DNA from: Hyphomicrobiales bacterium
GTDB taxonomy: Bacteria; Pseudomonadota; Alphaproteobacteria; Rhizobiales; Xanthobacteraceae
Direction: 5' to 3'
DNA: 64,000 bases
Assembly (NCBI GenBank): GCA_017305535.1
Contig: JAFKKN010000006.1
Location: 124,001-188,000 of the forward strand
In this document: positions 1-64,000 of the stretch, one piece after another
Numbering within the stretch: the first letter of the stretch is position 1
How the letters are laid out: every line of letters begins with the position of its first letter
Program-made: the position numbers and the translations under genes
Notes under the pieces: model-generated
Database searches by the model: none
Seen by the model: the letters and a program-made list of their open reading frames with translations, nothing else
What the model was told of the DNA's origin: nothing

Positions 1-148
1 AGACCACGGGCTTGCCGCCCTCGCTCTTCTGCCACAGGCCGGCGGCGGTCGGCTCGGCCGCGCGCGCCATGCCGGCGCTGAGCAGCACGGCCGCCAGCGT
101 CATCGCGGCTGGCATTCCTCGTTGAAATCCGGTTCTGAATTTTGCCAT
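1..148 (-). CDS. DUF2147-family secreted protein (N-terminal part only)
   Basis: Only the first 49 codons lie in the window; the gene runs off the left edge. The start is the ATG at 148-146. The N-terminus is a Sec signal peptide: a basic start, a hydrophobic stretch rich in Ala and Leu, and an AxA-type cleavage site before AAEPTAAG. The mature start, with GLWQK followed by GKPVV, resembles the opening of DUF2147 proteins, small periplasmic proteins of unknown function. The family call rests on this short stretch and is tentative. Confidence 0.6.
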   Translation of the reverse strand, partial: MAKFRTGFQRGMPAAMTLAAVLLSAGMARAAEPTAAGLWQKSEGGKPVV

Positions 149-361
149 CGGCCTCACCTGTCAAAAGGTCGAGCGTAAGGGTTGTGGGACAAGTGTGGCG
201 ATTTCACGAGAAAATGCCACGAGAAGTCCGAAGTATGGACAGCCTTGCACCGGCGCCGACCTCGCCACAATTTGGTCGCAAGACGCCGGCGCGAGGTTCA
301 CGGCGGACACCGTTTCGCCGCAAGATTCCCTGAACCGGAAACCGGTGCCGTAGCCGACCAT

Positions 362-2008
<1,647 letters not shown>

Positions 2009-2012
<4 letters not shown>

Positions 2013-2329
2013 GCCTGCCGCTCCGGCGTCGTCACGATCAGGCCGTCGAGTGCGTCCGACACCTTGATCTGGCACGACAGCCGCGAGTTGGGCCGCACGT
2101 CGTAGCCGAAGTCGAGCATATCCTCTTCCATCGGCGTCGGGTTGCCGACCTTCTCGCGCCACGCTTCATCGACATAGACATGGCAGGTCGCGCAGGCGCA
2201 GGCGCCACCGCACTCGGCCTCGATGCCGGGAATGGCGTTGCGGATCGCGCCTTCCATCACCGTCGCGCCGTTTTCGACGTCGACGATGCGGGTCTCGCCG
2301 GTGTGGTCAACGTAGTGAATCTTCGCCAT
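2009..2329 (-). CDS. [2Fe-2S] ferredoxin, adrenodoxin/putidaredoxin type
   Basis: A 106-residue soluble electron carrier. The cluster ligands are Cys40, Cys46, Cys49 and Cys86, in the C-x5-C-x2-C...C arrangement of vertebrate-type ferredoxins that serve cytochrome P450s, Rieske oxygenases or Fe-S assembly. No P450 or HscA/HscB gene is adjacent, so the client enzyme is unknown. The ferredoxin reductase about 0.6 kb away on the same strand is a likely electron donor; that link is inferred from proximity and from similar pairs in Rhodopseudomonas. Confidence 0.92.
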
Positions 2330-2442
2330 GGCTACTCGTGCTGTCTCAAAAGAGGAATGCTGGTTGTCCTATAGCGGCTCGTTCCGCCCTACGCCAGCCG
2401 CCTTGCCGGCAAGCCGCTGATTTTCCATCGCACGGCCAGTAG

Positions 2443-2796
2443 CTATGGTTCGGACTGCGCGAGTAGCGCGTTTGCCGCCTGCCGCGCCTGCCCGACTTCG
2501 GCCTCCAACCGCGTGAAGGCTTCGCGCGCACCGCCTTCCGTCCGCAATGCCACCTCGAGCGCGGCGGCGGCATCGGCCACGCGAAACGCCCCGATCGCCC
2601 GCGCCGATCCCTTCAACGTGTGCGCAAGCGCGGCGGCATTCTCCGGCAGCGAGGCCAGAGTCCGCATCAGGTTGGCCGTCTGTTCCACGAACAGCCGCAG
2701 CACCTCGCGCTCAAGCGCGGGATCGGACAGCGTCATCTTGCGAAGATGGTCGAGATCGATCGGCTCCCTGGCCGCGGCGCCGGACTGCGACGGCAT
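2443..2796 (-). CDS. Histidine phosphotransfer (Hpt) domain protein
   Basis: A 117-residue single-domain protein. The phosphorylatable histidine is His59 within HTLKGSARAIGA, the hallmark of Hpt four-helix domains that relay phosphate between response-regulator domains. The start at 2796 is preceded by AAGGA about 12 bases upstream; a longer frame from 2856 is possible but begins with a sequence unlike the family. No kinase or response regulator is adjacent, so its phosphorelay partner is unknown. It is divergent from the giant scaffold gene at 3208. Confidence 0.85.
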   Translation of the reverse strand: MPSQSGAAAREPIDLDHLRKMTLSDPALEREVLRLFVEQTANLMRTLASLPENAAALAHTLKGSARAIGAFRVADAAAALEVALRTEGGAREAFTRLEAEVGQARQAANALLAQSEP

Positions 2797-2997
2797 CGGT
2801 CCCACTTGTCCTTTCCAGCAACGGCAAATCTGGCCGCGGCGAAAAATTATCGCCAAATCCGCGCCAAAGCCTCGATTTGGTTAACATACTTGACGGAAAT
2901 GCCGACACCGTAAAGCCATCCGGGCGACAGATTTTAGCCACAATTGAGCCGGTTCGAAGCGATTTTCCAGCATAAAGCGCTATCGCCGGGTTCCCCG

Positions 2998-3032
2998 TTA
3001 ACGATGATTAAGGATCGTTAAAATTGTATTAA
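2998..3032 (+). promoter_or_regulatory. CtrA-like box (TTAA-N7-TTAA) within a TTAA ladder upstream of the scaffold gene
   Basis: TTAA occurs at 2998, 3008, 3018 and 3029, so four copies lie 10-11 bases apart on one face of the helix. The last pair is an exact TTAA-N7-TTAA, the alphaproteobacterial CtrA consensus; the first spacings are N6. It lies 176 bases before the scaffold start, in the only clearly AT-rich stretch of the 411-base gap (2797-3207) between the Hpt gene and the scaffold gene. The assignment to CtrA rests on the motif alone. Confidence 0.5.
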
Positions 3033-3207
3033 TCACATCCATTTCATTCGAGCCAGCAAGCCAATAGGATGTTTGGGGAAGTAGCGCACAAGCCGGGGCG
3101 GTAGAGACGTTATTCCGGACCGCCTGTGAGATCGTCGAGGGTAGAACACCCCTTCGGCTGGTGTCGCTGCGAGACTTCCGGCTGTGTAAACAAGGGCGTA
3201 GAGTAGC

Positions 3208-6200
3208 ATGGCGAACAGTCCCAAGAAGACGCAGGACCCGACCGAAGTTGCGCTTTCGGCGATTCAGGAAGCCCTGAATATGAGCGAAACGCCGGCATCG
3301 GACAGCGCCTCCCCGGCTGCCCCGCCTGTCGCTCCCCCTGTTACCGCTCCCGAGCTGCCTCGTGATGACGCGCCGTTCGGCTCGCGTCCATTCCAGGATC
3401 AGCCTTCCGACGCCCCCCTGTTCAATCGGGGCGCTGCGAACGACGACCGCGAAACCATCGGCCAAATTCTGCAAGCGATTCAGAAGGGCCGGCCCGCACG
3501 CAACATCTATACGCTCGCCACCATTTTCACCGTGGTCTGGCTGATCGGCGCGGGATTGCTGGCATTCAGTTTCTATCCCTCGCTACAATCGCTGGGACAC
3601 AATGGCGGCGCGCTGGCATTCGTTGGCCTGACCTCGGTGCTGCTGGCGCCGATCCTGCTGTTCTATTTCCTCGCAAGCCTCGCCTGGCGCGGACAGGAAT
3701 TGCGCATGATCGCGCAGTCAATGGCACAGGTGGCGATGCGATTCTCCGAACCCGAACATGCCGCCAGCGATTCCATGGTGACGGTCGGCCAGGCCATCCG
3801 CCGCGAAGTCGCCGCCATGGGCGACGGCATGGAGCGCGCCATCGCGCGCGCCGGCGAACTCGAAACACTGGTTGCCAACGAAGTCTCGGCGCTGGAACGC
3901 GCCTATTCCGACAACGAAGTTCGCATCCGCGCGTTGTTGCAGGACATCGCGCATCAGCGCGACAACCTGGTCGGCCAAGCCGAGCAGGTCCGCAGCGCCA
4001 TTTCCGGTGTGCAGATCGATCTGCGTCACGACATCGCCTTGATCAGCGACGCCATCGCTTCGCGCGTCGACGAAGTCGCCAAGAGCATCACCGGTGCGCT
4101 TGAAGAACGCGGCGAACACATCACCCGCGCGCTGGGCAGCGCCGGCGACAACATGATCCTCGCGCTCGGCGAACGCGGCGGCGATCTGCTGGATCGTCTC
4201 GAAGAGGCCAGCGGCGAAACCACCCGCGCCGTGCTCGACGCCAGCGAACGGCTGACCGCCAGTCTGAACTTCAAGACCGGCCATGTTCACGATGAGTTCG
4301 TCGATCTGGCGAACCGCGTCCACGATATGTTGAACGACCGGCTCGACCGCATCACCTCGGAATTCGAGCAAAAGTCCGCCGGTATCGTCGACAGCATCTC
4401 GGACCGCACCGAACAGCTTCACGATTCGCTGCGTAATTCCGGCGACTCGCTGCTGCTCGAACTGGAACTGCGCGGCGGCGACATCGCCACCAAGATCGAC
4501 GAAGCCGGCCATCGGCTGGCGGATCGGATTCTCACCAGTGGCGATAAGGCGAGCGACGCGCTCGACTCCACCGTCAATTCGCTGGTGACGAAGGTGGTGA
4601 GCCAGACCGAGACCGCGCACGACACGCTCAGCCTCCAGATGAACACGTTCGACGAGTTGATCCGGCAGCAGGGTACCGAACTTGCGGAAAAATTCTCGCG
4701 CGACAGCAGTACGCTCGGCGCGCTGATCACCCGGCATATCTCTGAGTTCGATCGCACCGTGAAGACCTACGGCGGCGAAGTTGTCGAGCGCCTCGGCCAG
4801 CGGACCAGCGACATCGCCGACAGCCTGAAAACCTACGTCGATACGTTTGACACCCGCCTCACCTCGAACAGCGGCCAGATCACCGCGACGCTGGACCAGC
4901 GCCTGCAACAATTTGAGGTGCAACTCGGCACCCGCGTGACCGACCTCGACGGCGCGCTCGATTCCAAGATCAAGTCGTTCGATGAAACCGTGGACGGCCG
5001 GCTGAAGGCGCTCGAACAGAGCTTCGACACCCGCGCGAAGTCCGTGACCGACACCGTCGACTCGCGGCTGGGTGCGCTGTCCTCGTCGCTGTCGGGCGGC
5101 ACCAAGAAGGTGGTCGACACCATCGAAGCCAAGCTCACGAACCTCACCTCGTCGTTGACCGACGGCGCGGCCCAGACCATCGGCGCCATCGACACCAAGC
5201 TGTCGCAGCTCACGGCATCGTTCACCGATGGCGCGAACCAGACGCTCGGCGAAATCGATACCAGGATGACCCGGTTGACGTCGTCGCTGACCGAGGGTGC
5301 CAATCAAACGCTCGGCCAAATCGACGACAGAATGATGCAATTGACCTCGTCGTTGACTGCAGGTGCGACCCAGACGCTTGACGAGATCGACACGCGGTTG
5401 ACGCGGTTGACCTCCACGCTGACCGAGGGCGCAACGCAGACGCTCGGCGAAATCGATACCAAGATGACGCGGCTCACCTCGTCGCTGAACGAAGGCGCGA
5501 CCCAGGCAATCTACTCGATCGACTCCCGCCTGGCCCAGCTTTCGTCGACTTTGAACGATGGTACCGCTCAGGCGGTTGCGGCGATCGATCAACGCATGGC
5601 TGATGTTACGCAAACCATCGACGGCCGCACCGGACATCTCGCCGAGACCATCGCCACGCGCTTCCAGGAGATCCACCAGGGTCTGGAAAACCGCGCCGGC
5701 TCGGTTGCCAGCGACATCGATACGCGCATCGCGCACTTCGAGGACTTGCTCGGCTCGCGCATCGAGGCGGTTGCCGGCCGCATCGAGACCAGCGGCCGTC
5801 AGGCCAGCGACACCTTGATGGCGCGCGCCGAGGAACTGTCGTCGAGCATCAAGTCGCACGTCGACGATGCCGAGAACTCGCTGACCAACCTGATGCTCAG
5901 CACCAGCGAGACCATCCAGAGCAGTGCGCGAAGCACGCAGCAGTCGCTGCTGTCCGTCTCCTCGGACCTCACCACGCAACTCAAGCAGGCCTCCACCGAG
6001 GTCGAGCAGTTGGTCGGCACCGTCGGCTCCACCGCCGCGAACGCCATTCGCGGCAGCGCCGAGGACGCGCATGCCTCGCTGCTGTCGGTGTCCAGCGATG
6101 CGACCAGCCAGATCAAGTCGCTCACCGCGGATGTCGAGCGCACCCTGACCTCGGCCGGCGCGACCACCGCCAGCGCACTGCTGACCAGCGCGCGCGAGGC

Positions 6201-8871
6201 ACAGAGCACCCTCACCGGCGCATCGACCGACCTCGTCGCGCAGATGCAGTCGCTCTCGACCACCATCGAGCAGACATTGTCGGGCGTCAGCGCCTCGACG
6301 GCAGCGGCGCTGCTCAGCGGCACCCGCGACGCACACGCAACGTTGACTGCGGCCTCCGACGACATGGAGCGCAGCATCAAGGAAGCCGGCAGCAATGCCG
6401 CGGACGCCGTGGCGAACAGCGCGCGGTCGGCGCAGATGACGTTGATGACCATCACCGACCAGATTTCAGGCCAGGTCAAAGCTCTGTCGGCCGATCTCGA
6501 GCAAAATCTGTCATCGGTCGGCAGCGCCGCCGTCGGCTCCGTGCTCACCGGCGCACAGGAAGCGCAGGCGACCCTGGTGGCAGCCTCCAGCAACGCGGCC
6601 GAACACGTCAGGTCGCTCTCCGCGGACGTCGAGCGGATGCTGTCGACGGTCGGATCGGACACCGCCGCGCAAATTCTGCGCAGCGCACAGGAAGCGCAAG
6701 GCGCGCTGACCGGCGTGACCGCCGACACCACCGAACAGATGAAGGCGCTCTCGACTTCGCTGGTCGCGACCACGTCCGACACCGCGAGCCAGATCAGGAC
6801 GCTGGCCGCAACCATCGAGCAGACGCTCACCTCGACGACGGCCAGTTCGGTCGAGGCGATTCAAAGCGGCGCCCTTGCCGCGCAGAACTCGCTGGTCGCC
6901 GCCGCCAACGAAGCCGGCCAGAAGGCCAAGGCGACGGCCGTGGAGATCGAGCAGTCGGTGATTGGCGCCAGCAACAGCTTCCAGGCGGTCCTCAGCGGCA
7001 AGAGCGACGAGATCGTCGGCTACATGGCGCAGCAGACCGACCGGTTGTCGGAGACGCTGGACAGCAAGCGCGGGTCGCTGGTCGAAACCATCGGCGGCAA
7101 GAGCAATCAGTTGATCGTCGATATCGAGCGCGTCACCTCCGAAGCGCTCAAGGCGATCGAGAGCCGCGGTCTGAACTTCTCGCAGTCGATCGCAACCAAC
7201 GGCTCGACCGTCGCGCGTTCGATCACGGCGGCCGGCGAACTCGCCACCGGCGCGGTCAACAAGTCGCTGAAGGATCTCGAGCAGGCGTCCCGCGCCAGCA
7301 TCGAGCAGTCGCGTCAGGTGTCGATGGCGGCCGTCACGGAAATGCAGGAAACCAGCAAGGTCCTGCGCACCGATACGGTGGCGCTGTTCGAACGGCTGCG
7401 CGAAGGCAACATCCTGCTGCAGGAAGTCCTGACCGGAGCCCACGACAACCTGAATTCGCTCGAACGCGCGATGGTGTCGCGTGTCGCCGAATTCGTCGCG
7501 GCGATCACCGACGTCAGCACCCGCAGCGGTAACGCCACGCAGAACCTCGAAGACCAGTTGACGATGTTCCACGCCAAGACCTCGAAGGCCATCGAGGGTC
7601 TGTCTGGATTGTCCACTCAGTTCGAGGATCACGGTCGCGCGCTGGTCGAAGCGGTCACCGCGATGGAGCAGAGCAACCGCAACACCGACAGTTCGATCGC
7701 CGACCGCAAGGCGGCGCTCGATCAATTGGTCGGCACCATCGATGCGCGTACCCTCGATCTCGATCAGCGGCTGACACGCTTCACGGCGCTGCTCGATGAA
7801 TCGCTCGCCGCCGCCGAGGAACGCGCGCGCGACATCGCCCGCGTGGTGGCGGATACCGCCGGCACCGGCTCCGCCACCATCACGCGGCAGTTCGAAGCGG
7901 TTCGCACCGCCGCCGAGGAACAGCGCCAGGCCACCGCCGACACGCTGCACGCCCTTTACGAGAAGAGCACAGCGGAAACCGAGACGATCTTCCGGCAATC
8001 CGCCGACAAGTTCGCCTCGATGGTGCAGGGCATGAAGCAGATGGCTTCGGAAATGCATCAGGAACTGGAGATGACGCGCGAGGAGCTTCGCCGCGGTGTG
8101 TTCGAACTGCCGCAGGAAGCGGCCGAGAACACCGCGCAGATGCGCAAGGTGATCGTCGACCAGATCGAGGCGCTGGCCGAGCTGAACCGGATCGTGGCGC
8201 GCCACGGCCGCGGGGCCGACGTGGTCACTGCTGAACGCACGACCACGCATCGGCGCGAGGAGCCGCAGTTGGCCGCCGTCGGCGGAGGCTATGCCGAGGC
8301 CCCGGCCCGACCCGCTCCGCGCCGCGAAACCAGCAGCGCCTCGACGTTGCCGCCACCCGATCTCGGCATGCCAATGTCGCAGCGAACCGAAGCGCCTTCG
8401 GTCAGCCCGAATATCGGCGACGCTGGCGAAGACCGCGACGGCTGGCTGTCGGACCTGCTCAACCGGGCCGACACTATCGCCGACGATCACGATGCACCGC
8501 GGGCGCGGCCGTCGCAGCCGGCGGCGTCCCAGAGCAATCCGCTGGAAACGCTGTCGCTCGATATCGGCCGCCTGATGGATCGCAATCTTGCCGCCGAGAT
8601 GTGGGACCGCTATCAGCGCGGCGAGAACAAGGCCTTCAGCAAGCGGCTCTACACACCGTCGGGACAGAAGACCTTCGACGAGGTCGCGCGCAAGTATCGG
8701 TCGGACCGCAACTTCAAGCAGACGGTGGACCGTTACATCACCGAGTTCGAACGCCTGCTGGATGACGTCGCGCGCGACGAGCGCGGACCGGCAATGCTGC
8801 GCAGCCACCTGATCTCCGAGACCGGGCTGGTCTACACCATGCTGGCGCACGCCTCGGGCCGGCTGAACTAG
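3208..8871 (+). CDS. Giant membrane-anchored coiled-coil scaffold, GPR/RgsE-like polar growth protein
   Basis: 1887 residues. A Pro/Ala-rich N-terminal tail (1-80) is followed by two transmembrane helices (about 100-125 and 134-158), roughly 1500 residues of almost unbroken amphipathic helix, a Pro-rich linker (about 1690-1765), and a conserved C-terminal domain of about 110 residues with IGRLMDRNL and ending in HASGRLN. The helix contains near-perfect 22-residue units (about 602-799) and 44-residue units (913-1165), the periodicity of apolipoproteins. This architecture matches Growth Pole Ring of Agrobacterium and RgsE of Sinorhizobium, large proteins that organise unipolar growth in Hyphomicrobiales. 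That assignment is by architecture and group, without an alignment. The gene is monocistronic. Confidence 0.75.
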   Translation: MANSPKKTQDPTEVALSAIQEALNMSETPASDSASPAAPPVAPPVTAPELPRDDAPFGSRPFQDQPSDAPLFNRGAANDDRETIGQILQAIQKGRPARNIYTLATIFTVVWLIGAGLLAFSFYPSLQSLGHNGGALAFVGLTSVLLAPILLFYFLASLAWRGQELRMIAQSMAQVAMRFSEPEHAASDSMVTVGQAIRREVAAMGDGMERAIARAGELETLVANEVSALERAYSDNEVRIRALLQDIAHQRDNLVGQAEQVRSAISGVQIDLRHDIALISDAIASRVDEVAKSITGALEERGEHITRALGSAGDNMILALGERGGDLLDRLEEASGETTRAVLDASERLTASLNFKTGHVHDEFVDLANRVHDMLNDRLDRITSEFEQKSAGIVDSISDRTEQLHDSLRNSGDSLLLELELRGGDIATKIDEAGHRLADRILTSGDKASDALDSTVNSLVTKVVSQTETAHDTLSLQMNTFDELIRQQGTELAEKFSRDSSTLGALITRHISEFDRTVKTYGGEVVERLGQRTSDIADSLKTYVDTFDTRLTSNSGQITATLDQRLQQFEVQLGTRVTDLDGALDSKIKSFDETVDGRLKALEQSFDTRAKSVTDTVDSRLGALSSSLSGGTKKVVDTIEAKLTNLTSSLTDGAAQTIGAIDTKLSQLTASFTDGANQTLGEIDTRMTRLTSSLTEGANQTLGQIDDRMMQLTSSLTAGATQTLDEIDTRLTRLTSTLTEGATQTLGEIDTKMTRLTSSLNEGATQAIYSIDSRLAQLSSTLNDGTAQAVAAIDQRMADVTQTIDGRTGHLAETIATRFQEIHQGLENRAGSVASDIDTRIAHFEDLLGSRIEAVAGRIETSGRQASDTLMARAEELSSSIKSHVDDAENSLTNLMLSTSETIQSSARSTQQSLLSVSSDLTTQLKQASTEVEQLVGTVGSTAANAIRGSAEDAHASLLSVSSDATSQIKSLTADVERTLTSAGATTASALLTSAREAQSTLTGASTDLVAQMQSLSTTIEQTLSGVSASTAAALLSGTRDAHATLTAASDDMERSIKEAGSNAADAVANSARSAQMTLMTITDQISGQVKALSADLEQNLSSVGSAAVGSVLTGAQEAQATLVAASSNAAEHVRSLSADVERMLSTVGSDTAAQILRSAQEAQGALTGVTADTTEQMKALSTSLVATTSDTASQIRTLAATIEQTLTSTTASSVEAIQSGALAAQNSLVAAANEAGQKAKATAVEIEQSVIGASNSFQAVLSGKSDEIVGYMAQQTDRLSETLDSKRGSLVETIGGKSNQLIVDIERVTSEALKAIESRGLNFSQSIATNGSTVARSITAAGELATGAVNKSLKDLEQASRASIEQSRQVSMAAVTEMQETSKVLRTDTVALFERLREGNILLQEVLTGAHDNLNSLERAMVSRVAEFVAAITDVSTRSGNATQNLEDQLTMFHAKTSKAIEGLSGLSTQFEDHGRALVEAVTAMEQSNRNTDSSIADRKAALDQLVGTIDARTLDLDQRLTRFTALLDESLAAAEERARDIARVVADTAGTGSATITRQFEAVRTAAEEQRQATADTLHALYEKSTAETETIFRQSADKFASMVQGMKQMASEMHQELEMTREELRRGVFELPQEAAENTAQMRKVIVDQIEALAELNRIVARHGRGADVVTAERTTTHRREEPQLAAVGGGYAEAPARPAPRRETSSASTLPPPDLGMPMSQRTEAPSVSPNIGDAGEDRDGWLSDLLNRADTIADDHDAPRARPSQPAASQSNPLETLSLDIGRLMDRNLAAEMWDRYQRGENKAFSKRLYTPSGQKTFDEVARKYRSDRNFKQTVDRYITEFERLLDDVARDERGPAMLRSHLISETGLVYTMLAHASGRLN
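5011..5604 (+). repeat. In-frame 66-bp (22-residue) tandem repeats in the scaffold gene
   Basis: Nine consecutive 66-bp units in frame. The seven from 5143 to 5604 are closest, each starting L-[ST]-[SA]-[ST]-[LF] and ending I-D-x-[RK]-[LM]. Codon choice differs between copies, so the units are old or have been kept apart by selection rather than freshly amplified. More diverged units continue to about 5736. Twenty-two residues is two 11-mers, the helical repeat of apolipoproteins. Confidence 0.85.
5944..6702 (+). repeat. In-frame 132-bp (44-residue) repeats in the scaffold gene
   Basis: Five 44-residue units and one 33-residue unit follow each other in frame, at 5944, 6076, 6208, 6340 (the 33-mer), 6439 and 6571. 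Each begins [ST]-L-[LMTV]-x-x-[ST] and ends near A-x-[DE]-A-[HQ]. All lengths are multiples of 11 residues, so the helical phase is preserved. A more irregular continuation runs to about 7020. Confidence 0.8.
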
Positions 8872-8901
8872 GCAGAATGAACTGGGATTGGATCACCACC
8901 C

Positions 8902-8993
8902 TCGTCATGGCCGGGCTTGTCCCGGCCATCCACGTCTTTGACTCCGCAATGCTTCCAAGACGCGGATGCCCGGCATAAGGCCGGGCATGACGG
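8902..8993. repeat. Intergenic palindromic repeat, family A
   Basis: A 92-bp imperfect palindrome. The left arm has CGTCATGGCCGGG...CCACGTCTT and the right arm AAGACG...GCCGGGCATGACG. Each arm contains its own small GC-rich hairpin. It lies between the convergence-free end of the scaffold gene and the epimerase gene, and fills most of that gap. Eight other copies or partial copies occur in the window. Confidence 0.85.
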
Positions 8994-9128
8994 ATCAGGT
9001 CGAATGCATCATGCTTTCGCGACCGGCGCACTTGAGCGCAAGACCGACAAGGCGGGGGCGTCATACCCTCCGCCTTGTTGTATTTTGCGGGTGAGATTTG
9101 ATTCGCAGTTCCAAACCGCTTGAGACAG

Positions 9129-10124
9129 ATGATGCAGCCTCCCCCATCAACGCTGCAAGCCCGCATTGAGCGCTGGCCCATCGCGGGCTCCTTCACCATC
9201 AGTCGCGGCAGCAAGACCGAGGCCGTGGTCGTGGTTGCGGAAATTCGTTCGGGCGATCACTTGGGACGCGGAGAATGCGTGCCTTATGCACGCTATGGCG
9301 AAACGCCCGAGAGCACCCTCGCTCAAATCCTGTCGCTTGAAGCGCATGTGGCCAAGGGTTTGGATCGCGCAACACTGCAAACCCTGCTTCCCGCCGGCGC
9401 GGCACGCAACGCGCTCGACTGCGCCCTGCTCGATCTCGAAGCCAAGCGATCGGGATCGCGGGTGTGGGACATCTTCGGCCAGCCATCGCCCCGCCCCTGC
9501 ACCACCGCCTACACCATCTCGCTCGGATCACCTGAAGCGATGGCGCAGGCCGCTGGCGCGGCCGCGCATCGGCCGCTGCTGAAGATCAAGCTCGGCTCGG
9601 ACGACGATGCGTCCCGCATCACAGCCGTTCGCCGCGCCGCGCCGAGCGCGCAACTGATCGTCGATGCCAACGAAGGCTGGCGCGCCGACAATCTCGCGCG
9701 AAATCTCGCCGCCTGCACTGACGCCGGTGTCACCCTGATCGAGCAGCCGTTGCCCGCGGGGCAGGACGATGCGCTGGCGAGCGTCGAGCGGCGCATCGCC
9801 ATCTGCGCCGATGAGAGCGTCCACGATCGCGGCTCCCTCGCCGGCCTGCACGGCCGTTACGATGCCATCAACATCAAGCTCGACAAGACCGGTGGGCTCA
9901 CCGAGGCGATGGCAATGGCGGAAGCCGCCGATGCGCTGGGATTGCAGGTGATGGTCGGCTGCATGGTGGCGACGTCGCTGGCGATGGCGCCAGCGATGCT
10001 GCTGGCGCAGCGCGCCCGTTATGTCGATCTCGATGGACCGCTGTTGCTCGCGACTGACCGCGAGCACGGCCTGCGTTACGACGGCAGCACCATCTATCCG
10101 CCGGACGCCGCGCTCTGGGGCTGA
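9129..10124 (+). CDS. Dipeptide epimerase (L-Ala-D/L-Glu epimerase type), enolase superfamily
   Basis: About 331 residues of the mandelate racemase/muconate-lactonizing enzyme subgroup. Visible catalytic elements are the KxK motif (KIKLG), metal ligands in VDANEGW, IEQPLP and CADESV, and the second-base lysine in INIKLDKTGG. In characterised relatives this set epimerises L-Ala-D-Glu from murein peptides, allowing their re-use. Two ATGs (9129, 9132) and a TTG (9120) compete as start; none has a strong ribosome-binding site. The 3' end overlaps the convergent MFS gene by 31 bases. Dipeptide specificity is inferred from family resemblance. Confidence 0.87.
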   Translation: MMQPPPSTLQARIERWPIAGSFTISRGSKTEAVVVVAEIRSGDHLGRGECVPYARYGETPESTLAQILSLEAHVAKGLDRATLQTLLPAGAARNALDCALLDLEAKRSGSRVWDIFGQPSPRPCTTAYTISLGSPEAMAQAAGAAAHRPLLKIKLGSDDDASRITAVRRAAPSAQLIVDANEGWRADNLARNLAACTDAGVTLIEQPLPAGQDDALASVERRIAICADESVHDRGSLAGLHGRYDAINIKLDKTGGLTEAMAMAEAADALGLQVMVGCMVATSLAMAPAMLLAQRARYVDLDGPLLLATDREHGLRYDGSTIYPPDAALWG

Positions 10125-11305
10125 CCCTCAGTGTCGCGCGCAAAACTCCGTCGCGCCAGCCAGATCACCATCACACCGACCGCCGCCATCAGGGCCATCA
10201 CGCCATGAATGTCCGCGCCGAGCCGCGCATACATCGCGCCCGTCAGGATCGATGCGCCACTCATGACGATGCCCGACGCCGCCGCCAGATAGCCCTGCGC
10301 GCTGGCCATCACATGCGTCGGGACCATGCGCACGAGCAGACCCATCGTTCCGAGCAAGGTCAATCCATAGGTCGCGCCATGAAGCAGCTGAACGGCAGCC
10401 AGCACCGGCAGCGAGGGCGTCTGCGCCATCACCAGCCAGCGCAGCACGGCGCAAATTCCGCCGATCACCATCAGCAACGCGGGCGACGCTCGGAAGCGCG
10501 GCGACAACGCGAAGATCGCGATTTCGGCCAGCACGCCGAGCGTCCACAGCCCGGCAATGGTCGCTCCACCGAGGCCGGATGCCTGCCACGCGATCGAACC
10601 GAAACTGTAATACGCCGCGTGGCTCCCCTGGATCAGCGCAGCGGCAACGACGACGGCAACGAATGCCGGCTGTCGCAACAAATGTTTCGCACCGGTCCGC
10701 GCCGTGAAGGCAACGTCGCGAACCTCCAGCGGCTGCAAGACAAAGCCGGCAACAGCACCGAAAATCGCCAGCCCGGCCATCACCCAGATCAGATGCGGCG
10801 CGGCGAGATGATCCGCCAGCATCCCGCAGCCCAGCGTTCCCGCCACGAAGGCCGCCGATCCCCAAAGCCGCAGCGGCCCATAGTTGAGGCCGTAGCGCGC
10901 AACGCCTTGCAGCGCGTAAGCATCGGTCAGCGGCAGGATCGGCGTCCAGGCACATGCCGTCAGCGCAAACAGAATCAGAATGACGACGGGCGCGTGGAAC
11001 AGGCCGACCACGGCAAAGCCGATTGCGGTGAGCAACGCAGTGACAATCAACGCCTGCCTCAGCGATCCCCGGCGCTCCGCAAGACCGGTGACGAGGGGAA
11101 GAACGGTAAAGCGGGTGAGCGAAGGCACCGCAACGATCAGGCCGATCCAGGCAGGGCTCACACCCACGGCCTGGAGCCAGACCGGGAAGAACGGCAAATG
11201 CACGCCCATCAAGGCGAACACGGCGGCGTAGAATAGCCCGAGACGAATCGCGAATCGCCGCGACACAAACAAGGCATCCGTGGGGATTTTGGGGCCAGAC
11301 GCCAT
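10094..11305 (-). CDS. MFS transporter, 3-phenylpropionate-permease-like (MFS_1_like)
   Basis: About 403 residues with twelve predicted membrane segments, beginning FAIRLGLFYAAVFALMG. The N-terminal PFFPVWLQ and a short basic loop after the second helix fit the small MFS group that contains HcaT of E. coli and nucleoside/sugar permeases. The substrate is not evident. The ATG at 11305 is chosen because it sits directly before the first membrane helix; the frame is open 25 codons further upstream to a TTG. It overlaps the epimerase gene tail to tail. Transport of murein-derived peptides would suit the neighbour but is only a guess. Confidence 0.8.
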   Translation of the reverse strand: MASGPKIPTDALFVSRRFAIRLGLFYAAVFALMGVHLPFFPVWLQAVGVSPAWIGLIVAVPSLTRFTVLPLVTGLAERRGSLRQALIVTALLTAIGFAVVGLFHAPVVILILFALTACAWTPILPLTDAYALQGVARYGLNYGPLRLWGSAAFVAGTLGCGMLADHLAAPHLIWVMAGLAIFGAVAGFVLQPLEVRDVAFTARTGAKHLLRQPAFVAVVVAAALIQGSHAAYYSFGSIAWQASGLGGATIAGLWTLGVLAEIAIFALSPRFRASPALLMVIGGICAVLRWLVMAQTPSLPVLAAVQLLHGATYGLTLLGTMGLLVRMVPTHVMASAQGYLAAASGIVMSGASILTGAMYARLGADIHGVMALMAAVGVMVIWLARRSFARDTEGQPQSAASGG

Positions 11306-11464
11306 CAATTCAATTGCGATTCGGGTCGGATCATGTTGATCGTTAGGTGGGAGCGAATCCGTCGCGCTTGCTATCACCAATGCGCCACGGACCTACGGGG
11401 GACTTGCAGGGCCGTCAGGATTTAGAAAGTCGCATGGTGCAACTCGGACATTGGCATGGAAACA

Positions 11465-11495
11465 CGACAATCCGAAACCGGTTTCGGACTTGTCG
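11465..11495. repeat. Short perfect palindrome related to family C
   Basis: The sequence CCGAAACCGGTTTCGG is a perfect 16-bp palindrome, and flanking CGACAA/TTGTCG extends it with one unpaired base. It lies 30 bases upstream of the hypothetical gene at 11526. The core shares GAAACCGG(T)TTTCGGA with the larger element at 17343-17416, so it is probably a minimal copy of that family. Its position would also suit an operator. Confidence 0.6.
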
Positions 11496-11525
11496 GCGCG
11501 TGCCGGTCAGCGCAACGAGGTGATC

Positions 11526-12677
11526 ATGGCCGACGAAGCGCTTGCCCCCTCATCGCTCACCATTGAGGCCGCCACACCGGGCGAGGCAGACTACACCGCG
11601 ATCCATGACGTCTTCATGGAAACCGCGCGCGGGCGCTGGTTTCTCGCGGAGTTCGCCAAGCGCAACCGCAATGCCGATACCCGCATGGTGCTGGACGCCG
11701 TCGCGCGGATCGAGCAGTCGCTCGCAGGAGCAAAGGATGCGCCGGCCGATCTGAGCGAGGCGTTCGCCGCGATCCGTCACATTGTCGAAGAGGCGAAACA
11801 GCAGGCGGCCGCAACGCTGCAAGGGCAGCCGTCGGCGGCGCGGTTCGCCACCGCCTACCGCAGTGTCCGCGCCGTCCGCGAAGTCGCCTGGATGCTTCGT
11901 GAATCCGGCTCGGACAGCAGTGTCTGCGACGGGCTCGATGCTCAGGCCAACACCATCGATCGCAGCCTCGATCAGCTCGCGGCCATTGCACCGGGCGATA
12001 CCGTCGAGGCGATCTTCAACGATCTGATCAGGCGCCTCGAAGACCTCGCCGGCGGCGAACTGCCGTCGATCCCCGCGCCCACGCCAACCCCGTCGCCACG
12101 GCAGCAAAGCCAACCTCCCGCCTCGCCGCCCCCACCCGCAACTGATCATCATGAGGCACGGACGGTGAGCGAGGCTCCCGTACCGCAGCAATATTTGGTG
12201 CCGGATACAGCGCCCCCCATGGCGTTGGCCGACGAGCCGGATCTGGCGACCGAAACCTTTGCGGTATCCGAGCCGGCGGCCAGCATCGAAGCGATCACCG
12301 CCGACGAAAGCGACGTGCCGGACCTCGAACCCGCGATGGTGGCCTCGGCCATGAATGAAGCCGCGATCGCGGCGGCCGACGAGGCGCACGATATCGCGGT
12401 GCTCGACATGATCGCCATGGAAATGGCCGCCGACGATCCCGAAGTCGCCGACGATGCACTGGATGACGGCGACGAGCCTACGGAAGCCGACATCGACGTC
12501 ATCGCGAATTCGGCAACGCTGGACGAGGCATTCGATCTGCGCCGGGACAGTCCCGCCTCGCTCGGCGCCGCGTTGATCGCCAACGGCACCATCCGGCCGC
12601 GCAGCCTCACCGACGCCAACCGCTTTGCCAGCATTCAACGTCTGAGTCAGGCGGAAAAGATCGCGTTGTTTTCGTAA
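11526..12677 (+). CDS. Conserved hypothetical protein with acidic low-complexity middle
   Basis: 383 residues, with no family I can name. Residues 1-175 are a helical domain containing TARGRWFLAEFAKRNRNAD, a motif I associate with uncharacterised alphaproteobacterial proteins. Residues about 180-350 are Pro-, Ala- and Asp/Glu-rich and probably disordered. The last 40 residues (from about SLGAALIANG to QRLSQAEKIALFS) look folded again and conserved. There is no signal peptide or membrane helix, so it is probably cytoplasmic. GAGGTG four bases before the ATG at 11526 supports this start over the longer open frame from 11451. Confidence 0.75.
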   Translation: MADEALAPSSLTIEAATPGEADYTAIHDVFMETARGRWFLAEFAKRNRNADTRMVLDAVARIEQSLAGAKDAPADLSEAFAAIRHIVEEAKQQAAATLQGQPSAARFATAYRSVRAVREVAWMLRESGSDSSVCDGLDAQANTIDRSLDQLAAIAPGDTVEAIFNDLIRRLEDLAGGELPSIPAPTPTPSPRQQSQPPASPPPPATDHHEARTVSEAPVPQQYLVPDTAPPMALADEPDLATETFAVSEPAASIEAITADESDVPDLEPAMVASAMNEAAIAAADEAHDIAVLDMIAMEMAADDPEVADDALDDGDEPTEADIDVIANSATLDEAFDLRRDSPASLGAALIANGTIRPRSLTDANRFASIQRLSQAEKIALFS

Positions 12678-12700
12678 GTTCGCGCGGGCGACCGCCGCGT

Positions 12701-13690
12701 TCAGCCGATCAGCCGCGCGTACAGATCGGCATCGACGTTGCCGCCCGACAGCACGATCACCACGGTCTTGCCGCGTGCATCCAGCCGCCCCGCGAGCAAA
12801 GCCGCCAGTGCCACGGCGCCGCCCGGCTCGACCACCAGCTTCAATTCGCGAAATGCCGCGCCGACCGCCACGCCGACCTCGTCGTCGGACGCGACAATGC
12901 CCTGCACATCGAACTGACGGTTGATCGCGAACGTGATCTCGCCGGGGATCGACGCCATCAGCGCATCGCAGATGGTATGGCTTTTGCCGTCATGCGCCTC
13001 GCGCCGGCCCGCGCGCAACGACCGCGCATGATCGTCAAAACCCGCAGGCTCCGCCGTCATCACCGCCGTCTGCGGATAGCGTGCCTTCACCGCTACCGCG
13101 ATGCCGGCCACCAACCCGCCGCCGGATGCCGGCGCAACGACGATATCCGGCACCATGCCGAGCGCCTGCAAATCCTCCGCGATCTCGCGACCGATGGTGC
13201 CCTGCCCGGCGATGATCTGCGGATCGTCGTAGGGCGGCACCAGCGTCGCGCCGCGCTCGGTCGCCAAGCCGCGCGCGATGGCTTCGCGGTCTTCGCGGAG
13301 CCGATCGTACAACACCACCTCCGCGCCATAGGCTTTGGTACGTTCGCGCTTGGCGAGCGGCGCGTCGGCCGGCATCACGATGGTCGCACGCATACCGAGC
13401 AGTTGCGCGGCGGCCGCGACGCCCTGCGCATGATTGCCCGACGAAAACGCCACGACGCCGCCGCTGCGCGCGGCTTCCGGGATTGCGGCCATCTTGTTGA
13501 AGGCGCCACGGAACTTAAACGATCCGGTACGTTGCAAGACTTCCGGCTTGAACAGCACCCGCGCGCCGGTCACCGCATCCAAAGCCGGCGACGACAACAG
13601 CGACGTGCGCACCGCATACGGCGCCAGCACGCGCGCGGCGGCATCGATATCGGCGGACGTGACGGCGAGCGACAATGACGACTGATCCAT
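12701..13690 (-). CDS. Threonine/serine dehydratase, fold-type II PLP enzyme
   Basis: 329 residues. Lys59 in GSFKFRGA is the PLP-binding lysine, followed by the substrate loop SSGNHAQG and a PLP-phosphate glycine loop (SGGGL). This is the catabolic threonine ammonia-lyase/serine racemase family: it deaminates Thr or Ser to the 2-oxo acid, or racemises Ser. There is no C-terminal ACT domain, so it is not the isoleucine-feedback-inhibited biosynthetic type. It is 39 bases from the end of the glycosyltransferase operon and probably transcribed separately. Confidence 0.9.
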   Translation of the reverse strand: MDQSSLSLAVTSADIDAAARVLAPYAVRTSLLSSPALDAVTGARVLFKPEVLQRTGSFKFRGAFNKMAAIPEAARSGGVVAFSSGNHAQGVAAAAQLLGMRATIVMPADAPLAKRERTKAYGAEVVLYDRLREDREAIARGLATERGATLVPPYDDPQIIAGQGTIGREIAEDLQALGMVPDIVVAPASGGGLVAGIAVAVKARYPQTAVMTAEPAGFDDHARSLRAGRREAHDGKSHTICDALMASIPGEITFAINRQFDVQGIVASDDEVGVAVGAAFRELKLVVEPGGAVALAALLAGRLDARGKTVVIVLSGGNVDADLYARLIG

Positions 13691-13729
13691 GCCGACGTGG
13701 TACGCGTCTCACATCACGCAAGCAAGGGG

Positions 13730-14782
13730 TTAGCGACGCGGATCGGGCACCACCCGCGCCGACCTGATGGCGACCCACGGATCGTCGTGGCGGGAGCGCG
13801 CGATGTTTCCGAGAAAACATTCCGCCGAATGCGCCCAGCTATGTTTTGCCGCGAACGCGAGACAATCCTGCCGTGCGATCTTCAGCGCCTCCAGACACGC
13901 CCAGCGCAAATCCTCATCGAGCACGCCGACCGGTGCGGCGCCGATCACGTCGCGCGGCCCCGGCGCGGGAAAGGCAGCGACAGGTATCCCGCTCGCGAGG
14001 GCCTCAAGTAACACCAATCCATACGTGTCGGTGCGGCTCGGAAACACAAAGACATCGGCGGCGGCATAGGCACGCGCCAGCGCCTCGCCTGTCATCGCGC
14101 CGAGAAAAACAGCGTCCGGAAATTTTCGCTGCAAATCCGCGAGCGCGGGACCGTCGCCGACCACGACCTTGCTGCCGGGCAGATCGAGCGCCAGAAAGGC
14201 CTCGAGGTTCTTTTCAACCGCGACGCGCCCAACCGAGAGAAATACCGGTCGCGGCAAGCCGAGATCGGCCTCGCGCGGATGAAACAGCTGCGTGTCGACA
14301 CCGCGCGGCCACAGTACGACGTTGCGAAAACCACGTCCGCGCAGTTCGTCGGCCAACGCCGGCGTCGCCGCCATCACCGCGCCACTCGGCCAATGGAAAC
14401 GCCGTAACGCCGCCCAGACCCAGGACTCCGGAATCGGCGCACGCGCGGAGATGTAATCCGGAAAGCGCGTATGAAAACTGGTGGTGAAAAGCAAACCGCG
14501 CTTGCGACAATGGCGCCGTACCATCATCCCGAGCGGCCCCTCAGTCGCGATGTGGATGTTGTCCGGCTGCACATCCTCGATCAACTGCGCCACCTTGCCT
14601 GGTGACGGCAATGCAACGCGCAGCCCCTCATAACCCGGCAAGCCGATCGTATGAAACGACTCCGGCGTCAGAAACCGAATATCAACGCCGAACTTCCGCG
14701 CCGCCGCCGCCATGGTGGTCAAGGTACGAACCACGCCATTGATCTGCGGATGCCACGCGTCGGTCGCGATCAGGATGCGCAT
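13730..14782 (-). CDS. Family-4 glycosyltransferase (mannosyltransferase-like)
   Basis: 350 residues with the GT-B fold of GT4 enzymes. The N-terminus DAWHPQINGVVRT is typical of GDP-mannose- or UDP-sugar-dependent glycosyltransferases acting on membrane lipids. The C-terminal half has the donor site FPSRTDTYGLVLLEALASG with the conserved Glu. Its ATG overlaps the TGA of the phosphoesterase gene (ATGA), so the two are translationally coupled. Together with pmtA upstream this suggests glycolipid or phospholipid-head-group work at the inner membrane. Donor and acceptor are unknown. Confidence 0.87.
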   Translation of the reverse strand: MRILIATDAWHPQINGVVRTLTTMAAAARKFGVDIRFLTPESFHTIGLPGYEGLRVALPSPGKVAQLIEDVQPDNIHIATEGPLGMMVRRHCRKRGLLFTTSFHTRFPDYISARAPIPESWVWAALRRFHWPSGAVMAATPALADELRGRGFRNVVLWPRGVDTQLFHPREADLGLPRPVFLSVGRVAVEKNLEAFLALDLPGSKVVVGDGPALADLQRKFPDAVFLGAMTGEALARAYAAADVFVFPSRTDTYGLVLLEALASGIPVAAFPAPGPRDVIGAAPVGVLDEDLRWACLEALKIARQDCLAFAAKHSWAHSAECFLGNIARSRHDDPWVAIRSARVVPDPRR

Positions 14783-15594
14783 CAGGCGGCGCGCACGGCG
14801 ACCGGCGGCGCGGGCACGGCACGCCGCACCGGCTCGGTCCAGGTGATGATCTCGAAGCGGCCGTCGTCATGCTCGGCCAGCGCCGTGCAGCTTTCCACCC
14901 AATCACCACAGTTCATGTAGCGGATGCCGTGATCGTCGCGGATCGTTGCGTAGTGAATGTGGCCGCAGATCACGCCATCGGCACCGCAGCGCCTCGCCTC
15001 CGCCGCGAGCGTCTGCTCGAACGCGCCGATGTAATTGACGGCATTCTTGACCTTGAGCTTGGCCCATTGCGACAGCGACCAATACGGCACGCCGAGCCAG
15101 CGACGGCAGGCATTGACCAGACGATTCAGTTGAATGGCGAGATCGTAAGCCTTGTCGCCGAGATGCGCGAGCCAGCGCGCGTTCTGCACCACGAGGTCGA
15201 AGATATCGCCGTGGATCACCAGATAGCGCCGACCGTCCGCGCCCTCATGGATTGCGGTCTCGACCACTTCGACGCCACCGAAATGCGTGCCGTAGTAGGA
15301 GCGCAGAAATTCGTCGTGATTGCCCGGCACATAGATGACGCGCGCACCCTTACGCACTTTGCGCAGCATTTTCTGGACGAAATCATTGTGGGATTGCGGC
15401 CAGTGCCAATGCGATTTCAACGCCCAGCCATCAACAATATCGCCGACCAGATAAATGGTTTCGGCATCGTGGACACGGAGAAAGTCGAGCAACCGATCGG
15501 CTTGCGATCCCCGCGCACCCAGATGCACATCGGAAATAAACAAGGTGCGAAAGTGCCGTTCCACCTGTCCTTCACGCATCGCGTCGCGTCCCAT
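14782..15594 (-). CDS. LpxH-like calcineurin-type metallophosphoesterase
   Basis: 270 residues. Metal-binding motifs occur in order: SDVHLG, GDIVDGW, PGNHDE, HGD and GHIHYA. These are shared with UDP-2,3-diacylglucosamine hydrolase (LpxH), but most alphaproteobacteria use LpxI for lipid A, so this member may cleave another lipid-linked pyro- or monophosphate. The start may be the ATG at 15594 or five codons later. It lies 10 bases after pmtA and is coupled to the glycosyltransferase by a 4-base overlap, so the three genes are almost certainly one operon. Confidence 0.87.
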   Translation of the reverse strand: MGRDAMREGQVERHFRTLFISDVHLGARGSQADRLLDFLRVHDAETIYLVGDIVDGWALKSHWHWPQSHNDFVQKMLRKVRKGARVIYVPGNHDEFLRSYYGTHFGGVEVVETAIHEGADGRRYLVIHGDIFDLVVQNARWLAHLGDKAYDLAIQLNRLVNACRRWLGVPYWSLSQWAKLKVKNAVNYIGAFEQTLAAEARRCGADGVICGHIHYATIRDDHGIRYMNCGDWVESCTALAEHDDGRFEIITWTEPVRRAVPAPPVAVRAA

Positions 15595-15604
15595 GTGCGA
15601 GCCG

Positions 15605-16291
15605 TTACCCGATTTCCATGACAGCCGGATGACGCATCGCCTCCGGCGAGACGCTCCGTTCGAAACTCACCAGTGTGTAGATGCCGAACGGCGCCACCTT
15701 GCGGCGCTCGACCAGAATGGCGTCGCTGTTGGCCTGCGCCCACGCCTGCAAGCGCGCGAAGGGAAACTCCGGGCGCAACCCCAATCCGCGGGTGCGCTGC
15801 GCGGCCCAGCGCTCGATGGCCGCGGCGACGCCGACTTCGGAATAGAGATGATTGACCAGAATAATGCGACCGCCCGGCTTCACCACGCGATGACATTCGG
15901 ACAACACCTGCTCGGGATTCTCCACCAGCGTGATGACGAACTGCGCCACCACGCAATCGAAGGTCGCATCGGCAAAATCAAGCGCGTGGGCATCCATCAG
16001 ATGCACACCCTTGACGTGGGGGTAACGCCCACTCGCCATCTTCGCGCGCGCCTTGGCCAGCATCGGCGCGCTGACATCGATTCCGGTGATTTCCGTCGAA
16101 GCATCGTAGTCGTCGAACGACAGCCCGGTGCCGACGCCAACTTCAAGAACACGACCGCCGTGCTTGCGCGCCGCCATCGCAGCCGCGCGGCGGCCGTTGA
16201 CCATGATCGGCCCGCACACGGCGTCATAGATCGGCGCCCAGCGGGCATAGGCGGATTGAACGGTCGAGGTTTCGAGATCGCGGAATGTCAT
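15605..16291 (-). CDS. pmtA: Phosphatidylethanolamine N-methyltransferase, PmtA type
   Basis: 228 residues of a soluble, membrane-associated SAM methyltransferase. Motif I is LEVGVGTGLSF, preceded by the YDAVCGPIMVNGRRAA helix characteristic of the Sinorhizobium/Rhodobacter PmtA group, which methylates phosphatidylethanolamine up to phosphatidylcholine. First gene of an operon with the phosphoesterase and glycosyltransferase. I cannot tell from sequence whether it adds one methyl group or all three; Bradyrhizobium species carry several Pmt paralogues with different product ranges. Confidence 0.87.
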   Translation of the reverse strand: MTFRDLETSTVQSAYARWAPIYDAVCGPIMVNGRRAAAMAARKHGGRVLEVGVGTGLSFDDYDASTEITGIDVSAPMLAKARAKMASGRYPHVKGVHLMDAHALDFADATFDCVVAQFVITLVENPEQVLSECHRVVKPGGRIILVNHLYSEVGVAAAIERWAAQRTRGLGLRPEFPFARLQAWAQANSDAILVERRKVAPFGIYTLVSFERSVSPEAMRHPAVMEIG

Positions 16292-16389
16292 CGCCTGCTG
16301 CCATCGAATCGTGCGTTACGACACGGATTCCGGATAGCAGCGCTGTGCGACAGCGATGCGACGACAGCGACGCCTGATCAGCCCGTCAG

Positions 16390-17196
16390 CTACTTGCGTT
16401 CGAAAGCATGGAAGTGATGCACCGGACCGTGGCCGTGCCCCACCTGCAAGCGATCGGCGGCGGCGATGGCGGCGCTGATGTAAGCCTTGGCCTCGCGCAC
16501 GGCGACTTCCAGTGCCAGCCCCTTGGCGAGCCCCGCCGCGATCGCCGACGACAACGTGCAGCCGGTGCCGTGGGTGTTGCGCGTGGCGATGCGCGGCGCG
16601 GCGAGTTGCACCACGCCATTGCTGCGAAACAGATAGTCGATACTTTGCGGGCCGTCGCCATGGCCGCCCTTGATCAGCACTGCCTCGCAGCCGAGCGCGA
16701 GCAGGCGTTCGCCCTGCTTCGCGATGGTGGCTTCGGATGTCGCCACTGCGTCATCAAGCAGCGCCGCAGCCTCGAGCAGGTTCGGCGTGATGACGGACGC
16801 ACGTGGGATCAGCAGCCGGCGCAAGGCATCCACGGCGTCGGCGACCAGCAGCCGGTCGCCAGAGGTCGCGACCATCACCGGATCGACCACCACATGGCGC
16901 GGCGACCAGCGCACGAGTCCGGCGACGATGGCCTCGATCACCGCGCGCTGCGACACCATCCCGATCTTCACTGCCTTGACGTCGAGATCGCTGAACACCG
17001 CATCGATCTGCGCGGTGACGAACGCCGCCGGCACCTCGTGAATGCCGCTGACGCCACGGGTGTTCTGGGCGGTCAGCGCGGTGATCACCGACGCGCCATA
17101 GACGCCACAGGCGGAAAACGTCTTGAGGTCGGCCTGAATGCCGGCCCCGCCCCCGGAATCCGAACCGGCGATGGTCAGCGCAATCGGAATACTCAT
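16390..17196 (-). CDS. thiD: Hydroxymethylpyrimidine/phosphomethylpyrimidine kinase
   Basis: 268 residues of the ribokinase superfamily. N-terminal GSDSGGGAGIQAD binds the pyrimidine substrate, and C-terminal THGTGCTLSSA carries the anion hole and catalytic Cys/Asp region. It phosphorylates HMP and then HMP-P for thiamine pyrophosphate synthesis. It stands alone: no other thi gene is adjacent, and I see no TPP riboswitch in the upstream 250 bases, which contain palindromic repeats instead. It lies 98 bases before pmtA on the same strand, so partial read-through is possible. Confidence 0.95.
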   Translation of the reverse strand: MSIPIALTIAGSDSGGGAGIQADLKTFSACGVYGASVITALTAQNTRGVSGIHEVPAAFVTAQIDAVFSDLDVKAVKIGMVSQRAVIEAIVAGLVRWSPRHVVVDPVMVATSGDRLLVADAVDALRRLLIPRASVITPNLLEAAALLDDAVATSEATIAKQGERLLALGCEAVLIKGGHGDGPQSIDYLFRSNGVVQLAAPRIATRNTHGTGCTLSSAIAAGLAKGLALEVAVREAKAYISAAIAAADRLQVGHGHGPVHHFHAFERK

Positions 17197-17229
17197 CTAT
17201 CTCGTCTCACAAAAACCCGCGCCGGCCCC

Positions 17230-17288
17230 GGTCCGGGCATTCATCTTCTGAAGACAGATGGAGTGCCGGGTCAAGCCCGGCAATGACG
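17230..17288. repeat. Intergenic palindromic repeat, family A (short form)
   Basis: GTCCGGGCATTCATCTT, then GAAGACAGATGGAGTGCC, then the small hairpin GCCGGGTCAAGCCCGGC and AATGACG. It is the short form of the family, without the nested 40-bp module. It lies just upstream of thiD. Confidence 0.75.
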
Positions 17289-17342
17289 CAGCGCGGATGA
17301 CGCCTTGCATCAGCGCCGTATTTCCGGCTTTAGTGAGCGGGC

Positions 17343-17416
17343 GAGCATGATCCCGAAAAGCATGCCCTCGGACTTGATCCGAGGGTGGAAACCGGTTTTC
17401 GGACCAGATCATGCTC
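17343..17416. repeat. Nested palindromic repeat, family C
   Basis: Outer arms GAGCATGATC(C)CGAAAA and TTTTCGGA(CCA)GATCATGCTC are inverted copies of each other. Between them lies a second hairpin, CCCTCGGA-cttga-TCCGAGGG, so the element is a palindrome inside a palindrome. It ends 31 bases before the RAM-domain gene at 17447 and may lie in its leader. Confidence 0.8.
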
Positions 17417-17446
17417 AAACAAAAGTGCCGTTCGGAGACAATTGCG

Positions 17447-17692
17447 ATGGTTCCCTTCTTCGTGCAGATCAAGTGCAAGCTCGGCCAGTCCTACATTGTG
17501 GCCAATGCGCTGGCCGAAGCCGAGATCGCCTCGGAGATCTATTCGACGGCGGGCGATTTCGATCTGCTGGTGAAGTTCTACGTCGAGAGCAACACCGACA
17601 TCGGCCATTTCGTCAACGAGAAGGTACAGATCATCCCGGGGATTCAGGACACCCGTACCATCATCACCTTCAAGGCCTTCGGCACCAAATAG
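17447..17692 (+). CDS. Stand-alone Lrp/AsnC ligand-binding (RAM) domain protein
   Basis: 81 residues that correspond only to the C-terminal effector domain of Lrp/AsnC regulators; there is no helix-turn-helix and none is encoded upstream. The core is GDFDLLVKFYVES...FVNEKVQIIPGIQDTRT. GGAGA nine bases before the ATG at 17447 supports this start. Stand-alone RAM proteins form dimers or octamers and bind amino acids; they may sequester ligand or co-assemble with full-length Lrp proteins. Its role here is unknown. Confidence 0.88.
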   Translation: MVPFFVQIKCKLGQSYIVANALAEAEIASEIYSTAGDFDLLVKFYVESNTDIGHFVNEKVQIIPGIQDTRTIITFKAFGTK

Positions 17693-17877
17693 CTCCACTG
17701 CGCCGGTACGTTTTCGACCCGCCCGGCAGCTACTTTCTCCCTGTTGAAACGGACGCGCGGGTTTCGCGTTGTCATGGCTCCGACGTGTGCGCGGCACAAC
17801 CGCACCCATGTCGGGAATAAATGGGCCAGCGCGTTGTTCGATTCCGTGCAACCCGCACCGATCCCAGGGAGTGATCC

Positions 17878-18306
17878 ATGACCGCTTTGAAACAAACCCT
17901 TGCCGCGATGGCCCTCGGCGCCTGCTTGGCCGCCACCCCGGCACTCGCCGAAACCGTCGCCATGAAAGCGACCTTGAACGCCGCGTCTCAGGTCCCCGTT
18001 AACGACAGCAAGGGCACCGGCACGGCAGCCGTTACCTACGACACCGTGAGCAAGAAGCTGAGCTGGAAAGTGACCTATGCCGGCCTCACCGGCCCCGCCA
18101 CCGCCGGCCACTTTCACGGCCCGGCCGATCCCGGCAAGAACGCCGGCGTCGCCGTTCCGTTCACCAAGGTCGACACCAGCCCGATCGAAGGCAGCGCCAC
18201 GCTGACCGACGCGCAGGCCGCGGATCTGCTAGCGGGCAAGTACTACGTCAACATCCACACCAAGGCGCACCCGGGCGGCGAAATTCGCGGTCAGGTGACG
18301 AAGTAA
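17878..18306 (+). CDS. Secreted CHRD-domain protein
   Basis: 142 residues. The signal peptide (about 1-24) ends in TPALA before ETVAMKA. The mature part is one CHRD domain, recognised by AGHFHGPADPG and the closing YYVNIHTKAHPGGEIRGQV. CHRD domains were first described in chordin and occur widely in bacterial exported proteins; the conserved His residues suggest metal binding, but no function is established. GGGAG seven bases before the ATG gives a strong start. No operon partner. Confidence 0.92.
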   Translation: MTALKQTLAAMALGACLAATPALAETVAMKATLNAASQVPVNDSKGTGTAAVTYDTVSKKLSWKVTYAGLTGPATAGHFHGPADPGKNAGVAVPFTKVDTSPIEGSATLTDAQAADLLAGKYYVNIHTKAHPGGEIRGQVTK

Positions 18307-18368
18307 GCGAGCCAGAATCGCTTCGCATTCCGCGTCATTGCAAAGAGTACTCGGATTGGCGCTTTGCG

Positions 18369-18504
18369 CCATCCATCTTCATGGCCGGTCATAGCCGTTC
18401 GAAGAACGGCGTCGCTTCGCTCGCCTATGAGATCCCGGCCATTCACGTCTTTCTCCTTGAACGGCCCTTAAGACGTGGATGTCCGGCACAAGGCCGGGCA
18501 TGAC
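18369..18504. repeat. Intergenic palindromic repeat, family A with nested 40-bp module
   Basis: Outer arms of family A (ATGGCCGG...ACGTCTT and AAGACGTGGAT...GCCGGGCATGACGG). At 18390-18429 it carries the 40-bp module running from CATAGCCGTTCGAAGAACGG to the closing CGCTCGCCTATG. The module is itself bounded by CATAG/CTATG and has an internal CCGTTC/GAACGG hairpin. It lies between the ends of the CHRD and cytochrome genes, so it could terminate both. Confidence 0.85.
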
Positions 18505-18544
18505 GGATCACGTTGAGTCCGTCGTAATCTACGTTCGCTCAAGG

Positions 18545-19465
18545 TTAGTGCGTCCCCTTCGGACGCGGCGGTCCATCGACCGGCGGCAGCGACTTGAGAT
18601 AAACCGCCATCGCGGTGCGATCCTCGGCGCTGAGTTGCGACGTGTTCTTGATCACACTCACCATCGAGCCGCCGGCGGAATCGCCATCCGGCAACAAGCC
18701 GCTTTCAAGGAAGTAAGCGATATCCTTCTCGCTCCAGTCGTCGAGATGCTTCTGGGTGATGTTCGGCACCCAACCCTTGCCTTCCGGGTTCGGCCCGCCG
18801 CCGAAACGCTGCGCTGTGACGATGCCGCCGAGCGCGTTGCGCGGGCTGTGACACTCGGCGCAATGGCCGAGCGTGTTCACGAGATACGCGCCGCGATTCC
18901 ACTGCGGTGATTGCCCGGCGACCGCCGCGAACGGCTGCCGCTCCATGAACAGCAATTTCCAGATGCCGACATTGCGCCGGATGCTGAAGGGAAACGCGAT
19001 CTCATGCGCGGGCGCGGCTCCGCTCACCGGCGGCAGCGTCTTGATATAGGCGAACATGTCGCGAATGTCGGTCAGTTTCGCGCGATGGTACGAGGCGTAA
19101 GGAAACGCCGGGAAGTAATGCGCGCCCTGCGGCGACACGCCTTCGAGAACAGCGGTGACGAACTGCGCTTCGCTCCAGCCTCCAATGCCGTCCTTCGCAT
19201 CGGGCGAGATGTTCGGCACGTGGAAGGTGCCGAACGGCGTCGTTAGCGGCAAACCACCGCCGAGCCGCGTGCGATCCGGCTGGTTCGGCACCGCGTGACA
19301 GGAGGAGCAGCCACCGATGTTGAAAGCCGTCTTGCCGTTGGCGATATCCGGCGTATGGGCCGGCAACGCGCTCGCGGCGATCACGACCGGCATCGTCAGC
19401 CACCAATAGACGGCAAAGCCCGCGACGATGACGATGGCGGCCAGAATCGAAAGTCGTCGCATCAT
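18545..19465 (-). CDS. Diheme cytochrome c, membrane-anchored, dehydrogenase electron-acceptor type
   Basis: 306 residues. An N-terminal signal anchor (about 5-35) is followed by two cytochrome c domains with CSSCH (Cys53, His57) and CAECH (Cys202, His206). The segment HYFPAFPYASYHRAKLTD and the helix after it resemble cytochrome subunits of membrane-bound alcohol, gluconate and aldehyde/isoquinoline dehydrogenases, which move electrons from a periplasmic enzyme to the respiratory chain. Those relatives usually have three hemes; this one has two. Third gene of a same-strand set after the molybdopterin subunit and cytochrome c'. The ATG at 19465 is chosen to open directly on the signal anchor. 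Confidence 0.88.
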   Translation of the reverse strand: MMRRLSILAAIVIVAGFAVYWWLTMPVVIAASALPAHTPDIANGKTAFNIGGCSSCHAVPNQPDRTRLGGGLPLTTPFGTFHVPNISPDAKDGIGGWSEAQFVTAVLEGVSPQGAHYFPAFPYASYHRAKLTDIRDMFAYIKTLPPVSGAAPAHEIAFPFSIRRNVGIWKLLFMERQPFAAVAGQSPQWNRGAYLVNTLGHCAECHSPRNALGGIVTAQRFGGGPNPEGKGWVPNITQKHLDDWSEKDIAYFLESGLLPDGDSAGGSMVSVIKNTSQLSAEDRTAMAVYLKSLPPVDGPPRPKGTH

Positions 19466-19563
19466 GCGTTCCGCCGTGCTGTCTTTTGATGAAGGCCACG
19501 CGTCCGACAACGCATCCTATGAGTCTGGCTCGAAATAGAATTCATCGGACCAAACAACTTCAG

Positions 19564-19683
19564 CGTCGTCCCCGCGCAGGCGGGGACCCACTACCCCTGG
19601 CGTGAGGTATCGCAAAGAAACTCGCCCTGGTAATAGAGCCGAACCGCTGCGGCGTATGGGTCCCCGCCTTCGCGGGGACGACT
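19564..19683. repeat. Intergenic palindromic repeat, family B
   Basis: Outer arms GTCGTCCCCGCGCAGGCGGG and its inverted copy near 19668-19683 (GGGTCCCCGCCTTCGCGGGG). Each arm is itself a GC-rich hairpin. The ~70-bp middle differs between the three family B copies. It lies between the two cytochrome genes, where it could weaken read-through. Confidence 0.85.
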
Positions 19684-19727
19684 CTTTTCGTGTGGCAAAT
19701 CCGCCCAAAAAGAATCCCCGACCGACC

Positions 19728-20180
19728 CTAGCCTTCCTTCAGCCGATAGGTTTCATGACAGCCGGAGCACTGCTTGCCGAGCGCCGGCACCGCCGCCTTC
19801 AGTGCATCGAGATTCTTGATGCCGGCGGCCGCGACTTCGTTGACCGCCTTGGTATAGCTCGCAATGTGGGAGTCGAAATCGGCCCGGTTCTCCCAGATTT
19901 TCGGCGACGCGCTGTATTTGCCGTCCGCCTTCAGCCCTTTGGTGTTCTCCGGGAACAGCGTACCCATCGTCTTGGCGTTTTCGGCGAGCTTGGCAACCGC
20001 CGCATCCACCGCCGCCTGGTCGTAAGGCTTCTCGCCCTTCGCCATGGCGCCGAGCACGCCGCCGATATTCTTGCCGTTTTCCTTCATCGAGGTCTGGCGC
20101 TGATTGACGACGTCCTGCTGCGCGTAGACCGCGCCAATTCCCAGCAGCACCGCCGCAACCGTCACGAACATCCGCTTCAT
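19728..20180 (-). CDS. Cytochrome c' / c556-type monoheme cytochrome
   Basis: 150 residues. The signal peptide (1-20) ends at VYAQ. The mature protein is a predicted four-helix bundle with a single heme motif CSGCH near the C-terminus (Cys138, Cys141, His142), followed by a short tail. This C-terminal heme position defines cytochrome c'. These periplasmic proteins bind NO or transfer electrons. It lies 126 bases after the molybdopterin subunit and before the diheme cytochrome, all on the minus strand, consistent with a shared electron path. That grouping is inferred from order. Confidence 0.92.
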   Translation of the reverse strand: MKRMFVTVAAVLLGIGAVYAQQDVVNQRQTSMKENGKNIGGVLGAMAKGEKPYDQAAVDAAVAKLAENAKTMGTLFPENTKGLKADGKYSASPKIWENRADFDSHIASYTKAVNEVAAAGIKNLDALKAAVPALGKQCSGCHETYRLKEG

Positions 20181-20306
20181 TGGCTCATCTTCTCCCTGGC
20201 TGGACCGCCGTAGTCACGGCGGCCTGTTTCCGATGACGATGCGTTGTGATCCGAAAGACGCGCCGACCGGCGCCCGGACCTGATGAACAACCCCGCGACG
20301 GCCGAC

Positions 20307-22631
20307 CTATTCCGCGGCCTCGCTACGCTGTCCCTCACGGATGGCGACCCAGACGCGCTCCGGCGTCGCCGGCATGTCGATATGATCGACGCCGTATTCG
20401 CGCCACAACGCATCGACAATGGCGTTGACCACCGCCGGGCACGAACCGATGGCGCCCGCCTCGCCCGCGCCCTTGACGCCAAGCGGATTGGTGACGCACG
20501 GCACGTTGTGGGTCTCGAAGGTGATCGGCGTACCGTCGCTGGCGCGTGGCATCGCATAATCCATGAAGGTGCCGGTGACGAGTTGGCCGTCGTCGGCGTC
20601 ATAGACCGCACGCTCCATCAGCGCCTGACCAATGCCCTGCATCGTGCCGCCATGGACCTGCCCCGCCAGCATCAGCGGATTGAGCGTCGCGCCGAAATCA
20701 TCGACCACGACGTAATTCACCAGCCGTGTCACGCCGGTGGACGGATCAATCTCGACTTCCACCAGATGCGTGCCGTTGGGAAACGTGCCGTCGGCGCTGC
20801 TGAACTTCTCGCTGGCATTCATCTTCGCCGGATCGGCACCGGGACGCTTCGCCAGATCGGCGAAGGAGATGGTGCGGTCGGTACCCGCGACGCGGATGAC
20901 GCCCGCATCAATCTCGAGATCGGTCGCGCCGGCTTCCAGCGCTTCGGCGGCAATCTCCTTCAGCTTGGCACCGAGATCGCGGGTGGCGCGCTGTACGCTG
21001 ACGCCGCCGGATGGAATCGCACTCGAGCCGCCTGTGCCGAGCCCGGTCGCCACCTGATCGGTGTCGCCCTGAATGACGTGGATACGCTCCAGCGGCAGGC
21101 CGAACTGCTCGCTGACCAGTTGCGCGTAAGCGGTCTGGTGGCCCTGCCCGCTCGACTGCGAACCGATCCGCACCGTGACGTCGCCGTTGGGATCGAGCTG
21201 CACGTTGGCGGTTTCCTCGCCCATGGTGCCGCAAACCTCGACATAGCTCGCGAGCCCGATGCCGCGCACCAGCCCCTGCTTCTTCGCGGCCTTGGCGCGC
21301 TTGGAAAAGCCCTTCCAGTCTCCGATCTCCATCGCGCGCTTCAAGTGCGCGGCGAAGTCGCCGGAGTCGTAGACCTTGCCGGTCGCGGTGGTATAGGGCA
21401 GCGCACGCGGCGCGATGAAGTTTTTCAAACGGATCGCATCCGGCGTCATGCCGAGTTTTCGCGCGGCCGCGTCGACCAGCCGCTCGACCACGTAAGCGGC
21501 TTCCGGCCGCCCCGCGCCACGATAGGCATCGACCGGCACGGTATTGGTGAACACCGTGCGGATGCGGCAGTGGAACGCCTGAATATCGTAGAGACCCGGC
21601 AGCATCCCGGCGCCGCCATGCGGGATGTAAGGCCCGAAGGTCGACAGATAGCCGCCCATGTCGCCGATCAGATCGACATCCATGCCGAGAAACTTGCCGT
21701 CCTTGCGCAGCGCCATGCGCGCGGTGGTGACGTTATCGCGGCCCTGCGAGTCGCCCATGAAGTGGTCGGCGCGCTCGGCGGTCCAGCGCACGCTCTTCTT
21801 CAGCTTGCGCGAGGCGACCGCGATCAGTGCGTATTCGCGATAGGGAAACAGCTTCGTGCCGAAGCCGCCGCCGACATCCGGGCAGATCACCCGCATGTTC
21901 TCGACCGGCATGTGCAGAATGTTCTGACACAGGATATCGCGCAGGCGATGGCTGCCCTGGCTGCCGATGGTCAGCGTCAGGTGATCGCGCTTGGCGTCGT
22001 ATTCGCACACTGCCGCGCGCGTCTCCATGTAGTTGGTGACGATCCGCGGATTGACGATGGAAATCTCCGCCACCGCATCGGCGTTGGCGAATGCCGCTTC
22101 CGCCGCCGCCTTGTTGCCGATGCCGACGTCGAACAGCACGTTGTCCGGAAATTGCGGCCACACCGCCGGCGCGCCCTTCTTCACCGCATTGGCGGCGCCG
22201 ACCACCGCAGGCAGCGGCGCCCATTCCACTGCCACCGCTTCGATCGCGTCACGCGCGTGCGAAAGAGTGTCCGCCACCACGAAGGCAATCGCATCGCCGA
22301 CATGGCGCACTTCGCCCTGCGCGAGGATCGGATAAGGCGGCGCGGTGAACGGATTATCCGGCAGATTGAACAGGCACGGCAGACCACCGAGATCCTTGAT
22401 GTCGTCGGCGGTCAGAATCAGCGCGACGCCGGGCAGCGCACGTGCCTGCGTGGCATCGATCTTGAATTTGGCGTGGGCGTGCGGCGAGCGCAGCATCAGC
22501 GCGTGCATCGCCGGCGCCGGCGCGTGATCGTCGGTATAGCGGCCGCGACCGCGCACCAGCGCATCATCTTCCTTGCGACGCGCGCTTTGTCCGACGCCAA
22601 ACTTCACCGGGGCCGTGTTGATCTGAGCCAT
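20307..22631 (-). CDS. Molybdopterin-binding large subunit of a xanthine-oxidase-family dehydrogenase (CoxL form II type)
   Basis: 774 residues. The molybdenum-cofactor domains show DVGGGFGTK (252-260), AYRGAGR (369-375), GSQSSGQGHQT (490-500) and the catalytic-glutamate loop GVKGAGEAG (718-726, Glu724). AYRGAGR marks the form II group; true CO dehydrogenase has AYxCSFR. The substrate is therefore probably an aldehyde or N-heterocycle, not CO. No [2Fe-2S] small subunit or FAD medium subunit gene adjoins it: MurJ lies upstream and two cytochromes c downstream. No Tat signal is visible. GGGAG six bases before the ATG at 22631 fixes the start. Confidence 0.92.
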   Translation of the reverse strand: MAQINTAPVKFGVGQSARRKEDDALVRGRGRYTDDHAPAPAMHALMLRSPHAHAKFKIDATQARALPGVALILTADDIKDLGGLPCLFNLPDNPFTAPPYPILAQGEVRHVGDAIAFVVADTLSHARDAIEAVAVEWAPLPAVVGAANAVKKGAPAVWPQFPDNVLFDVGIGNKAAAEAAFANADAVAEISIVNPRIVTNYMETRAAVCEYDAKRDHLTLTIGSQGSHRLRDILCQNILHMPVENMRVICPDVGGGFGTKLFPYREYALIAVASRKLKKSVRWTAERADHFMGDSQGRDNVTTARMALRKDGKFLGMDVDLIGDMGGYLSTFGPYIPHGGAGMLPGLYDIQAFHCRIRTVFTNTVPVDAYRGAGRPEAAYVVERLVDAAARKLGMTPDAIRLKNFIAPRALPYTTATGKVYDSGDFAAHLKRAMEIGDWKGFSKRAKAAKKQGLVRGIGLASYVEVCGTMGEETANVQLDPNGDVTVRIGSQSSGQGHQTAYAQLVSEQFGLPLERIHVIQGDTDQVATGLGTGGSSAIPSGGVSVQRATRDLGAKLKEIAAEALEAGATDLEIDAGVIRVAGTDRTISFADLAKRPGADPAKMNASEKFSSADGTFPNGTHLVEVEIDPSTGVTRLVNYVVVDDFGATLNPLMLAGQVHGGTMQGIGQALMERAVYDADDGQLVTGTFMDYAMPRASDGTPITFETHNVPCVTNPLGVKGAGEAGAIGSCPAVVNAIVDALWREYGVDHIDMPATPERVWVAIREGQRSEAAE

Positions 22632-22698
22632 GGTTGCTCCCATTGCAATTTGGATTGAATCTACATTGCAGGGCCGCGCTGGCAACTTCAAATTCGCG

Positions 22699-24228
22699 TC
22701 AGGCCCGGATCAGGGCGCGCACCCCGCTGCGACCAAACAGCGCCAGCACCATGACACCATAGACAATGATTCCTGTGACCATCAGGAGGAGGAGCATGGT
22801 TTCGTCGCGAAATGCGCTCAATTGCGCCAGATATCCGCTCGCGACACGCACCATCAGCCAGAAGGCGACGGCAAGCACGCCACCGGCGACCACGAACTTC
22901 AACAGCGATAGTCCGAAGCGGCGGTCGAAGGTGAGATAGCCCGCGCGCACGGCCAAACCGAGCACCAGCAAGAGGTTGACCCATGATCCGACGGCGGTGG
23001 CCAGCGCCAGACCGACCTGCGCCAGCGATCCCATCAGCGCCACCTTGAGCACCAGATTGACCGCGAGCCCGGTCAGCGAGGCCTTCACCGGTGTCGCAGT
23101 ATCCTTGCGCGCGTAAAAAGTGGCGACAGCGCTGCGGATCGTTACCACCGGAATGAGCCCGATGGTATAGGCGGCGAGCGTCGCCCCGGCAGCGGCAGCA
23201 TCGGCGGCGGAAAAAGCGCCACGCGCGAACATCGCCCGCATGATGATGTCGGGCACCGTCAGGAACGCCGCGACGAACGGCACCGAGAACAGCAGCGAGA
23301 ACTGGAAGGCGCGAAGCTGCGACGCCATCGCGCCTGCATGATCGCCGGCGGTGATCCGCCGCGCCATCTCCGGCAGCAGCACGGTGCCGATCGCGATGCC
23401 GATCACACCGATCGGCAGCTGGTAGAGCCGGTCCGCGTAGTACAGCGCCGACACCGCGCCGGCGGCGAGGAATGTCGCGATGATGGTATCGGCGAACATC
23501 GCCAGTTGCGCGCCCATCGAGCCGACTGTCGCGGGGCCGAGCGCACGAAAGAAGCCGCGCACATCGGCATCAAGCGTCGGCCGCGTCAGGCGCGGCAGCA
23601 ACCCTTGCCGCGCGGCATCGGCGGCGAGCAAAAAATATTGCAGGAAACCGGAGATCAGCACGCCCCACGCGGCCGCGTGTCCGGCATCGGGAAAGAACGC
23701 CGCGAGCGCCAGCGTCGCCATCATCGACAAATTGAGGAAGATCGGCGCGGCGGCAGCGCTGGCAAAACGCTGCGCAACATTCAGCATGCCGCCGTAGAGC
23801 GTCACCAGCGTGATCAGCAGCAAATAGGGAAAGGTGATCCGCGTCAGTGTCACCGCGAGTTCGCCGCGCACCGGATCGTGCACGAAACCCGGCGCCAGCA
23901 GCGCGATCACCTGCGGCATGAACAGCCACGCCACCGCGAGCAGAATGATCTGCGACCCCAGCAGCAGCGTGAAGATGCGGTTGGCGAACAGATGCGCGGC
24001 GCCCGGCCCACCATTGCCGCTGACATGCGCATAGGCCGGCACAAATGCGGCGTTGAAAGCCCCCTCGGCAAAAATCGCGCGGAAGTGATTCGGCAACCGC
24101 AGCGCCACGAAGAAGGCGTCGGCCAGCGGCCCCGCACCGAGAATGGCGGCGAGCATGATGTCGCGCGCGAACCCGGTGACGCGCGACAACAGGGTAAAGC
24201 CGCCGACGGTGAAGATTCGCCTGAGCAT
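22699..24228 (-). CDS. murJ: Lipid II flippase MurJ (MviN)
   Basis: 509 residues of the MOP superfamily with about 14 membrane helices. The N-terminus LLSRVTGFARDIMLA and the following GPLADAFFVALRLPN...FAEGAFNAAFVP are diagnostic for MurJ, which moves lipid-linked peptidoglycan precursor across the inner membrane. It lies 43 bases after the DegT aminotransferase gene on the same strand and is probably co-transcribed. Placing murJ with LPS-sugar genes rather than with the mur cluster is less common and suggests joint control of wall and outer-membrane synthesis. Confidence 0.96.
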   Translation of the reverse strand: MLRRIFTVGGFTLLSRVTGFARDIMLAAILGAGPLADAFFVALRLPNHFRAIFAEGAFNAAFVPAYAHVSGNGGPGAAHLFANRIFTLLLGSQIILLAVAWLFMPQVIALLAPGFVHDPVRGELAVTLTRITFPYLLLITLVTLYGGMLNVAQRFASAAAAPIFLNLSMMATLALAAFFPDAGHAAAWGVLISGFLQYFLLAADAARQGLLPRLTRPTLDADVRGFFRALGPATVGSMGAQLAMFADTIIATFLAAGAVSALYYADRLYQLPIGVIGIAIGTVLLPEMARRITAGDHAGAMASQLRAFQFSLLFSVPFVAAFLTVPDIIMRAMFARGAFSAADAAAAGATLAAYTIGLIPVVTIRSAVATFYARKDTATPVKASLTGLAVNLVLKVALMGSLAQVGLALATAVGSWVNLLLVLGLAVRAGYLTFDRRFGLSLLKFVVAGGVLAVAFWLMVRVASGYLAQLSAFRDETMLLLLMVTGIIVYGVMVLALFGRSGVRALIRA

Positions 24229-24271
24229 CAGCCGCTTCTACAGCATCGCGCGGCGAGGCAAAACGCCTAAC

Positions 24272-25420
24272 TCAGCCGGCCACCGCGTCGCGCACCGCCG
24301 CGATGACGCGGGCCTGGGTCGGTTCGTCGAGATAGGGATGCATCGGCAGGCTGATGACATCGGCCGACAGCGCCTCGCTGACGGGCAAGCCGCCATCCGC
24401 GACCGGGAAGTGCCGATAGGCGGTCTGTTGATGCATCGACTTGGCGTAATAGACCGCCGTCGGAATGCCGTTGGCCTTCAACGCGGCGGCAAAGCCGTCG
24501 CGATTGCCGTTCGGCAAACGGATGGTGTACTGCGCCCAGACCGACAGATTGCCGTCCGCGACCCGAGGCACGGTGACGACATTGCCAAGCCCACGGGCGT
24601 AACGCTCCGCCACCACATTGCGTGCCGCGATCTCGTCCTCGAAGATTGTCAGTTTCTGCAACAGTACCGCCGCCTGCACGGTGTCGAGCCGCCCGGTCAG
24701 TCCGAGACGGATATTGTCGTATTTGTCGGAGCCCTGCCCGTGCACGCGGATGCTGCGCAAAACGTCGGCGAATTCCGCATCGTCGGTGAAGATAGCTCCG
24801 CCGTCGCCATAGCAGCCGAACGGCTTGGCCGGAAAAAAGCTGGTGGCCATGATGTTGCCGATGCCGCCGAGCCGCCGGCCCTTGTAGGTGGCGCCGAAAG
24901 ACTGCGCGGCGTCGTCAAGCACGAACAGCCCCTCGGCCTCGGCCACCGCGGCGATCGCATCGTGATCAGCGCTTTGGCCGAACAGATCGACAACGATGAT
25001 ACCCTTCGCCCGCAATCCGGCGCGCCGCGCGGCCACCAACCCCTGCTTCAGCGAGGCGACGTCCATATTGAAGGTCGCCGCATCGACATCGACGAACACC
25101 GGCGTCGCGCCGGTCAGCGCCACGCTTTCGCCAGTGGCGCAAAACGTGAAGGACGGGCAAAGCACCGCGTCACCGGGGCCGACGCCCTTGCCCATCAGCA
25201 CCATCAGCAGTGCATCGGTGCCGCTGGCGCAGGAGACGACATGTTTCGCGCCGGTGAAGACTGCGAGCTTCTGCTCAAGCTCGGTGACTTCCGGTCCGTT
25301 GACGAATTGGCAGTGAGTCAGGACCCGGCCAACGGCCTCGTCGATCGACGTGCCCAATCGGCGGCGCTGCGCGCCAATGTCGATGAAGGAAACCGGTTCG
25401 GAGCGAAGTTGCTGGTTCAT
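24272..25420 (-). CDS. DegT/DnrJ-family nucleotide-sugar aminotransferase (GnnB or WlbC type)
   Basis: 382 residues. Lys199 in SFFPAKPFGCYGDGGA is the PLP-binding lysine; SGTDALLMVL and VVDLFGQSADHD complete the cofactor and substrate sites. Enzymes of this kind transaminate a 3-keto sugar nucleotide made by a Gfo/Idh/MocA dehydrogenase, and such a dehydrogenase is encoded 47 bases upstream. Two products are possible: UDP-GlcNAc3N for lipid A with a 2,3-diaminoglucose backbone (GnnA/GnnB), known in this bacterial family, or UDP-GlcNAc3NA for polysaccharide (WlbA/WlbC). Sequence alone does not decide. Confidence 0.9.
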   Translation of the reverse strand: MNQQLRSEPVSFIDIGAQRRRLGTSIDEAVGRVLTHCQFVNGPEVTELEQKLAVFTGAKHVVSCASGTDALLMVLMGKGVGPGDAVLCPSFTFCATGESVALTGATPVFVDVDAATFNMDVASLKQGLVAARRAGLRAKGIIVVDLFGQSADHDAIAAVAEAEGLFVLDDAAQSFGATYKGRRLGGIGNIMATSFFPAKPFGCYGDGGAIFTDDAEFADVLRSIRVHGQGSDKYDNIRLGLTGRLDTVQAAVLLQKLTIFEDEIAARNVVAERYARGLGNVVTVPRVADGNLSVWAQYTIRLPNGNRDGFAAALKANGIPTAVYYAKSMHQQTAYRHFPVADGGLPVSEALSADVISLPMHPYLDEPTQARVIAAVRDAVAG

Positions 25421-25467
25421 GAGACTCTATCGGATCGGAAAGCAGGATTGGATCAGAAGTGCGTACG

Positions 25468-26478
25468 TCAACTGGCGACGCGGCGTGGGCCTTTGACCGC
25501 GTGAGCGGAATTGGTCGGCGTCGCCAGACATTGTGTGGCGATCTCGAGGCTCGCGACGCCCTGCTCGCCGGAGACGGCAGGCGCCTTGCCGCTGCGCACG
25601 GCCTCGACGAACGAAATCAGCTCGGCACGCAACGGCTCGTCGTGCCCGACCGGCAGATGGCGCATCGAGTAGCTGCCGTCGGGCTGGAAGCCGAAGCATT
25701 CGGTGACCTGCCGCGTCAACAGATCGCCCTGCACATACTTGTGCCGCGTCGCGACGGTGACGTTGCGCGCCTTGAACGGCGTCAGCCAATTGGTGTTGAT
25801 ATGCGCCAGCACGCCGGAGGCAGTGCGGAATTGCAGCAGCGCGATGTCTTCGCGCTCGGCGACGGCGCTGGAGAGTTGCGGCTGCACATCGACGATATCG
25901 GATTCGGTGAACCAGCGGATCAGATCGATGTCGTGCACGGCGAGATCGATCACCACGCCGACATTGGACATGCGCGGCGGAAACGGACCGACGCGGGTGA
26001 TCGCGATGGAGAGAATGTCTTCGCCCTCGATTGCTTTCTTGACGGCGGCGACCGCCGGATTGAAACGCTCGACATGGCCGACCATCAGCGTGACGTTGGC
26101 ACGGCGCGCGGCAGCAACGATAGCGCGGCCTTCCTCGACAGTGGAGGCAATCGGCTTCTCCACCAGCACATGCACGCCGCGCGCGATGCAGGCGAGCGAG
26201 ATCTCATGATGCAAATGCGTCGGCGCGGCGATGGTCACGGCGTCGACGCCGGCGGCGAGCAGACTGTCGAGATCGGCGAACACCGGGCATCCGATCAGGT
26301 CATCGGCGCGCTTGCGATGCTCGTCGAGCGGATCGACGATGCCGACCAAAGCGACATTCGGCAATCCGGCAAGAACGCGACCGTGATTGGTCCCCATGAC
26401 GCCCGCACCGATCACACCGACGCGCAGCGTACCATCACTATCCGCCGCCACGAGCGAAGCCGGTTCTACAAAACTCAT
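25468..26478 (-). CDS. Gfo/Idh/MocA-family nucleotide-sugar 3-dehydrogenase (GnnA or WlbA type)
   Basis: 336 residues. The Rossmann motif GVIGAGVMGTNHGRVL is followed by EKPIAS, the conserved Lys-Pro of the active site, and by the substrate-domain helix DLAVHDIDL. It oxidises the sugar C3 hydroxyl of a UDP-hexose with NAD, supplying the 3-keto substrate for the aminotransferase just downstream. The ATG at 26478 is preferred over an in-frame ATG five codons earlier, because the conserved region starts soon after it. First gene of a likely operon with the aminotransferase and murJ. Confidence 0.9.
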   Translation of the reverse strand: MSFVEPASLVAADSDGTLRVGVIGAGVMGTNHGRVLAGLPNVALVGIVDPLDEHRKRADDLIGCPVFADLDSLLAAGVDAVTIAAPTHLHHEISLACIARGVHVLVEKPIASTVEEGRAIVAAARRANVTLMVGHVERFNPAVAAVKKAIEGEDILSIAITRVGPFPPRMSNVGVVIDLAVHDIDLIRWFTESDIVDVQPQLSSAVAEREDIALLQFRTASGVLAHINTNWLTPFKARNVTVATRHKYVQGDLLTRQVTECFGFQPDGSYSMRHLPVGHDEPLRAELISFVEAVRSGKAPAVSGEQGVASLEIATQCLATPTNSAHAVKGPRRVAS

Positions 26479-26654
26479 GCTCGAAAACCTCAAAATCCGA
26501 TGATGCGCGACTCACAGGACATCGCACCGTTGTGTTCGTATCATGCTGCCGCCAGCGGCGTGAACGATAGAATTGCCGTGATAAACACGTTTTGATTCAA
26601 ACGATTACAGACGTCGCGACAAATAGATTCATCCTATTCGTCACGGCGTCCCCG

Positions 26655-28127
26655 TTATCCACCGCCCTGACGGGCGCGGGCCACCAGCGATGTCGTGCTG
26701 AAACCCGGCAGAATGTTGACCAGCACCACCTCGCCGCCCTGCGCCGTCACCAGTTCATGGCCGACCACTTGCTCGCGCGTGTAGTCGCCGCCTTTCACCA
26801 GCACCATCGGCTTGATGCGCGCGATCAGGTTAAGCGGCGTATCTTCCTCGAAGATCGCCACCAGATCGACTGCTTCCAGCGCCGCCAGCACCTCGGCGCG
26901 CGCGCGTTCGTTCTGTACCGGACGATCCGGACCTTTCAAACGTCGCACCGAAGCGTCACTGTTGAGCCCGACGATCAGGCGATCGCACGTCGCCCGCGCC
27001 TCGGTGATCACCCGGACGTGGCCGGGATGCAGAATATCGAAGCAGCCGTTGGTGAAACCGACGCGAAGTCCCTCCGCACGCCACGCGCGCACGCGGGCAT
27101 CGAGCGACTCAAGACCAGCGATAATCTTTTCTTCAGCGGCGAGCGAAGCTTCCGGCAACAGCTTGCGGCGCAGCTCGTCGAGCGTCACCGTCGCGGTGCC
27201 CTGCTTGCCGACCGCTACCGCCGCGCCGGCATTGGCCGCGCGCAACGCCACTTCCCAATCTGCACCCGATGCCAGCAACACCGCGATGACTGCCGCGACG
27301 GTATCGCCCGCACCTGAAACGTCGCGCACCTTGACCTGATGCGCCGGCACATGGATCGCCGCACCGCCGCGCGGCACCAGCGTCATGCCGCGCTCGCTCT
27401 GCGTCACCAGCAGCGCGTCGCACTCCGCGAGATGCAACACTTCTTGTGCGGAGACTTCAATCTCCGCCGTGGTGTCGGCGCGGCTGCGAGTCGCTTCGGA
27501 AAATTCCTTGCGGTTCGGCGTCAGCAACGTCGCGCCGCGATAGAGTTCGAAGTGCAGGCTCTTCGGATCGACGATGACGCGCACACTGCGTGCACGCGCG
27601 GCATCGATCACGGTGCGGATCACGCGCGGCGTCAACACGCCCTTGGCGTAGTCGGACAACAGCACGATATCGGCGCGCGCCAGAAGCGGTGCAACGGCGT
27701 CGAGCAAACGTTGCTCGATCTCGGGCGCGGCCGGCGCGGCCTGCTCCCAGTCAGCGCGCAGCATATGCGTGGAGAAATGTTCCGAGACGAAGCGTACCTT
27801 GCGCGTGGTCGGCCGCGACGGATCGACGATCAGCACCGGCTCGATGCGCGCTTCCTCCGCCAGTGCGGTTTGCAGCGCGCGCCCGGCCTCGTCGTCACCG
27901 ACAAGACCGACAAAGATGCAACGCGCACCCAGCGCCGCGATGTTGCGCGCGACGTTGCCGGCGCCGCCGACATTGCTTTCGCTGCGCTGGACCGCGATCA
28001 CCGGCGCGGGCGCTTCCGGCGAGATGCGCGAAACTTCGCCATAGACGAATTCGTCGCGCATGATGTCGCCGATGCACAGCACCGTCTTTCCGGCGAGGAT
28101 CTGCGACAGCGTTTCAAAATCGAGCAT
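26655..28127 (-). CDS. hldE: Bifunctional heptose-7-phosphate kinase / heptose-1-phosphate adenylyltransferase
   Basis: 490 residues with both expected domains. The N-terminal PfkB-type kinase (about 1-320) has [16 protein letters not shown] and the catalytic DVSGAGDT. The C-terminal nucleotidyltransferase (about 345-485) has [14 protein letters not shown] and VGLNSDASV. It makes D-glycero-D-manno-heptose 1,7-bisphosphate and later ADP-heptose for the LPS core. The kinase and transferase halves show no truncation. The gene follows hldD by 16 bases and the two form an operon. The ATG at 28127 is chosen because the conserved sequence begins there. Confidence 0.96.
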
Positions 28128-28143
28128 CGGTAACCGTCGTCGC

Positions 28144-29124
28144 TCAGCGGAAGGGATCGGCGCGATCAAGGAAATCCCTGACGTAAGTGCCGACCGCGTC
28201 CTCCAGTTTGGTGAAGCCGCCGTTGTAGCCGGCCTGGCACAGCCGCGTCACGTCGCCTTCGGTGAAATACTGATAGCTGCCGCGAATGCTCTCCGGCATG
28301 TCGATGTAGTCGATGTTCGGCTTGGCGCCGAGCGCGGAATACGCCGCCAGCATCAGGTCGCGAAAACTGCGCGCGTGGCCGGTGCCGACGTTGAACAATC
28401 CGCTCACCTTCGGCGACGCGAACAACCACATCATCACCCGCACCACGTCGTCGACATAGATGAAGTCGCGGCGCTGGCCGCCATCGGCGATGCCGTCGCG
28501 ATGCGACTTGAACAACTGGATCGCGCGCCCGGCCTTGATGTCGGCGAATTTTTTCGCCAGCACGCTCATCATCGCGCCCTTGTGGTATTCGTTCGGGCCG
28601 AACACGTTGAAGAACTTCAGCCCCGCCCATTGCGGCGGCAGCCTGTCGCCACGCGCGACGCGCTCGGCCACCGTGAGATCGAACTGATACTTGCTCCAGC
28701 CGTAGAGATTCATCGGCCGCAACTGCCGAAGCGCCGCGAGCGACGGATCGTCGACAAACCCCTGTTCGCCGTCGCCATAGGTCGCGGCGGAGGACGCGTA
28801 GATGAACGGCGTCGGGTTGACGGCGCACCAGTCGAGCAGCCGCGTCGAAAGGCGGAAGTTGGTCTCGATCACCAGATCGCCGTCGGTCGCGGTCGTTTCC
28901 GAGATCGCGCCGAGATGGAACACGGCGTCGAGCTTGCGCCCATCCAGCCATGCCGTCAGTTGTTCCGGCGGGACGATATCGGCGAGCTGCCGCTTGGCGA
29001 GGTTGCGCCACTTGCCGTCATGGCCGAGCCAGTCGCAGACCACGACATCGGTGCGCCCGGCCTCGTTGAGCGCCGCGACCAGATTCGATCCGATAAATCC
29101 GGCGCCTCCGGTCACCAGCAGCAT
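28144..29124 (-). CDS. hldD: ADP-L-glycero-D-manno-heptose 6-epimerase
   Basis: 326 residues of an extended short-chain dehydrogenase. The NADP-binding GGAGFIGSN is at the N-terminus, and the active-site YGWSKYQFD supplies the Tyr-x3-Lys pair. HldD-specific features are [14 protein letters not shown] and the segment [10 protein letters not shown]. It converts ADP-D,D-heptose to the L,D form, the last step before heptosyl transfer. Leads the hldD-hldE pair and is divergent from waaF, so all three probably share the 130-base control region at 29125-29254. Confidence 0.96.
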
Positions 29125-29254
29125 CTGTTTCCCTCGCTGACGCGGACCGGCCGGACCTTCGGGTCGATCGGCCGCCGGAGCGCTTTACCTGATGGCGGGG
29201 AGCGGATAACCACTACCTCCCCGGCCCTGACCTTCGGTCGCACCAGATCAAGCT

Positions 29255-30325
29255 ATGAACATTGATTCCAATCCATCTTTCGGCCCGGTTGACGCCGCGG
29301 ACACCCGGCCGCTGCTGATCGTGCCGTATAACTGGATCGGTGATTTCGTGCGCGGTCATACCGTGGTCCGGGTCGCGAGGCAACGGTGGCCCAACCGGCC
29401 GATCGACATCCTGACCACGCCGCTCTGCGCGCCGCTGGTGGATTACATGCCCGGCGTCCGCAAGGCCATCGTCCACGACCTGCCCCGCTCGCGGCTGACG
29501 CCGGACCGGCAATGGCGGCTGGCCCAGCGGCTGCGCGCCGAGGGCTACGGCACCGCCTTGATCATGCCGCGGACCTGGAAATCGGCGCTGGCGCCGGCGC
29601 TGGCCGGCATCCCGGAACGGGTCGGCTTCGTCGGCGAGGTCCGGTTCGGCCTCCTCAACCGCTGGCGCTGGGGCGAGCGCGCGCTGCCCCGCCTGATCGA
29701 CAAGAACGCCATGCTGGTCTTGCCGCCCGGCGCGGCGCGGCCCGCACATTGGCCGGAACCGGAATTGCGGGTGCCCGCCGCCGACGTCGCCGCGTGGCGG
29801 CAGACGAATGGCTTTGGCGGCGAGCGCGCGGTGGCGCTGGCCCCCGGCTCGGTCGGCGCGCACAAGCGCTGGCCCGGCTATCCGGAGCTGGCGAAGGCGC
29901 TGACGGCCGACGGCATGCAGGTCTGGGTGGTGGGCGGCCCCGGCGAGACCGAGGCGGCCCGCGCCATCGTCGCCGCCGCCGGCCCGCGCGCCCGCGATCT
30001 CACCGGCACCGATCTGCGTCAGGGCGTGCTCGCCATCGCCAGCGCCGATCTCGCGGTGTCCAATGATTCCGGCCTGATGCATGTGGCGGCCGCCACCGGC
30101 ACGCCGACCATCGGCATCTTCGGCCCGACCAGCCCGTGGCACTGGGCGCCGCTCAACCCGCTCGCCGCCGCCGTGCAGCCGGCCAGCCTGCGCGGCACCG
30201 AGATGCCGTATCACTCCATCGCCAAGCGCGACGACGCCTCCTACATCAGCAGCATTCCCGTTGCCGATGTGTGGGACGCGGTGCGCGACGTGCTCAAGGC
30301 GCGCCAGCCGCAGGCGACGCCATGA
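29255..30325 (+). CDS. waaF: LPS heptosyltransferase II (GT9)
   Basis: 356 residues. It begins after a variable tail with LLIVPYNWIGDFV, where family members have a similar W-I-GD motif; the C-terminal NDSGLMHVAAATGTP and GIFGPTSPWHW are the donor-binding signatures of GT9 heptosyltransferases. It would add the second heptose to the inner core of LPS at the cytoplasmic face. A heptosyltransferase I gene is not in the window. Its stop overlaps the gmhB start (ATGA). Start chosen at the first ATG of the frame. Confidence 0.93.
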   Translation: MNIDSNPSFGPVDAADTRPLLIVPYNWIGDFVRGHTVVRVARQRWPNRPIDILTTPLCAPLVDYMPGVRKAIVHDLPRSRLTPDRQWRLAQRLRAEGYGTALIMPRTWKSALAPALAGIPERVGFVGEVRFGLLNRWRWGERALPRLIDKNAMLVLPPGAARPAHWPEPELRVPAADVAAWRQTNGFGGERAVALAPGSVGAHKRWPGYPELAKALTADGMQVWVVGGPGETEAARAIVAAAGPRARDLTGTDLRQGVLAIASADLAVSNDSGLMHVAAATGTPTIGIFGPTSPWHWAPLNPLAAAVQPASLRGTEMPYHSIAKRDDASYISSIPVADVWDAVRDVLKARQPQATP

Positions 30326-30840
30326 GCACGGCATCGCGCCCCGCCGCCTTCCTCGATCGCGATGGCGTGCTGAATTTTGACGATGGCTATATCGGCACCC
30401 GCGACCGCATCCGCTGGATGCCCGGTGTTGTCACGGCCATCCGCGCGCTCAACGAGGCCGGTTACTTCGTGTTCGTCATCACCAACCAGTCCGGCGTCGC
30501 GCGCGGCATGTTCAGCGAGCAGGACGTTCGCGACCTGCATGTTTGGATGAAGGACGAATTGCAGCGCGACGGCGCGCGCATCGACGACTTTCGTTTCTGC
30601 CCGCATCACGTCGATGGATCGGTCGCGGACTACGTTGTCGATTGCGCTTGCCGCAAGCCGAAGCCCGGCATGTTGCGCGACTTGATGGCCGCGTGGCCGG
30701 TGCGCACGCAAGGCAGTTTTGTGATCGGCGACAAGCCGGGCGATATCGAAGCGGCCAAAGCTGTCGGCTTGCCGGGCTTTCTGTTCGCAGGCGGCGATAT
30801 CGCGGCATTCGTTGATCAAGTCCTGCGCACGGTGGAGTGA
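30322..30840 (+). CDS. gmhB: D-glycero-D-manno-heptose-1,7-bisphosphate 7-phosphatase
   Basis: 172 residues of the HAD superfamily. The nucleophile loop is FLDRDGVLN (Asp12, Asp14). The zinc-binding set FCPHH...DCACRKPKPG is typical of GmhB, and GDKPGDIEAA is the third HAD motif. It removes the 7-phosphate so HldE can adenylylate heptose 1-phosphate. Translationally coupled to waaF by a 4-base overlap. With hldE, hldD and waaF it completes most of the ADP-heptose route; gmhA (sedoheptulose-7-phosphate isomerase) is absent from the window. Confidence 0.95.
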   Translation: MSTASRPAAFLDRDGVLNFDDGYIGTRDRIRWMPGVVTAIRALNEAGYFVFVITNQSGVARGMFSEQDVRDLHVWMKDELQRDGARIDDFRFCPHHVDGSVADYVVDCACRKPKPGMLRDLMAAWPVRTQGSFVIGDKPGDIEAAKAVGLPGFLFAGGDIAAFVDQVLRTVE

Positions 30841-30918
30841 CCACACGAATAATTTTCGGGCGCGCTTCGAAGCCTGACGAGAAATTCGTTTCGTGGGCGA
30901 ATTTCCAGCACAAAAACC

Positions 30919-31042
30919 GTCGTCCCCGCGCAGGCGGGGACCATACGCCGCAGCGGAAATGGTGTGAAAAGCGCTCGTTGCTCGCGCTTGCAATCATCAT
31001 CGAGGCTAGGGGTAATAGGTCCCCGCCTGCGCGGGGACGACG
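30919..31042. repeat. Intergenic palindromic repeat, family B
   Basis: GTCGTCCCCGCGCAGGCGGG at the left and the inverted CCCCGCCTGCGCGGGGACGA at the right, about 75 bases apart, between gmhB and the alpha/beta hydrolase. The arms match those at 19564 and 32153 almost exactly while the middles differ. Confidence 0.85.
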
Positions 31043-31130
31043 CCGAGGATGATGACGCCGTCTCCCCTCTTTCGCCGTCGCGATTTTCAGGCCACTCTCC
31101 CTCCGCATTGTCATACGGGGAGCGAAGCAC

Positions 31131-31946
31131 GTGAAAACGACCACCCTTGAAAGCCACGGCGGCAAGATTGTCTGTCACGACTCCGAAGGGACCGGCCGTA
31201 CCCTTGTACTGGTGCACGGCAATTCCGCATCGTCGAAGGCCTTCGCGAAACAATTCGACAGCGCGCTAGGCCAAAAGCATCGCGTCATCGCGTTCGATCT
31301 GCCGGGCCACGGCCAATCCGACAACGCCAGCGATCCGGCCGCGACCTACAACATGCCGGGCTATGCGCGGGTGCTGCGCGACGTGGTGAAGCAACTCGGC
31401 GTCGAGGACGCGGTGTTCGCAGGCTGGAGCCTCGGCGGGCACATCGTGCTGGAAGCCGCGCCGGACCTGCCACGCGCGAAAGGCTTTGCGATTTTCGGCA
31501 CGCCGCCGCTCGGCTTTCCGCCGGCGATGGAGCAGGCATTCCTGCCGACGCCGGCGATGGCCTACACCTTCGCACCGGAATTGAACGAAGAACAGGCGCG
31601 CGCCTATGTCGCCGCCGCGTTCCGGCCCGGCGTCACCGACCTGCCGCGCGAGATGATCGACGATGTGCTGCGCACCGACGGCCGTGCCCGCGCGCAGTTG
31701 GCCGCGAGCATCGCTCCCGACGGCTTCCGCGACGAGGTGAAGGTAATCGCCGATCTCAAGCAGCCGCTCGCGGTGCTGCACGGCGCGCAGGAGCAACTGA
31801 TCAACGGCGCTTACTTCGACACGCTGACGATGCCGACGCTGTGGCGCGGCAAGGTGCAGGTGATCGACAACGCCGGCCACCTGCCGCAATGGGAACAGGC
31901 GGAGAGGTTCAACGCGCTGATGGATGCGTTTGTCAGCGAGACGTAA
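31131..31946 (+). CDS. Alpha/beta-hydrolase
   Basis: 271 residues. The oxyanion motif LVHGNSAS comes first, then the nucleophile elbow GWSLGG (Ser100), and near the C-terminus NAGHLPQWEQ supplies the catalytic His. The fold and length are typical of small soluble esterases, lipases or C-C hydrolases; the substrate cannot be predicted. It starts with GTG at 31131, supported by GGGGAG eight bases upstream. It is isolated, with repeat-filled gaps on both sides. Confidence 0.87.
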   Translation: MKTTTLESHGGKIVCHDSEGTGRTLVLVHGNSASSKAFAKQFDSALGQKHRVIAFDLPGHGQSDNASDPAATYNMPGYARVLRDVVKQLGVEDAVFAGWSLGGHIVLEAAPDLPRAKGFAIFGTPPLGFPPAMEQAFLPTPAMAYTFAPELNEEQARAYVAAAFRPGVTDLPREMIDDVLRTDGRARAQLAASIAPDGFRDEVKVIADLKQPLAVLHGAQEQLINGAYFDTLTMPTLWRGKVQVIDNAGHLPQWEQAERFNALMDAFVSET

Positions 31947-31975
31947 CGCGCATGAAGACGTGCCCTGAGGCACAA

Positions 31976-32130
31976 CGTCATGCCCGGACTTGATCCGGGC
32001 ATCCATCTTTTTGGAGAATGATGGATTGCCGGGTCATAGGCGAGCGAAGCGACGCCGTTCTTCGAACGGCTATGCCCGGCAATGACGTGAGAGTGAACGT
32101 GGATGGCCGGAACAAGTCCGGCCATGACGG
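31976..32130. repeat. Intergenic palindromic repeat, family A with nested 40-bp module
   Basis: Two family A arms (CGTCATGCCCGGACTTGATC on the left; GGCCGGAACAAGTCCGGCC ATGACGG on the right). The nested module CATAGGCGAGCG...ACGGCTATG lies at 32035-32074, in the opposite orientation to the copy at 18390. It directly precedes a family B copy, so the 404-base gap 31947-32350 is almost all repeat. Confidence 0.85.
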
Positions 32131-32152
32131 CGAACAAAGACCTATGCCATGA

Positions 32153-32275
32153 GTCGTCCCCGCGCAGGCGGGGACCCAGACTCCGCAGCCGTCGCGATGT
32201 GTAAAGCGCGCGTTACCCGCGTCGGTTCAAACAACGAAGGCCAGGGTAATGGGTCCCCGCCTGCGCGGGGACGAC
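32153..32275. repeat. Intergenic palindromic repeat, family B
   Basis: GTCGTCCCCGCGCAGGCGGG at 32153 and the inverted CCCCGCCTGCGCGGGGACGA ending at 32275. It begins 23 bases after a family A element and lies downstream of the convergent cbpA-like gene. Confidence 0.85.
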
Positions 32276-32350
32276 GCCGTGGTTGTTTGAGCGCTTTGCG
32301 GCGCTCATCAGTCGTTCATGAGAAGACACTCTCAGCATGACGCCAAAGCA

Positions 32351-33343
32351 TCACTCCATCCCGCTGCGCGGGTTGTAGGGGTGGTCGTCGCGCCATTTCT
32401 GCATCAGGGCTTCCAGTTCGGCGTCGTTGCCGTCCGGCAGCATGATGCGGGTGGTGACGAACTGGTCGCCGTTGCCGCCGCCACTTTTCGGCAGGCCCTT
32501 GCCCTTGAGACGGAAGGTGCGGCCGCTGGAGGTATTCTTCGGCACTGTCAGTTCGACCGCGCCGCCGACCACCGGCACGCGCACCTTGCCGCCGAGCACC
32601 GCTTCGTAAAGCGTGATCGGCAGATCGACGCGCAGGTCGTCGCCGTCGACCTTGAACACCGGATGCGGCGCGATGGTGATGGCGATCAGCAAGTCGCCGG
32701 GGCGATGCCCCTGCACGGTTTCGCCCTGCCCCTTCAGCCGGATCTGCTGCCCGGAGGTGACGCCCGCCGGAATCTTGACGTTCAGTTCCTTGCCGTTGGG
32801 CAGCCGCACGCGCTTCTCGCCGCCCTTCACCGCTTCCTCCAGCGACACCGTCATGGTGACGTTGAGGTCGAGGTCGGGCGCACCGAAGCCGCCGCCGTCG
32901 AATTCGAAGGTCTGGCTACCGCCACGGCCGCCGCGCGGGCCGCGTCCGCCGCCGGCCGCGGCACCGGCAAACATGCTGTTGAGGATATCCTCGAACGCCG
33001 CGCCGCCGCCTGCTCCGGGCCCGCCCGGGCCGCCGCCGGTGCGGAAGCTGTACTGCTCGAAGCCGCCGCCCGGCGCACCGCGCGGACCGGCGCCGCCGCC
33101 AGGGAATCCCTGGAAGCGCGGCTTGCCTTCGGCGTCGATCTCGCCACGGTCGAACTGCTTGCGCTTGTCCTCATCGCCGACGATCTCGTTGGCCGTATTC
33201 ACTTCGGAAAAGCGGGCCGCCGCTTTGGGGTCGTTCTTGTTGTTGTCAGGGTGATGCTTCTTCGCAAGCTTGCGATAGGCGCTCTTGATCGCCGCAGCGC
33301 TTGCGTTTCGCTGCACCCCCAAGACCTCATAGGGGTCGCGCAT
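32351..33343 (-). CDS. DnaJ-class co-chaperone, CbpA type
   Basis: 330 residues. The J domain (1-65) has the HPD motif at 31-33 within KKHHPDNNK. A Gly/Phe-rich linker runs from about 80 to 150. A DnaJ C-terminal substrate-binding domain follows, with VKIPAGVTSGQQIRLKGQG. The Cys-rich zinc-finger region of true DnaJ is absent, so it belongs with CbpA. It would stimulate the ATPase of DnaK and deliver clients. Upstream there is a 24-bp direct repeat (33371-33418). No dnaK is nearby. Confidence 0.92.
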   Translation of the reverse strand: MRDPYEVLGVQRNASAAAIKSAYRKLAKKHHPDNNKNDPKAAARFSEVNTANEIVGDEDKRKQFDRGEIDAEGKPRFQGFPGGGAGPRGAPGGGFEQYSFRTGGGPGGPGAGGGAAFEDILNSMFAGAAAGGGRGPRGGRGGSQTFEFDGGGFGAPDLDLNVTMTVSLEEAVKGGEKRVRLPNGKELNVKIPAGVTSGQQIRLKGQGETVQGHRPGDLLIAITIAPHPVFKVDGDDLRVDLPITLYEAVLGGKVRVPVVGGAVELTVPKNTSSGRTFRLKGKGLPKSGGGNGDQFVTTRIMLPDGNDAELEALMQKWRDDHPYNPRSGME

Positions 33344-33370
33344 CCGTCTCGTCTCCTTAAAGTCGGGATA

Positions 33371-33418
33371 TGGCCGAACGGCCCGGTCGAATTATAGCCG
33401 AAAGGCTCAGTCGCATTA
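33371..33418. repeat. Two 24-bp imperfect direct repeats upstream of the cbpA-like gene
   Basis: Units 33371-33394 and 33395-33418 match at 19 of 24 positions, with conserved GCCGAA, GGC and GTCG...ATTA. They lie 28-75 bases upstream of the cbpA-like start codon, where tandem operator half-sites could act. No known heat-shock promoter consensus is obvious. Confidence 0.45.
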
Positions 33419-33475
33419 CATCTGGGAGTTTCGTGGCATTTTTGCAACGGGGCGCGTTGCCGGAAAGAACGACAA

Positions 33476-33889
33476 TCAGCTTTGTTTCCACGGTTTCAGC
33501 GTGCGGATTTCCCAACGCCCGCCCCCATCGCGGCAGGCAGCCCCATGGAGCCAGCTTTCCGAGGTGCCATTGACATAACTCGCCAGGAAATCGCGGCAGG
33601 TGCGGCCCTCGGCCGAATAGGCGCTAGCCAGCGGCGTCACCGAGCCGCGCGCGCCGGTCGCCGGATTTTCCCACGGCTGGCTGGAATCCTTGCTGCCCTT
33701 GGTCAGCACGTCGGAGGCGGCGACACGGGCGAAGGCGAGATCGGCGGCGGTCGGCGTCTCGTCCCGCGCCGCCGACGACGTGATCGATCCGGTCACCTCA
33801 TCCCCCTGCGATGTTTCGGCCATGCCGCCGAATTTCGAGACACTGCACCCGCAGAGCGCCACGCCCATTAGAATCGTTGTCATCAACAT
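33476..33889 (-). CDS. Small lipoprotein, RT0821/Lpp0805 surface-protein-like
   Basis: About 137 residues from the ATG at 33889. The N-terminus is a short hydrophobic segment ending in a lipobox (ALCGC), followed by a polar, Ser/Thr-rich linker. The C-terminal part (about 80-135) has GSVTPLASAYSAEGRTCRDF, then Trp-rich GTSESWLHGAACRDG and WEIRTL, as in the small outer-membrane-associated proteins annotated RT0821/Lpp0805 in alphaproteobacteria. Function unknown; a role in the envelope is likely. The start is uncertain because the open frame continues 48 codons upstream. Confidence 0.75.
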   Translation of the reverse strand: MLMTTILMGVALCGCSVSKFGGMAETSQGDEVTGSITSSAARDETPTAADLAFARVAASDVLTKGSKDSSQPWENPATGARGSVTPLASAYSAEGRTCRDFLASYVNGTSESWLHGAACRDGGGRWEIRTLKPWKQS

Positions 33890-34006
33890 GCCTGCCGGGC
33901 GTATGCCCGATAGGCCAATGCGGCCGCCTGCCTTATATAGGCTTGGCCGACGCAAAGGTCCCTTGGGACTCTGGGCTGATGGCCGACGCAACGCGGAACT
34001 CCGAAC

Positions 34007-34648
34007 ATGACCGATACAGCCTCCATCAAACACCCAACCGAGTTAACGTCTGGTGATTTCACCGCCGCGGAGAATCCGTTTGCCCTTTTTGCCGAATGGT
34101 TTGCCGAGGCACAGGCGAGCGAGCCGAACGATCCCAACGCCATGGCGCTGGCGACGGTTGACGGCGACGGCCTTCCCGATGTCCGCATGGTTCTGATGAA
34201 GGGCTATGATACCGACGGCTTCGTGTTCTACAGCCACATCGCCAGCCAGAAGGGCCGCGAGCTCGCCGGCAATCCGAAAGCGGCGCTGCTGTTTCACTGG
34301 AAGTCGCTGCGCCGGCAGATCCGCATTCGCGGCCCGGTGACGCCGGTGACCGATGCCGAGGCCGACGCCTATTTCGCGACCCGGCCCAAGCAGGCGCAGA
34401 TCGGCGCCTGGGCCAGCAAGCAATCGCAGCCGCTGGAAAGCCGTTTCGCGTTCGAGCAGGCCATCGCCAGGGTCGCCGCCAAACACATCATCGGCGAGGT
34501 GCCGCGCCCGCCCGGCTGGAGCGGCTGGCGCATTAGCCCGCTGCGCATCGAGTTCTGGCACGACCGCCCGTTCCGGCTGCACGACCGCATTGAATTCCGC
34601 CGCGACACGACGGACATGGCATGGACCAAGACGCGCATGTATCCGTAG
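34007..34648 (+). CDS. pdxH: Pyridoxine/pyridoxamine 5'-phosphate oxidase
   Basis: 213 residues, the family length. FMN-binding segments are visible: [17 protein letters not shown], then [18 protein letters not shown], and the C-terminal [13 protein letters not shown]. It oxidises PNP or PMP to PLP using FMN and O2. Divergent from the lipoprotein gene, with a 117-base shared upstream region. Followed by a palindromic repeat, so the SDR gene downstream may be a separate unit, although pdxH and an SDR gene are often neighbours in this group. Confidence 0.97.
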
Positions 34649-34654
34649 ATTAGA

Positions 34655-34782
34655 TCGTCATGGCCGGGCTCGTCCCGGCCATCTACGTCTTTACTTACTC
34701 GATGCTTTTGGACCGTGGATGCCCGGGACATAGGCGAGCGAAAGCGACGCCGTTCTTCGAACGGCTATGCCCGGGCATGACG
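34655..34782. repeat. Intergenic palindromic repeat, family A with nested module
   Basis: Left arm CGTCATGGCCGGGCTCGTCC, right end CCCGGGCATGACG. The nested module CATAGGCGAGCG...ACGGCTATG occupies 34729-34769 (41 bp, one extra A). It fills the gap between pdxH and the SDR gene. Confidence 0.85.
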
Positions 34783-34804
34783 AAGAAAGAAACAAGAGAA
34801 CACG

Positions 34805-35557
34805 ATGCAGAACACCAGCAACGCGCCGCGACGAACCATGCTGCTGACTGGCGCGAGCCGGGGCATCGGCCATGCCACGGTGATCCGTTTTTCCAGCGCC
34901 GGCTGGCGGGTGCTGACCTGTTCGCGGCATCCGTTTCCAGAGGAGTGTCCGTGGGGCGCGGGGCCGGAGGATCACATCCAGGTCGACCTCGCCGATCACG
35001 ACGACACGCAGCGCGCGATCGCTGAAATCCGCGAACGGCTCGAAGGCAACACGCTGCACGCGCTGGTCAACAACGCCGCAATTTCACCGAAGGCACCGGA
35101 CGGCGGCCGGCTCGGCTCGATCGAAACCGACACCGATACCTGGAGCCATGTGTTCCGCGTCAACTTCTTCGCGCCGATCATGATGGCGCGCGGCCTGCTC
35201 GACGAGTTGAAAGCGGCGAAGGGATCGGTGGTGAACGTCACCTCGATCGCGGGCTCGCGCGTGCACCCGTTCGCGGGCGCCGCCTACGCGACCTCGAAGG
35301 CCGCACTCGCGGCGCTAACCCGCGAGATGGCGTCGGACTTCGGCCGCTTCGGCATTCGCGTCAACGCGATCGCGCCCGGCGAGATCGATACCTCGATCCT
35401 GTCACCGGGGACGGAAAAGATCGTCGAAAGCCAGATTCCGCTGCGCCGGCTCGGTACGCCGGATGAAGTGGCGAAGATCATCTACGTGCTGTGTTCGGAA
35501 ACGTCGTCCTACGTCAACGGCGCGGAGATTCACATCAACGGCGGCCAGCACGTCTGA
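34805..35557 (+). CDS. SDR-family oxidoreductase
   Basis: 250 residues of the classical short-chain dehydrogenase fold. TGASRGIG binds NAD(P), NNAA follows, and the catalytic set is Ser in VTSIAGS with Tyr-x3-Lys in AYATSKAAL. The closing GAEIHINGGQHV is the usual C-terminal signature. An Arg-rich segment after beta-2 (TCSRHPF) favours NADP. Substrate unknown. It lies downstream of pdxH on the same strand, separated by a repeat. Confidence 0.9.
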   Translation: MQNTSNAPRRTMLLTGASRGIGHATVIRFSSAGWRVLTCSRHPFPEECPWGAGPEDHIQVDLADHDDTQRAIAEIRERLEGNTLHALVNNAAISPKAPDGGRLGSIETDTDTWSHVFRVNFFAPIMMARGLLDELKAAKGSVVNVTSIAGSRVHPFAGAAYATSKAALAALTREMASDFGRFGIRVNAIAPGEIDTSILSPGTEKIVESQIPLRRLGTPDEVAKIIYVLCSETSSYVNGAEIHINGGQHV

Positions 35558-35605
35558 CCGCCGAAATACGTTGGGCGCGCGAGCGCCTCAACCCATATCG
35601 ATCCG

Positions 35606-35812
35606 TTACTGAACGCCGATGGCGCGGAAGCCGGTGCCGGCGTCGCGGGCCGAACATTCGTCCTCGGATTCCCCTTCAGCCATCCACGCACCGCAATGCG
35701 AACAGTAGTTGTGGCTGGCGACCAATGGCTGAGCGACCACGGAATGGGCGCGCTGCCGATAGGCCGAAAGGTCGATGACGTTGCGTCCGCGGGCGATGAG
35801 TTTTTCAACCAT
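35606..35812 (-). CDS. Small Cys-containing protein, possible zinc ribbon
   Basis: 68 residues, not recognised as a named family. The N-terminal half has ARGRNVIDLSAYRQRAHSV. The C-terminal half has CSHCGAWMAEGESEDECSA, with a CxxC pair and one further Cys that could complete a metal site with His36-like residues. It is convergent with the SDR gene. A compositionally normal reading frame and ordered Cys spacing argue that it is real, but nothing identifies its role. Confidence 0.6.
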   Translation of the reverse strand: MVEKLIARGRNVIDLSAYRQRAHSVVAQPLVASHNYCSHCGAWMAEGESEDECSARDAGTGFRAIGVQ

Positions 35813-36057
35813 GTGATCCTCACTTGTCGGTGAGGACTTATCGCAAGAACCTTTGGATCAATCGTTCAGCGCAACGCTCAAATTTTACGGGAGAAATTGT
35901 GGCATCGTTCCGATCACCCGGCGAGATGCAGAAAATGCCCGTGGCACAAGGAGATTCGCGATCCCTCGCGACCCGGTGCAACGAACTGTTCATCTTGAAT
36001 GACGAATGAAAAACGAAATCCCAGCGGGATCGCCTGCAACCCTGCCGCGCGATTCCA

Positions 36058-37038
36058 TCACAACCACTTCTTCCACTTGAAGAACATGTACGGCCCGACC
36101 GCCGCGCAAAGCATCGCGATCAAGGCCAGCGGATAGCCGTGCGCCCAGTCCAGCTCCGGCATCACCTTGAAGTTCATGCCGTAGATCGAGGCGATCAGGG
36201 TCGGCGGCATCAAGACCACCGCCATCACCGAGAACAGCTTGATGATGTTGTTCTGCTCGAGATTGACGACGCCGAGCATGGCGTCGAGCACGAACGTGAT
36301 CTTGTTCGACAGGTAGGATGCGTGATCGGACAGCGAGGCAACGTCGCGCTGCATGGTCTTGAGCTGCGCGCGACGCTCCTTCGACCATTTGACGTTGTCG
36401 GCCTCGGCGACCACAAAAGTAACGACACGGCCGATCGACACCAGACTCTCACGCACTTTCGAGGTGAGGTCGCCCTTGCGGCCGATCGTAATCAGAATGT
36501 CGGAATAGCGCTTGGCATGACCGGTGCGCGCCGCGCCTTCCGGTTCGAAGATTTCGCGGCTCACCGCGTCGACGTCGGCGCCGGCGCGTTCGAGAATGTC
36601 GGCACAGCGGTCGATCACCGCTTCCAGCAGTTCCAGGACCACGGCGTCGCCGTTGATATCGGGCGGCGCGGTGCGCGCCAGCTTATGCTCCACCGCAGCG
36701 AACGGGCGCGGCAGGTCGTAGCGCACCGTCACCAGGCGGCGGTCCGACATGATGAACGTCACGGGCGTGGTGCGCGGCGCGTCTGTCTCCGAACCGCACA
36801 TCAGGATCGCCGTCATGTAGCGCGCGCCGTTCTCGACATAGAGGCGGCTGGAGATTTCGATCTCCTGCATTTCCTCGCGGGTCGGCACCGCGATCCGCAC
36901 CAGCTTCTCGACGGCGCGATCTTCCTCCGGCGTCGGATTGACCAGATCGATCCACACCGCACTTTCCGGTAACGACCCCAAATCCGCGCAATCGACTTTC
37001 TTCAGGGCTGAACCGGTCGGCGCGAAGATGGTCAGCAT
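36058..37038 (-). CDS. corA: CorA-family Mg2+/divalent cation channel
   Basis: 326 residues. The long N-terminal cytoplasmic funnel is followed by two C-terminal membrane helices, the first ending in the selectivity motif YGMNF, the second followed by a basic KWKKWL tail. This is the pentameric CorA fold for Mg2+ (also Co2+/Ni2+) uptake. GGAG nine bases before the ATG at 37038 supports this start rather than the long upstream open frame. The gap before it toward the SDR region (35813-36057) has no supported gene. Confidence 0.92.
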   Translation of the reverse strand: MLTIFAPTGSALKKVDCADLGSLPESAVWIDLVNPTPEEDRAVEKLVRIAVPTREEMQEIEISSRLYVENGARYMTAILMCGSETDAPRTTPVTFIMSDRRLVTVRYDLPRPFAAVEHKLARTAPPDINGDAVVLELLEAVIDRCADILERAGADVDAVSREIFEPEGAARTGHAKRYSDILITIGRKGDLTSKVRESLVSIGRVVTFVVAEADNVKWSKERRAQLKTMQRDVASLSDHASYLSNKITFVLDAMLGVVNLEQNNIIKLFSVMAVVLMPPTLIASIYGMNFKVMPELDWAHGYPLALIAMLCAAVGPYMFFKWKKWL

Positions 37039-37406
37039 ACAGGGAACTCCAGGGCGGCATGGCAGGGCCGGTCGGGACGGCGCGACGGATCGCAGACCAC
37101 TCGCCTGAGTGCGCCAATCCGGCCGATTCTGGCAAGCCTTTCCGGGACAGCGTTCGCACCCGACCATGACAGCCGCATGACCAGGCCGATCATCAGCGGT
37201 ACCACCGTGACGAAACAGCCCGAACCGCTGATCGCGTTGCGGCAAAAATATCACAACCACCGTGCTGCATAGCGAAGGCGGCGTCTAACCGCTGGAATTG
37301 TGGCGCGTTTAAGCGATAGTAACAGCAGCGGAATCGCCCGTGCCGGCGCCGATGTCTGGATGCCGGCCGCATTGTCGGCAGTTCCACATCAGATACGGAT
37401 CACGCC
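37039..37406. other. Intergenic control region between corA and the L,D-transpeptidase genes
   Basis: 368 bases between divergent genes, with no supported coding frame. It must hold the promoters of both corA and the first transpeptidase. The stretch 37240-37330 is less GC-rich than its surroundings. No riboswitch fold of the Mg2+ (ykoK or mgtA) type was recognised upstream of corA. Confidence 0.4.
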
Positions 37407-38105
37407 ATGTTGCCGCTTGTGAAGTCGCCGCTTGTGAAATTGGGCCTGCTGGCCGTCGGCCTTTTGCTGTCCGGCTGCGTCGAAACCACCGCGACGCACT
37501 TCGAAGCCACCAACACCGCCAATTTCAAACCGCACGACAAGGAACTGCTGTCCAAGGTCAGCTACGTCAAGACGCCGGTGGCCGAGCCGTTCCGCCGTGC
37601 CATTGTCAGCTATCACCGCAAGGAAGAGCCGGGGTCGATCATGGTCGATTCCGACAATCACTACCTCTACTATGTGCTCGATGGTGGCAAGGCGATCCGC
37701 TACGGAATTACCGTCGGCGAGGAAGCCATGGCCTGGTCGGGCATCGCCAAGGTCGGCGCGATGACCGAGTGGCCGGCATGGCATCCGACGCCAGGCGAGA
37801 TCGAGCGGCTGGGCGTGCCGAAGTTCGTCGCTCCCGGCCCGGACAATCCCATGGGTTCGCGCGCGATGTATCTCTACGCCGGCGGCAAGGACACGCTGTT
37901 CCGCATCCACGGCACCAACCAGCCGGAATACATCGGTTCGTCGATTTCGTCAGGCTGCATCCGCATGACCAACGAGGACGTCATCGACCTCTACAATCGG
38001 GTCAAGCTGGGAACCGTGGTGGTGGTGCTGGAGCCGAAGCACGGCGACTCGCCCTATAATCCGAAGCTGGCGTTGCAGGGCGGAGCCACCAACGGAAACT
38101 ACTAA
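37407..38105 (+). CDS. L,D-transpeptidase lipoprotein (YkuD domain), copy 1
   Basis: 232 residues. The N-terminal hydrophobic segment ends in the lipobox LLSGC, so the protein is a lipoprotein. The YkuD catalytic domain shows IHGTNQPEYIG and the nucleophile motif SSGCIRM. Such enzymes form 3-3 crosslinks in peptidoglycan or attach proteins to it; these crosslinks are abundant in polar-growing Hyphomicrobiales. It is followed after 163 bases by a close paralogue with the same opening residues FEATN...FKP.DKE, showing tandem duplication. Confidence 0.93.
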   Translation: MLPLVKSPLVKLGLLAVGLLLSGCVETTATHFEATNTANFKPHDKELLSKVSYVKTPVAEPFRRAIVSYHRKEEPGSIMVDSDNHYLYYVLDGGKAIRYGITVGEEAMAWSGIAKVGAMTEWPAWHPTPGEIERLGVPKFVAPGPDNPMGSRAMYLYAGGKDTLFRIHGTNQPEYIGSSISSGCIRMTNEDVIDLYNRVKLGTVVVVLEPKHGDSPYNPKLALQGGATNGNY

Positions 38106-38126
38106 GGGCGCCTGAGGGCATTACGG

Positions 38127-38151
38127 CGAACGCCGGCTTAACCGGCGTTCG
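38127..38151. terminator. Hairpin between the two L,D-transpeptidase genes
   Basis: CGAACGCCGG-cttaa-CCGGCGTTCG, a perfect 10-bp stem just after the first transpeptidase. There is no T run, so it may attenuate or stabilise mRNA rather than terminate transcription fully. Confidence 0.5.
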
Positions 38152-38268
38152 GTATATCGGGCGGGTTTCGGGATGAAGCGTCCCGGCATCGGCCTTCGGA
38201 TCGAACCAGATTTCGCCAAGCCAGACAAACCGGCAAGGCGTTCGTATCAAGCAGATTGGATCACGTTG

Positions 38269-38940
38269 ATGTCGTTGTTGACCAAGTTGGGACTTCTCGC
38301 CGCCGGTTTGATGTTGGCGGGCTGCCAGACCGCCACGCAGTTCGAGGCCACCAACGCCAACCAGTTCAAGCCGCGTGACAAGGAATACCTGGCCAAGGTC
38401 CGCTACGAGAAGACGCCGGTGGCCGAGCCGTTCCGCCGCGCCATCGTCGACTATCATCGCAAGGAAGCGCCGGGCTCGATCCTGGTCGATTCCGACAATC
38501 ACTATCTCTACTACGTGCTCGATAACGGCAAGGCGATCCGCTATGGCGTGACGGTGGGCGAAGAGGCCCTCGCCTTCTCCGGCGTGGCGCGGGTCGGCAA
38601 CATGCGCGAGTGGCCGGATTGGGTTCCGACCGCCGACATTCACAAGCGCATCGAAGGTCTGCCGGCGCGCGTCTCTGGCGGCCCGGACAATCCGCTCGGC
38701 GCGCGCGCCCTGTATCTCTATCAGGGTAACAAGGACACGCTGTTCCGCATTCACGGCACCAACCAGCCGGAATACATCGGCGCGTCGATCTCGTCGGGCT
38801 GCATCCGCATGCTCAACGAGGACGTCATCGACCTCTACAACCGCGTCAAGCCGAACGCGCCGGTGGTGGTGCTGGAGCCGAAGCACGGCGACTCGCCTTA
38901 CAAGCCGAGGCTGGCCAGCGCGAGCAACGGCAACTACTAA
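38269..38940 (+). CDS. L,D-transpeptidase lipoprotein (YkuD domain), copy 2
   Basis: 223 residues, paralogous along its whole length to copy 1. The lipobox is MLAGC; the YkuD motifs are IHGTNQPEYIG and SSGCIRM. Differences cluster between the signal peptide and catalytic core and in the middle segment (WVPTADIHKRIEG against WHPTPGEIERLG). Both copies retain every catalytic residue, so both are probably active. The ATG at 38269 opens directly on the signal peptide; the frame is open 32 codons further upstream. A strong terminator follows. Confidence 0.93.
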   Translation: MSLLTKLGLLAAGLMLAGCQTATQFEATNANQFKPRDKEYLAKVRYEKTPVAEPFRRAIVDYHRKEAPGSILVDSDNHYLYYVLDNGKAIRYGVTVGEEALAFSGVARVGNMREWPDWVPTADIHKRIEGLPARVSGGPDNPLGARALYLYQGNKDTLFRIHGTNQPEYIGASISSGCIRMLNEDVIDLYNRVKPNAPVVVLEPKHGDSPYKPRLASASNGNY

Positions 38941-38968
38941 GCCGTCGCGCAACGCCATCGACGATACG

Positions 38969-38996
38969 AAAAGCGCCGGGCCACCGGCGCTTTTTT
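38969..38996 (+). terminator. Rho-independent terminator
   Basis: AAGCGCCGG-gcca-CCGGCGCTT followed by a T run (TTTTTT), starting 29 bases after the second transpeptidase stop. This is the cleanest intrinsic terminator in the window. Confidence 0.9.
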
Positions 38997-39066
38997 GTTG
39001 CGGTTCGTTCGACACAACTCCAGCCGGTTTCACTGGAGCGGATCTCGTGCAGATGGAACTAACAAC

Positions 39067-39193
39067 TCGTCATGGCTAGGCTTGTCCCGGCCATCCACGT
39101 CTTCTTCGTTGGGCGGTCCCAAGACGTGGATACCCGGCGCAAAGGCGAGCGGAAGCGACGCCGTTCTTCGAACGGCGATGGCCGGACATGACG
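39067..39193. repeat. Intergenic palindromic repeat, family A with nested module
   Basis: Left arm TCGTCATGGCTAGGCTTGTC, right end GGCCGGACATGACG. The nested module (39141-39180) has lost its CATAG/CTATG ends (AAAGGCGAGCGG...ACGGCGATG), so it is a diverged copy. Confidence 0.8.
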
Positions 39194-39211
39194 ACGGATG
39201 GGTTTGACGGG

Positions 39212-40531
39212 TTATTCGAACATCTTGCGCAACACGCGTGGTAAATCCGGTTCGCCGCGACGCGCTTTCGCGCGCGCCGTCTTTCGTCGCGCCGCGTGCC
39301 GCGCGGATGACGGCTTATCGTTTGCCGGTTTCGCATCGGGCACGATCTGCATCGGCTGCGCGGTCGCCTCGCGCGCCGCGCGCTTGGCGCGGCGCGACGA
39401 TTTCGCCGCCGGCCCGGCTTCGTCCGAGTTGGCCGTATCCGATTTATGCGCGTCCGGCTTCGCTACGATCGGTTTGGGCGTAACAGGTTTGGCGACATCC
39501 GCCGGCTGCCGCGCCAGCGGCACCGGCGAGAGCGACAAGGCCGGCGGCGGCGCAGCCGGCTGCACCTTCACGTCCTCGACCTGCTTCGCATCCGTGTTCT
39601 GCGCCGGCGGCACATCTTCGCGGCTCGCGAGTTCGCGTGGCGGCGCATCTTGCGGACGCGGCGGCGGCAGCGGCGTTGCGATCTCCGTAGTACCGTCGCG
39701 TATGATCCAGTGGCAGATGCGATAGCCGTTGCGACGCTCCGCCAGATCGAGGTGGATATGATCCTCGTGATAACCGTCGGAGCCGGGACCGAGCACCGTG
39801 GTGAAACGCGAGCACACTGACGCCATCACCTTCTCCCGCACCTCGCGCGGCGCGTTACGATCGGTCAGCGACAACATGCGACCATTGGCCAGTCTGACAC
39901 CGCGCACGTCGAGCGCGTTGGCACGGCCATGCTCCGACAGTTTCGCACCGGCGACGCGGTTGCGGCCGCGACACTCGAACGAGTCGAAATTGTCCAGTTC
40001 GCTGACCGTGGTGCCGAGCCCCGCCGCCAGCGGCGTCACATCCTCGCGAACCCATTGCGCGATCGCCGACGCCATCCGGCAGCGCAGGATCGCCGCCGGC
40101 TTCACCGCCACGCGGCGCTTGTCCGGCAGCACCACCGCCTCTAACCGCACCAGATCGTCGCCGCCGCACGCCCCCGGTCCTTTCACCGGCGGGATGCTCG
40201 GCGCGATCGCGACGGCGTCGGTCAGCGCGAGCCGGCAGGGCGACGGCGCCGGCGGCTGATCGCTCGCGGACGGTGCGGCCTCCCCGCCCGGCGCGGACGG
40301 CGCGGTGTCTGTCTGACCGATTTCCGGGGGACGCGGGCGCGGCAACGGCACGGGGTCGGACGGCTTCGATCGCGCGGCTACGACGACCTGATCCGGCGTC
40401 GGCGAGCGCGCCTGCGCGGAGGCTGAAAACACCATCAACATCAACGCGGCCAAAACGACTATTGGCCTTTCGCCGCAGGAGTTTGGGCCAGAATGGCATT
40501 TCCCAGCCGCGTTCCGCGCGCTAATGTCCAT
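39212..40531 (-). CDS. Extensin-family protein (extensin-like C-terminal domain)
   Basis: 439 residues. The signal peptide (about 15-45) ends with SASAQA. A Pro-rich region follows, then the folded domain at about 100-300 with GACGGDDLVRLEAV, the central FECRGRN...EHGRANALDVRG and GYHEDHIHLDLA, the latter resembling His/Asp metal sites of DD-peptidase-like enzymes. The last 130 residues are low-complexity and Lys/Arg-Ala-rich, ending with many basic residues. Bacterial extensin-like proteins are periplasmic and of unproven function; a peptidoglycan-related role is plausible. GGAAGGGG before the ATG at 40531 fixes the start. Confidence 0.87.
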   Translation of the reverse strand: MDISARNAAGKCHSGPNSCGERPIVVLAALMLMVFSASAQARSPTPDQVVVAARSKPSDPVPLPRPRPPEIGQTDTAPSAPGGEAAPSASDQPPAPSPCRLALTDAVAIAPSIPPVKGPGACGGDDLVRLEAVVLPDKRRVAVKPAAILRCRMASAIAQWVREDVTPLAAGLGTTVSELDNFDSFECRGRNRVAGAKLSEHGRANALDVRGVRLANGRMLSLTDRNAPREVREKVMASVCSRFTTVLGPGSDGYHEDHIHLDLAERRNGYRICHWIIRDGTTEIATPLPPPRPQDAPPRELASREDVPPAQNTDAKQVEDVKVQPAAPPPALSLSPVPLARQPADVAKPVTPKPIVAKPDAHKSDTANSDEAGPAAKSSRRAKRAAREATAQPMQIVPDAKPANDKPSSARHAARRKTARAKARRGEPDLPRVLRKMFE

Positions 40532-40586
40532 GCCGACCCCTTCCAAGGGCATTACGACGAGAATACGCGATCAGGAGGAAATTCGA

Positions 40587-42215
<1,629 letters not shown>

Positions 42216-42253
42216 GCAGCAGACATACGGCGATACCTGACATAAGCTTGCAC

Positions 42254-42288
42254 ATCGCCTGCGGTTGTCTTCGGCATCCGCAGGCGAT
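42254..42288. terminator. Hairpin between the acyl-CoA ligase and chorismate-mutase-like genes
   Basis: ATCGCCTGCGG, a 13-base loop, then CCGCAGGCGAT, an 11-bp perfect stem 38 bases after the ligase stop. No T run follows, so termination is uncertain. Confidence 0.45.
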
Positions 42289-42312
42289 TGCATTTGGCGA
42301 TGGAGGACCGGA

Positions 42313-42723
42313 ATGAAGATATTCGCCTGCATCCTGGCGTTGCTGTTGCCGACGGCTGCGTTGGCAGAGGAGCCCAGCACATCCGCTCCCGCTCTCTGGG
42401 GCTCGCCGACGGTCGACAACGGAGCGTGTTGCAAGACGCTCGGCGAAGTCAGAACCAATATCGATCGGCTCGACCGGGAGATCGTGCGTCTGATCGCGGA
42501 ACGGGGCCGCTACGTCCACGAAGCCGCGCGATTCAAGGCGAATCCGGCGCAGGTGGAAGCTCCCCAGCGCGCCGAGGCTGTCGTCCAGAAAGCCATGACG
42601 CTCGCGGAAGAGAATGGCCTCTCACCCAAGATCGCCGAGGCGATCTATCGGGCGATGTTGCGAGGGTTTATCGAATACGAACAGGACGTATTCGCGAAGG
42701 CGAAGGCCAAAGAGAAACAATGA
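42313..42723 (+). CDS. Exported chorismate mutase / isochorismate-pyruvate lyase-like protein (AroQ fold)
   Basis: 136 residues. A signal peptide (1-18, ending AALA) precedes a single AroQ-type helical domain. The order VRTNIDRLDREIVRLIAERG...VHEAARFK...APQRAEAVV...AEENGL follows the pattern of PchB and small chorismate mutases, with the catalytic Arg and Lys positions present. An exported enzyme would be unusual, since chorismate is cytoplasmic; secreted chorismate mutases are known in some bacteria, but usually as the longer AroQ-gamma type. GGAGG seven bases before the ATG supports this start. Confidence 0.82.
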   Translation: MKIFACILALLLPTAALAEEPSTSAPALWGSPTVDNGACCKTLGEVRTNIDRLDREIVRLIAERGRYVHEAARFKANPAQVEAPQRAEAVVQKAMTLAEENGLSPKIAEAIYRAMLRGFIEYEQDVFAKAKAKEKQ

Positions 42724-42736
42724 GCGAGCAAGCACA

Positions 42737-42802
42737 GGCAATATCCTGAAGACGTCGCGCGCGACCAGTTCAAGGATGACACGCTGCCGACGTGGCAGCG
42801 TA
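42737..42802 (+). pseudogene. Relic of an acyl-CoA ligase 3' end
   Basis: Bases 42737-42788 match 42147-42199, the coding end of the ligase at 40587-42215, at about 48 of 53 positions. The reading GKILKTS is kept as GNILKTS before a one-base deletion shifts the frame. It lies 13 bases after the chorismate-mutase-like gene, which therefore sits between two copies of the ligase end. This marks an old duplication or insertion. Confidence 0.85.
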
Positions 42803-42945
42803 AACATCCGGCGCGGCGGTCCCGAGGCCGCCGCGTCGCTGATGGTTAGCAGACCATCAAACCAATCCGCACCATTCGAGCGAATGCCTTGAACGAGTCT
42901 TGAGACGGCCCGGCTATTGCAGGGTCGCACTCCAACGGACCTGTG

Positions 42946-44178
42946 ATGGCTCTCGACTTTCTCACGCTCTACATCGTCATCCTGCTGAACTCGCTGACCG
43001 TCGCCGTGATCTGGGCCTCGGTCGCCTACAGCTATCGCTCGTTCGTCGCCGCGCGCATCTGGCTCGGCGCGTGCCTGATGACCATGACCGGCGGCGCGGT
43101 GCTGGCGCTGCACGGCGACGGCAGCGGCCCGATCCTTGCCGCCGTCGTCGGCAACGGTCTGGTGATCTACGGCTTCTGCCTGTTCTGGATCGGCATCCGT
43201 TATTTCTACGGCGAGACCGGTGGCTGGATCGCCAGCGCGATCATTACCGCCATCAGCCTCACCGTCCTGATGATCGTCTTCGAGAACGGTCACGGCCGCA
43301 ATCTGGTCTATGCCACGGCGCAGTCGATCCCGATGATCCTCGGTGTGATCTTCCTGTTGCAGCCGAAACGGCGTCAACTCGGCGCATGGATCGCCGCCAT
43401 CGCCATGATGATCGGCGTCGCGGGCCACGCCGTCGAGACGGCCTACAACATCGCGCTGATGAACGGCGTCATCACGCGCGAGGCTTATCTGTTCATCGAG
43501 ACGTCGGTTCTGCTCTGCGTGATCTTCAGCGGCGTGCTGTGGAATTTCGGTTTCGCGGTGATGACCATCGACCGCCTGCGCGGTGAAGTCGCGGCGCTCG
43601 CCATCGAGGACGAATTGACCGGGCTTCCCAATCGCCGCCGCCTGATGGAGCGTATCTCCGGGGAAGAAGCGCGCTCGCACAAGACCGGCCGTCCGTTCGC
43701 GCTGATGATGATCGATCTCGACAACTTCAAGACGCTCAACGACACCTACGGCCATGCCGCCGGCGATCAGGCGCTGCGCCATTTCGCCAACGTGCTGCGT
43801 CGTCACGCCCGCGACAACGATCTCGTCGCGCGTCTCGCCGGTGATGAATTCTGTCTGGTTCTGCCGGAAACCAGAGACGCCATCGCCGGCACCATCGCGT
43901 CTGATTTGACGGAATCGATCCGGCGTCAGCCGCTGCATTGGCGCGGCCACACCATCCGCCTGACCGCGAGCATCGGGGTGTCGTCGTGGCATCGCAACGC
44001 GCCCGACGGCGACACGCTGGAGCGCGCCGACCGCGCGCTCTACCTCACCAAGTCGCAAGGACGCGACGGCATCAGCCTCGATGGGCTGCTGGCGCCACGC
44101 CCCAATCGTCCCAACTTCAATCTCGTCGATGCATCGACAGGCGAACTGCCGCCTGCGAAACGGGCGAGAACCGGATAG
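42946..44178 (+). CDS. Membrane-bound diguanylate cyclase (GGDEF domain, AGDEF variant)
   Basis: 410 residues. The N-terminal 215 residues form about six membrane helices with no recognised sensor motif. A GGDEF domain follows (about 235-390). The active-site signature reads AGDEF, a variant found in active cyclases, and the RxxD inhibitory I-site (RDND) lies five residues before it, so product inhibition by c-di-GMP is expected. DELTGLPNRR and MIDLDNFK...YGHAAGD complete the catalytic core. No EAL domain. A GTG three bases before the chosen ATG is an equally possible start. Confidence 0.92.
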   Translation: MALDFLTLYIVILLNSLTVAVIWASVAYSYRSFVAARIWLGACLMTMTGGAVLALHGDGSGPILAAVVGNGLVIYGFCLFWIGIRYFYGETGGWIASAIITAISLTVLMIVFENGHGRNLVYATAQSIPMILGVIFLLQPKRRQLGAWIAAIAMMIGVAGHAVETAYNIALMNGVITREAYLFIETSVLLCVIFSGVLWNFGFAVMTIDRLRGEVAALAIEDELTGLPNRRRLMERISGEEARSHKTGRPFALMMIDLDNFKTLNDTYGHAAGDQALRHFANVLRRHARDNDLVARLAGDEFCLVLPETRDAIAGTIASDLTESIRRQPLHWRGHTIRLTASIGVSSWHRNAPDGDTLERADRALYLTKSQGRDGISLDGLLAPRPNRPNFNLVDASTGELPPAKRARTG

Positions 44179-44190
44179 TTTCAAGCCTTG

Positions 44191-44219
44191 CCGTGACGAT
44201 CCCTGAAGGATCGTCACGG
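44191..44219. terminator. Bidirectional hairpin after the GGDEF gene
   Basis: CCGTGACGATCC-ctgaa-GGATCGTCACGG, a perfect 12-bp stem located between the convergent ends of the GGDEF gene and the isochorismatase gene. No clear T run on either strand; position and stem strength suggest a shared terminator. Confidence 0.65.
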
Positions 44220-44324
44220 GCCCCGCTCGGATGCGCCGCGAGTCGAGATGCGCGTGGCTCTTCTCGACCTCCTGCGCCTTCACGTAGCTTCGATCGGGTC
44301 CACAGGCGACCCGCTACGGTTCGC

Positions 44325-44966
44325 TCACTCTGTCTTGTCGTATGAAAATTGAATGCCCGCCGTTCCGCCGGTTTCGATGAACAGGTTCATGAAAGCAGGA
44401 ACGGTTTCGCTGCGCTTCCAGTCGCGTTGCAATTCGCAGAACAGCTGCGGCACGCTGATCAGCTTTGCACCGGCCTGTTCGACACGGCGCAACGCCGCAT
44501 CATGCGCCGCAACCGACGTGCCGCCGACAGCGTCGACCGGAACGTAGACCTCATAGCCTTCCTTCAAGGCGTCGAGCGCGGGGAACGTCAGGCAAGCCTC
44601 CGTCCAGAGCGCCGTCATGATGAGCTTCTTGCGGCCGGTCGCCTCGACGGCCTTGCGGAATTCGACGTCCTCCCAGGAATTGATCGTGGTGCGGTCGTAA
44701 GTCGGATACTTGTCGAGCACCTTGCGGATCGTGGGGATCGGCGGCTTGTTCAAGCCGGTCTTCACGTTGACGGTCGAATGGATGATCGGCAGTCCGTAGG
44801 CGACGGCCGCCTTCGCCGCGCCGGTGATGTTGTTGACCAGCAGTTGCCGGTCCATCGAGGCAATCGAGTTCACCTGCACCGGCTGATAATCGATGATGAT
44901 GAACGCCGAATTTTGCGGCGTCAGAAGATGATCCTTCACCGGATCGCGGATCGGTTCGCTGCTCAT
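44325..44966 (-). CDS. Isochorismatase-family hydrolase, YcaC type
   Basis: 213 residues. The cysteine-hydrolase triad is visible: Asp in IIIDYQPVQV, a middle Lys, and the nucleophile Cys in TALWTEACLTFPALDAL. Length and sequence follow YcaC, an octameric hydrolase of unknown substrate, rather than true isochorismatase. AAAGGA before the ATG at 44966 fixes the start. It lies 144 bases after the pirin gene on the same strand; pirin and YcaC-like genes next to a LysR regulator is a recurring arrangement. Confidence 0.9.
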   Translation of the reverse strand: MSSEPIRDPVKDHLLTPQNSAFIIIDYQPVQVNSIASMDRQLLVNNITGAAKAAVAYGLPIIHSTVNVKTGLNKPPIPTIRKVLDKYPTYDRTTINSWEDVEFRKAVEATGRKKLIMTALWTEACLTFPALDALKEGYEVYVPVDAVGGTSVAAHDAALRRVEQAGAKLISVPQLFCELQRDWKRSETVPAFMNLFIETGGTAGIQFSYDKTE

Positions 44967-45110
44967 GGCTGTTCCTTTCGTCGGGAAAAGCTCGCCGGCC
45001 GCAACGATGCAGGCCAGATCATGCCTTCGGCGACGGGGCGAGCGATGCCGGCGCCAGGTTTCGCAACATGGCGCGATCCGTTCTCGGGATCGCGCCACAG
45101 CGTTTCGTCG

Positions 45111-45992
45111 TCAGGCGTCCGCCGTGACCGGCTCCAGAGTGCCGAAACGGCCGCTCTGGAAATCGACCATCGCCTGGCGGATCTCATCGACGCTGTTCAT
45201 GACGAACGGGCCGTGCATCACCACCGGCTCGTCGATCGGCTCGCCGGAGAGGATCAGCACCGACGCCTCGCCATTGGCCTCGATGGTCACCTCGCCGCCG
45301 TTGCGATCGAGCAGCGCGAACTGCGCCTCGCGGGCGACCTCGCTGCCGTTGACCAGCACCGTGCCCTTGAGCACCACCACCGCGACGGTGCGTCCCTCCG
45401 CCGGGTTCAGCGTCGCAACGCCGTTGCGGTTGAGCCTCACGTCGTAGATGTCGATCGGCGTGAAGGTCTTCGCCGGGCCCTTGCGGCCGTCGAACTCACC
45501 CGCGATCACCCGCAGCTTGCCGGCGCCCTCCGGCAGGTCGACCACCGGGATGTCGGCGTTGAGCAGGGTCTGGTAGCCGGCGTCGGCGTTCTTGTCCTTC
45601 GCGGGCAGATTGACCCAGAGCTGCACCATTTCCAGCGTGCCGCCCTTCTTGGTGAAGGCGCGCGAGTGGAACTCCTCGTGCAGGATGCCCGAGGCCGCTG
45701 TCATCCACTGCACGTCGCCCGGCCCGATCAGGCCGCCGTTGCCGGTGGAGTCACGGTGCTCGACCTCGCCCTGATAGACGATGGTGACGGTCTCGAAGCC
45801 GCGATGCGGATGCACGCCGACACCCCTCGGCTTGTCGGTGGGGGTGAAGTCAGCCGGGCCGGCATAATCGAGCAGCAGGAACGGGCTGACGTGGTCGCCG
45901 TGGCTGGCGTGGGAGAACAGCGAGCGGACCGGGAAGCCGTCGCCGACCCAATGCGGCCGGGGGCCGCTGAAAACACCGAGAACCTTACGCAT
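45111..45992 (-). CDS. Pirin-family bicupin protein
   Basis: 293 residues. The N-terminal cupin has the metal-binding set GVGVHPHRGFETVT and, further on, HEEFHS; the C-terminal cupin is present but lacks the ligands, as usual for pirins. Bacterial pirins can act as quercetin 2,3-dioxygenases or stress proteins. AAGGAGAT seven bases before the ATG at 45992 is a strong ribosome-binding site. It is divergent from the LysR gene across 117 bases, the classical arrangement for a LysR-controlled target. Confidence 0.93.
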   Translation of the reverse strand: MRKVLGVFSGPRPHWVGDGFPVRSLFSHASHGDHVSPFLLLDYAGPADFTPTDKPRGVGVHPHRGFETVTIVYQGEVEHRDSTGNGGLIGPGDVQWMTAASGILHEEFHSRAFTKKGGTLEMVQLWVNLPAKDKNADAGYQTLLNADIPVVDLPEGAGKLRVIAGEFDGRKGPAKTFTPIDIYDVRLNRNGVATLNPAEGRTVAVVVLKGTVLVNGSEVAREAQFALLDRNGGEVTIEANGEASVLILSGEPIDEPVVMHGPFVMNSVDEIRQAMVDFQSGRFGTLEPVTADA

Positions 45993-46109
45993 GTTCGTAT
46001 CTCCTTTGGTGCGGCCGGGATCGGCCGCTATGTTGCCAAGGAGGATATGGGCGAGACAAATGACCCGGTAGCAGGCAATATCGCGCCTCACTGTCCTATT
46101 CATGAGACA

Positions 46110-47051
46110 ATGATGCAGGATCTCAACGACCTCTATTATTTCGTCCAGGTGGTCGATCATGGCGGTTTCGCCGCCGCCGCCCGCGCGCTGGGAATGCCGC
46201 GCTCGCGGCTGAGCCGTCGCATCGCGGCGCTGGAGGAGCGGCTCGGGGTGCGGCTGATCCAGCGCTCGACCCGGCGCTTCAGCGTCACCGAGATCGGGCA
46301 GGATTATTACCGCCACTGCGTCGCCATGCTGGTGGAGGCGAAGGCGGCGGACGAACTGATCGAACGCTCGCGGACCAAGCCGCAGGGCGTGGTGCGGGTG
46401 AGCTGCCCGCCGCCGCTATTGTATTTCCAGGTCGGCGAGATGGTGGCCCGTTTCATGGCCGAATGCCCGGACGTCGAGGTGCATCTGGAGAGTACGCCGC
46501 GCCGGGTCGACGTCATCGCCGAAGGCATCGACATCGCGCTGCGGGTCCGGTTCCCGCCGCTGGAGGACAACGATCTGGTGATGCGCGTGCTGGCCGACAG
46601 CACCCAACGGCTGGTGGCGAGCCCGGCGCTGCTCAAGGGCCTGAACCGCACACTGGTTCCGGCCGATCTCGCCACGCTGCCGAGCATCGGTTGGGGACCG
46701 CCGCACCAGCGCCACGAATGGTGCCTCGACGGCCCCGATGAAGCCACCGCGCTGATCCCCTACACGCCGCGCCTGATCACCGAGGACATGGTGGCGCTAC
46801 GCTTCGCCGCGCTCAAGGGCATCGGCGTCGGGCAGTTTCCGACCATGGTGATCCAGAGCGACCTCGACAGCGGCGCGCTGGTGGATGTGCTGCCGCAGTG
46901 GCGGCCGCGCGCGGGCATCATCCATGCGGTGTTCTCGTCGCGGCGCGGGCTGTTGCCCTCGGTGCGGGCCTTGCTGGATTTTCTCGCCGCCGAATTCGCC
47001 ACACTGGCCCGCAACGAAAGCAACGTTTCATCGATACCTGAAATAGGGTAG
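46110..47051 (+). CDS. LysR-family transcriptional regulator
   Basis: 313 residues. The helix-turn-helix is at about 18-60 (GGFAAAARALGMPRSRLSRR), and the effector-binding domain starts near PQGVVRVSCPP. It closely resembles the regulators found beside pirin genes. An unbroken frame continues far upstream because it is antisense to the pirin gene, but conserved LysR sequence begins at DLNDLYYFV, so the ATG at 46110 (or 46113) is the start. A TGTC-N10-GACA inverted repeat at 46092-46109, directly before the start, could be an operator. Confidence 0.92.
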   Translation: MMQDLNDLYYFVQVVDHGGFAAAARALGMPRSRLSRRIAALEERLGVRLIQRSTRRFSVTEIGQDYYRHCVAMLVEAKAADELIERSRTKPQGVVRVSCPPPLLYFQVGEMVARFMAECPDVEVHLESTPRRVDVIAEGIDIALRVRFPPLEDNDLVMRVLADSTQRLVASPALLKGLNRTLVPADLATLPSIGWGPPHQRHEWCLDGPDEATALIPYTPRLITEDMVALRFAALKGIGVGQFPTMVIQSDLDSGALVDVLPQWRPRAGIIHAVFSSRRGLLPSVRALLDFLAAEFATLARNESNVSSIPEIG

Positions 47052-47091
47052 GTGATCCGCGCACCCACCCTCCCCGCAACCGGACGACCCG

Positions 47092-47949
47092 ATGGCCCGC
47101 AGGTTCCGCGCCGCTTATCTCTCCGAGCCCTATTCCGCGCTCGCTACCTGGGCGCGACGGCTCGCGGTATTTGCTGCGGTGGTCGCCGTGGTTTCGACCA
47201 TCGTGGTGCGCTTCGGCTTCCTCGAAGTCCGCCCGGCGCTGGCGACGTTCGCCGGGGCGCTGTTCTGCGCGGTGCTCTCGATCCTGGTGGCGCTGGCTGC
47301 CTTCGCTGCGATCTGGCAGACCGGCGCGCGCGGCCTCGGCCGCATCGTCGCGGCGCTGTTCATCGCCGTGCTGGTGCTGGCCTATCCGGCCTATCTCGGA
47401 CTTCAGTATCGCCAGTTGCCGAAGATCTACGACGTCACCACCGACCCGATCAATCCGCCGCGCTTCGACGTGCTGGCGCGGCTGCGCACCGGCGACGATA
47501 CCAATCCCGCCGTCTATGCCGGGCTCTATTCCGCCGAGCAGCAGCGGCAGGCCTATCCCGATATCGAGCCGGTGCAGCTCGACGTGCCGGTGCAACGCGC
47601 CTACGACGCGACGCTGCATTTCGTGACGCGACGCAAGTGGCGCATCGTCGATGCGCGGCCGCCGCAGCCGCCGCGCCGCGAAGGTCATATCGAAGCGGTG
47701 GCACGCACGCCGGTCATGGGATTGCGCGAAGACGTCGCAATCCGCGTGGTGCCGGACGGCGACGGTTCGCGCATCGACATCCGCTCGTCGTCGCGTCACT
47801 TCGAAAGCGATCTCGGCAGCAACGCGGCGCGGATCGCGAAGCTGATCACCGACCTCAATACGATTTCAGACGAGAACAGCGCACCGACCAAGCGTCCGCA
47901 AACCCCGATGCCGCCAGCGAAGACGCAAGCGAAGGGGACGAAGAAGTAG
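47092..47949 (+). CDS. DUF1499-domain membrane protein
   Basis: 285 residues. Three predicted membrane helices lie in the first 110 residues, then a periplasmic or cytoplasmic DUF1499 domain starting with YDVTTDPINPPRFD and continuing through VARTPVMGLREDVAIRV and SSSRHFESDLGSNAARI. A Lys/Pro-rich tail closes it. Function unknown. It follows the LysR gene by 40 bases on the same strand and may be co-transcribed, but no functional link is known. Confidence 0.88.
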   Translation: MARRFRAAYLSEPYSALATWARRLAVFAAVVAVVSTIVVRFGFLEVRPALATFAGALFCAVLSILVALAAFAAIWQTGARGLGRIVAALFIAVLVLAYPAYLGLQYRQLPKIYDVTTDPINPPRFDVLARLRTGDDTNPAVYAGLYSAEQQRQAYPDIEPVQLDVPVQRAYDATLHFVTRRKWRIVDARPPQPPRREGHIEAVARTPVMGLREDVAIRVVPDGDGSRIDIRSSSRHFESDLGSNAARIAKLITDLNTISDENSAPTKRPQTPMPPAKTQAKGTKK

Positions 47950-47989
47950 CGCGTTCGAGTGCGATTTGCGTTTTGACGGAACACCCGAG

Positions 47990-48117
47990 CCGTCATGCCC
48001 GGGCATAGCCGTTCGAAGAACGGCGTCGCTTCGCTCGCCTATGTCCCGGGCATCCACGTCTTGAAATTGTCGCAAGGTCAAAGACGTGGATGGCCGGGAC
48101 AAGCCCGGCCATGACGA
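47990..48117. repeat. Intergenic palindromic repeat, family A with nested module
   Basis: Left arm CCGTCATGCCCGGG, right arm AAAGACGTGGATGGCCGGGA ending CATGACGA. The nested module runs 48004-48043 and matches the 18390 copy base for base over its 40 bp. Together with the next element it fills the 343-base gap 47950-48292. Confidence 0.85.
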
Positions 48118-48189
48118 GTTGTTGGTTCTATCTGAACGAAATCTGCTTGAGAGAGCAGGATAAATAGATTCGATCGTCCGTTCTGTTCG

Positions 48190-48274
48190 TGATTGCGAGC
48201 GAAGCGAAGCAATCCAGAAAGCCACGAAGCAAGAACCTGGATTGCTTCGTCGCTTACGCTTCTCGCAATAACGG
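48190..48274. repeat. Intergenic palindromic repeat, family D
   Basis: Left arm ATTGCGAGCGAAGCGAAGCA followed by ATCCAG; right arm CTGGATTGCTTCG...GCTTCTCGCAAT. It is an 85-bp imperfect palindrome unrelated to families A-C. It lies just downstream of the MBL hydrolase gene. Single copy in the window. Confidence 0.75.
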
Positions 48275-48292
48275 CTGTTAGGCTATTCGCTC

Positions 48293-49219
48293 TCACGCCA
48301 ACCTGTAACTGCCGCCGATCACCGGATCGCCGTCGGTCGCTACCACGCCGCGCGTGACGAGGTCCTCAAGGTGCGCCAGCACCGAATAGCCAGCGGCGTT
48401 CACCAGTCGCGGATCGATGCCGATGTAGCTGGCGCGCACGATGGTCGGAATGTCCGCCTCGCCCTTGCCGAGCCGATGCAGGATCGACGCCTCGCGCGCC
48501 TTGCGGTGGCGGATCAGGAAGCGGACGAACTTCTGCGCGTCCGGAATCTCCGGGCCGTGGCCGGAGAAATACAGATGCTCCTTGCGCCGCGTCAGGCGCT
48601 CCAGCGACTCCATGTAATCGACCATCGAGCCGTCCGGCGGCGCGACGATCGACGTCGACCAGCCCATGACGTGATCGCCGATGAACATCAACTCGCGCTC
48701 CGGCCACGCGAACGCCATGTGGTTGGCGGTGTGGCCCGGCGTCGCCACTGCTTCCAGCCGCCAGCCGTCACCCTCGATCACCTCGCCGTCGCGCACGGTG
48801 ACGTCGGGCTTGAAATCACGGTCGGCGCCGGATTCCGGATTGTGCTTCTCGCTCTCGAAGCGCGGCCGCGAGGCGCGATGCACGCCCTCGGCATAGACCG
48901 GTGCGCCGGTCGCGGCCTTGATGCGCGGCGTGTTCGGCGAATGGTCGTTGTGGGTGTGAGTGACGACGATGTGCGTCACCGTCTCGCCCTTTACCGCATC
49001 CAGCAGCGCCTGCGCGTGCGCGGCGTTGTCGGGACCGGGATCGATGATCGCGACCTTGCCGCGGCCGACGATGTAGCTCACCGTGCCGGTGAAGGTGAAC
49101 GGCGACGGGTTGCCGCACAACACGCGGCGCACGCCGGGAACGACCTCCTCGACCACGCCGGGCTTGAGCGGAAAATCGCGATTGAACGGAACGTCTTCGT
49201 TGGTGTTGCTGTCGCTCAT
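48293..49219 (-). CDS. MBL-fold metallo-hydrolase (LACTB2-like)
   Basis: 308 residues. The metallo-beta-lactamase fold is shown by the THTHNDHS metal-binding motif, TPGHTANH, and GDHVMGW. A C-terminal winged-helix-like segment follows (ASYIGIDPRLVNAAGYSVLAHL), as in LACTB2 and related hydrolases or nucleases. The substrate may be a thioester, a lactone or RNA. An in-frame start upstream of 49219 is less likely, because the conserved region begins right after MSDSN. No operon partners. Confidence 0.9.
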   Translation of the reverse strand: MSDSNTNEDVPFNRDFPLKPGVVEEVVPGVRRVLCGNPSPFTFTGTVSYIVGRGKVAIIDPGPDNAAHAQALLDAVKGETVTHIVVTHTHNDHSPNTPRIKAATGAPVYAEGVHRASRPRFESEKHNPESGADRDFKPDVTVRDGEVIEGDGWRLEAVATPGHTANHMAFAWPERELMFIGDHVMGWSTSIVAPPDGSMVDYMESLERLTRRKEHLYFSGHGPEIPDAQKFVRFLIRHRKAREASILHRLGKGEADIPTIVRASYIGIDPRLVNAAGYSVLAHLEDLVTRGVVATDGDPVIGGSYRLA

Positions 49220-49303
49220 CCAATATCTCACGTGAAGATTTCGTCGCGGCCGGTTAAACGCGTGCAAACCGGCCGCGACGATATCGACACGACGGTAGAG
49301 CGA

Positions 49304-50197
49304 TCAACTGTCCCGGAAGACCAGCGACTGGTGAGTCGAAACGCCCGCAAACGCACCATCGCCGACCGCCATCGCGACCGAGCCGAATGTACGCGCTGCG
49401 TCGCCACATGCAAAGACCCCGGGAACCGAGGTTTCCTTGAACTCGTTGGTCTCGATGAAGGGACCGGCCGGCCCCTGTCCGAAATCGCAGCCGAGCTGCG
49501 CGGCAAGCGGACACCCCATTTCGACTTCGGTCATGGTGAACAGACCGGCAAGACCGACAACACGGCCGTCCGTCAACACCACATCCGCGCGCTCGCCGGC
49601 AATCCTGTCGATCGGCGTGCGCTCCACGGTGACGCCGCGACGATCCAGTTGCGCCTGCTGCTCGTCATCCGGCGCGAAGACGCCGTTGGTAAAAAAGGTT
49701 GTCGGTCCCCACTCCGGCACCAGCAGCGCGTGATGCATCGACAGCGGCGATACCGCCAGCACGCCGATCGGTCCCCGGTTGAGTTCATAACCGTGGCAGT
49801 AAGGGCAATGGAAAACGCTCCTGCCCCAGCGTTCGACGAGGCCCGGAATCGCCGGCAGCCGATCGACCACGCCGGTCGCGAGCACCACGCGTCGTCCCAG
49901 ATAACGCGCGTCGCCTGTCGTCGTGACCTCAAATCCATCGACGGTGCGGGATGCGCTTCGTGCCTCCCCATCGATCCATTGGACAGTGGGATACGCCGCC
50001 AACTGCGCGCGGGCCGCGGCGGCGATCGCTCCCGGCGCACGGCCGTCCTGCGTGAGAAATCCATGGGACGCATCGGCGAAACGATTGCGCCGGTTGCCGC
50101 CATCGATCACCAGAATCGAACGGCGCGCCCGCGCCAATTGCAGCGCCGCCGACTGCCCCGCATAGCTGCCGCCGACAACGATCGCGTCAAAGATCAT
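49304..50197 (-). CDS. Thioredoxin-reductase-like FAD/NAD(P)-dependent oxidoreductase
   Basis: 297 residues. GGSYAGQSAALQLA binds FAD; the redox pair is in FHCPYCHGYE (CPYC rather than the CATC of TrxB); GVFACGDAA is the second FAD motif. Disulfide reductases of this subgroup often serve dedicated thiol partners or act in redox stress. Its ATG overlaps the TGA of the Rrf2 regulator gene, so the two are translationally coupled and probably under Rrf2 control. The natural disulfide substrate is unknown. Confidence 0.9.
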   Translation of the reverse strand: MIFDAIVVGGSYAGQSAALQLARARRSILVIDGGNRRNRFADASHGFLTQDGRAPGAIAAAARAQLAAYPTVQWIDGEARSASRTVDGFEVTTTGDARYLGRRVVLATGVVDRLPAIPGLVERWGRSVFHCPYCHGYELNRGPIGVLAVSPLSMHHALLVPEWGPTTFFTNGVFAPDDEQQAQLDRRGVTVERTPIDRIAGERADVVLTDGRVVGLAGLFTMTEVEMGCPLAAQLGCDFGQGPAGPFIETNEFKETSVPGVFACGDAARTFGSVAMAVGDGAFAGVSTHQSLVFRDS

Positions 50198-50649
50198 GAT
50201 ATGTGTCTCCGCATTTTCTTCCGCTGCGCCGCCGCACGTACGTGAAACTCCTCGGCCAGAGCTGCGAGGGTGACATCGCCGAGCCGCGCGATCAGCAACG
50301 CCTCCGCGTCGCGAAACGCCTGCGTCAGCGTCTTGTTCACCGCCTGCTCGACGAGACAGGCCGGGTGCTCGAGCTGAATACCGACGGCCAGCAATTCGGG
50401 CGCACCCAAGGCGTCGTAAATGTCTTTCAACGTCACCTTCGACAGATCGCAGGCGATTTCCCAGCCGCCGCCGTGCCCCTTCTCCGAACGCACCAACCCG
50501 GCTTCGCGCAATCCCGCCATGGTGCGGCGAACTACAACCGGATTGGTGTTCATGCACATCGCCAGTTCGGCCGACGTCATCGGCCGTTCGTTGTCAGCGA
50601 TATGCAGCAACGCGTGAAGCGTCGCGGAAAGTCGGCCATCCCGTCTCAT
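50194..50649 (-). CDS. Rrf2-family transcriptional regulator without the Fe-S cysteine triad
   Basis: 151 residues. A winged helix-turn-helix (about 8-60) includes MTSAELAMCMNTNPVVVRR and the wing GHGGGW. IscR/NsrR-type proteins have three clustered cysteines near residues 90-105; here the only cysteines are Cys32, Cys67 and Cys98, so an Fe-S cluster of that type is unlikely and a thiol-based or ligand-based sensor is more probable. The start lies inside a palindrome (50645-50671), suggesting autoregulation. Coupled by ATGA to the downstream flavoprotein gene. Confidence 0.9.
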   Translation of the reverse strand: MRRDGRLSATLHALLHIADNERPMTSAELAMCMNTNPVVVRRTMAGLREAGLVRSEKGHGGGWEIACDLSKVTLKDIYDALGAPELLAVGIQLEHPACLVEQAVNKTLTQAFRDAEALLIARLGDVTLAALAEEFHVRAAAQRKKMRRHIS

Positions 50650-50671
50650 GTAACTTCATATGATACATGAG
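50645..50671. promoter_or_regulatory. Palindromic operator overlapping the Rrf2 start codon
   Basis: CTCATGTA at 50645 and TACATGAG ending at 50671 are perfect 8-bp inverted arms around an AT-rich centre (TCATATGA-like). The Rrf2 start codon (50649-50647) lies in the first arm. Size and symmetry suit binding by a dimeric Rrf2 repressor. With so little room for a ribosome-binding site, the transcript may be leaderless. Confidence 0.65.
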
Positions 50672-50718
50672 ACGACGACTGTCAAGCGATCGAGATCGAC
50701 ACCACGGCACACAAACGC

Positions 50719-50745
50719 AAATGGCCGGGACAAGCCCGGCCATTT
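50719..50745. terminator. Perfect hairpin downstream of the glutaryl-CoA dehydrogenase gene (family A core)
   Basis: AAATGGCCGGG-acaag-CCCGGCCATTT, an 11-bp perfect stem with A/T ends. It is the core of a family A repeat without the rest. It lies 35 bases after the dehydrogenase stop codon and could terminate that gene. Confidence 0.7.
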
Positions 50746-50779
50746 GGACATTGATAGAAGCTGTCGCGAACGACGCGCT

Positions 50780-51994
50780 TTACGAAAACGCCTGAATGCC
50801 AGTGATGGCGCGGCCGAGGATCAAGGCATGGACGTCGTGCGTGCCCTCGTAGGTGTTCACCGTCTCGAGGTTATGGACGTGACGCATGACGTGATATTCG
50901 GCCTGAATGCCGTTGCCGCCGTGCATGTCGCGCGCCATGCGGGCGATGTCGAGCGCCTTGCCGCAATTGTTTCGCTTCATGATGGAGATCATTTCCGGCG
51001 CCATCTTGCCTTCGTCCATCAAGCGGCCGACGCGTAGCGAGCCTTGCAAGCCGAGCGCGATTTCGGTCTCCATGTCGGCGAGCTTCTTCTGGATCAACTG
51101 GTTCGCCGCCAGCGGCCGGTTGAACTGCTTGCGGTCCAGCGTGTACTGCCGCGCACGGTGCATGCAGTCTTCCGCAGCGCCCATCGCGCCCCACGAAATG
51201 CCATAGCGTGCGCGATTGAGACAGCCGAACGGCCCCTTCAGACCCGAAACGTTGGGCAGCAGCGCGCTCTCCGGCACCACCACGCCATCCATCACGATTT
51301 CGCCGGTGATCGACGCGCGCAAGCTCAGCTTGCCGCCGATTTTCGGCGCGGACAGGCCTTTCATGCCCTTCTCGAGCACGAAGCCCCGGATCTGGTTGTC
51401 GTGCGCGGCGGACTTCGCCCACACCACGAACACGTCAGCGATCGGCGCGTTGGAAATCCACATCTTCGAGCCGTTGAGGCGATAGCCATCCGACACCTTC
51501 TCGGCGCGGGTCTTCATGCCGCCGGGATCGGAACCGGCATCGGGCTCGGTCAGGCCGAAGCAGCCGACCCACTCACCGCTGGCGAGTTTCGGCAGATACT
51601 TCTTGCGCTGGTTGTCGTCGCCGTAAGCGTAGATCGGATGCATCACCAGCGAGGACTGCACCGAGTTCATCGAGCGATAGCCGGAATCCACCCGCTCGAT
51701 CTCGCGTGCCACCAGTCCGTAAGCGACATAGCTGGCGTTGGCGCAGCCGTATTCCTCCGGCAGCGTGATGCCGATCAGGCCGAGCTCGCCCATCTCGTTG
51801 AAGATTTCGCGATCGGTCTTCTCTTCGAGATAGGCCTGCGAGACGCGCGGCAACAGCTTGTCCTGCGCGTAGGCGCGCGCGGTGTCGCGGATCAGCCGCT
51901 CGTCTTCGGTGAGTTGCTCGTCGAGCAGGAACGGATCGTCCCACTTGAAGCTCGCCAAACTCGGCTTGTCTTTGCTTTGCGGACGCACGCCCAT
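50780..51994 (-). CDS. gcdH: Glutaryl-CoA dehydrogenase
   Basis: 404 residues of the acyl-CoA dehydrogenase fold. FAD-binding segments include [16 protein letters not shown] and WISNAP. Catalytic Glu is in [19 protein letters not shown], the GcdH arrangement (YEGT-x-D). The conserved Arg-rich substrate loop is present. It oxidises and decarboxylates glutaryl-CoA to crotonyl-CoA in lysine, tryptophan and aromatic catabolism. AAAGGAATCTC before the ATG at 51994 sets the start. No other gene of the pathway is adjacent. Confidence 0.93.
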
Positions 51995-52055
51995 GAGATT
52001 CCTTTCACATCGCAACCGTCACCAATGGCGACGGGAGAGCCTAAATCTTTGACTG

Positions 52056-53132
52056 TCAGCCTTCAAGGCGCTCGTTGGAGACGATCTCGATGCCGAACCC
52101 CGACAGCCCCTTGTAGTCGTGGGTCGACGAGGTGAGATGGCGGATCGAGGTGACGCCGAGATCGCGCAGGATCTGCGCGCCGACGCCGACTTCGCGCCAT
52201 TGCCGGTTGCGATCGGCTTCTGCCGTCTTCGGTGCATCGATCGGCGCGACCGGCACGCCGGCGGCGCCGTCGCGCAGGTACACCAGCACGCCGCGCCCCG
52301 CACCCTTGAACTTCTCCAGCACTTCGCGCATCCGTTCCGGGCCGGTGAAGATATCGCGCACGATGTTCGGCTTGTGAAAGCGCGTCAGCACATTGGTGCC
52401 GTCGCCGACGCCATTATAGACGAACGCGGCATGCGCGATGCTGTCGAACGGCGAGCGATAGGCGAAGCCTTGCAGCGGCCCGATCGGGCTGTCGACGTGG
52501 AAGGTCGAAACGCGCTCGATCAATTTCTCGCGCGCCTGACGATAGGCGATGATGTCGGCGATGGTGACATGCTTGAGGTTGTGCGCGGCTGCGAAGCGCG
52601 CCACCTGCTCGCCCTTGGTTACGGTGCCGTCATCGTTCATCAACTCGCTGATGACACCGACCGGCGGCAGACCGGCGAGCTTGCAGAGATCGACCGCCGC
52701 CTCGGTGTGGCCGGAGCGCAGCAGCACGCCGCCGTCGCGCGCGATCAGCGGGAAGATATGACCGGGCCGCGCGAAGTCGTTCGCCCCTGCATTGGGATTG
52801 GCCAGCGCCCGGCAGCACGAGGCGCGCTCGTCGGCGGAAATGCCGGTGCCGCCGTCGGGCTTGTAGTCGATGGAAACGGTGAAGGCGGTGGTGTGGTTGG
52901 AGTCGTTCTGCGCCACCATCGGATCGAGCCGCAACCGCCGCGCATCGTCGGTGGTCAGCGGCGCGCAGACGATGCCGGAGGTGTGGCGGATGATGAACGC
53001 CATTTTCTCGGCGGTGCAGTGCGACGCCGCGACGATCAGGTCGCCCTCGCCCTCGCGGTCGTCGTCATCGGTGACGACGACAATCTCTCCAGCGGCGAAC
53101 GCCTGCAAAACTTCGGAAATCGGATGGGCCAT
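52056..53132 (-). CDS. ribB: 3,4-Dihydroxy-2-butanone-4-phosphate synthase with degenerate GTP cyclohydrolase II domain
   Basis: 358 residues. The N-terminal half (1-205) is RibB, with the acidic loop DDDDREGEGDL and HTEAAVDLCKLAG. The C-terminal half (about 210-358) aligns by position with GTP cyclohydrolase II but lacks the Cys cluster for zinc and the catalytic region, leaving only VYLRDGAAG-like elements. It should therefore supply the four-carbon unit of riboflavin but not the pyrimidine branch; such RibBX-like proteins are known in proteobacteria. No other rib gene is adjacent and no FMN riboswitch was recognised upstream. Confidence 0.9.
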   Translation of the reverse strand: MAHPISEVLQAFAAGEIVVVTDDDDREGEGDLIVAASHCTAEKMAFIIRHTSGIVCAPLTTDDARRLRLDPMVAQNDSNHTTAFTVSIDYKPDGGTGISADERASCCRALANPNAGANDFARPGHIFPLIARDGGVLLRSGHTEAAVDLCKLAGLPPVGVISELMNDDGTVTKGEQVARFAAAHNLKHVTIADIIAYRQAREKLIERVSTFHVDSPIGPLQGFAYRSPFDSIAHAAFVYNGVGDGTNVLTRFHKPNIVRDIFTGPERMREVLEKFKGAGRGVLVYLRDGAAGVPVAPIDAPKTAEADRNRQWREVGVGAQILRDLGVTSIRHLTSSTHDYKGLSGFGIEIVSNERLEG

Positions 53133-53210
53133 GCGGGGTACTCTGACAATGACCCCGTTCATATGGCGCAGCGCGAGAAGCAACGCAACTCTTGCACCGT
53201 TGTTGCCCAG

Positions 53211-53286
53211 CCGTCATGCCCGGACTTGATCCGGGCATCCATCTTTCTCAAAAGGATGGATCGCCGGGTCAAGCCCGGCGATGACG
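53211..53286. repeat. Intergenic palindromic repeat, family A (short form)
   Basis: CGTCATGCCCGGACTTGATC, then ATCTTTCTCAAAAGGATGGA, then GCCGGGTCAAGCCCGGC and ATGACG. No nested module. It lies between the antiporter gene end and ribB. Confidence 0.8.
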
Positions 53287-53312
53287 CCACCATCTAGCTG
53301 TGCGGTCCCGTC

Positions 53313-55040
53313 TTACGGCAGCACCTCGCTGCGCTCGGCGAGCCGGGCGTCGGTCTCGGCGCGTTTGGCGTGCAGCAAGCCGTCGTCGGCGGCCGCGATG
53401 GCCTGGAACAGCTCCTGCGCGTCGGTGAAACGCGGCACGGTGACGTAGTCGGCGCCGGCGGAATATTGATCCTCGACGGTGGCGAGCATATCGGCGGTCG
53501 AAATGATCTTGGCCGTGGGATTGAGCGCGCGGACGTGGCGCACCAGCTTCTCGTTGTCGGCGCCCTTGAGCAGCGCGTCCGGCACGCTGAGAATAACGAT
53601 CTCGGCATTGCCCACACCGGCATGCACCAGCGTCTCGACATTGCTGATGTCGCCATAGATCACATGCAGCCCGCGCGCGGCGAGATTGCGGAACACGTTG
53701 GGATTGAAATCGACCACGGTGATGTGGTCGAGCATCGATTTGTCCCGCTGCTCGATCTCGCTCAACAGCGCGCTCGCGGCGCGGAAAAAGCCGAGGATGA
53801 CGATGCGTCGCGCCACGCCGTGGCCCTCGCCCGGCTCCGTGGCGCCCGGCTCGGTGGCGTCGAGATCGCGCAGGCCGAGCCGCTTCAACGGCCCGATGGA
53901 CGCGCGCACGATCTGGTCGCTGCGGCCGATCAGGAAGGTCGAGATCACCGCCAGAAGCACGAAGGCGAACGATGCCGCGTTCGCGGTCTGCATCGAGATG
54001 TGCTTGGCGAGCACGCCGGTCTGGATCACCACGAGCGAGAACTCGCTGATCTGCGCCAGATTGATCGCCGGCAGCAGGCTGGCGCGCAGCCCCTGCTTCA
54101 TCAGGTAGAGCGGCACGAAGGTGGTGATCAGGCGGCTCACCACCGTGAAGGCCGCGATGATCAGCGCCAGCCCGATCACCGAGCGGTCCGGGATCGGGAT
54201 GGTCATGCCCAGCGCCACGAAGAACAGCGTGATGAAGAAATCCCGCAACGTGGTGACTTTGGCGGTGACATCCAGCGCGTAGGGGAACGTCGAGAGCGAG
54301 ACGCCCGCCACCAGCGAGCCCATCTCGCGCGACAGGTGCAGCCGCTCGGCGATCTCGCCGATCAGGAAGCACCACGCCAGCGCGCCGAGCATCACCAGTT
54401 CGGGCCGCCGCGCGATCTGGTGAAACAGCTTCGGCAGCACGTAGCGGCTCAGCACCCACGCGGTCGCCACCAGCACGGCGACGCGGATCACCGAGAGCAG
54501 GATGACCCCGATCTGAAGATTGTCGAGGCTCGGCTGCACCGCGAGGAACAGGATCGCGAAGATGTCCTGCAACACCAGCACGCCGAGCGTGATGCGGCCG
54601 GGCAGCGTATCCAGCTCGCGCTTCTCGTAGAGCACCTTGACGATGATGACAGTGCTCGACAGCGCGCAGGCCACCGCGAGATACAGCGCATCGAACCGCC
54701 CCGCGCCGAGCTTGAGCCCGATCGCCAGAAACATCAGCACGCCGAGCACGCAGCCGCCGATCAATTGCCCGCCCGCCGCGAACAGGATGACGCGACCGGC
54801 GCGGACGATCTTCTTGAGGTCGATCTCCAGCCCGATCATGAACAGCATGAAGATCAGGCCGAGTTCGGAGATAGTGGAGATCGACTGCTCCGACTTGACC
54901 CAGCCGATGCCATAGGGACCGATCACGAAGCCGCCGACCAGATAGGCCAGGATCAGCGGCTGCCGCGCGACATGGGCCAGCAGCCCCAGCATCCAGGCAA
55001 ACAGAATGCTGAGCGTGATGTCGCTGATGAGATCGTGCAT
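53313..55040 (-). CDS. CPA2-family monovalent cation:H+ antiporter with C-terminal TrkA-N domain
   Basis: 575 residues. About twelve membrane helices (1-380) follow the KefB/YbaL pattern, including GLIFMLFMIGLEID and FVALGMTIPIP. A RCK/TrkA-N nucleotide-binding domain follows (about 415-540), beginning VILGFFRAASALL. Substrates are probably K+ or Na+ against H+, gated by NAD(H) or adenine nucleotide; a glutathione-conjugate gate as in KefC is not evident. The gene is monocistronic and is preceded by the tRNA-Pro on the same strand about 180 bases upstream. Confidence 0.92.
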   Translation of the reverse strand: MHDLISDITLSILFAWMLGLLAHVARQPLILAYLVGGFVIGPYGIGWVKSEQSISTISELGLIFMLFMIGLEIDLKKIVRAGRVILFAAGGQLIGGCVLGVLMFLAIGLKLGAGRFDALYLAVACALSSTVIIVKVLYEKRELDTLPGRITLGVLVLQDIFAILFLAVQPSLDNLQIGVILLSVIRVAVLVATAWVLSRYVLPKLFHQIARRPELVMLGALAWCFLIGEIAERLHLSREMGSLVAGVSLSTFPYALDVTAKVTTLRDFFITLFFVALGMTIPIPDRSVIGLALIIAAFTVVSRLITTFVPLYLMKQGLRASLLPAINLAQISEFSLVVIQTGVLAKHISMQTANAASFAFVLLAVISTFLIGRSDQIVRASIGPLKRLGLRDLDATEPGATEPGEGHGVARRIVILGFFRAASALLSEIEQRDKSMLDHITVVDFNPNVFRNLAARGLHVIYGDISNVETLVHAGVGNAEIVILSVPDALLKGADNEKLVRHVRALNPTAKIISTADMLATVEDQYSAGADYVTVPRFTDAQELFQAIAAADDGLLHAKRAETDARLAERSEVLP

Positions 55041-55217
55041 ACCCCAACCCGTAGTCCGACTATTTTCGGACTGCCAGCAAAAACCGATTCACGCCGGGAG
55101 TATGGCCGGGAATTTGACCGCGGGGCGAAAAAGATGTGTATCGGGAGCTGAGCTCGCGGCTGGCGGCGGCAATGCTGGGAAAGCCGGAAGCTCAAGGAAA
55201 TCAATGGCAAGAAAAGA

Positions 55218-55294
55218 TGGTCGGAGTGGCAGGATTTGAACCTGCGACCCCTGCGTCCCGAACGCAGTGCTCTACCGGGCTGAGCCACACTCCG
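55218..55294 (-). tRNA. tRNA-Pro (CGG)
   Basis: 77 nt with the CCA encoded. The acceptor arms CGGAGTG and CACTCCG pair fully, and the T arm GCAGGTTCAAATCCTGC is perfect. The anticodon loop reads TTCGGGA, giving anticodon CGG for proline codon CCG. CCG is a common codon in this high-GC genome. Confidence 0.97.
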
Positions 55295-55343
55295 ACGATG
55301 GGGCGGCTTATAGCGTCCGCTTTCGGCCACCGCAAGACAGCGA

Positions 55344-56351
55344 ATGGAAGATCGGAACCGAATGGCCGTCGAACTGACCACAAAAATCATCCCAGCAGGC
55401 CAAACCGCCGTTACGGAGGCCGCGCGACGCCTCGCGGAGGGTGGTCTGGTGGCGTTTCCCACAGAAACGGTCTACGGCCTCGGGGCCGACGCGACGCATT
55501 CGGAGGCGATTGCGCGGCTTTATCGGGCCAAGGGACGGCCTTCCTTCAATCCGCTGATCGCCCACGTTCCCGATCTCGCCGGCGCCGAGCGAATCGCCCG
55601 CTTCAATGACACCGCCCGCAAGCTGGCCGAGGCCTTCTGGCCCGGCCCCCTCACGCTGGTGCTGCCGAAGACTCCGGACTGTGCCGTGGCCGACCTCGCC
55701 ACCGCCGGGCTCGACACCGTCGCGGTGCGAATGCCCGCCCATCCCGTGGCGCGGGATATTTTGCGCGAACTCGGCCATCCGATCGTCGCGCCATCCGCCA
55801 ACCGCTCCGGCCACGTCTCGCCGACCGCCGCCGCCCATGTCGCGAGCGATCTCGACGGCCGCATCGACCTGATCGTCGACGGCGGGCCGGTATCGGTCGG
55901 CGTCGAGTCCACCATCGTCGGATGTTTCGACCCGCCGCTGCTGCTGCGCCCCGGCGGGCTGCCGCGCGGCGCCATCGAACAGGTGCTGGGCCACCCGCTG
56001 CGACGGCCGCGTCCGCAACCCGACGCCGCCGGCCAGCCGATGGCCCCCGGCATGCTGGCCTCGCACTATGCGCCCCGGACTCCGGTGCGGCTCAACGCGA
56101 CGCAGATCGAGCCCGGCGAGGCGCTGCTGGCGTTCGGACCCGTGACACTTTCCGGCCACGGTGCTGCCGCAAGAATCCTGAACCTCTCGGAGCGGGGCGA
56201 TCTGACCGAAGCCGCCGCCAATTTGTTCAGCTACCTGCGCGCGCTCGATACCGCCAATGCCCGCGCCATCGCGGTGATGCCCGTTCCCGAACACGATCTC
56301 GGCGAAGCCATCAACGACCGACTGCGTCGCGCCGCCGTGCCGCCGACGTGA
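55344..56351 (+). CDS. L-threonylcarbamoyladenylate synthase (Sua5/YwlC type)
   Basis: 335 residues. The N-terminal YrdC-like domain (about 10-205) has the KxR-like substrate motif FPTETVYGLGADA, then AKGRPSFNPL, PSANRSG and the SVGVESTIVG loop. The C-terminal Sua5 domain (about 230-335) is present, opening with APGMLASHYAP. It makes the threonylcarbamoyl-AMP used for t6A37 modification of tRNAs that read ANN codons. A second in-frame ATG at 55362 is an alternative start. Confidence 0.95.
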   Translation: MEDRNRMAVELTTKIIPAGQTAVTEAARRLAEGGLVAFPTETVYGLGADATHSEAIARLYRAKGRPSFNPLIAHVPDLAGAERIARFNDTARKLAEAFWPGPLTLVLPKTPDCAVADLATAGLDTVAVRMPAHPVARDILRELGHPIVAPSANRSGHVSPTAAAHVASDLDGRIDLIVDGGPVSVGVESTIVGCFDPPLLLRPGGLPRGAIEQVLGHPLRRPRPQPDAAGQPMAPGMLASHYAPRTPVRLNATQIEPGEALLAFGPVTLSGHGAAARILNLSERGDLTEAAANLFSYLRALDTANARAIAVMPVPEHDLGEAINDRLRRAAVPPT

Positions 56352-56391
56352 TCGAGCCAAGTAACAAGTCATAAGCCACAAGAGACGCGAC

Positions 56392-57819
56392 ATGAACATC
56401 GTCCAGCCGCCGCCCGCACCGCTCTCACCGGAATTGATCGCACGGTTCAGGGCCATCGTCGGCGAAAAATACGGCGTCACCGATCAGAACGAAATCGCCG
56501 CCTACGTCACCGAGGAACGCAACCTTTATCAAGGCCACTCGCCGCTCGTGCTACGCCCCGGCACAACGGCTGAAGTCGTCGCGATCTGCAAGCTCGCCAG
56601 CGAAACGCGCACGGCGCTGGTTCCGCAAGGCGGCAACACCGGCCTCGTCGGCGGCCAGACACCGCATCATGGCGAAGTGGTGCTGTCGCTACGCCGCCTC
56701 GACAGGATCCGCGACGTCGATACGCAATCCAACACCATGACTGTCGAATCCGGTTGCGTGCTGCAAACCTTGCAGCAACGCGCCGATGACGTTGATCGCC
56801 TGTTTCCGCTCTCGCTCGGTGCGGAAGGAAGCTGCACCATCGGCGGCAATCTCTCCACCAACGCCGGCGGCACCGGCGCGCTTGCTTACGGCGTCGCGCG
56901 CGCGATGGCGCTTGGTCTCGAAGTGGTGCTGGCCGATGGCCGCGTGCTCAACACGCTGTCGAAGCTGAAGAAGGACAACACCGGTTACAACCTGCATAAC
57001 CTCTTCATCGGCGCCGAAGGTACACTCGGCATCATCACCGCCGTGACGTTGAAGTTGTTTCCCAAGCCGCGCAGCGTCGATACCGCATTTGTCGGGCTGG
57101 CCTCTCCGGCGCAAGCGTTGAGGCTCCTCGAAATCGCGCAGGCCGAGGCGGCAGGCAATCTCACCAGCTTCGAGCTGATGGCTGAAATCTGCATCGACTT
57201 CTGTGTGAAACATGGCCCGTCGATCCGCGATCCCCTGGCGACGCGCTATCCATGGTACGTGCTGATGGAAATTTCATCGTCGCGTGACGACGCCCGCGCG
57301 ACGCTCGAAGCCATCCTCACCCGCGCGCTGGAAGACGGCATCGCCGACGACGCGGTGATCGCGGAAAACCTCGCGCAACGCGCCGCGTTCTGGACGCTGC
57401 GCGAAGTGATTTCGCCTGCGCAGAAGCCGGAAGGCGGTTCGATCAAGCACGACGTGTCGGTGCCGGTCGCCGCCGTGCCGGCGTTCATCGAAGAAGCCAA
57501 TGCCGCCGTGGTGAAGCTGTTGCCCGGCAGCCGTCCGGTGCCGTTCGGCCATCTCGGCGACGGCAACATTCACTACAACGTCAGCCAACCGGTCGGCGGT
57601 GACAAGGAGGCGTTCCTTGCACGCTGGCACGACATCAATGCGGTGGTGTTCGAGATCGTGCTGAAGATGGGCGGCTCGATATCAGCCGAGCACGGCATCG
57701 GCGTGATGAAGCGCGACGAATTGCCGGAGGTGAAGGACAAGGTCGCGATCGAGGTGATGCGCAGTATCAAGGCGCTGCTCGATCCGCTCAACATCCTGAA
57801 TCCCGGCAAGGTCCTCTAG
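56392..57819 (+). CDS. FAD-linked D-2-hydroxyacid dehydrogenase (D-2-hydroxyglutarate/D-lactate type)
   Basis: 475 residues. The vanillyl-alcohol-oxidase-type FAD domain has PQGGNTGLVGGQTP and GGNLSTNAGGTGALAYG; the C-terminal domain has the metal-binding FGHLGDGNIHYNV and the closing EHGIGVMKRD. This combination fits D-2-hydroxyglutarate dehydrogenases and related D-lactate dehydrogenases. Electrons would go to ETF or quinone. It follows the Sua5 gene by 40 bases, convergent with the CLC gene 12 bases away. Confidence 0.92.
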   Translation: MNIVQPPPAPLSPELIARFRAIVGEKYGVTDQNEIAAYVTEERNLYQGHSPLVLRPGTTAEVVAICKLASETRTALVPQGGNTGLVGGQTPHHGEVVLSLRRLDRIRDVDTQSNTMTVESGCVLQTLQQRADDVDRLFPLSLGAEGSCTIGGNLSTNAGGTGALAYGVARAMALGLEVVLADGRVLNTLSKLKKDNTGYNLHNLFIGAEGTLGIITAVTLKLFPKPRSVDTAFVGLASPAQALRLLEIAQAEAAGNLTSFELMAEICIDFCVKHGPSIRDPLATRYPWYVLMEISSSRDDARATLEAILTRALEDGIADDAVIAENLAQRAAFWTLREVISPAQKPEGGSIKHDVSVPVAAVPAFIEEANAAVVKLLPGSRPVPFGHLGDGNIHYNVSQPVGGDKEAFLARWHDINAVVFEIVLKMGGSISAEHGIGVMKRDELPEVKDKVAIEVMRSIKALLDPLNILNPGKVL

Positions 57820-57831
57820 GCGAGCCCGCGA

Positions 57832-59271
57832 CTACGCGGGATCGCCACGGTTATCGTTGTCCGCGCGCTGCGCGCGATGCCGCGCTCCCGTATCACGGCG
57901 CAACAGATGATCGCGTTTCGTCTGCATCCGACTGATCCATTTCAGCAACCCGAATGACAGGCGAATCTTCTCCTGTCCGAGCGGCAGATCGAATCCGCCA
58001 TGCATCCATGTCGATTTGGGATAGGCGACCAGTTGATCGGGATAGACGCTGCGATGACCGATCATGACATAGGCTGCCATCGCCGCACCCGCGACATAGA
58101 TCGTGCCGGTCACGCCACCGAACAATTCGACGCCCATCAGGATGGCCGCGATAGGCGTGTTCGATGCCGACGCCACGACCGCAACGAGTCCCACAGCCGC
58201 GCCCAGGGTCGGGCTGATCCCGAGCAGATGCGCGAAGGCGTTGCCGGTGATCGCGCCGATCACAAATTGCGGTGTCACGATGCCGCCATAAAAACCGGAC
58301 CCCAGGGTGATGGCGACCAGCAGCGTCTTCCAGAAAAAGCCGAGATAGGGCATCGCCTCTCCGCTCAACGCGCGATCCATCAGCGGCAGACTGAGACCGA
58401 GATAGTCACGGGGAATGACGATGATGAGTGCCGATAGCAACATGCCGCCGAGCAGCGGCATCAGCGGCGGCCACAAATCGTAACGCGCGCGCAATTGTGT
58501 GAACAGGCGCCGCGCGAGCGTAACCATTTCCACGAATATGCCGGCAACAGCACCGCATATAATTCCGATAATGATCGTCTTGAGAAACAGCATGCCATCG
58601 AAGTGCGGCAGCAGTTGCATCATGTAATACTGATAGGGGATATTCCAGAACTTGCTGACTTCAAACGACACCACACCCGCGATGATCGCGGGGAAAAGGA
58701 AGTCGTGACGGATGCGGCCGATCGCCAGCACCTCGACGCCATAGATCGCTCCGGCGATCGGCGTGCCAAACACGCTGGCAAAACCGGCGCTGACGCCGCA
58801 CGCCACGATCCGTTTCTGCAATTCGACATTCAGCCCGAGCAGGCGCCCGAGCCCTGAAGCCAGCGAACCGCCGATATGCGAGCACGGCCCCTCCTTGCCG
58901 GCGGAGCCGCCCGACGCCAGCGTGATGATCGCCGCCACCGGCTTGATGGCGATGGTTGCGAACGGCATCTTGCCGGATTGCCGATGCACCGCCGCGATCA
59001 CGGAATCACCAAGCCCCGTGCTGTTGATCTTGTAGCCGTAGTAGAGCGACAGACCGTTGAGCAATCCGCCCAGCGGCAGCAGCGCCATCTGCCATGACAG
59101 CGACACCGATGCGGTCTGGTCCGACAGAAAGAACAGGCCGTGCAGGAACAGGCTGGTGCCGGTCCCGACAAGAATCCCTGTGAGGGTCGCCAGCACGATC
59201 CATTGCAGGATCGTCGCCAACATAACGACCGGTTCGATCAGGGTTGCGCGCGGCATGGCCGTCATTGTCAT
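57832..59271 (-). CDS. CLC-family chloride channel/transporter
   Basis: 479 residues with about ten membrane helices. The signature GSAGKEGPCSHIGG contains the gating Glu of the GxxGxEGP loop, and GSGFYGGIVTPQFVIGA is the second selectivity loop. Both the gating Glu and the helix dipole region are kept. Where H+/Cl- exchangers have a second internal Glu I could not place it, so channel and exchanger modes cannot be told apart. Acid-resistance or fluoride roles are open. Convergent with the dehydrogenase gene. Confidence 0.92.
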   Translation of the reverse strand: MTMTAMPRATLIEPVVMLATILQWIVLATLTGILVGTGTSLFLHGLFFLSDQTASVSLSWQMALLPLGGLLNGLSLYYGYKINSTGLGDSVIAAVHRQSGKMPFATIAIKPVAAIITLASGGSAGKEGPCSHIGGSLASGLGRLLGLNVELQKRIVACGVSAGFASVFGTPIAGAIYGVEVLAIGRIRHDFLFPAIIAGVVSFEVSKFWNIPYQYYMMQLLPHFDGMLFLKTIIIGIICGAVAGIFVEMVTLARRLFTQLRARYDLWPPLMPLLGGMLLSALIIVIPRDYLGLSLPLMDRALSGEAMPYLGFFWKTLLVAITLGSGFYGGIVTPQFVIGAITGNAFAHLLGISPTLGAAVGLVAVVASASNTPIAAILMGVELFGGVTGTIYVAGAAMAAYVMIGHRSVYPDQLVAYPKSTWMHGGFDLPLGQEKIRLSFGLLKWISRMQTKRDHLLRRDTGARHRAQRADNDNRGDPA

Positions 59272-59313
59272 GACGGCCTCGATTCCGTCAAGTAAGCCGC
59301 TGGTGCCGATCGC

Positions 59314-60075
59314 TCAAAACAGCGACCCTTGCCCGTCGTCGTCAGGCACGGTCTGCTTGCGCGGCGCTGGCTTTGCTTTCGGGGTGGGCGCTTCGTCCGC
59401 GATCTGCTGTTCAGATAACGGCAAGATCAATCGCGCGTCGTCATTACCAACGCGATTGACATCGCGCGACACCCGATGCCAGGCAAACTCGCCTTCGGCG
59501 GGCGCAACCATAAGCCTCGCGGCTTCGTTGGCATTGACCGAGGCGCAGTCGAGCCAGCGCGCGAAGTCTTCCGGCGCTATCGTCACCGGCACGCGATGAT
59601 GCAGCATCGCGAGGCCGCCCGTGGCGGCCGCGGTGACGATCGCCACCGTATCGACCTCTTCGCCGTTCGGCCCGCTCCAGGTTTCCGCGACCCCCGCGAA
59701 GCCGATCGGCCCGCCGGCGCGCGGATGGATAAAATACGGATACTTCTGTTGACCGATGGTATGCCATTCGTAATAGCCATCGGCCGGTATCAAACAACGC
59801 CGTCGCCGGATCGCATTACGAAACGCCGGCTTCTCGCGCACCGTCTCGGCGCGCGCGTTGATCACCAGCGTGAAGGTGCGCGGGTCCTTGACCCAACCCG
59901 GAATGAAACCCCAGCGCATCAGGCGGAAGTGCCGCGCGCCCTGCTCCACCAGCACCACGCCAACCGGCTGGGTCGGCGCAATGTTGTGCTGGGCCGGAAA
60001 ATTCGGCTGTTCACTGTAGTCGAATGCCGCACGGATCGCCGCCGGTGGCGAAGTAATGACGAAACGACCGCACAT
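59314..60075 (-). CDS. SOS-response-associated peptidase family protein (YedK/HMCES)
   Basis: 253 residues. The catalytic Cys2 follows the initiator Met (MCGRF), which must be removed for activity. NARAET, GYYEW and the His of LHHRVPV complete the active site. Family members bind abasic sites in single-stranded DNA and form a thiazolidine DNA-protein crosslink through Cys2, protecting the lesion during replication. The C-terminal 30 residues are charged and ragged. No SOS box was recognised upstream. Confidence 0.94.
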   Translation of the reverse strand: MCGRFVITSPPAAIRAAFDYSEQPNFPAQHNIAPTQPVGVVLVEQGARHFRLMRWGFIPGWVKDPRTFTLVINARAETVREKPAFRNAIRRRRCLIPADGYYEWHTIGQQKYPYFIHPRAGGPIGFAGVAETWSGPNGEEVDTVAIVTAAATGGLAMLHHRVPVTIAPEDFARWLDCASVNANEAARLMVAPAEGEFAWHRVSRDVNRVGNDDARLILPLSEQQIADEAPTPKAKPAPRKQTVPDDDGQGSLF

Positions 60076-60137
60076 TCTCGCATCCTGATTGGAATATCTT
60101 CAGCACCTTTTAACCCGGCGCGTTAAGAGTAAAGCTG

Positions 60138-60650
60138 ATGACCTCTTCCGCCCAGCAGGCCCGTCCACAGGAAACGCCGTCCGGCGAACGGCCGACGATG
60201 GCTGAACTCACGGCCGCAAATATCAATCCGCGCACCGGGCTCGCAACTGACTATCTCAACCATTTCAACGAAGCCATCATGCTGTTGGACATGATCCCGG
60301 ATATGCCGGAATGTACCGACGATTTCCTCGCGTGGCAGCCGCTGAGCTATCGCGAGCATTTCGCCGCCTCCAACTTCAAGGCACGTGACCTCGCCATCCG
60401 GGCCTATGAGCAATCCGACGCCAGCGTCCGTGCCGAATTCGACAACATCACCGGCGCCATGACGTCGATCCTCACCGCAGTCGGCGTCGCGATGCGCGAG
60501 GCCCAGCAGGACCGCACCCGGATCAAGCTGGCCGAACAGGCCACCGGCTGGGTGCGTCCGCTGGCGACGCTGGCCGGCGGCATTATCCATGGCTCGCGCA
60601 GTGAAGCCGAGGCCGATATCGATTCCATCATGACGCAAGACCTCAAGTGA
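60138..60650 (+). CDS. Conserved hypothetical protein
   Basis: 170 residues, predicted mostly helical and soluble. A sequence-conserved block starts at ANINPRTGLATDYLNHFNEA and continues to about residue 95, including FLAWQPLSYREHF. It resembles a family of unnamed alphaproteobacterial proteins; I know no function. It ends in a GTGA overlap with the Nudix gene, so the two are translated together. No signal peptide. It shares the 60-base region 60076-60137 with the divergent YedK gene. Confidence 0.78.
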   Translation: MTSSAQQARPQETPSGERPTMAELTAANINPRTGLATDYLNHFNEAIMLLDMIPDMPECTDDFLAWQPLSYREHFAASNFKARDLAIRAYEQSDASVRAEFDNITGAMTSILTAVGVAMREAQQDRTRIKLAEQATGWVRPLATLAGGIIHGSRSEAEADIDSIMTQDLK

Positions 60651-61075
60651 CCGAATCCGCCCCCGGCCGCCCACAGCTCGCCGTCAGCGCCGTGATTTTC
60701 CGCGACGGTCAATTCCTGGTGGTGCGCCGCGCCAACGCGCCCGGACGCGGGCTCTATTCAGTTCCCGGCGGCCGCGTCGAACACGGCGAAACCCTGCATC
60801 AGGCGGTCGCGCGTGAAGTACGCGAGGAAACCGCGCTCACCATCGACATCGTCGGCTTCGCCGGCTGGCGCGAGGTACTGCCGGATCCGTCCGTCGGGCG
60901 TTCCGGGCACTATCTGGTGATATCCTTCGCCGCCCATTGGCGAAACGGCGAAGTGACGCTGAACGAGGAACTCGACGATTTCCGCTGGATCACGCCGGAC
61001 GGACTGCGCGAATTGCGGACGACTCAGGGGCTGGCGGAGATCGTTGATGCCGCCATGCGGCTGATCACGCCCTGA
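60647..61075 (+). CDS. Nudix hydrolase
   Basis: 142 residues. The Nudix box is complete: GGRVEHGE, seven residues, then REVREETAL, with the metal-binding Glu residues. It hydrolyses a nucleoside diphosphate linked to another group; MutT-like 8-oxo-dGTP clean-up and ADP-sugar hydrolysis are both possible. It starts with GTG at 60647, inside the stop of the upstream gene, so translation is coupled. Neighbouring YedK and tag suggest, weakly, a local theme of DNA-damage handling. Confidence 0.92.
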   Translation: MTESAPGRPQLAVSAVIFRDGQFLVVRRANAPGRGLYSVPGGRVEHGETLHQAVAREVREETALTIDIVGFAGWREVLPDPSVGRSGHYLVISFAAHWRNGEVTLNEELDDFRWITPDGLRELRTTQGLAEIVDAAMRLITP

Positions 61076-61147
61076 CGCGCGATTCGAAGGCGTCGGCTTG
61101 CGCCCGCGCGCCCGACAAGGCATATCAGCCCAAATCCGGGTCCGACG

Positions 61148-61537
61148 ATGCGAAAACGACTTTTAGCGGCCATCCTGCTTCTTGTGGCGTGTAGCGCGGG
61201 CCTCGACGTAGGCCGCGCGCGGGCGCAGGACGCCGCCGCGCCGTTCGATGGCGACCTGCAACGGCTCGCGGAAATCCTCGGTACGCTGCACTATCTGCGC
61301 GGCATCTGCGGCGCCAACGAAGGCGCGAAATGGCGCAACGAAATGCAGGCGCTGATCAACGCCGAAACGCCTTCCGGCGAGCGTCGCACACGACTGATTG
61401 CCAGTTTCAACCGCGGTTATAACGGATTCCAGCAGACCTACCGGACTTGCACGCCGGCGGCCAATGTCGCCATCAAGCGCTACATCGAGGAAGGCGCGAA
61501 AATCTCGCGCGACCTCACCGCCCGCTATGCCAATTGA
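61148..61537 (+). CDS. Secreted TIGR02301/DUF2385-family protein
   Basis: 129 residues. The signal peptide (about 1-27) ends in RARAQ. The mature protein is a small helical domain with LAEILGTLHYLRGICG...WRNEM and a second Cys in QTYRTCTPAAN, so a disulfide between the two cysteines is likely. The family is found in alphaproteobacteria and is uncharacterised. It begins 72 bases after the Nudix gene on the same strand. Confidence 0.9.
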   Translation: MRKRLLAAILLLVACSAGLDVGRARAQDAAAPFDGDLQRLAEILGTLHYLRGICGANEGAKWRNEMQALINAETPSGERRTRLIASFNRGYNGFQQTYRTCTPAANVAIKRYIEEGAKISRDLTARYAN

Positions 61538-61748
61538 CCGAGTGGATCGGGCTCAAACATCCGGCTCTCGAAAGTTCCGCGACAGACAATGGTCGTGGCC
61601 TCCGGGTCGCAGTCGGGAACTTCCGTGCAATCTTGAATCGCTCCGTTAACCTTTCCTAAAGAAGTGGCCTAGCCGACGCGCGGGGGCGTGTTACACCTTG
61701 TGCATATTCGCGGCGCTCCAACGGATCGCCCACGCCGTCGGGAATTTC

Positions 61749-62015
61749 ATGAGCCAGTCCTTGTCCTACACCGTCGCCAACGATCCGATGCCCGACCACG
61801 AACAGAAGCGGGCGGCGCTGAGCTACCTCAACGAGGCCTGGGCGGAAGCCCGGCACGAAGGCATCGACGGCGATTGCCTGGCGCAAGCAAGCCTGTTCAC
61901 CGCCTTTGCCGAGCTGGTCTCCACTTATGGCGAGGACGCCGTGGCGAAATTCGTCGAAGGACTGCCGAACCGGGTCCGCAACGGCGAGTTCTCGCTGATC
62001 CTGCCGAAGCAGTAA
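61749..62015 (+). CDS. Small conserved hypothetical protein
   Basis: 88 residues, no named family. It reads as a compact helical protein ([22 protein letters not shown]...[27 protein letters not shown] without insertions) with no signal peptide. GGGAA just before the ATG at 61749 supports the start. The 211-base gap upstream contains TTAA-N7-TAAA at 61646-61660, one base from the CtrA consensus, which may be chance. The following gene is ygfZ. Confidence 0.7.
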
Positions 62016-62172
62016 GCCGCTTCCCGCCCTGCGCGGGCTTGCCGACTCCACATCTGACTGCCGACAACGGGCTTCCAAGCGCCGTGTCGGCCTTGTCGTT
62101 TGTCGGCGCGCGGCTTACGTTCGGGAAAAGTTCCGGCGCGGCCGGATACCTGATTCTCCCGAGACTTCGACG

Positions 62173-63054
62173 ATGCACGCAGCACTTCTTTCCGACCGGG
62201 GTGTGGTCAAGCTCAGCGGCGAGGACGCGAAAGCGTTCCTCAACGGCCTGATCACCGCCGACGCTACCGGGCTCGAACCGGGCGCGGGGCGATTCGCCGC
62301 GCTGCTGACGCCGCAGGGCAAGATCGTCGCGGACTTCCTCATCACCGAAGTGCCGGCGGGCCACGGCGGCGGCTTGCTGATCGACTGCTCCCGCGCGCTG
62401 GCGCAACCGCTCGCCACCAAGCTCGGCTTCTACAAGCTGCGCGCCAAGGTGACAGTGGAAAACCTGTCGGACTCTTTCGGCGTCCTCGCGGTGTGGGGCG
62501 GCGAACCGGCGGTCAAACCGGATCTCTGCTTTCCCGATCCGCGGGCCGAGGGCCTCGGCTGGCGCATTCTGATCCCTTCCGAACTGGCAACCAAGGCGGC
62601 GGCGCTCGTCGGCGCGACGATGACGGACGAGGCTGCTTATGAGGCGCATCGCATCGCCTGCGGTGTGCCGCGGGGCGGTGTCGATTTCAACTACGGCGAT
62701 GCGTTTCCGCACGAAACCAATATGGACCGCCTGCACGGAATTGACTTCGACAAAGGCTGCTATGTCGGCCAGGAAGTGGTGTCGCGGATGCAGCATCGCG
62801 GCACCGCGCGGACGCGCACCGTGCGCGTTGCGTTCGACGGTGCTGCGCCCGATGCGAGCGCTCCAATTCTCGCAAACGATAAGCAGGTAGGCACGATGGG
62901 ATCGTCCGCGAACAGCATCGGCCTCGCCACGATGCGGATCGACAAGGTCGCAGACGCACTCGACGCCAATACACCGCTCGTCGCGGGAACCACAACGATC
63001 CACCTCGCCGATCCAGACGCCGTGCGTGGTCTGCAAAAGAAGACCGTCGCATGA
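62173..63054 (+). CDS. ygfZ: Folate-binding Fe-S cluster/tRNA-modification protein YgfZ
   Basis: 293 residues of the GcvT-like fold. The family signature [17 protein letters not shown] is intact, including the conserved Cys. YgfZ binds tetrahydrofolate and is needed for activity of certain Fe-S enzymes such as MiaB. The N-terminal [16 protein letters not shown] and the central [12 protein letters not shown] are also typical. Stop codon overlaps the tag start (ATGA), so ygfZ, tag and the HD gene are one operon. Confidence 0.94.
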
Positions 63055-63674
63055 GCCGCGCCGTGCAGCACGCCGATGGTCTGATCCGTTGTCCTTGGCC
63101 GGGCGAGGACCCGCTTTACGTCGCCTATCACGACACCGAATGGGGCGTGCCGGAATACGACGACCGCGCGCTTTATGAGAAGCTGATCCTCGACGGCTTT
63201 CAGGCAGGATTGTCGTGGATCACGATCCTGCGCAAGCGCGACAACTTCCGCCGCGCCTTCGATGATTTCGAGCCGGCGAAAATCGCCCGCTACACCGAAA
63301 AGAAAATGCACGCGCTGATGCAGGACGCGGGCATCGTGCGCAACCGCGCCAAGATCGAAGGCACCGTCAAGAGCGCGCAAGCTTATCTCGAGATCATGGA
63401 GAAAAGCCCCGGCTTCTCGAAGCTGCTGTGGGACTATGTCGACGGCAAACCCAAGGTCAACGCCTTCAAGACCACAGCCACCGTGCCGGCCTCGACGCCG
63501 CTCTCGGTGAAGATCTCGAAAGACCTGTCGTCACGCGGCTTCAAGTTCGTCGGTCCGACCATCGTCTACGCTTTCATGCAGGCGACCGGCATGGTCAACG
63601 ATCATCTGGTGACCTGCCACTGCCATGCGATGTGCAGCGGCAAGCAGCGCGCGCGCCGCCTCCCCACCACATGA
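63051..63674 (+). CDS. tag: DNA-3-methyladenine glycosylase I
   Basis: 207 residues, the full family length. Zinc-binding residues appear in IRCPWPG, YHDTEWG and, at the C-terminus, [10 protein letters not shown]; the base-recognition region is [15 protein letters not shown]. It removes 3-methyladenine from alkylated DNA to start base-excision repair. Overlaps ygfZ upstream and the HD gene downstream by four bases each (ATGA), so the three are translationally coupled. No Ada-type regulator is in the window. Confidence 0.96.
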
Positions 63675-64000
63675 CGCAATCCAAAGCGCGTTCCACGAAG
63701 GCCGACACTCGCGTCTGGCAACGCATGCTGTCAGGGCGGCGGCTCGATCTCGTCGATCCCTCGCCGCTCGATATCGAGATTGCCGATATCGCCCACGGCC
63801 TTGCCCGGGTCGCGCGCTGGAACGGGCAGACCAAGGGTGCGTATATTTTCTCGGTAGCGCAACACACGCTATTGGTCGAGGTGGTGATGCGCCACACGCT
63901 GCCGCGCGCCGATCATCGGCTGCGGCTTGCCGCCCTATTGCATGACGCACCCGAATACGTGATCGGCGACATGATCTCGCCGTTCAAGGCGGTGATCGGC
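63671..64000 (+). CDS. HD-domain hydrolase, YfbR-like (N-terminal part)
   Basis: The first 110 codons are in the window; the gene continues beyond the right edge. The metal-binding His of VAQHTLLVE and the HD pair in LAALLHDAPEYVIGD mark an HD phosphohydrolase. Sequence and layout resemble YfbR/HDDC-type 5'-nucleotidases acting on deoxyribonucleoside monophosphates; the specificity is inferred. The ATG at 63671 lies inside the tag stop codon, so it is coupled to tag. Confidence 0.85.
   Translation, partial: MTQSKARSTKADTRVWQRMLSGRRLDLVDPSPLDIEIADIAHGLARVARWNGQTKGAYIFSVAQHTLLVEVVMRHTLPRADHRLRLAALLHDAPEYVIGDMISPFKAVIG

Follow-up and report, generated by a model that had tools for sequence, protein, structure and literature searches.

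A lone form-II CoxL-type subunit and a candidate shared FeS-FAD module encoded in trans in a Hyphomicrobiales bacterium

The window analysed here, a stretch of 64,000 nucleotides of contig JAFKKN010000006.1 (C6) from a Hyphomicrobiales bacterium, carries on its minus strand a gene, hereafter W (20307..22631), for a lone molybdopterin-binding large subunit (L) of the CoxL form-II type, the catalytic subunit of molybdenum hydroxylases. The 774-aa product matches PF01315, PF02738 and PF20256 well over cut-off in a Pfam search, giving the Ald_Xan_dh_C, MoCoBD_1 and MoCoBD_2 domains of a xanthine oxidase family large (Mo) subunit. AYRGAGR, the form-II CoxL-like motif, lies at residue 369, and the glutamate of GAGEAG, in the GxGE motif of the family, is Glu724, which we take to be the active-site residue. 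CoxL and the L subunit of quinoline oxidoreductase are its homologues in the PDB, and W scores under cut-off for all 13 NCBIfam families that it matches.

The start of W is 67 bp past murJ on the same strand (22699..24228, minus; TIGR01695, PF03023 and synteny), which was used as the landmark for spotting W deletions in relatives. Downstream, after 126 bp, comes a cytochrome c' with a signal peptide (19728..20180, minus; PF01322, one CxxCH) and, after a further 262 bp, a membrane-anchored diheme cytochrome c of dehydrogenase-acceptor type (18545..19465, minus; PF00034/PF13442, two CxxCH, an N-terminal hydrophobic anchor). Among PDB homologues, the latter aligns with the initial segment of the cytochrome subunits of several dehydrogenases, those for fructose, aldehyde, glucose and alcohol. 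A scan of 18300-22900 gave 1 promoter match against 0.8 in shuffled sequence and 2 terminator matches against 3.8. Domain matches, motif positions and coordinates confirm this arrangement as the first-pass annotation described it, including an intact W. Its observation that no [2Fe-2S] or FAD gene adjoins W also holds, with zero matches to PF01799 (FeS) and PF00941 (FAD) anywhere on contig C6. The same is true of the export signal reported absent from W: its top 15-residue hydropathy near the N-terminus is 0.25, whereas the two cytochromes reach 2.5 and 2.8, and a sequence scan of W found no CxxCH.

Form-I CoxL is defined, in the available text of PMC13240472, by the motif (A/S)YRCS(F/L)R. Neither W nor any of the relatives' genes examined (42 in all, of which 40 are W and 2 belong to a fifth type) has this motif; all 42 carry AYRGAGR and the Glu motif intact. 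Against TIGR02416, the form-I CoxL equivalog, W reaches 516 bits where the cut-off is 991. On motif and score we reject W as a CO dehydrogenase, and CO is an unlikely substrate because the form-I motif is absent. W is under purifying selection: across four genomes of the Nitrobacter group, dN/dS was 0.11-0.13 for W, 0.14-0.18 and 0.09-0.14 for the small (S, [2Fe-2S]) and medium (M, FAD) subunits discussed below, and 0.10-0.15 for murJ.

The whole genome encodes 12 L, 10 S and 7 M. Three L are lone, namely W and one each on contigs C13 and C14, and exactly one S is lone, standing with its M on contig C9 (G000:C9:90392-91761). The genome-wide search for an orphan FeS gene that had been proposed earlier thus returned a matching S-M pair. 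The C9 cluster reads coxG-S-M-coxD-coxE-xdhC-xdhC'-mobA and has no large subunit. The three lone L and the L at C1:403 share 41-45% identity with one another, more than with any other L, and the S and M of C9 are nearest to the S (68%) and M (60%) that adjoin the C1:403 L. Three further L of this genome, putatively labelled ior-type from low MoCoBD_1 scores, each lie beside an S.

The lone state of W extends well beyond this genome. Not one of 40 W genes of the family has a clade S or M within the sequence retrieved. This rules out the idea that S-M was lost locally in the present genome alone, one of the conditions under which the first-pass annotation would have been abandoned. In other families of the order, 20 of 20 W-like loci from 18 families likewise lacked S and M over the stretch examined, which in some cases is truncated by a contig end. 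The split between W and S-M is, on this distribution, old, since W-like genes stand alone at every such locus. In a tree, 33 rows, none with its own S-M, form one clade (SH-aLRT 99; 85 in an earlier tree), whose sister is a set of L that sit with S-M. Most, not all, of the lone L tested group with W in this clade; 7 of the 13 lone L of G008 and 1 of the 4 of G003 fall outside it, so being lone is no proof of using this module.

The presence of W follows that of the matching module. The profile across all genomes was drawn for M of this clade, counted both in L-less clusters and where a resident L is present. This M occurs in every good-quality genome that has W, a C13-type or a C14-type L (101 of 101); the 10 good-quality genomes that lack it have none of the three. 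Two genomes of the Nitrobacter group, G061 and G102, contain exactly one L, which is W, and one S, that of the L-less cluster; G061 is a single contig, and there W and S are 1.2 Mb apart. In G106 and G139, of the Afipia group, W, C13-type, C14-type and M are all absent, the cluster having been lost along with the lone L, and W has been excised from a murJ-cytochrome c'-diheme locus that is otherwise kept. In each of the eleven genomes counted that have an L-less cluster (10 hand-picked and the present one), exactly one S stands alone and the lone L number 1-13; in five genomes that have L but lack the M clade, no L and no S is lone. Exceptions exist: G003, with 98% completeness and 6% contamination, carries two W and a C14-type L but no clade M at E <= 1e-60, its best S being only 54% identical. 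W likewise occurs in the absence of M in G068, G116 and G132, which are incomplete or contaminated.

The directly observed evidence, namely the gene content, membership of one clade, purifying selection and the joint presence and joint loss of genes, suggests that W is the Mo subunit of a cytoplasmic heterotrimeric molybdenum hydroxylase whose S and M are supplied in trans from C9, in a module most likely common to several L. We put the probability of this reading at roughly 0.8. The first-pass annotation had proposed either a cytochrome-coupled dehydrogenase or a small subunit encoded elsewhere; the second part of that interpretation stands and the first does not. The compartment problem that it raised, of a large subunit without export beside two periplasmic cytochromes, disappears if W acts in the cytoplasm with S-M.

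The alternative that survives best is that W pairs with the C9 S-M while C13 and C14 rely on different S-M partners, giving a trans-encoded enzyme with no shared module. Other pairs do exist in this genome, including a near relative of the C9 pair at C1:401-404 and unrelated ones, and in principle they might partner some of the lone L. However, clade M is present in all 36 good genomes with a C13-type and all 74 with a C14-type L, and none of the 10 C13- or C14-type stretches read in relatives holds an S or M of the clade. Moreover, the 7 lone L of G014 all belong to the clade, and that genome has just one lone S and one clade M match. Separate partners for C13 and C14 are therefore unlikely.

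A coupling of W to the adjacent cytochromes, in which cytochrome c' and the diheme protein replace the FAD subunit and perhaps the FeS subunit, as in isoquinoline and nicotinate enzymes, has some evidence in its favour. Of 40 W genes, 30 are followed by cytochrome c' within 900 bp and 25 have both cytochromes beside them, on the same strand and in the same order in many relatives, and the diheme protein is related to genuine cytochrome subunits of dehydrogenases. Among 122 good genomes, W and the diheme gene occur together in 64, W only in 22, the diheme gene only in 17 and neither in 19 (p 0.006, uncorrected for kinship; Fisher p-values of this kind overstate the case because species are not independent). 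C14-type genes are associated with the diheme gene even more strongly than W (69/5 against 12/36), and C13-type genes strongly as well (36/0 against 45/41). Against this, the two have been lost independently in both directions, W and the module surviving in Nitrobacter genomes and the cytochromes in two genomes of the Afipia group. Five genomes (G019, G061, G083, G102 and G119; g20) keep W and the module with no cytochrome beside W, and have no diheme gene genome-wide at E <= 1e-75, cytochrome c' having been sought only beside W. The murJ-cytochrome c'-diheme order without W occurs in G106, in G139 and in G007, whose genome is only 74% complete. The cytochrome pair lies apart from W in G008, G012, G031, G002 and G004, and an opposite-strand CHRD gene separates the two cytochromes at 5 W loci. 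Both cytochromes are absent from 19 of the 20 W-like loci in other families, G228 having both; G247 and G327, known from short stretches only, also show both at a W-like locus. The order that the first-pass annotation expected to be conserved is thus kept in many relatives but is dispensable for the retention of W.

In cytochrome c-coupled molybdenum hydroxylases of the IorB/NicB type, the c-heme is fused to the Mo subunit or always inherited with it, and the enzyme is exported; W has no CxxCH and no signal, and its neighbouring cytochromes are lost independently. Gene order, presence and absence, and two opposite natural deletions led us to reject the partnership, which we regard as very improbable; because they are lost independently of W, the two cytochromes are neighbours that are probably not its functional partners. 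Least credible of all is that W is a relic or a homodimer acting without FeS and FAD subunits, since the missing adjacent partner at 40 of 40 family W genes has to be set against purifying selection, intact motifs, and a pattern of shared presence and loss with matching-clade M.

Under the shared-module reading, the S-M unit and maturation genes of C9 would serve W, C13 and C14 here, and up to seven or eight L of the clade in relatives. Each L would bind its own substrate, be loaded with a sulfurated Mo cofactor, probably in the cytosine dinucleotide form, by XdhC, MobA-like and CoxDE proteins, and then join the common S-M unit. Electrons would pass from Mo through two [2Fe-2S] clusters and FAD to quinone, possibly through CoxG. 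For W, genetic association points to assembly as an L-M-S heterotrimer; from sequence data we infer this physical assembly, the sharing, the cofactor form and the electron route. It also seems reasonably likely that the system is a hub-and-spoke one, with one FeS/FAD module and one maturation set for scattered, interchangeable L (1 in N. winogradskyi, 3 here, 7 in G014 and 8 in G008), in which adding a single gene would add a new reaction. The L may have left the cluster anciently, and a resident L may later have disappeared from the cluster more than once, S-M being kept by selection for the free L.

Molybdenum hydroxylases are usually read as dedicated L-M-S operons, with the result that a coxL-like gene standing alone, or a cox cluster without L, is dismissed as incomplete. 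A search of the open-access literature for orphan or shared subunits found no report of large subunits of these enzymes sharing one S-M pair. If the lone L and the L-less clusters belong together, an orphan oxidoreductase clade of Bradyrhizobium, Nitrobacter, Afipia and relatives would acquire a partner, together with an assembly that can be put to the test. The system would be a natural example of one redox module with exchangeable catalytic subunits, in which substrates could be sought by swapping L alone.

Enzymes of the isoquinoline 1-oxidoreductase IorAB, nicotinate NicAB and PaoABC types are molybdenum hydroxylases that feed respiratory carriers, some with c-hemes; the system proposed here resembles them in feeding such carriers, but their L belongs to another branch. 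It also resembles form-II CO dehydrogenase-like Mo hydroxylases, which share AYRGAGR, the three-domain L, the [2Fe-2S] S, the FAD M, and coxG/coxD/coxE-like and xdhC-like genes, whereas here L lies outside the S-L-M operon and several free L paralogues occur per S-M cluster. In Arthrobacter nicotinovorans, 6-hydroxypseudooxynicotine dehydrogenase (KdhLMS) was cloned as two fragments, kdhL and kdhMS, and also has separate L, M and S chains, with S bridging L and M; it differs in having one L per S-M, with no sharing described in the available text of PMC8305194. Nitrobacter winogradskyi is reported, in the available text of PMC12815253 (2025), to have one Mo-CODH cluster without a large-subunit gene. 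This is most likely the same cluster as the one described here, and W, beside murJ and elsewhere on the chromosome, is our candidate for the missing subunit, which, if correct, would explain the published remark on its absence.

Our results point to an electron-transfer module, encoded in trans and probably shared, that serves a clade of lone molybdenum hydroxylase catalytic subunits; this reading rests on the content, clade membership, selection, co-presence and co-loss of W and S-M that are observed here, where W is the lone large-subunit gene of the window and S and M are the FeS and FAD subunit genes. W (22631-20307, minus strand) encodes 774 aa with three molybdenum hydroxylase large-subunit (L) domains, and motif positions place AYRGAGR at residue 369 and confirm Glu724. 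It falls under the cut-off in all 13 NCBIfam families matched, the top match being glyceraldehyde dehydrogenase alpha (590 bits against a cut-off of 790), and among solved structures its nearest relatives are CO dehydrogenase CoxL and, after it, the L of quinoline 2-oxidoreductase. A cytochrome c' and a membrane-anchored two-heme cytochrome c (the diheme) follow downstream on the same strand. The first-pass annotation had the positions of these three genes correct, and its anatomical observation, a large subunit with no FeS or FAD partner beside it, was right.

The genome that carries W (4.73 Mb, 15 contigs, 99% complete) holds 12 L, 10 S and 7 M. Nine of the 10 S lie within 5 kb of an L; the exception, with its M, is at C9:90392-91761 on another contig. 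Three L have no nearby S, namely W and those at C13:105176 and C14:304901. The C9 cluster lies on one strand and contains coxG, S, M, coxD (a MoxR-type ATPase), coxE, two XdhC-like pieces and a MobA-like nucleotidyltransferase, with no L. Pfam matches underlie the naming of coxG, S, M, the AAA ATPase and the NTP transferase; the open reading frames that we take to be coxD, coxE and XdhC were assigned by position. Relatives mostly hold the same gene set; no match to coxD or coxE was found beside S-M in G031, G032 and G069. W and the L at C13, C14 and C1:403 share 41-45% mutual identity, and the nearest genes to the C9 S and M are the S (68%) and M (60%) adjoining the C1:403 L, so that L type and partner type agree.

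The same bookkeeping, with a partner defined as an S within 5 kb of an L, was extended to 18 hand-chosen genomes, in which every PF02738 and PF01799 match was counted. Exactly one lone S was present in 11/11 genomes with an L-less cluster (ten hand-picked and the genome of W), with lone-L counts of 1, 1, 1, 1, 1, 1, 1, 2, 3, 7 and 13. Five genomes with L and without M of the C9 kind (the M clade) have neither lone L nor lone S, and the remaining two, G044 and G074, have neither L nor S at all. G003 breaks the pattern, with four lone L and no lone S. At least four of the lone L in G008 are so close to a contig end (about 3.5 kb or less) that a partner may be cut off. The simplest cases are G061 and G102, where the only L is W and the only S is that of the L-less cluster; G061 is a single contig of 3.40 Mb, in which 1.2 Mb separate the two. 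Across G061, G102, G119 and G019, dN/dS ranges are as follows: W 0.11-0.13, S 0.14-0.18, M 0.09-0.14 and murJ, the gene upstream of W, 0.10-0.15; those of coxG (0.11-0.36) and coxE (0.22-0.28) are looser.

In the family, 149 genomes were profiled, of which 122 were good (at least 90% complete, at most 5% contaminated), with thresholds of at least 54% identity for W and E <= 1e-230, 1e-60 and 1e-75 for the C13 and C14 types, M and the diheme, respectively; M was counted with or without a resident L. M occurs in all 86 good genomes with W and in 26 of the 36 without it. Where any of the three lone types is present, M is found in 101/101 good genomes; where none is, 11 have M and 10 do not (p = 2.6e-9, profile p-values ignoring kinship). 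Only G003, G068, G116 and G132, each outside the quality limits, carry a lone type without M among all 149 genomes.

The first-pass annotation had inferred that W may belong to a cytochrome-coupled dehydrogenase. Among 40 W genes read at 39 loci, cytochrome c' lies at most 900 bp away in 30 and both cytochromes are present in 25, and neither S nor M of the clade was found beside any of the 40 within the stretch fetched. The 122 good genomes comprise 64 with both W and the diheme, 22 with W only, 17 with the diheme only and 19 with neither. The diheme strongly tracks the C14 type (69 with and 5 without it, vs 12 and 36 where the type is absent) and accompanies the C13 type in 36/36, which counts against a simple reading; neither L adjoins the diheme in the genome of W, and we tentatively take both associations to reflect common ancestry of the genomes. 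The coupling is not supported, as either W or the cytochromes can be lost while the other is kept. G106 and G139 lack W, both other lone types and the M clade, and their locus reads murJ-cytochrome c'-diheme with W excised; the other four genomes of their group g26 (G025, G065, G087, G123) have W and M. W is likewise excised in G007, a genome only 74% complete. Conversely, G019, G061, G083, G102 and G119 retain W and the module, and in these neither cytochrome was found in the W stretch, nor the diheme genome-wide at E <= 1e-75. This pattern and the gene order indicate that the cytochromes are a conserved pair of their own, often the neighbour of W. A trans-encoded, probably shared module is also of more interest than cytochrome coupling.

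The cytochrome pair (18545-20180 in the window) also occurs away from W, at loci L185-L188 and L191 of relatives. Between its genes lies a 29-nt inverted repeat (19562-19590/19657-19685, 93% complementary), built of GTCCCCGC...GCGGGGAC palindromes, which looks like a REP-type element. A gene for a secreted CHRD-domain protein (17878-18306, plus strand) adjoins the diheme; five W loci and L185 have a CHRD-domain gene on the opposite strand between the two cytochromes.

A tree of S and M (54 rows: 26 L-less clusters, 16 with a C1:403-type L beside S-M, 10 of the C1 copy and 2 outgroups) requires at least four changes between L present and L absent, a count that cannot separate gain from loss. 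We infer a loss of L from the preserved order of coxG, S, M and the maturation genes. In an L tree of 71 rows (quick search, SH-aLRT only), a 40-row clade (SH-aLRT 100) unites 7 L encoded beside S-M with a group of 33 rows (SH-aLRT 99); the same split had support of 85 in an earlier 82-row tree made likewise. Besides W, the 33 rows include the C13 and C14 types and a fifth type, together with every one of the 7 lone L in G014, the single one in G031, 6 of 13 from G008 and 3 of 4 from G003. Two further G008 rows in the group were formerly labelled paired; the nearby S belongs with another L, giving 8 for G008. Seven lone L of G008 and one of G003 fall outside the clade.

The fifth type (L171 in G002, L173 in G012) is about 50% identical to W and forms a separate branch. 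The G008 genes outside the W clade (L294-L299, L301; 33 L and 20 S in that genome) could reflect either another sharing system or truncated contigs. A further S-L-M cluster, L212 (G105, group g25), takes a basal position in both the S-M and the L clade. In group g33, G069 carries tandem pairs of W (L169, L170) and, within its cluster, of M, with a third M elsewhere; G109 has two W and two M matches, and G032 and G090 one of each. This doubling, probably one event, is suggestive of a possible co-duplication in trans.

W-like genes (E <= 1e-230) occur in 70/199 genomes of the order; of these, 64 belong to other families, with identities of 48-56%. At 20 loci fetched from these 64, covering 18 other families, neither S nor M was found beside the gene within the stretch read, and 19/20 had neither cytochrome; in G305, a second lone-type L adjoins the W-like gene.

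W would join S-M in the cytoplasm, judging from hydropathy for W and from the N-termini of S and M by eye, and electrons would pass from Mo to FeS to FAD and then to quinone. The open-access literature searched yielded no report of a shared S-M. A 2026 survey describes form II by its AYRGAGR motif, with its activity unresolved, and CoxG as proposed to hand Mo-CODH electrons to the quinone pool (PMC13240472). According to PMC12815253, N. winogradskyi has one Mo-CODH cluster, from which the large-subunit gene is missing. For Kdh, the small subunit is described as the link between L and M (PMC8305194).
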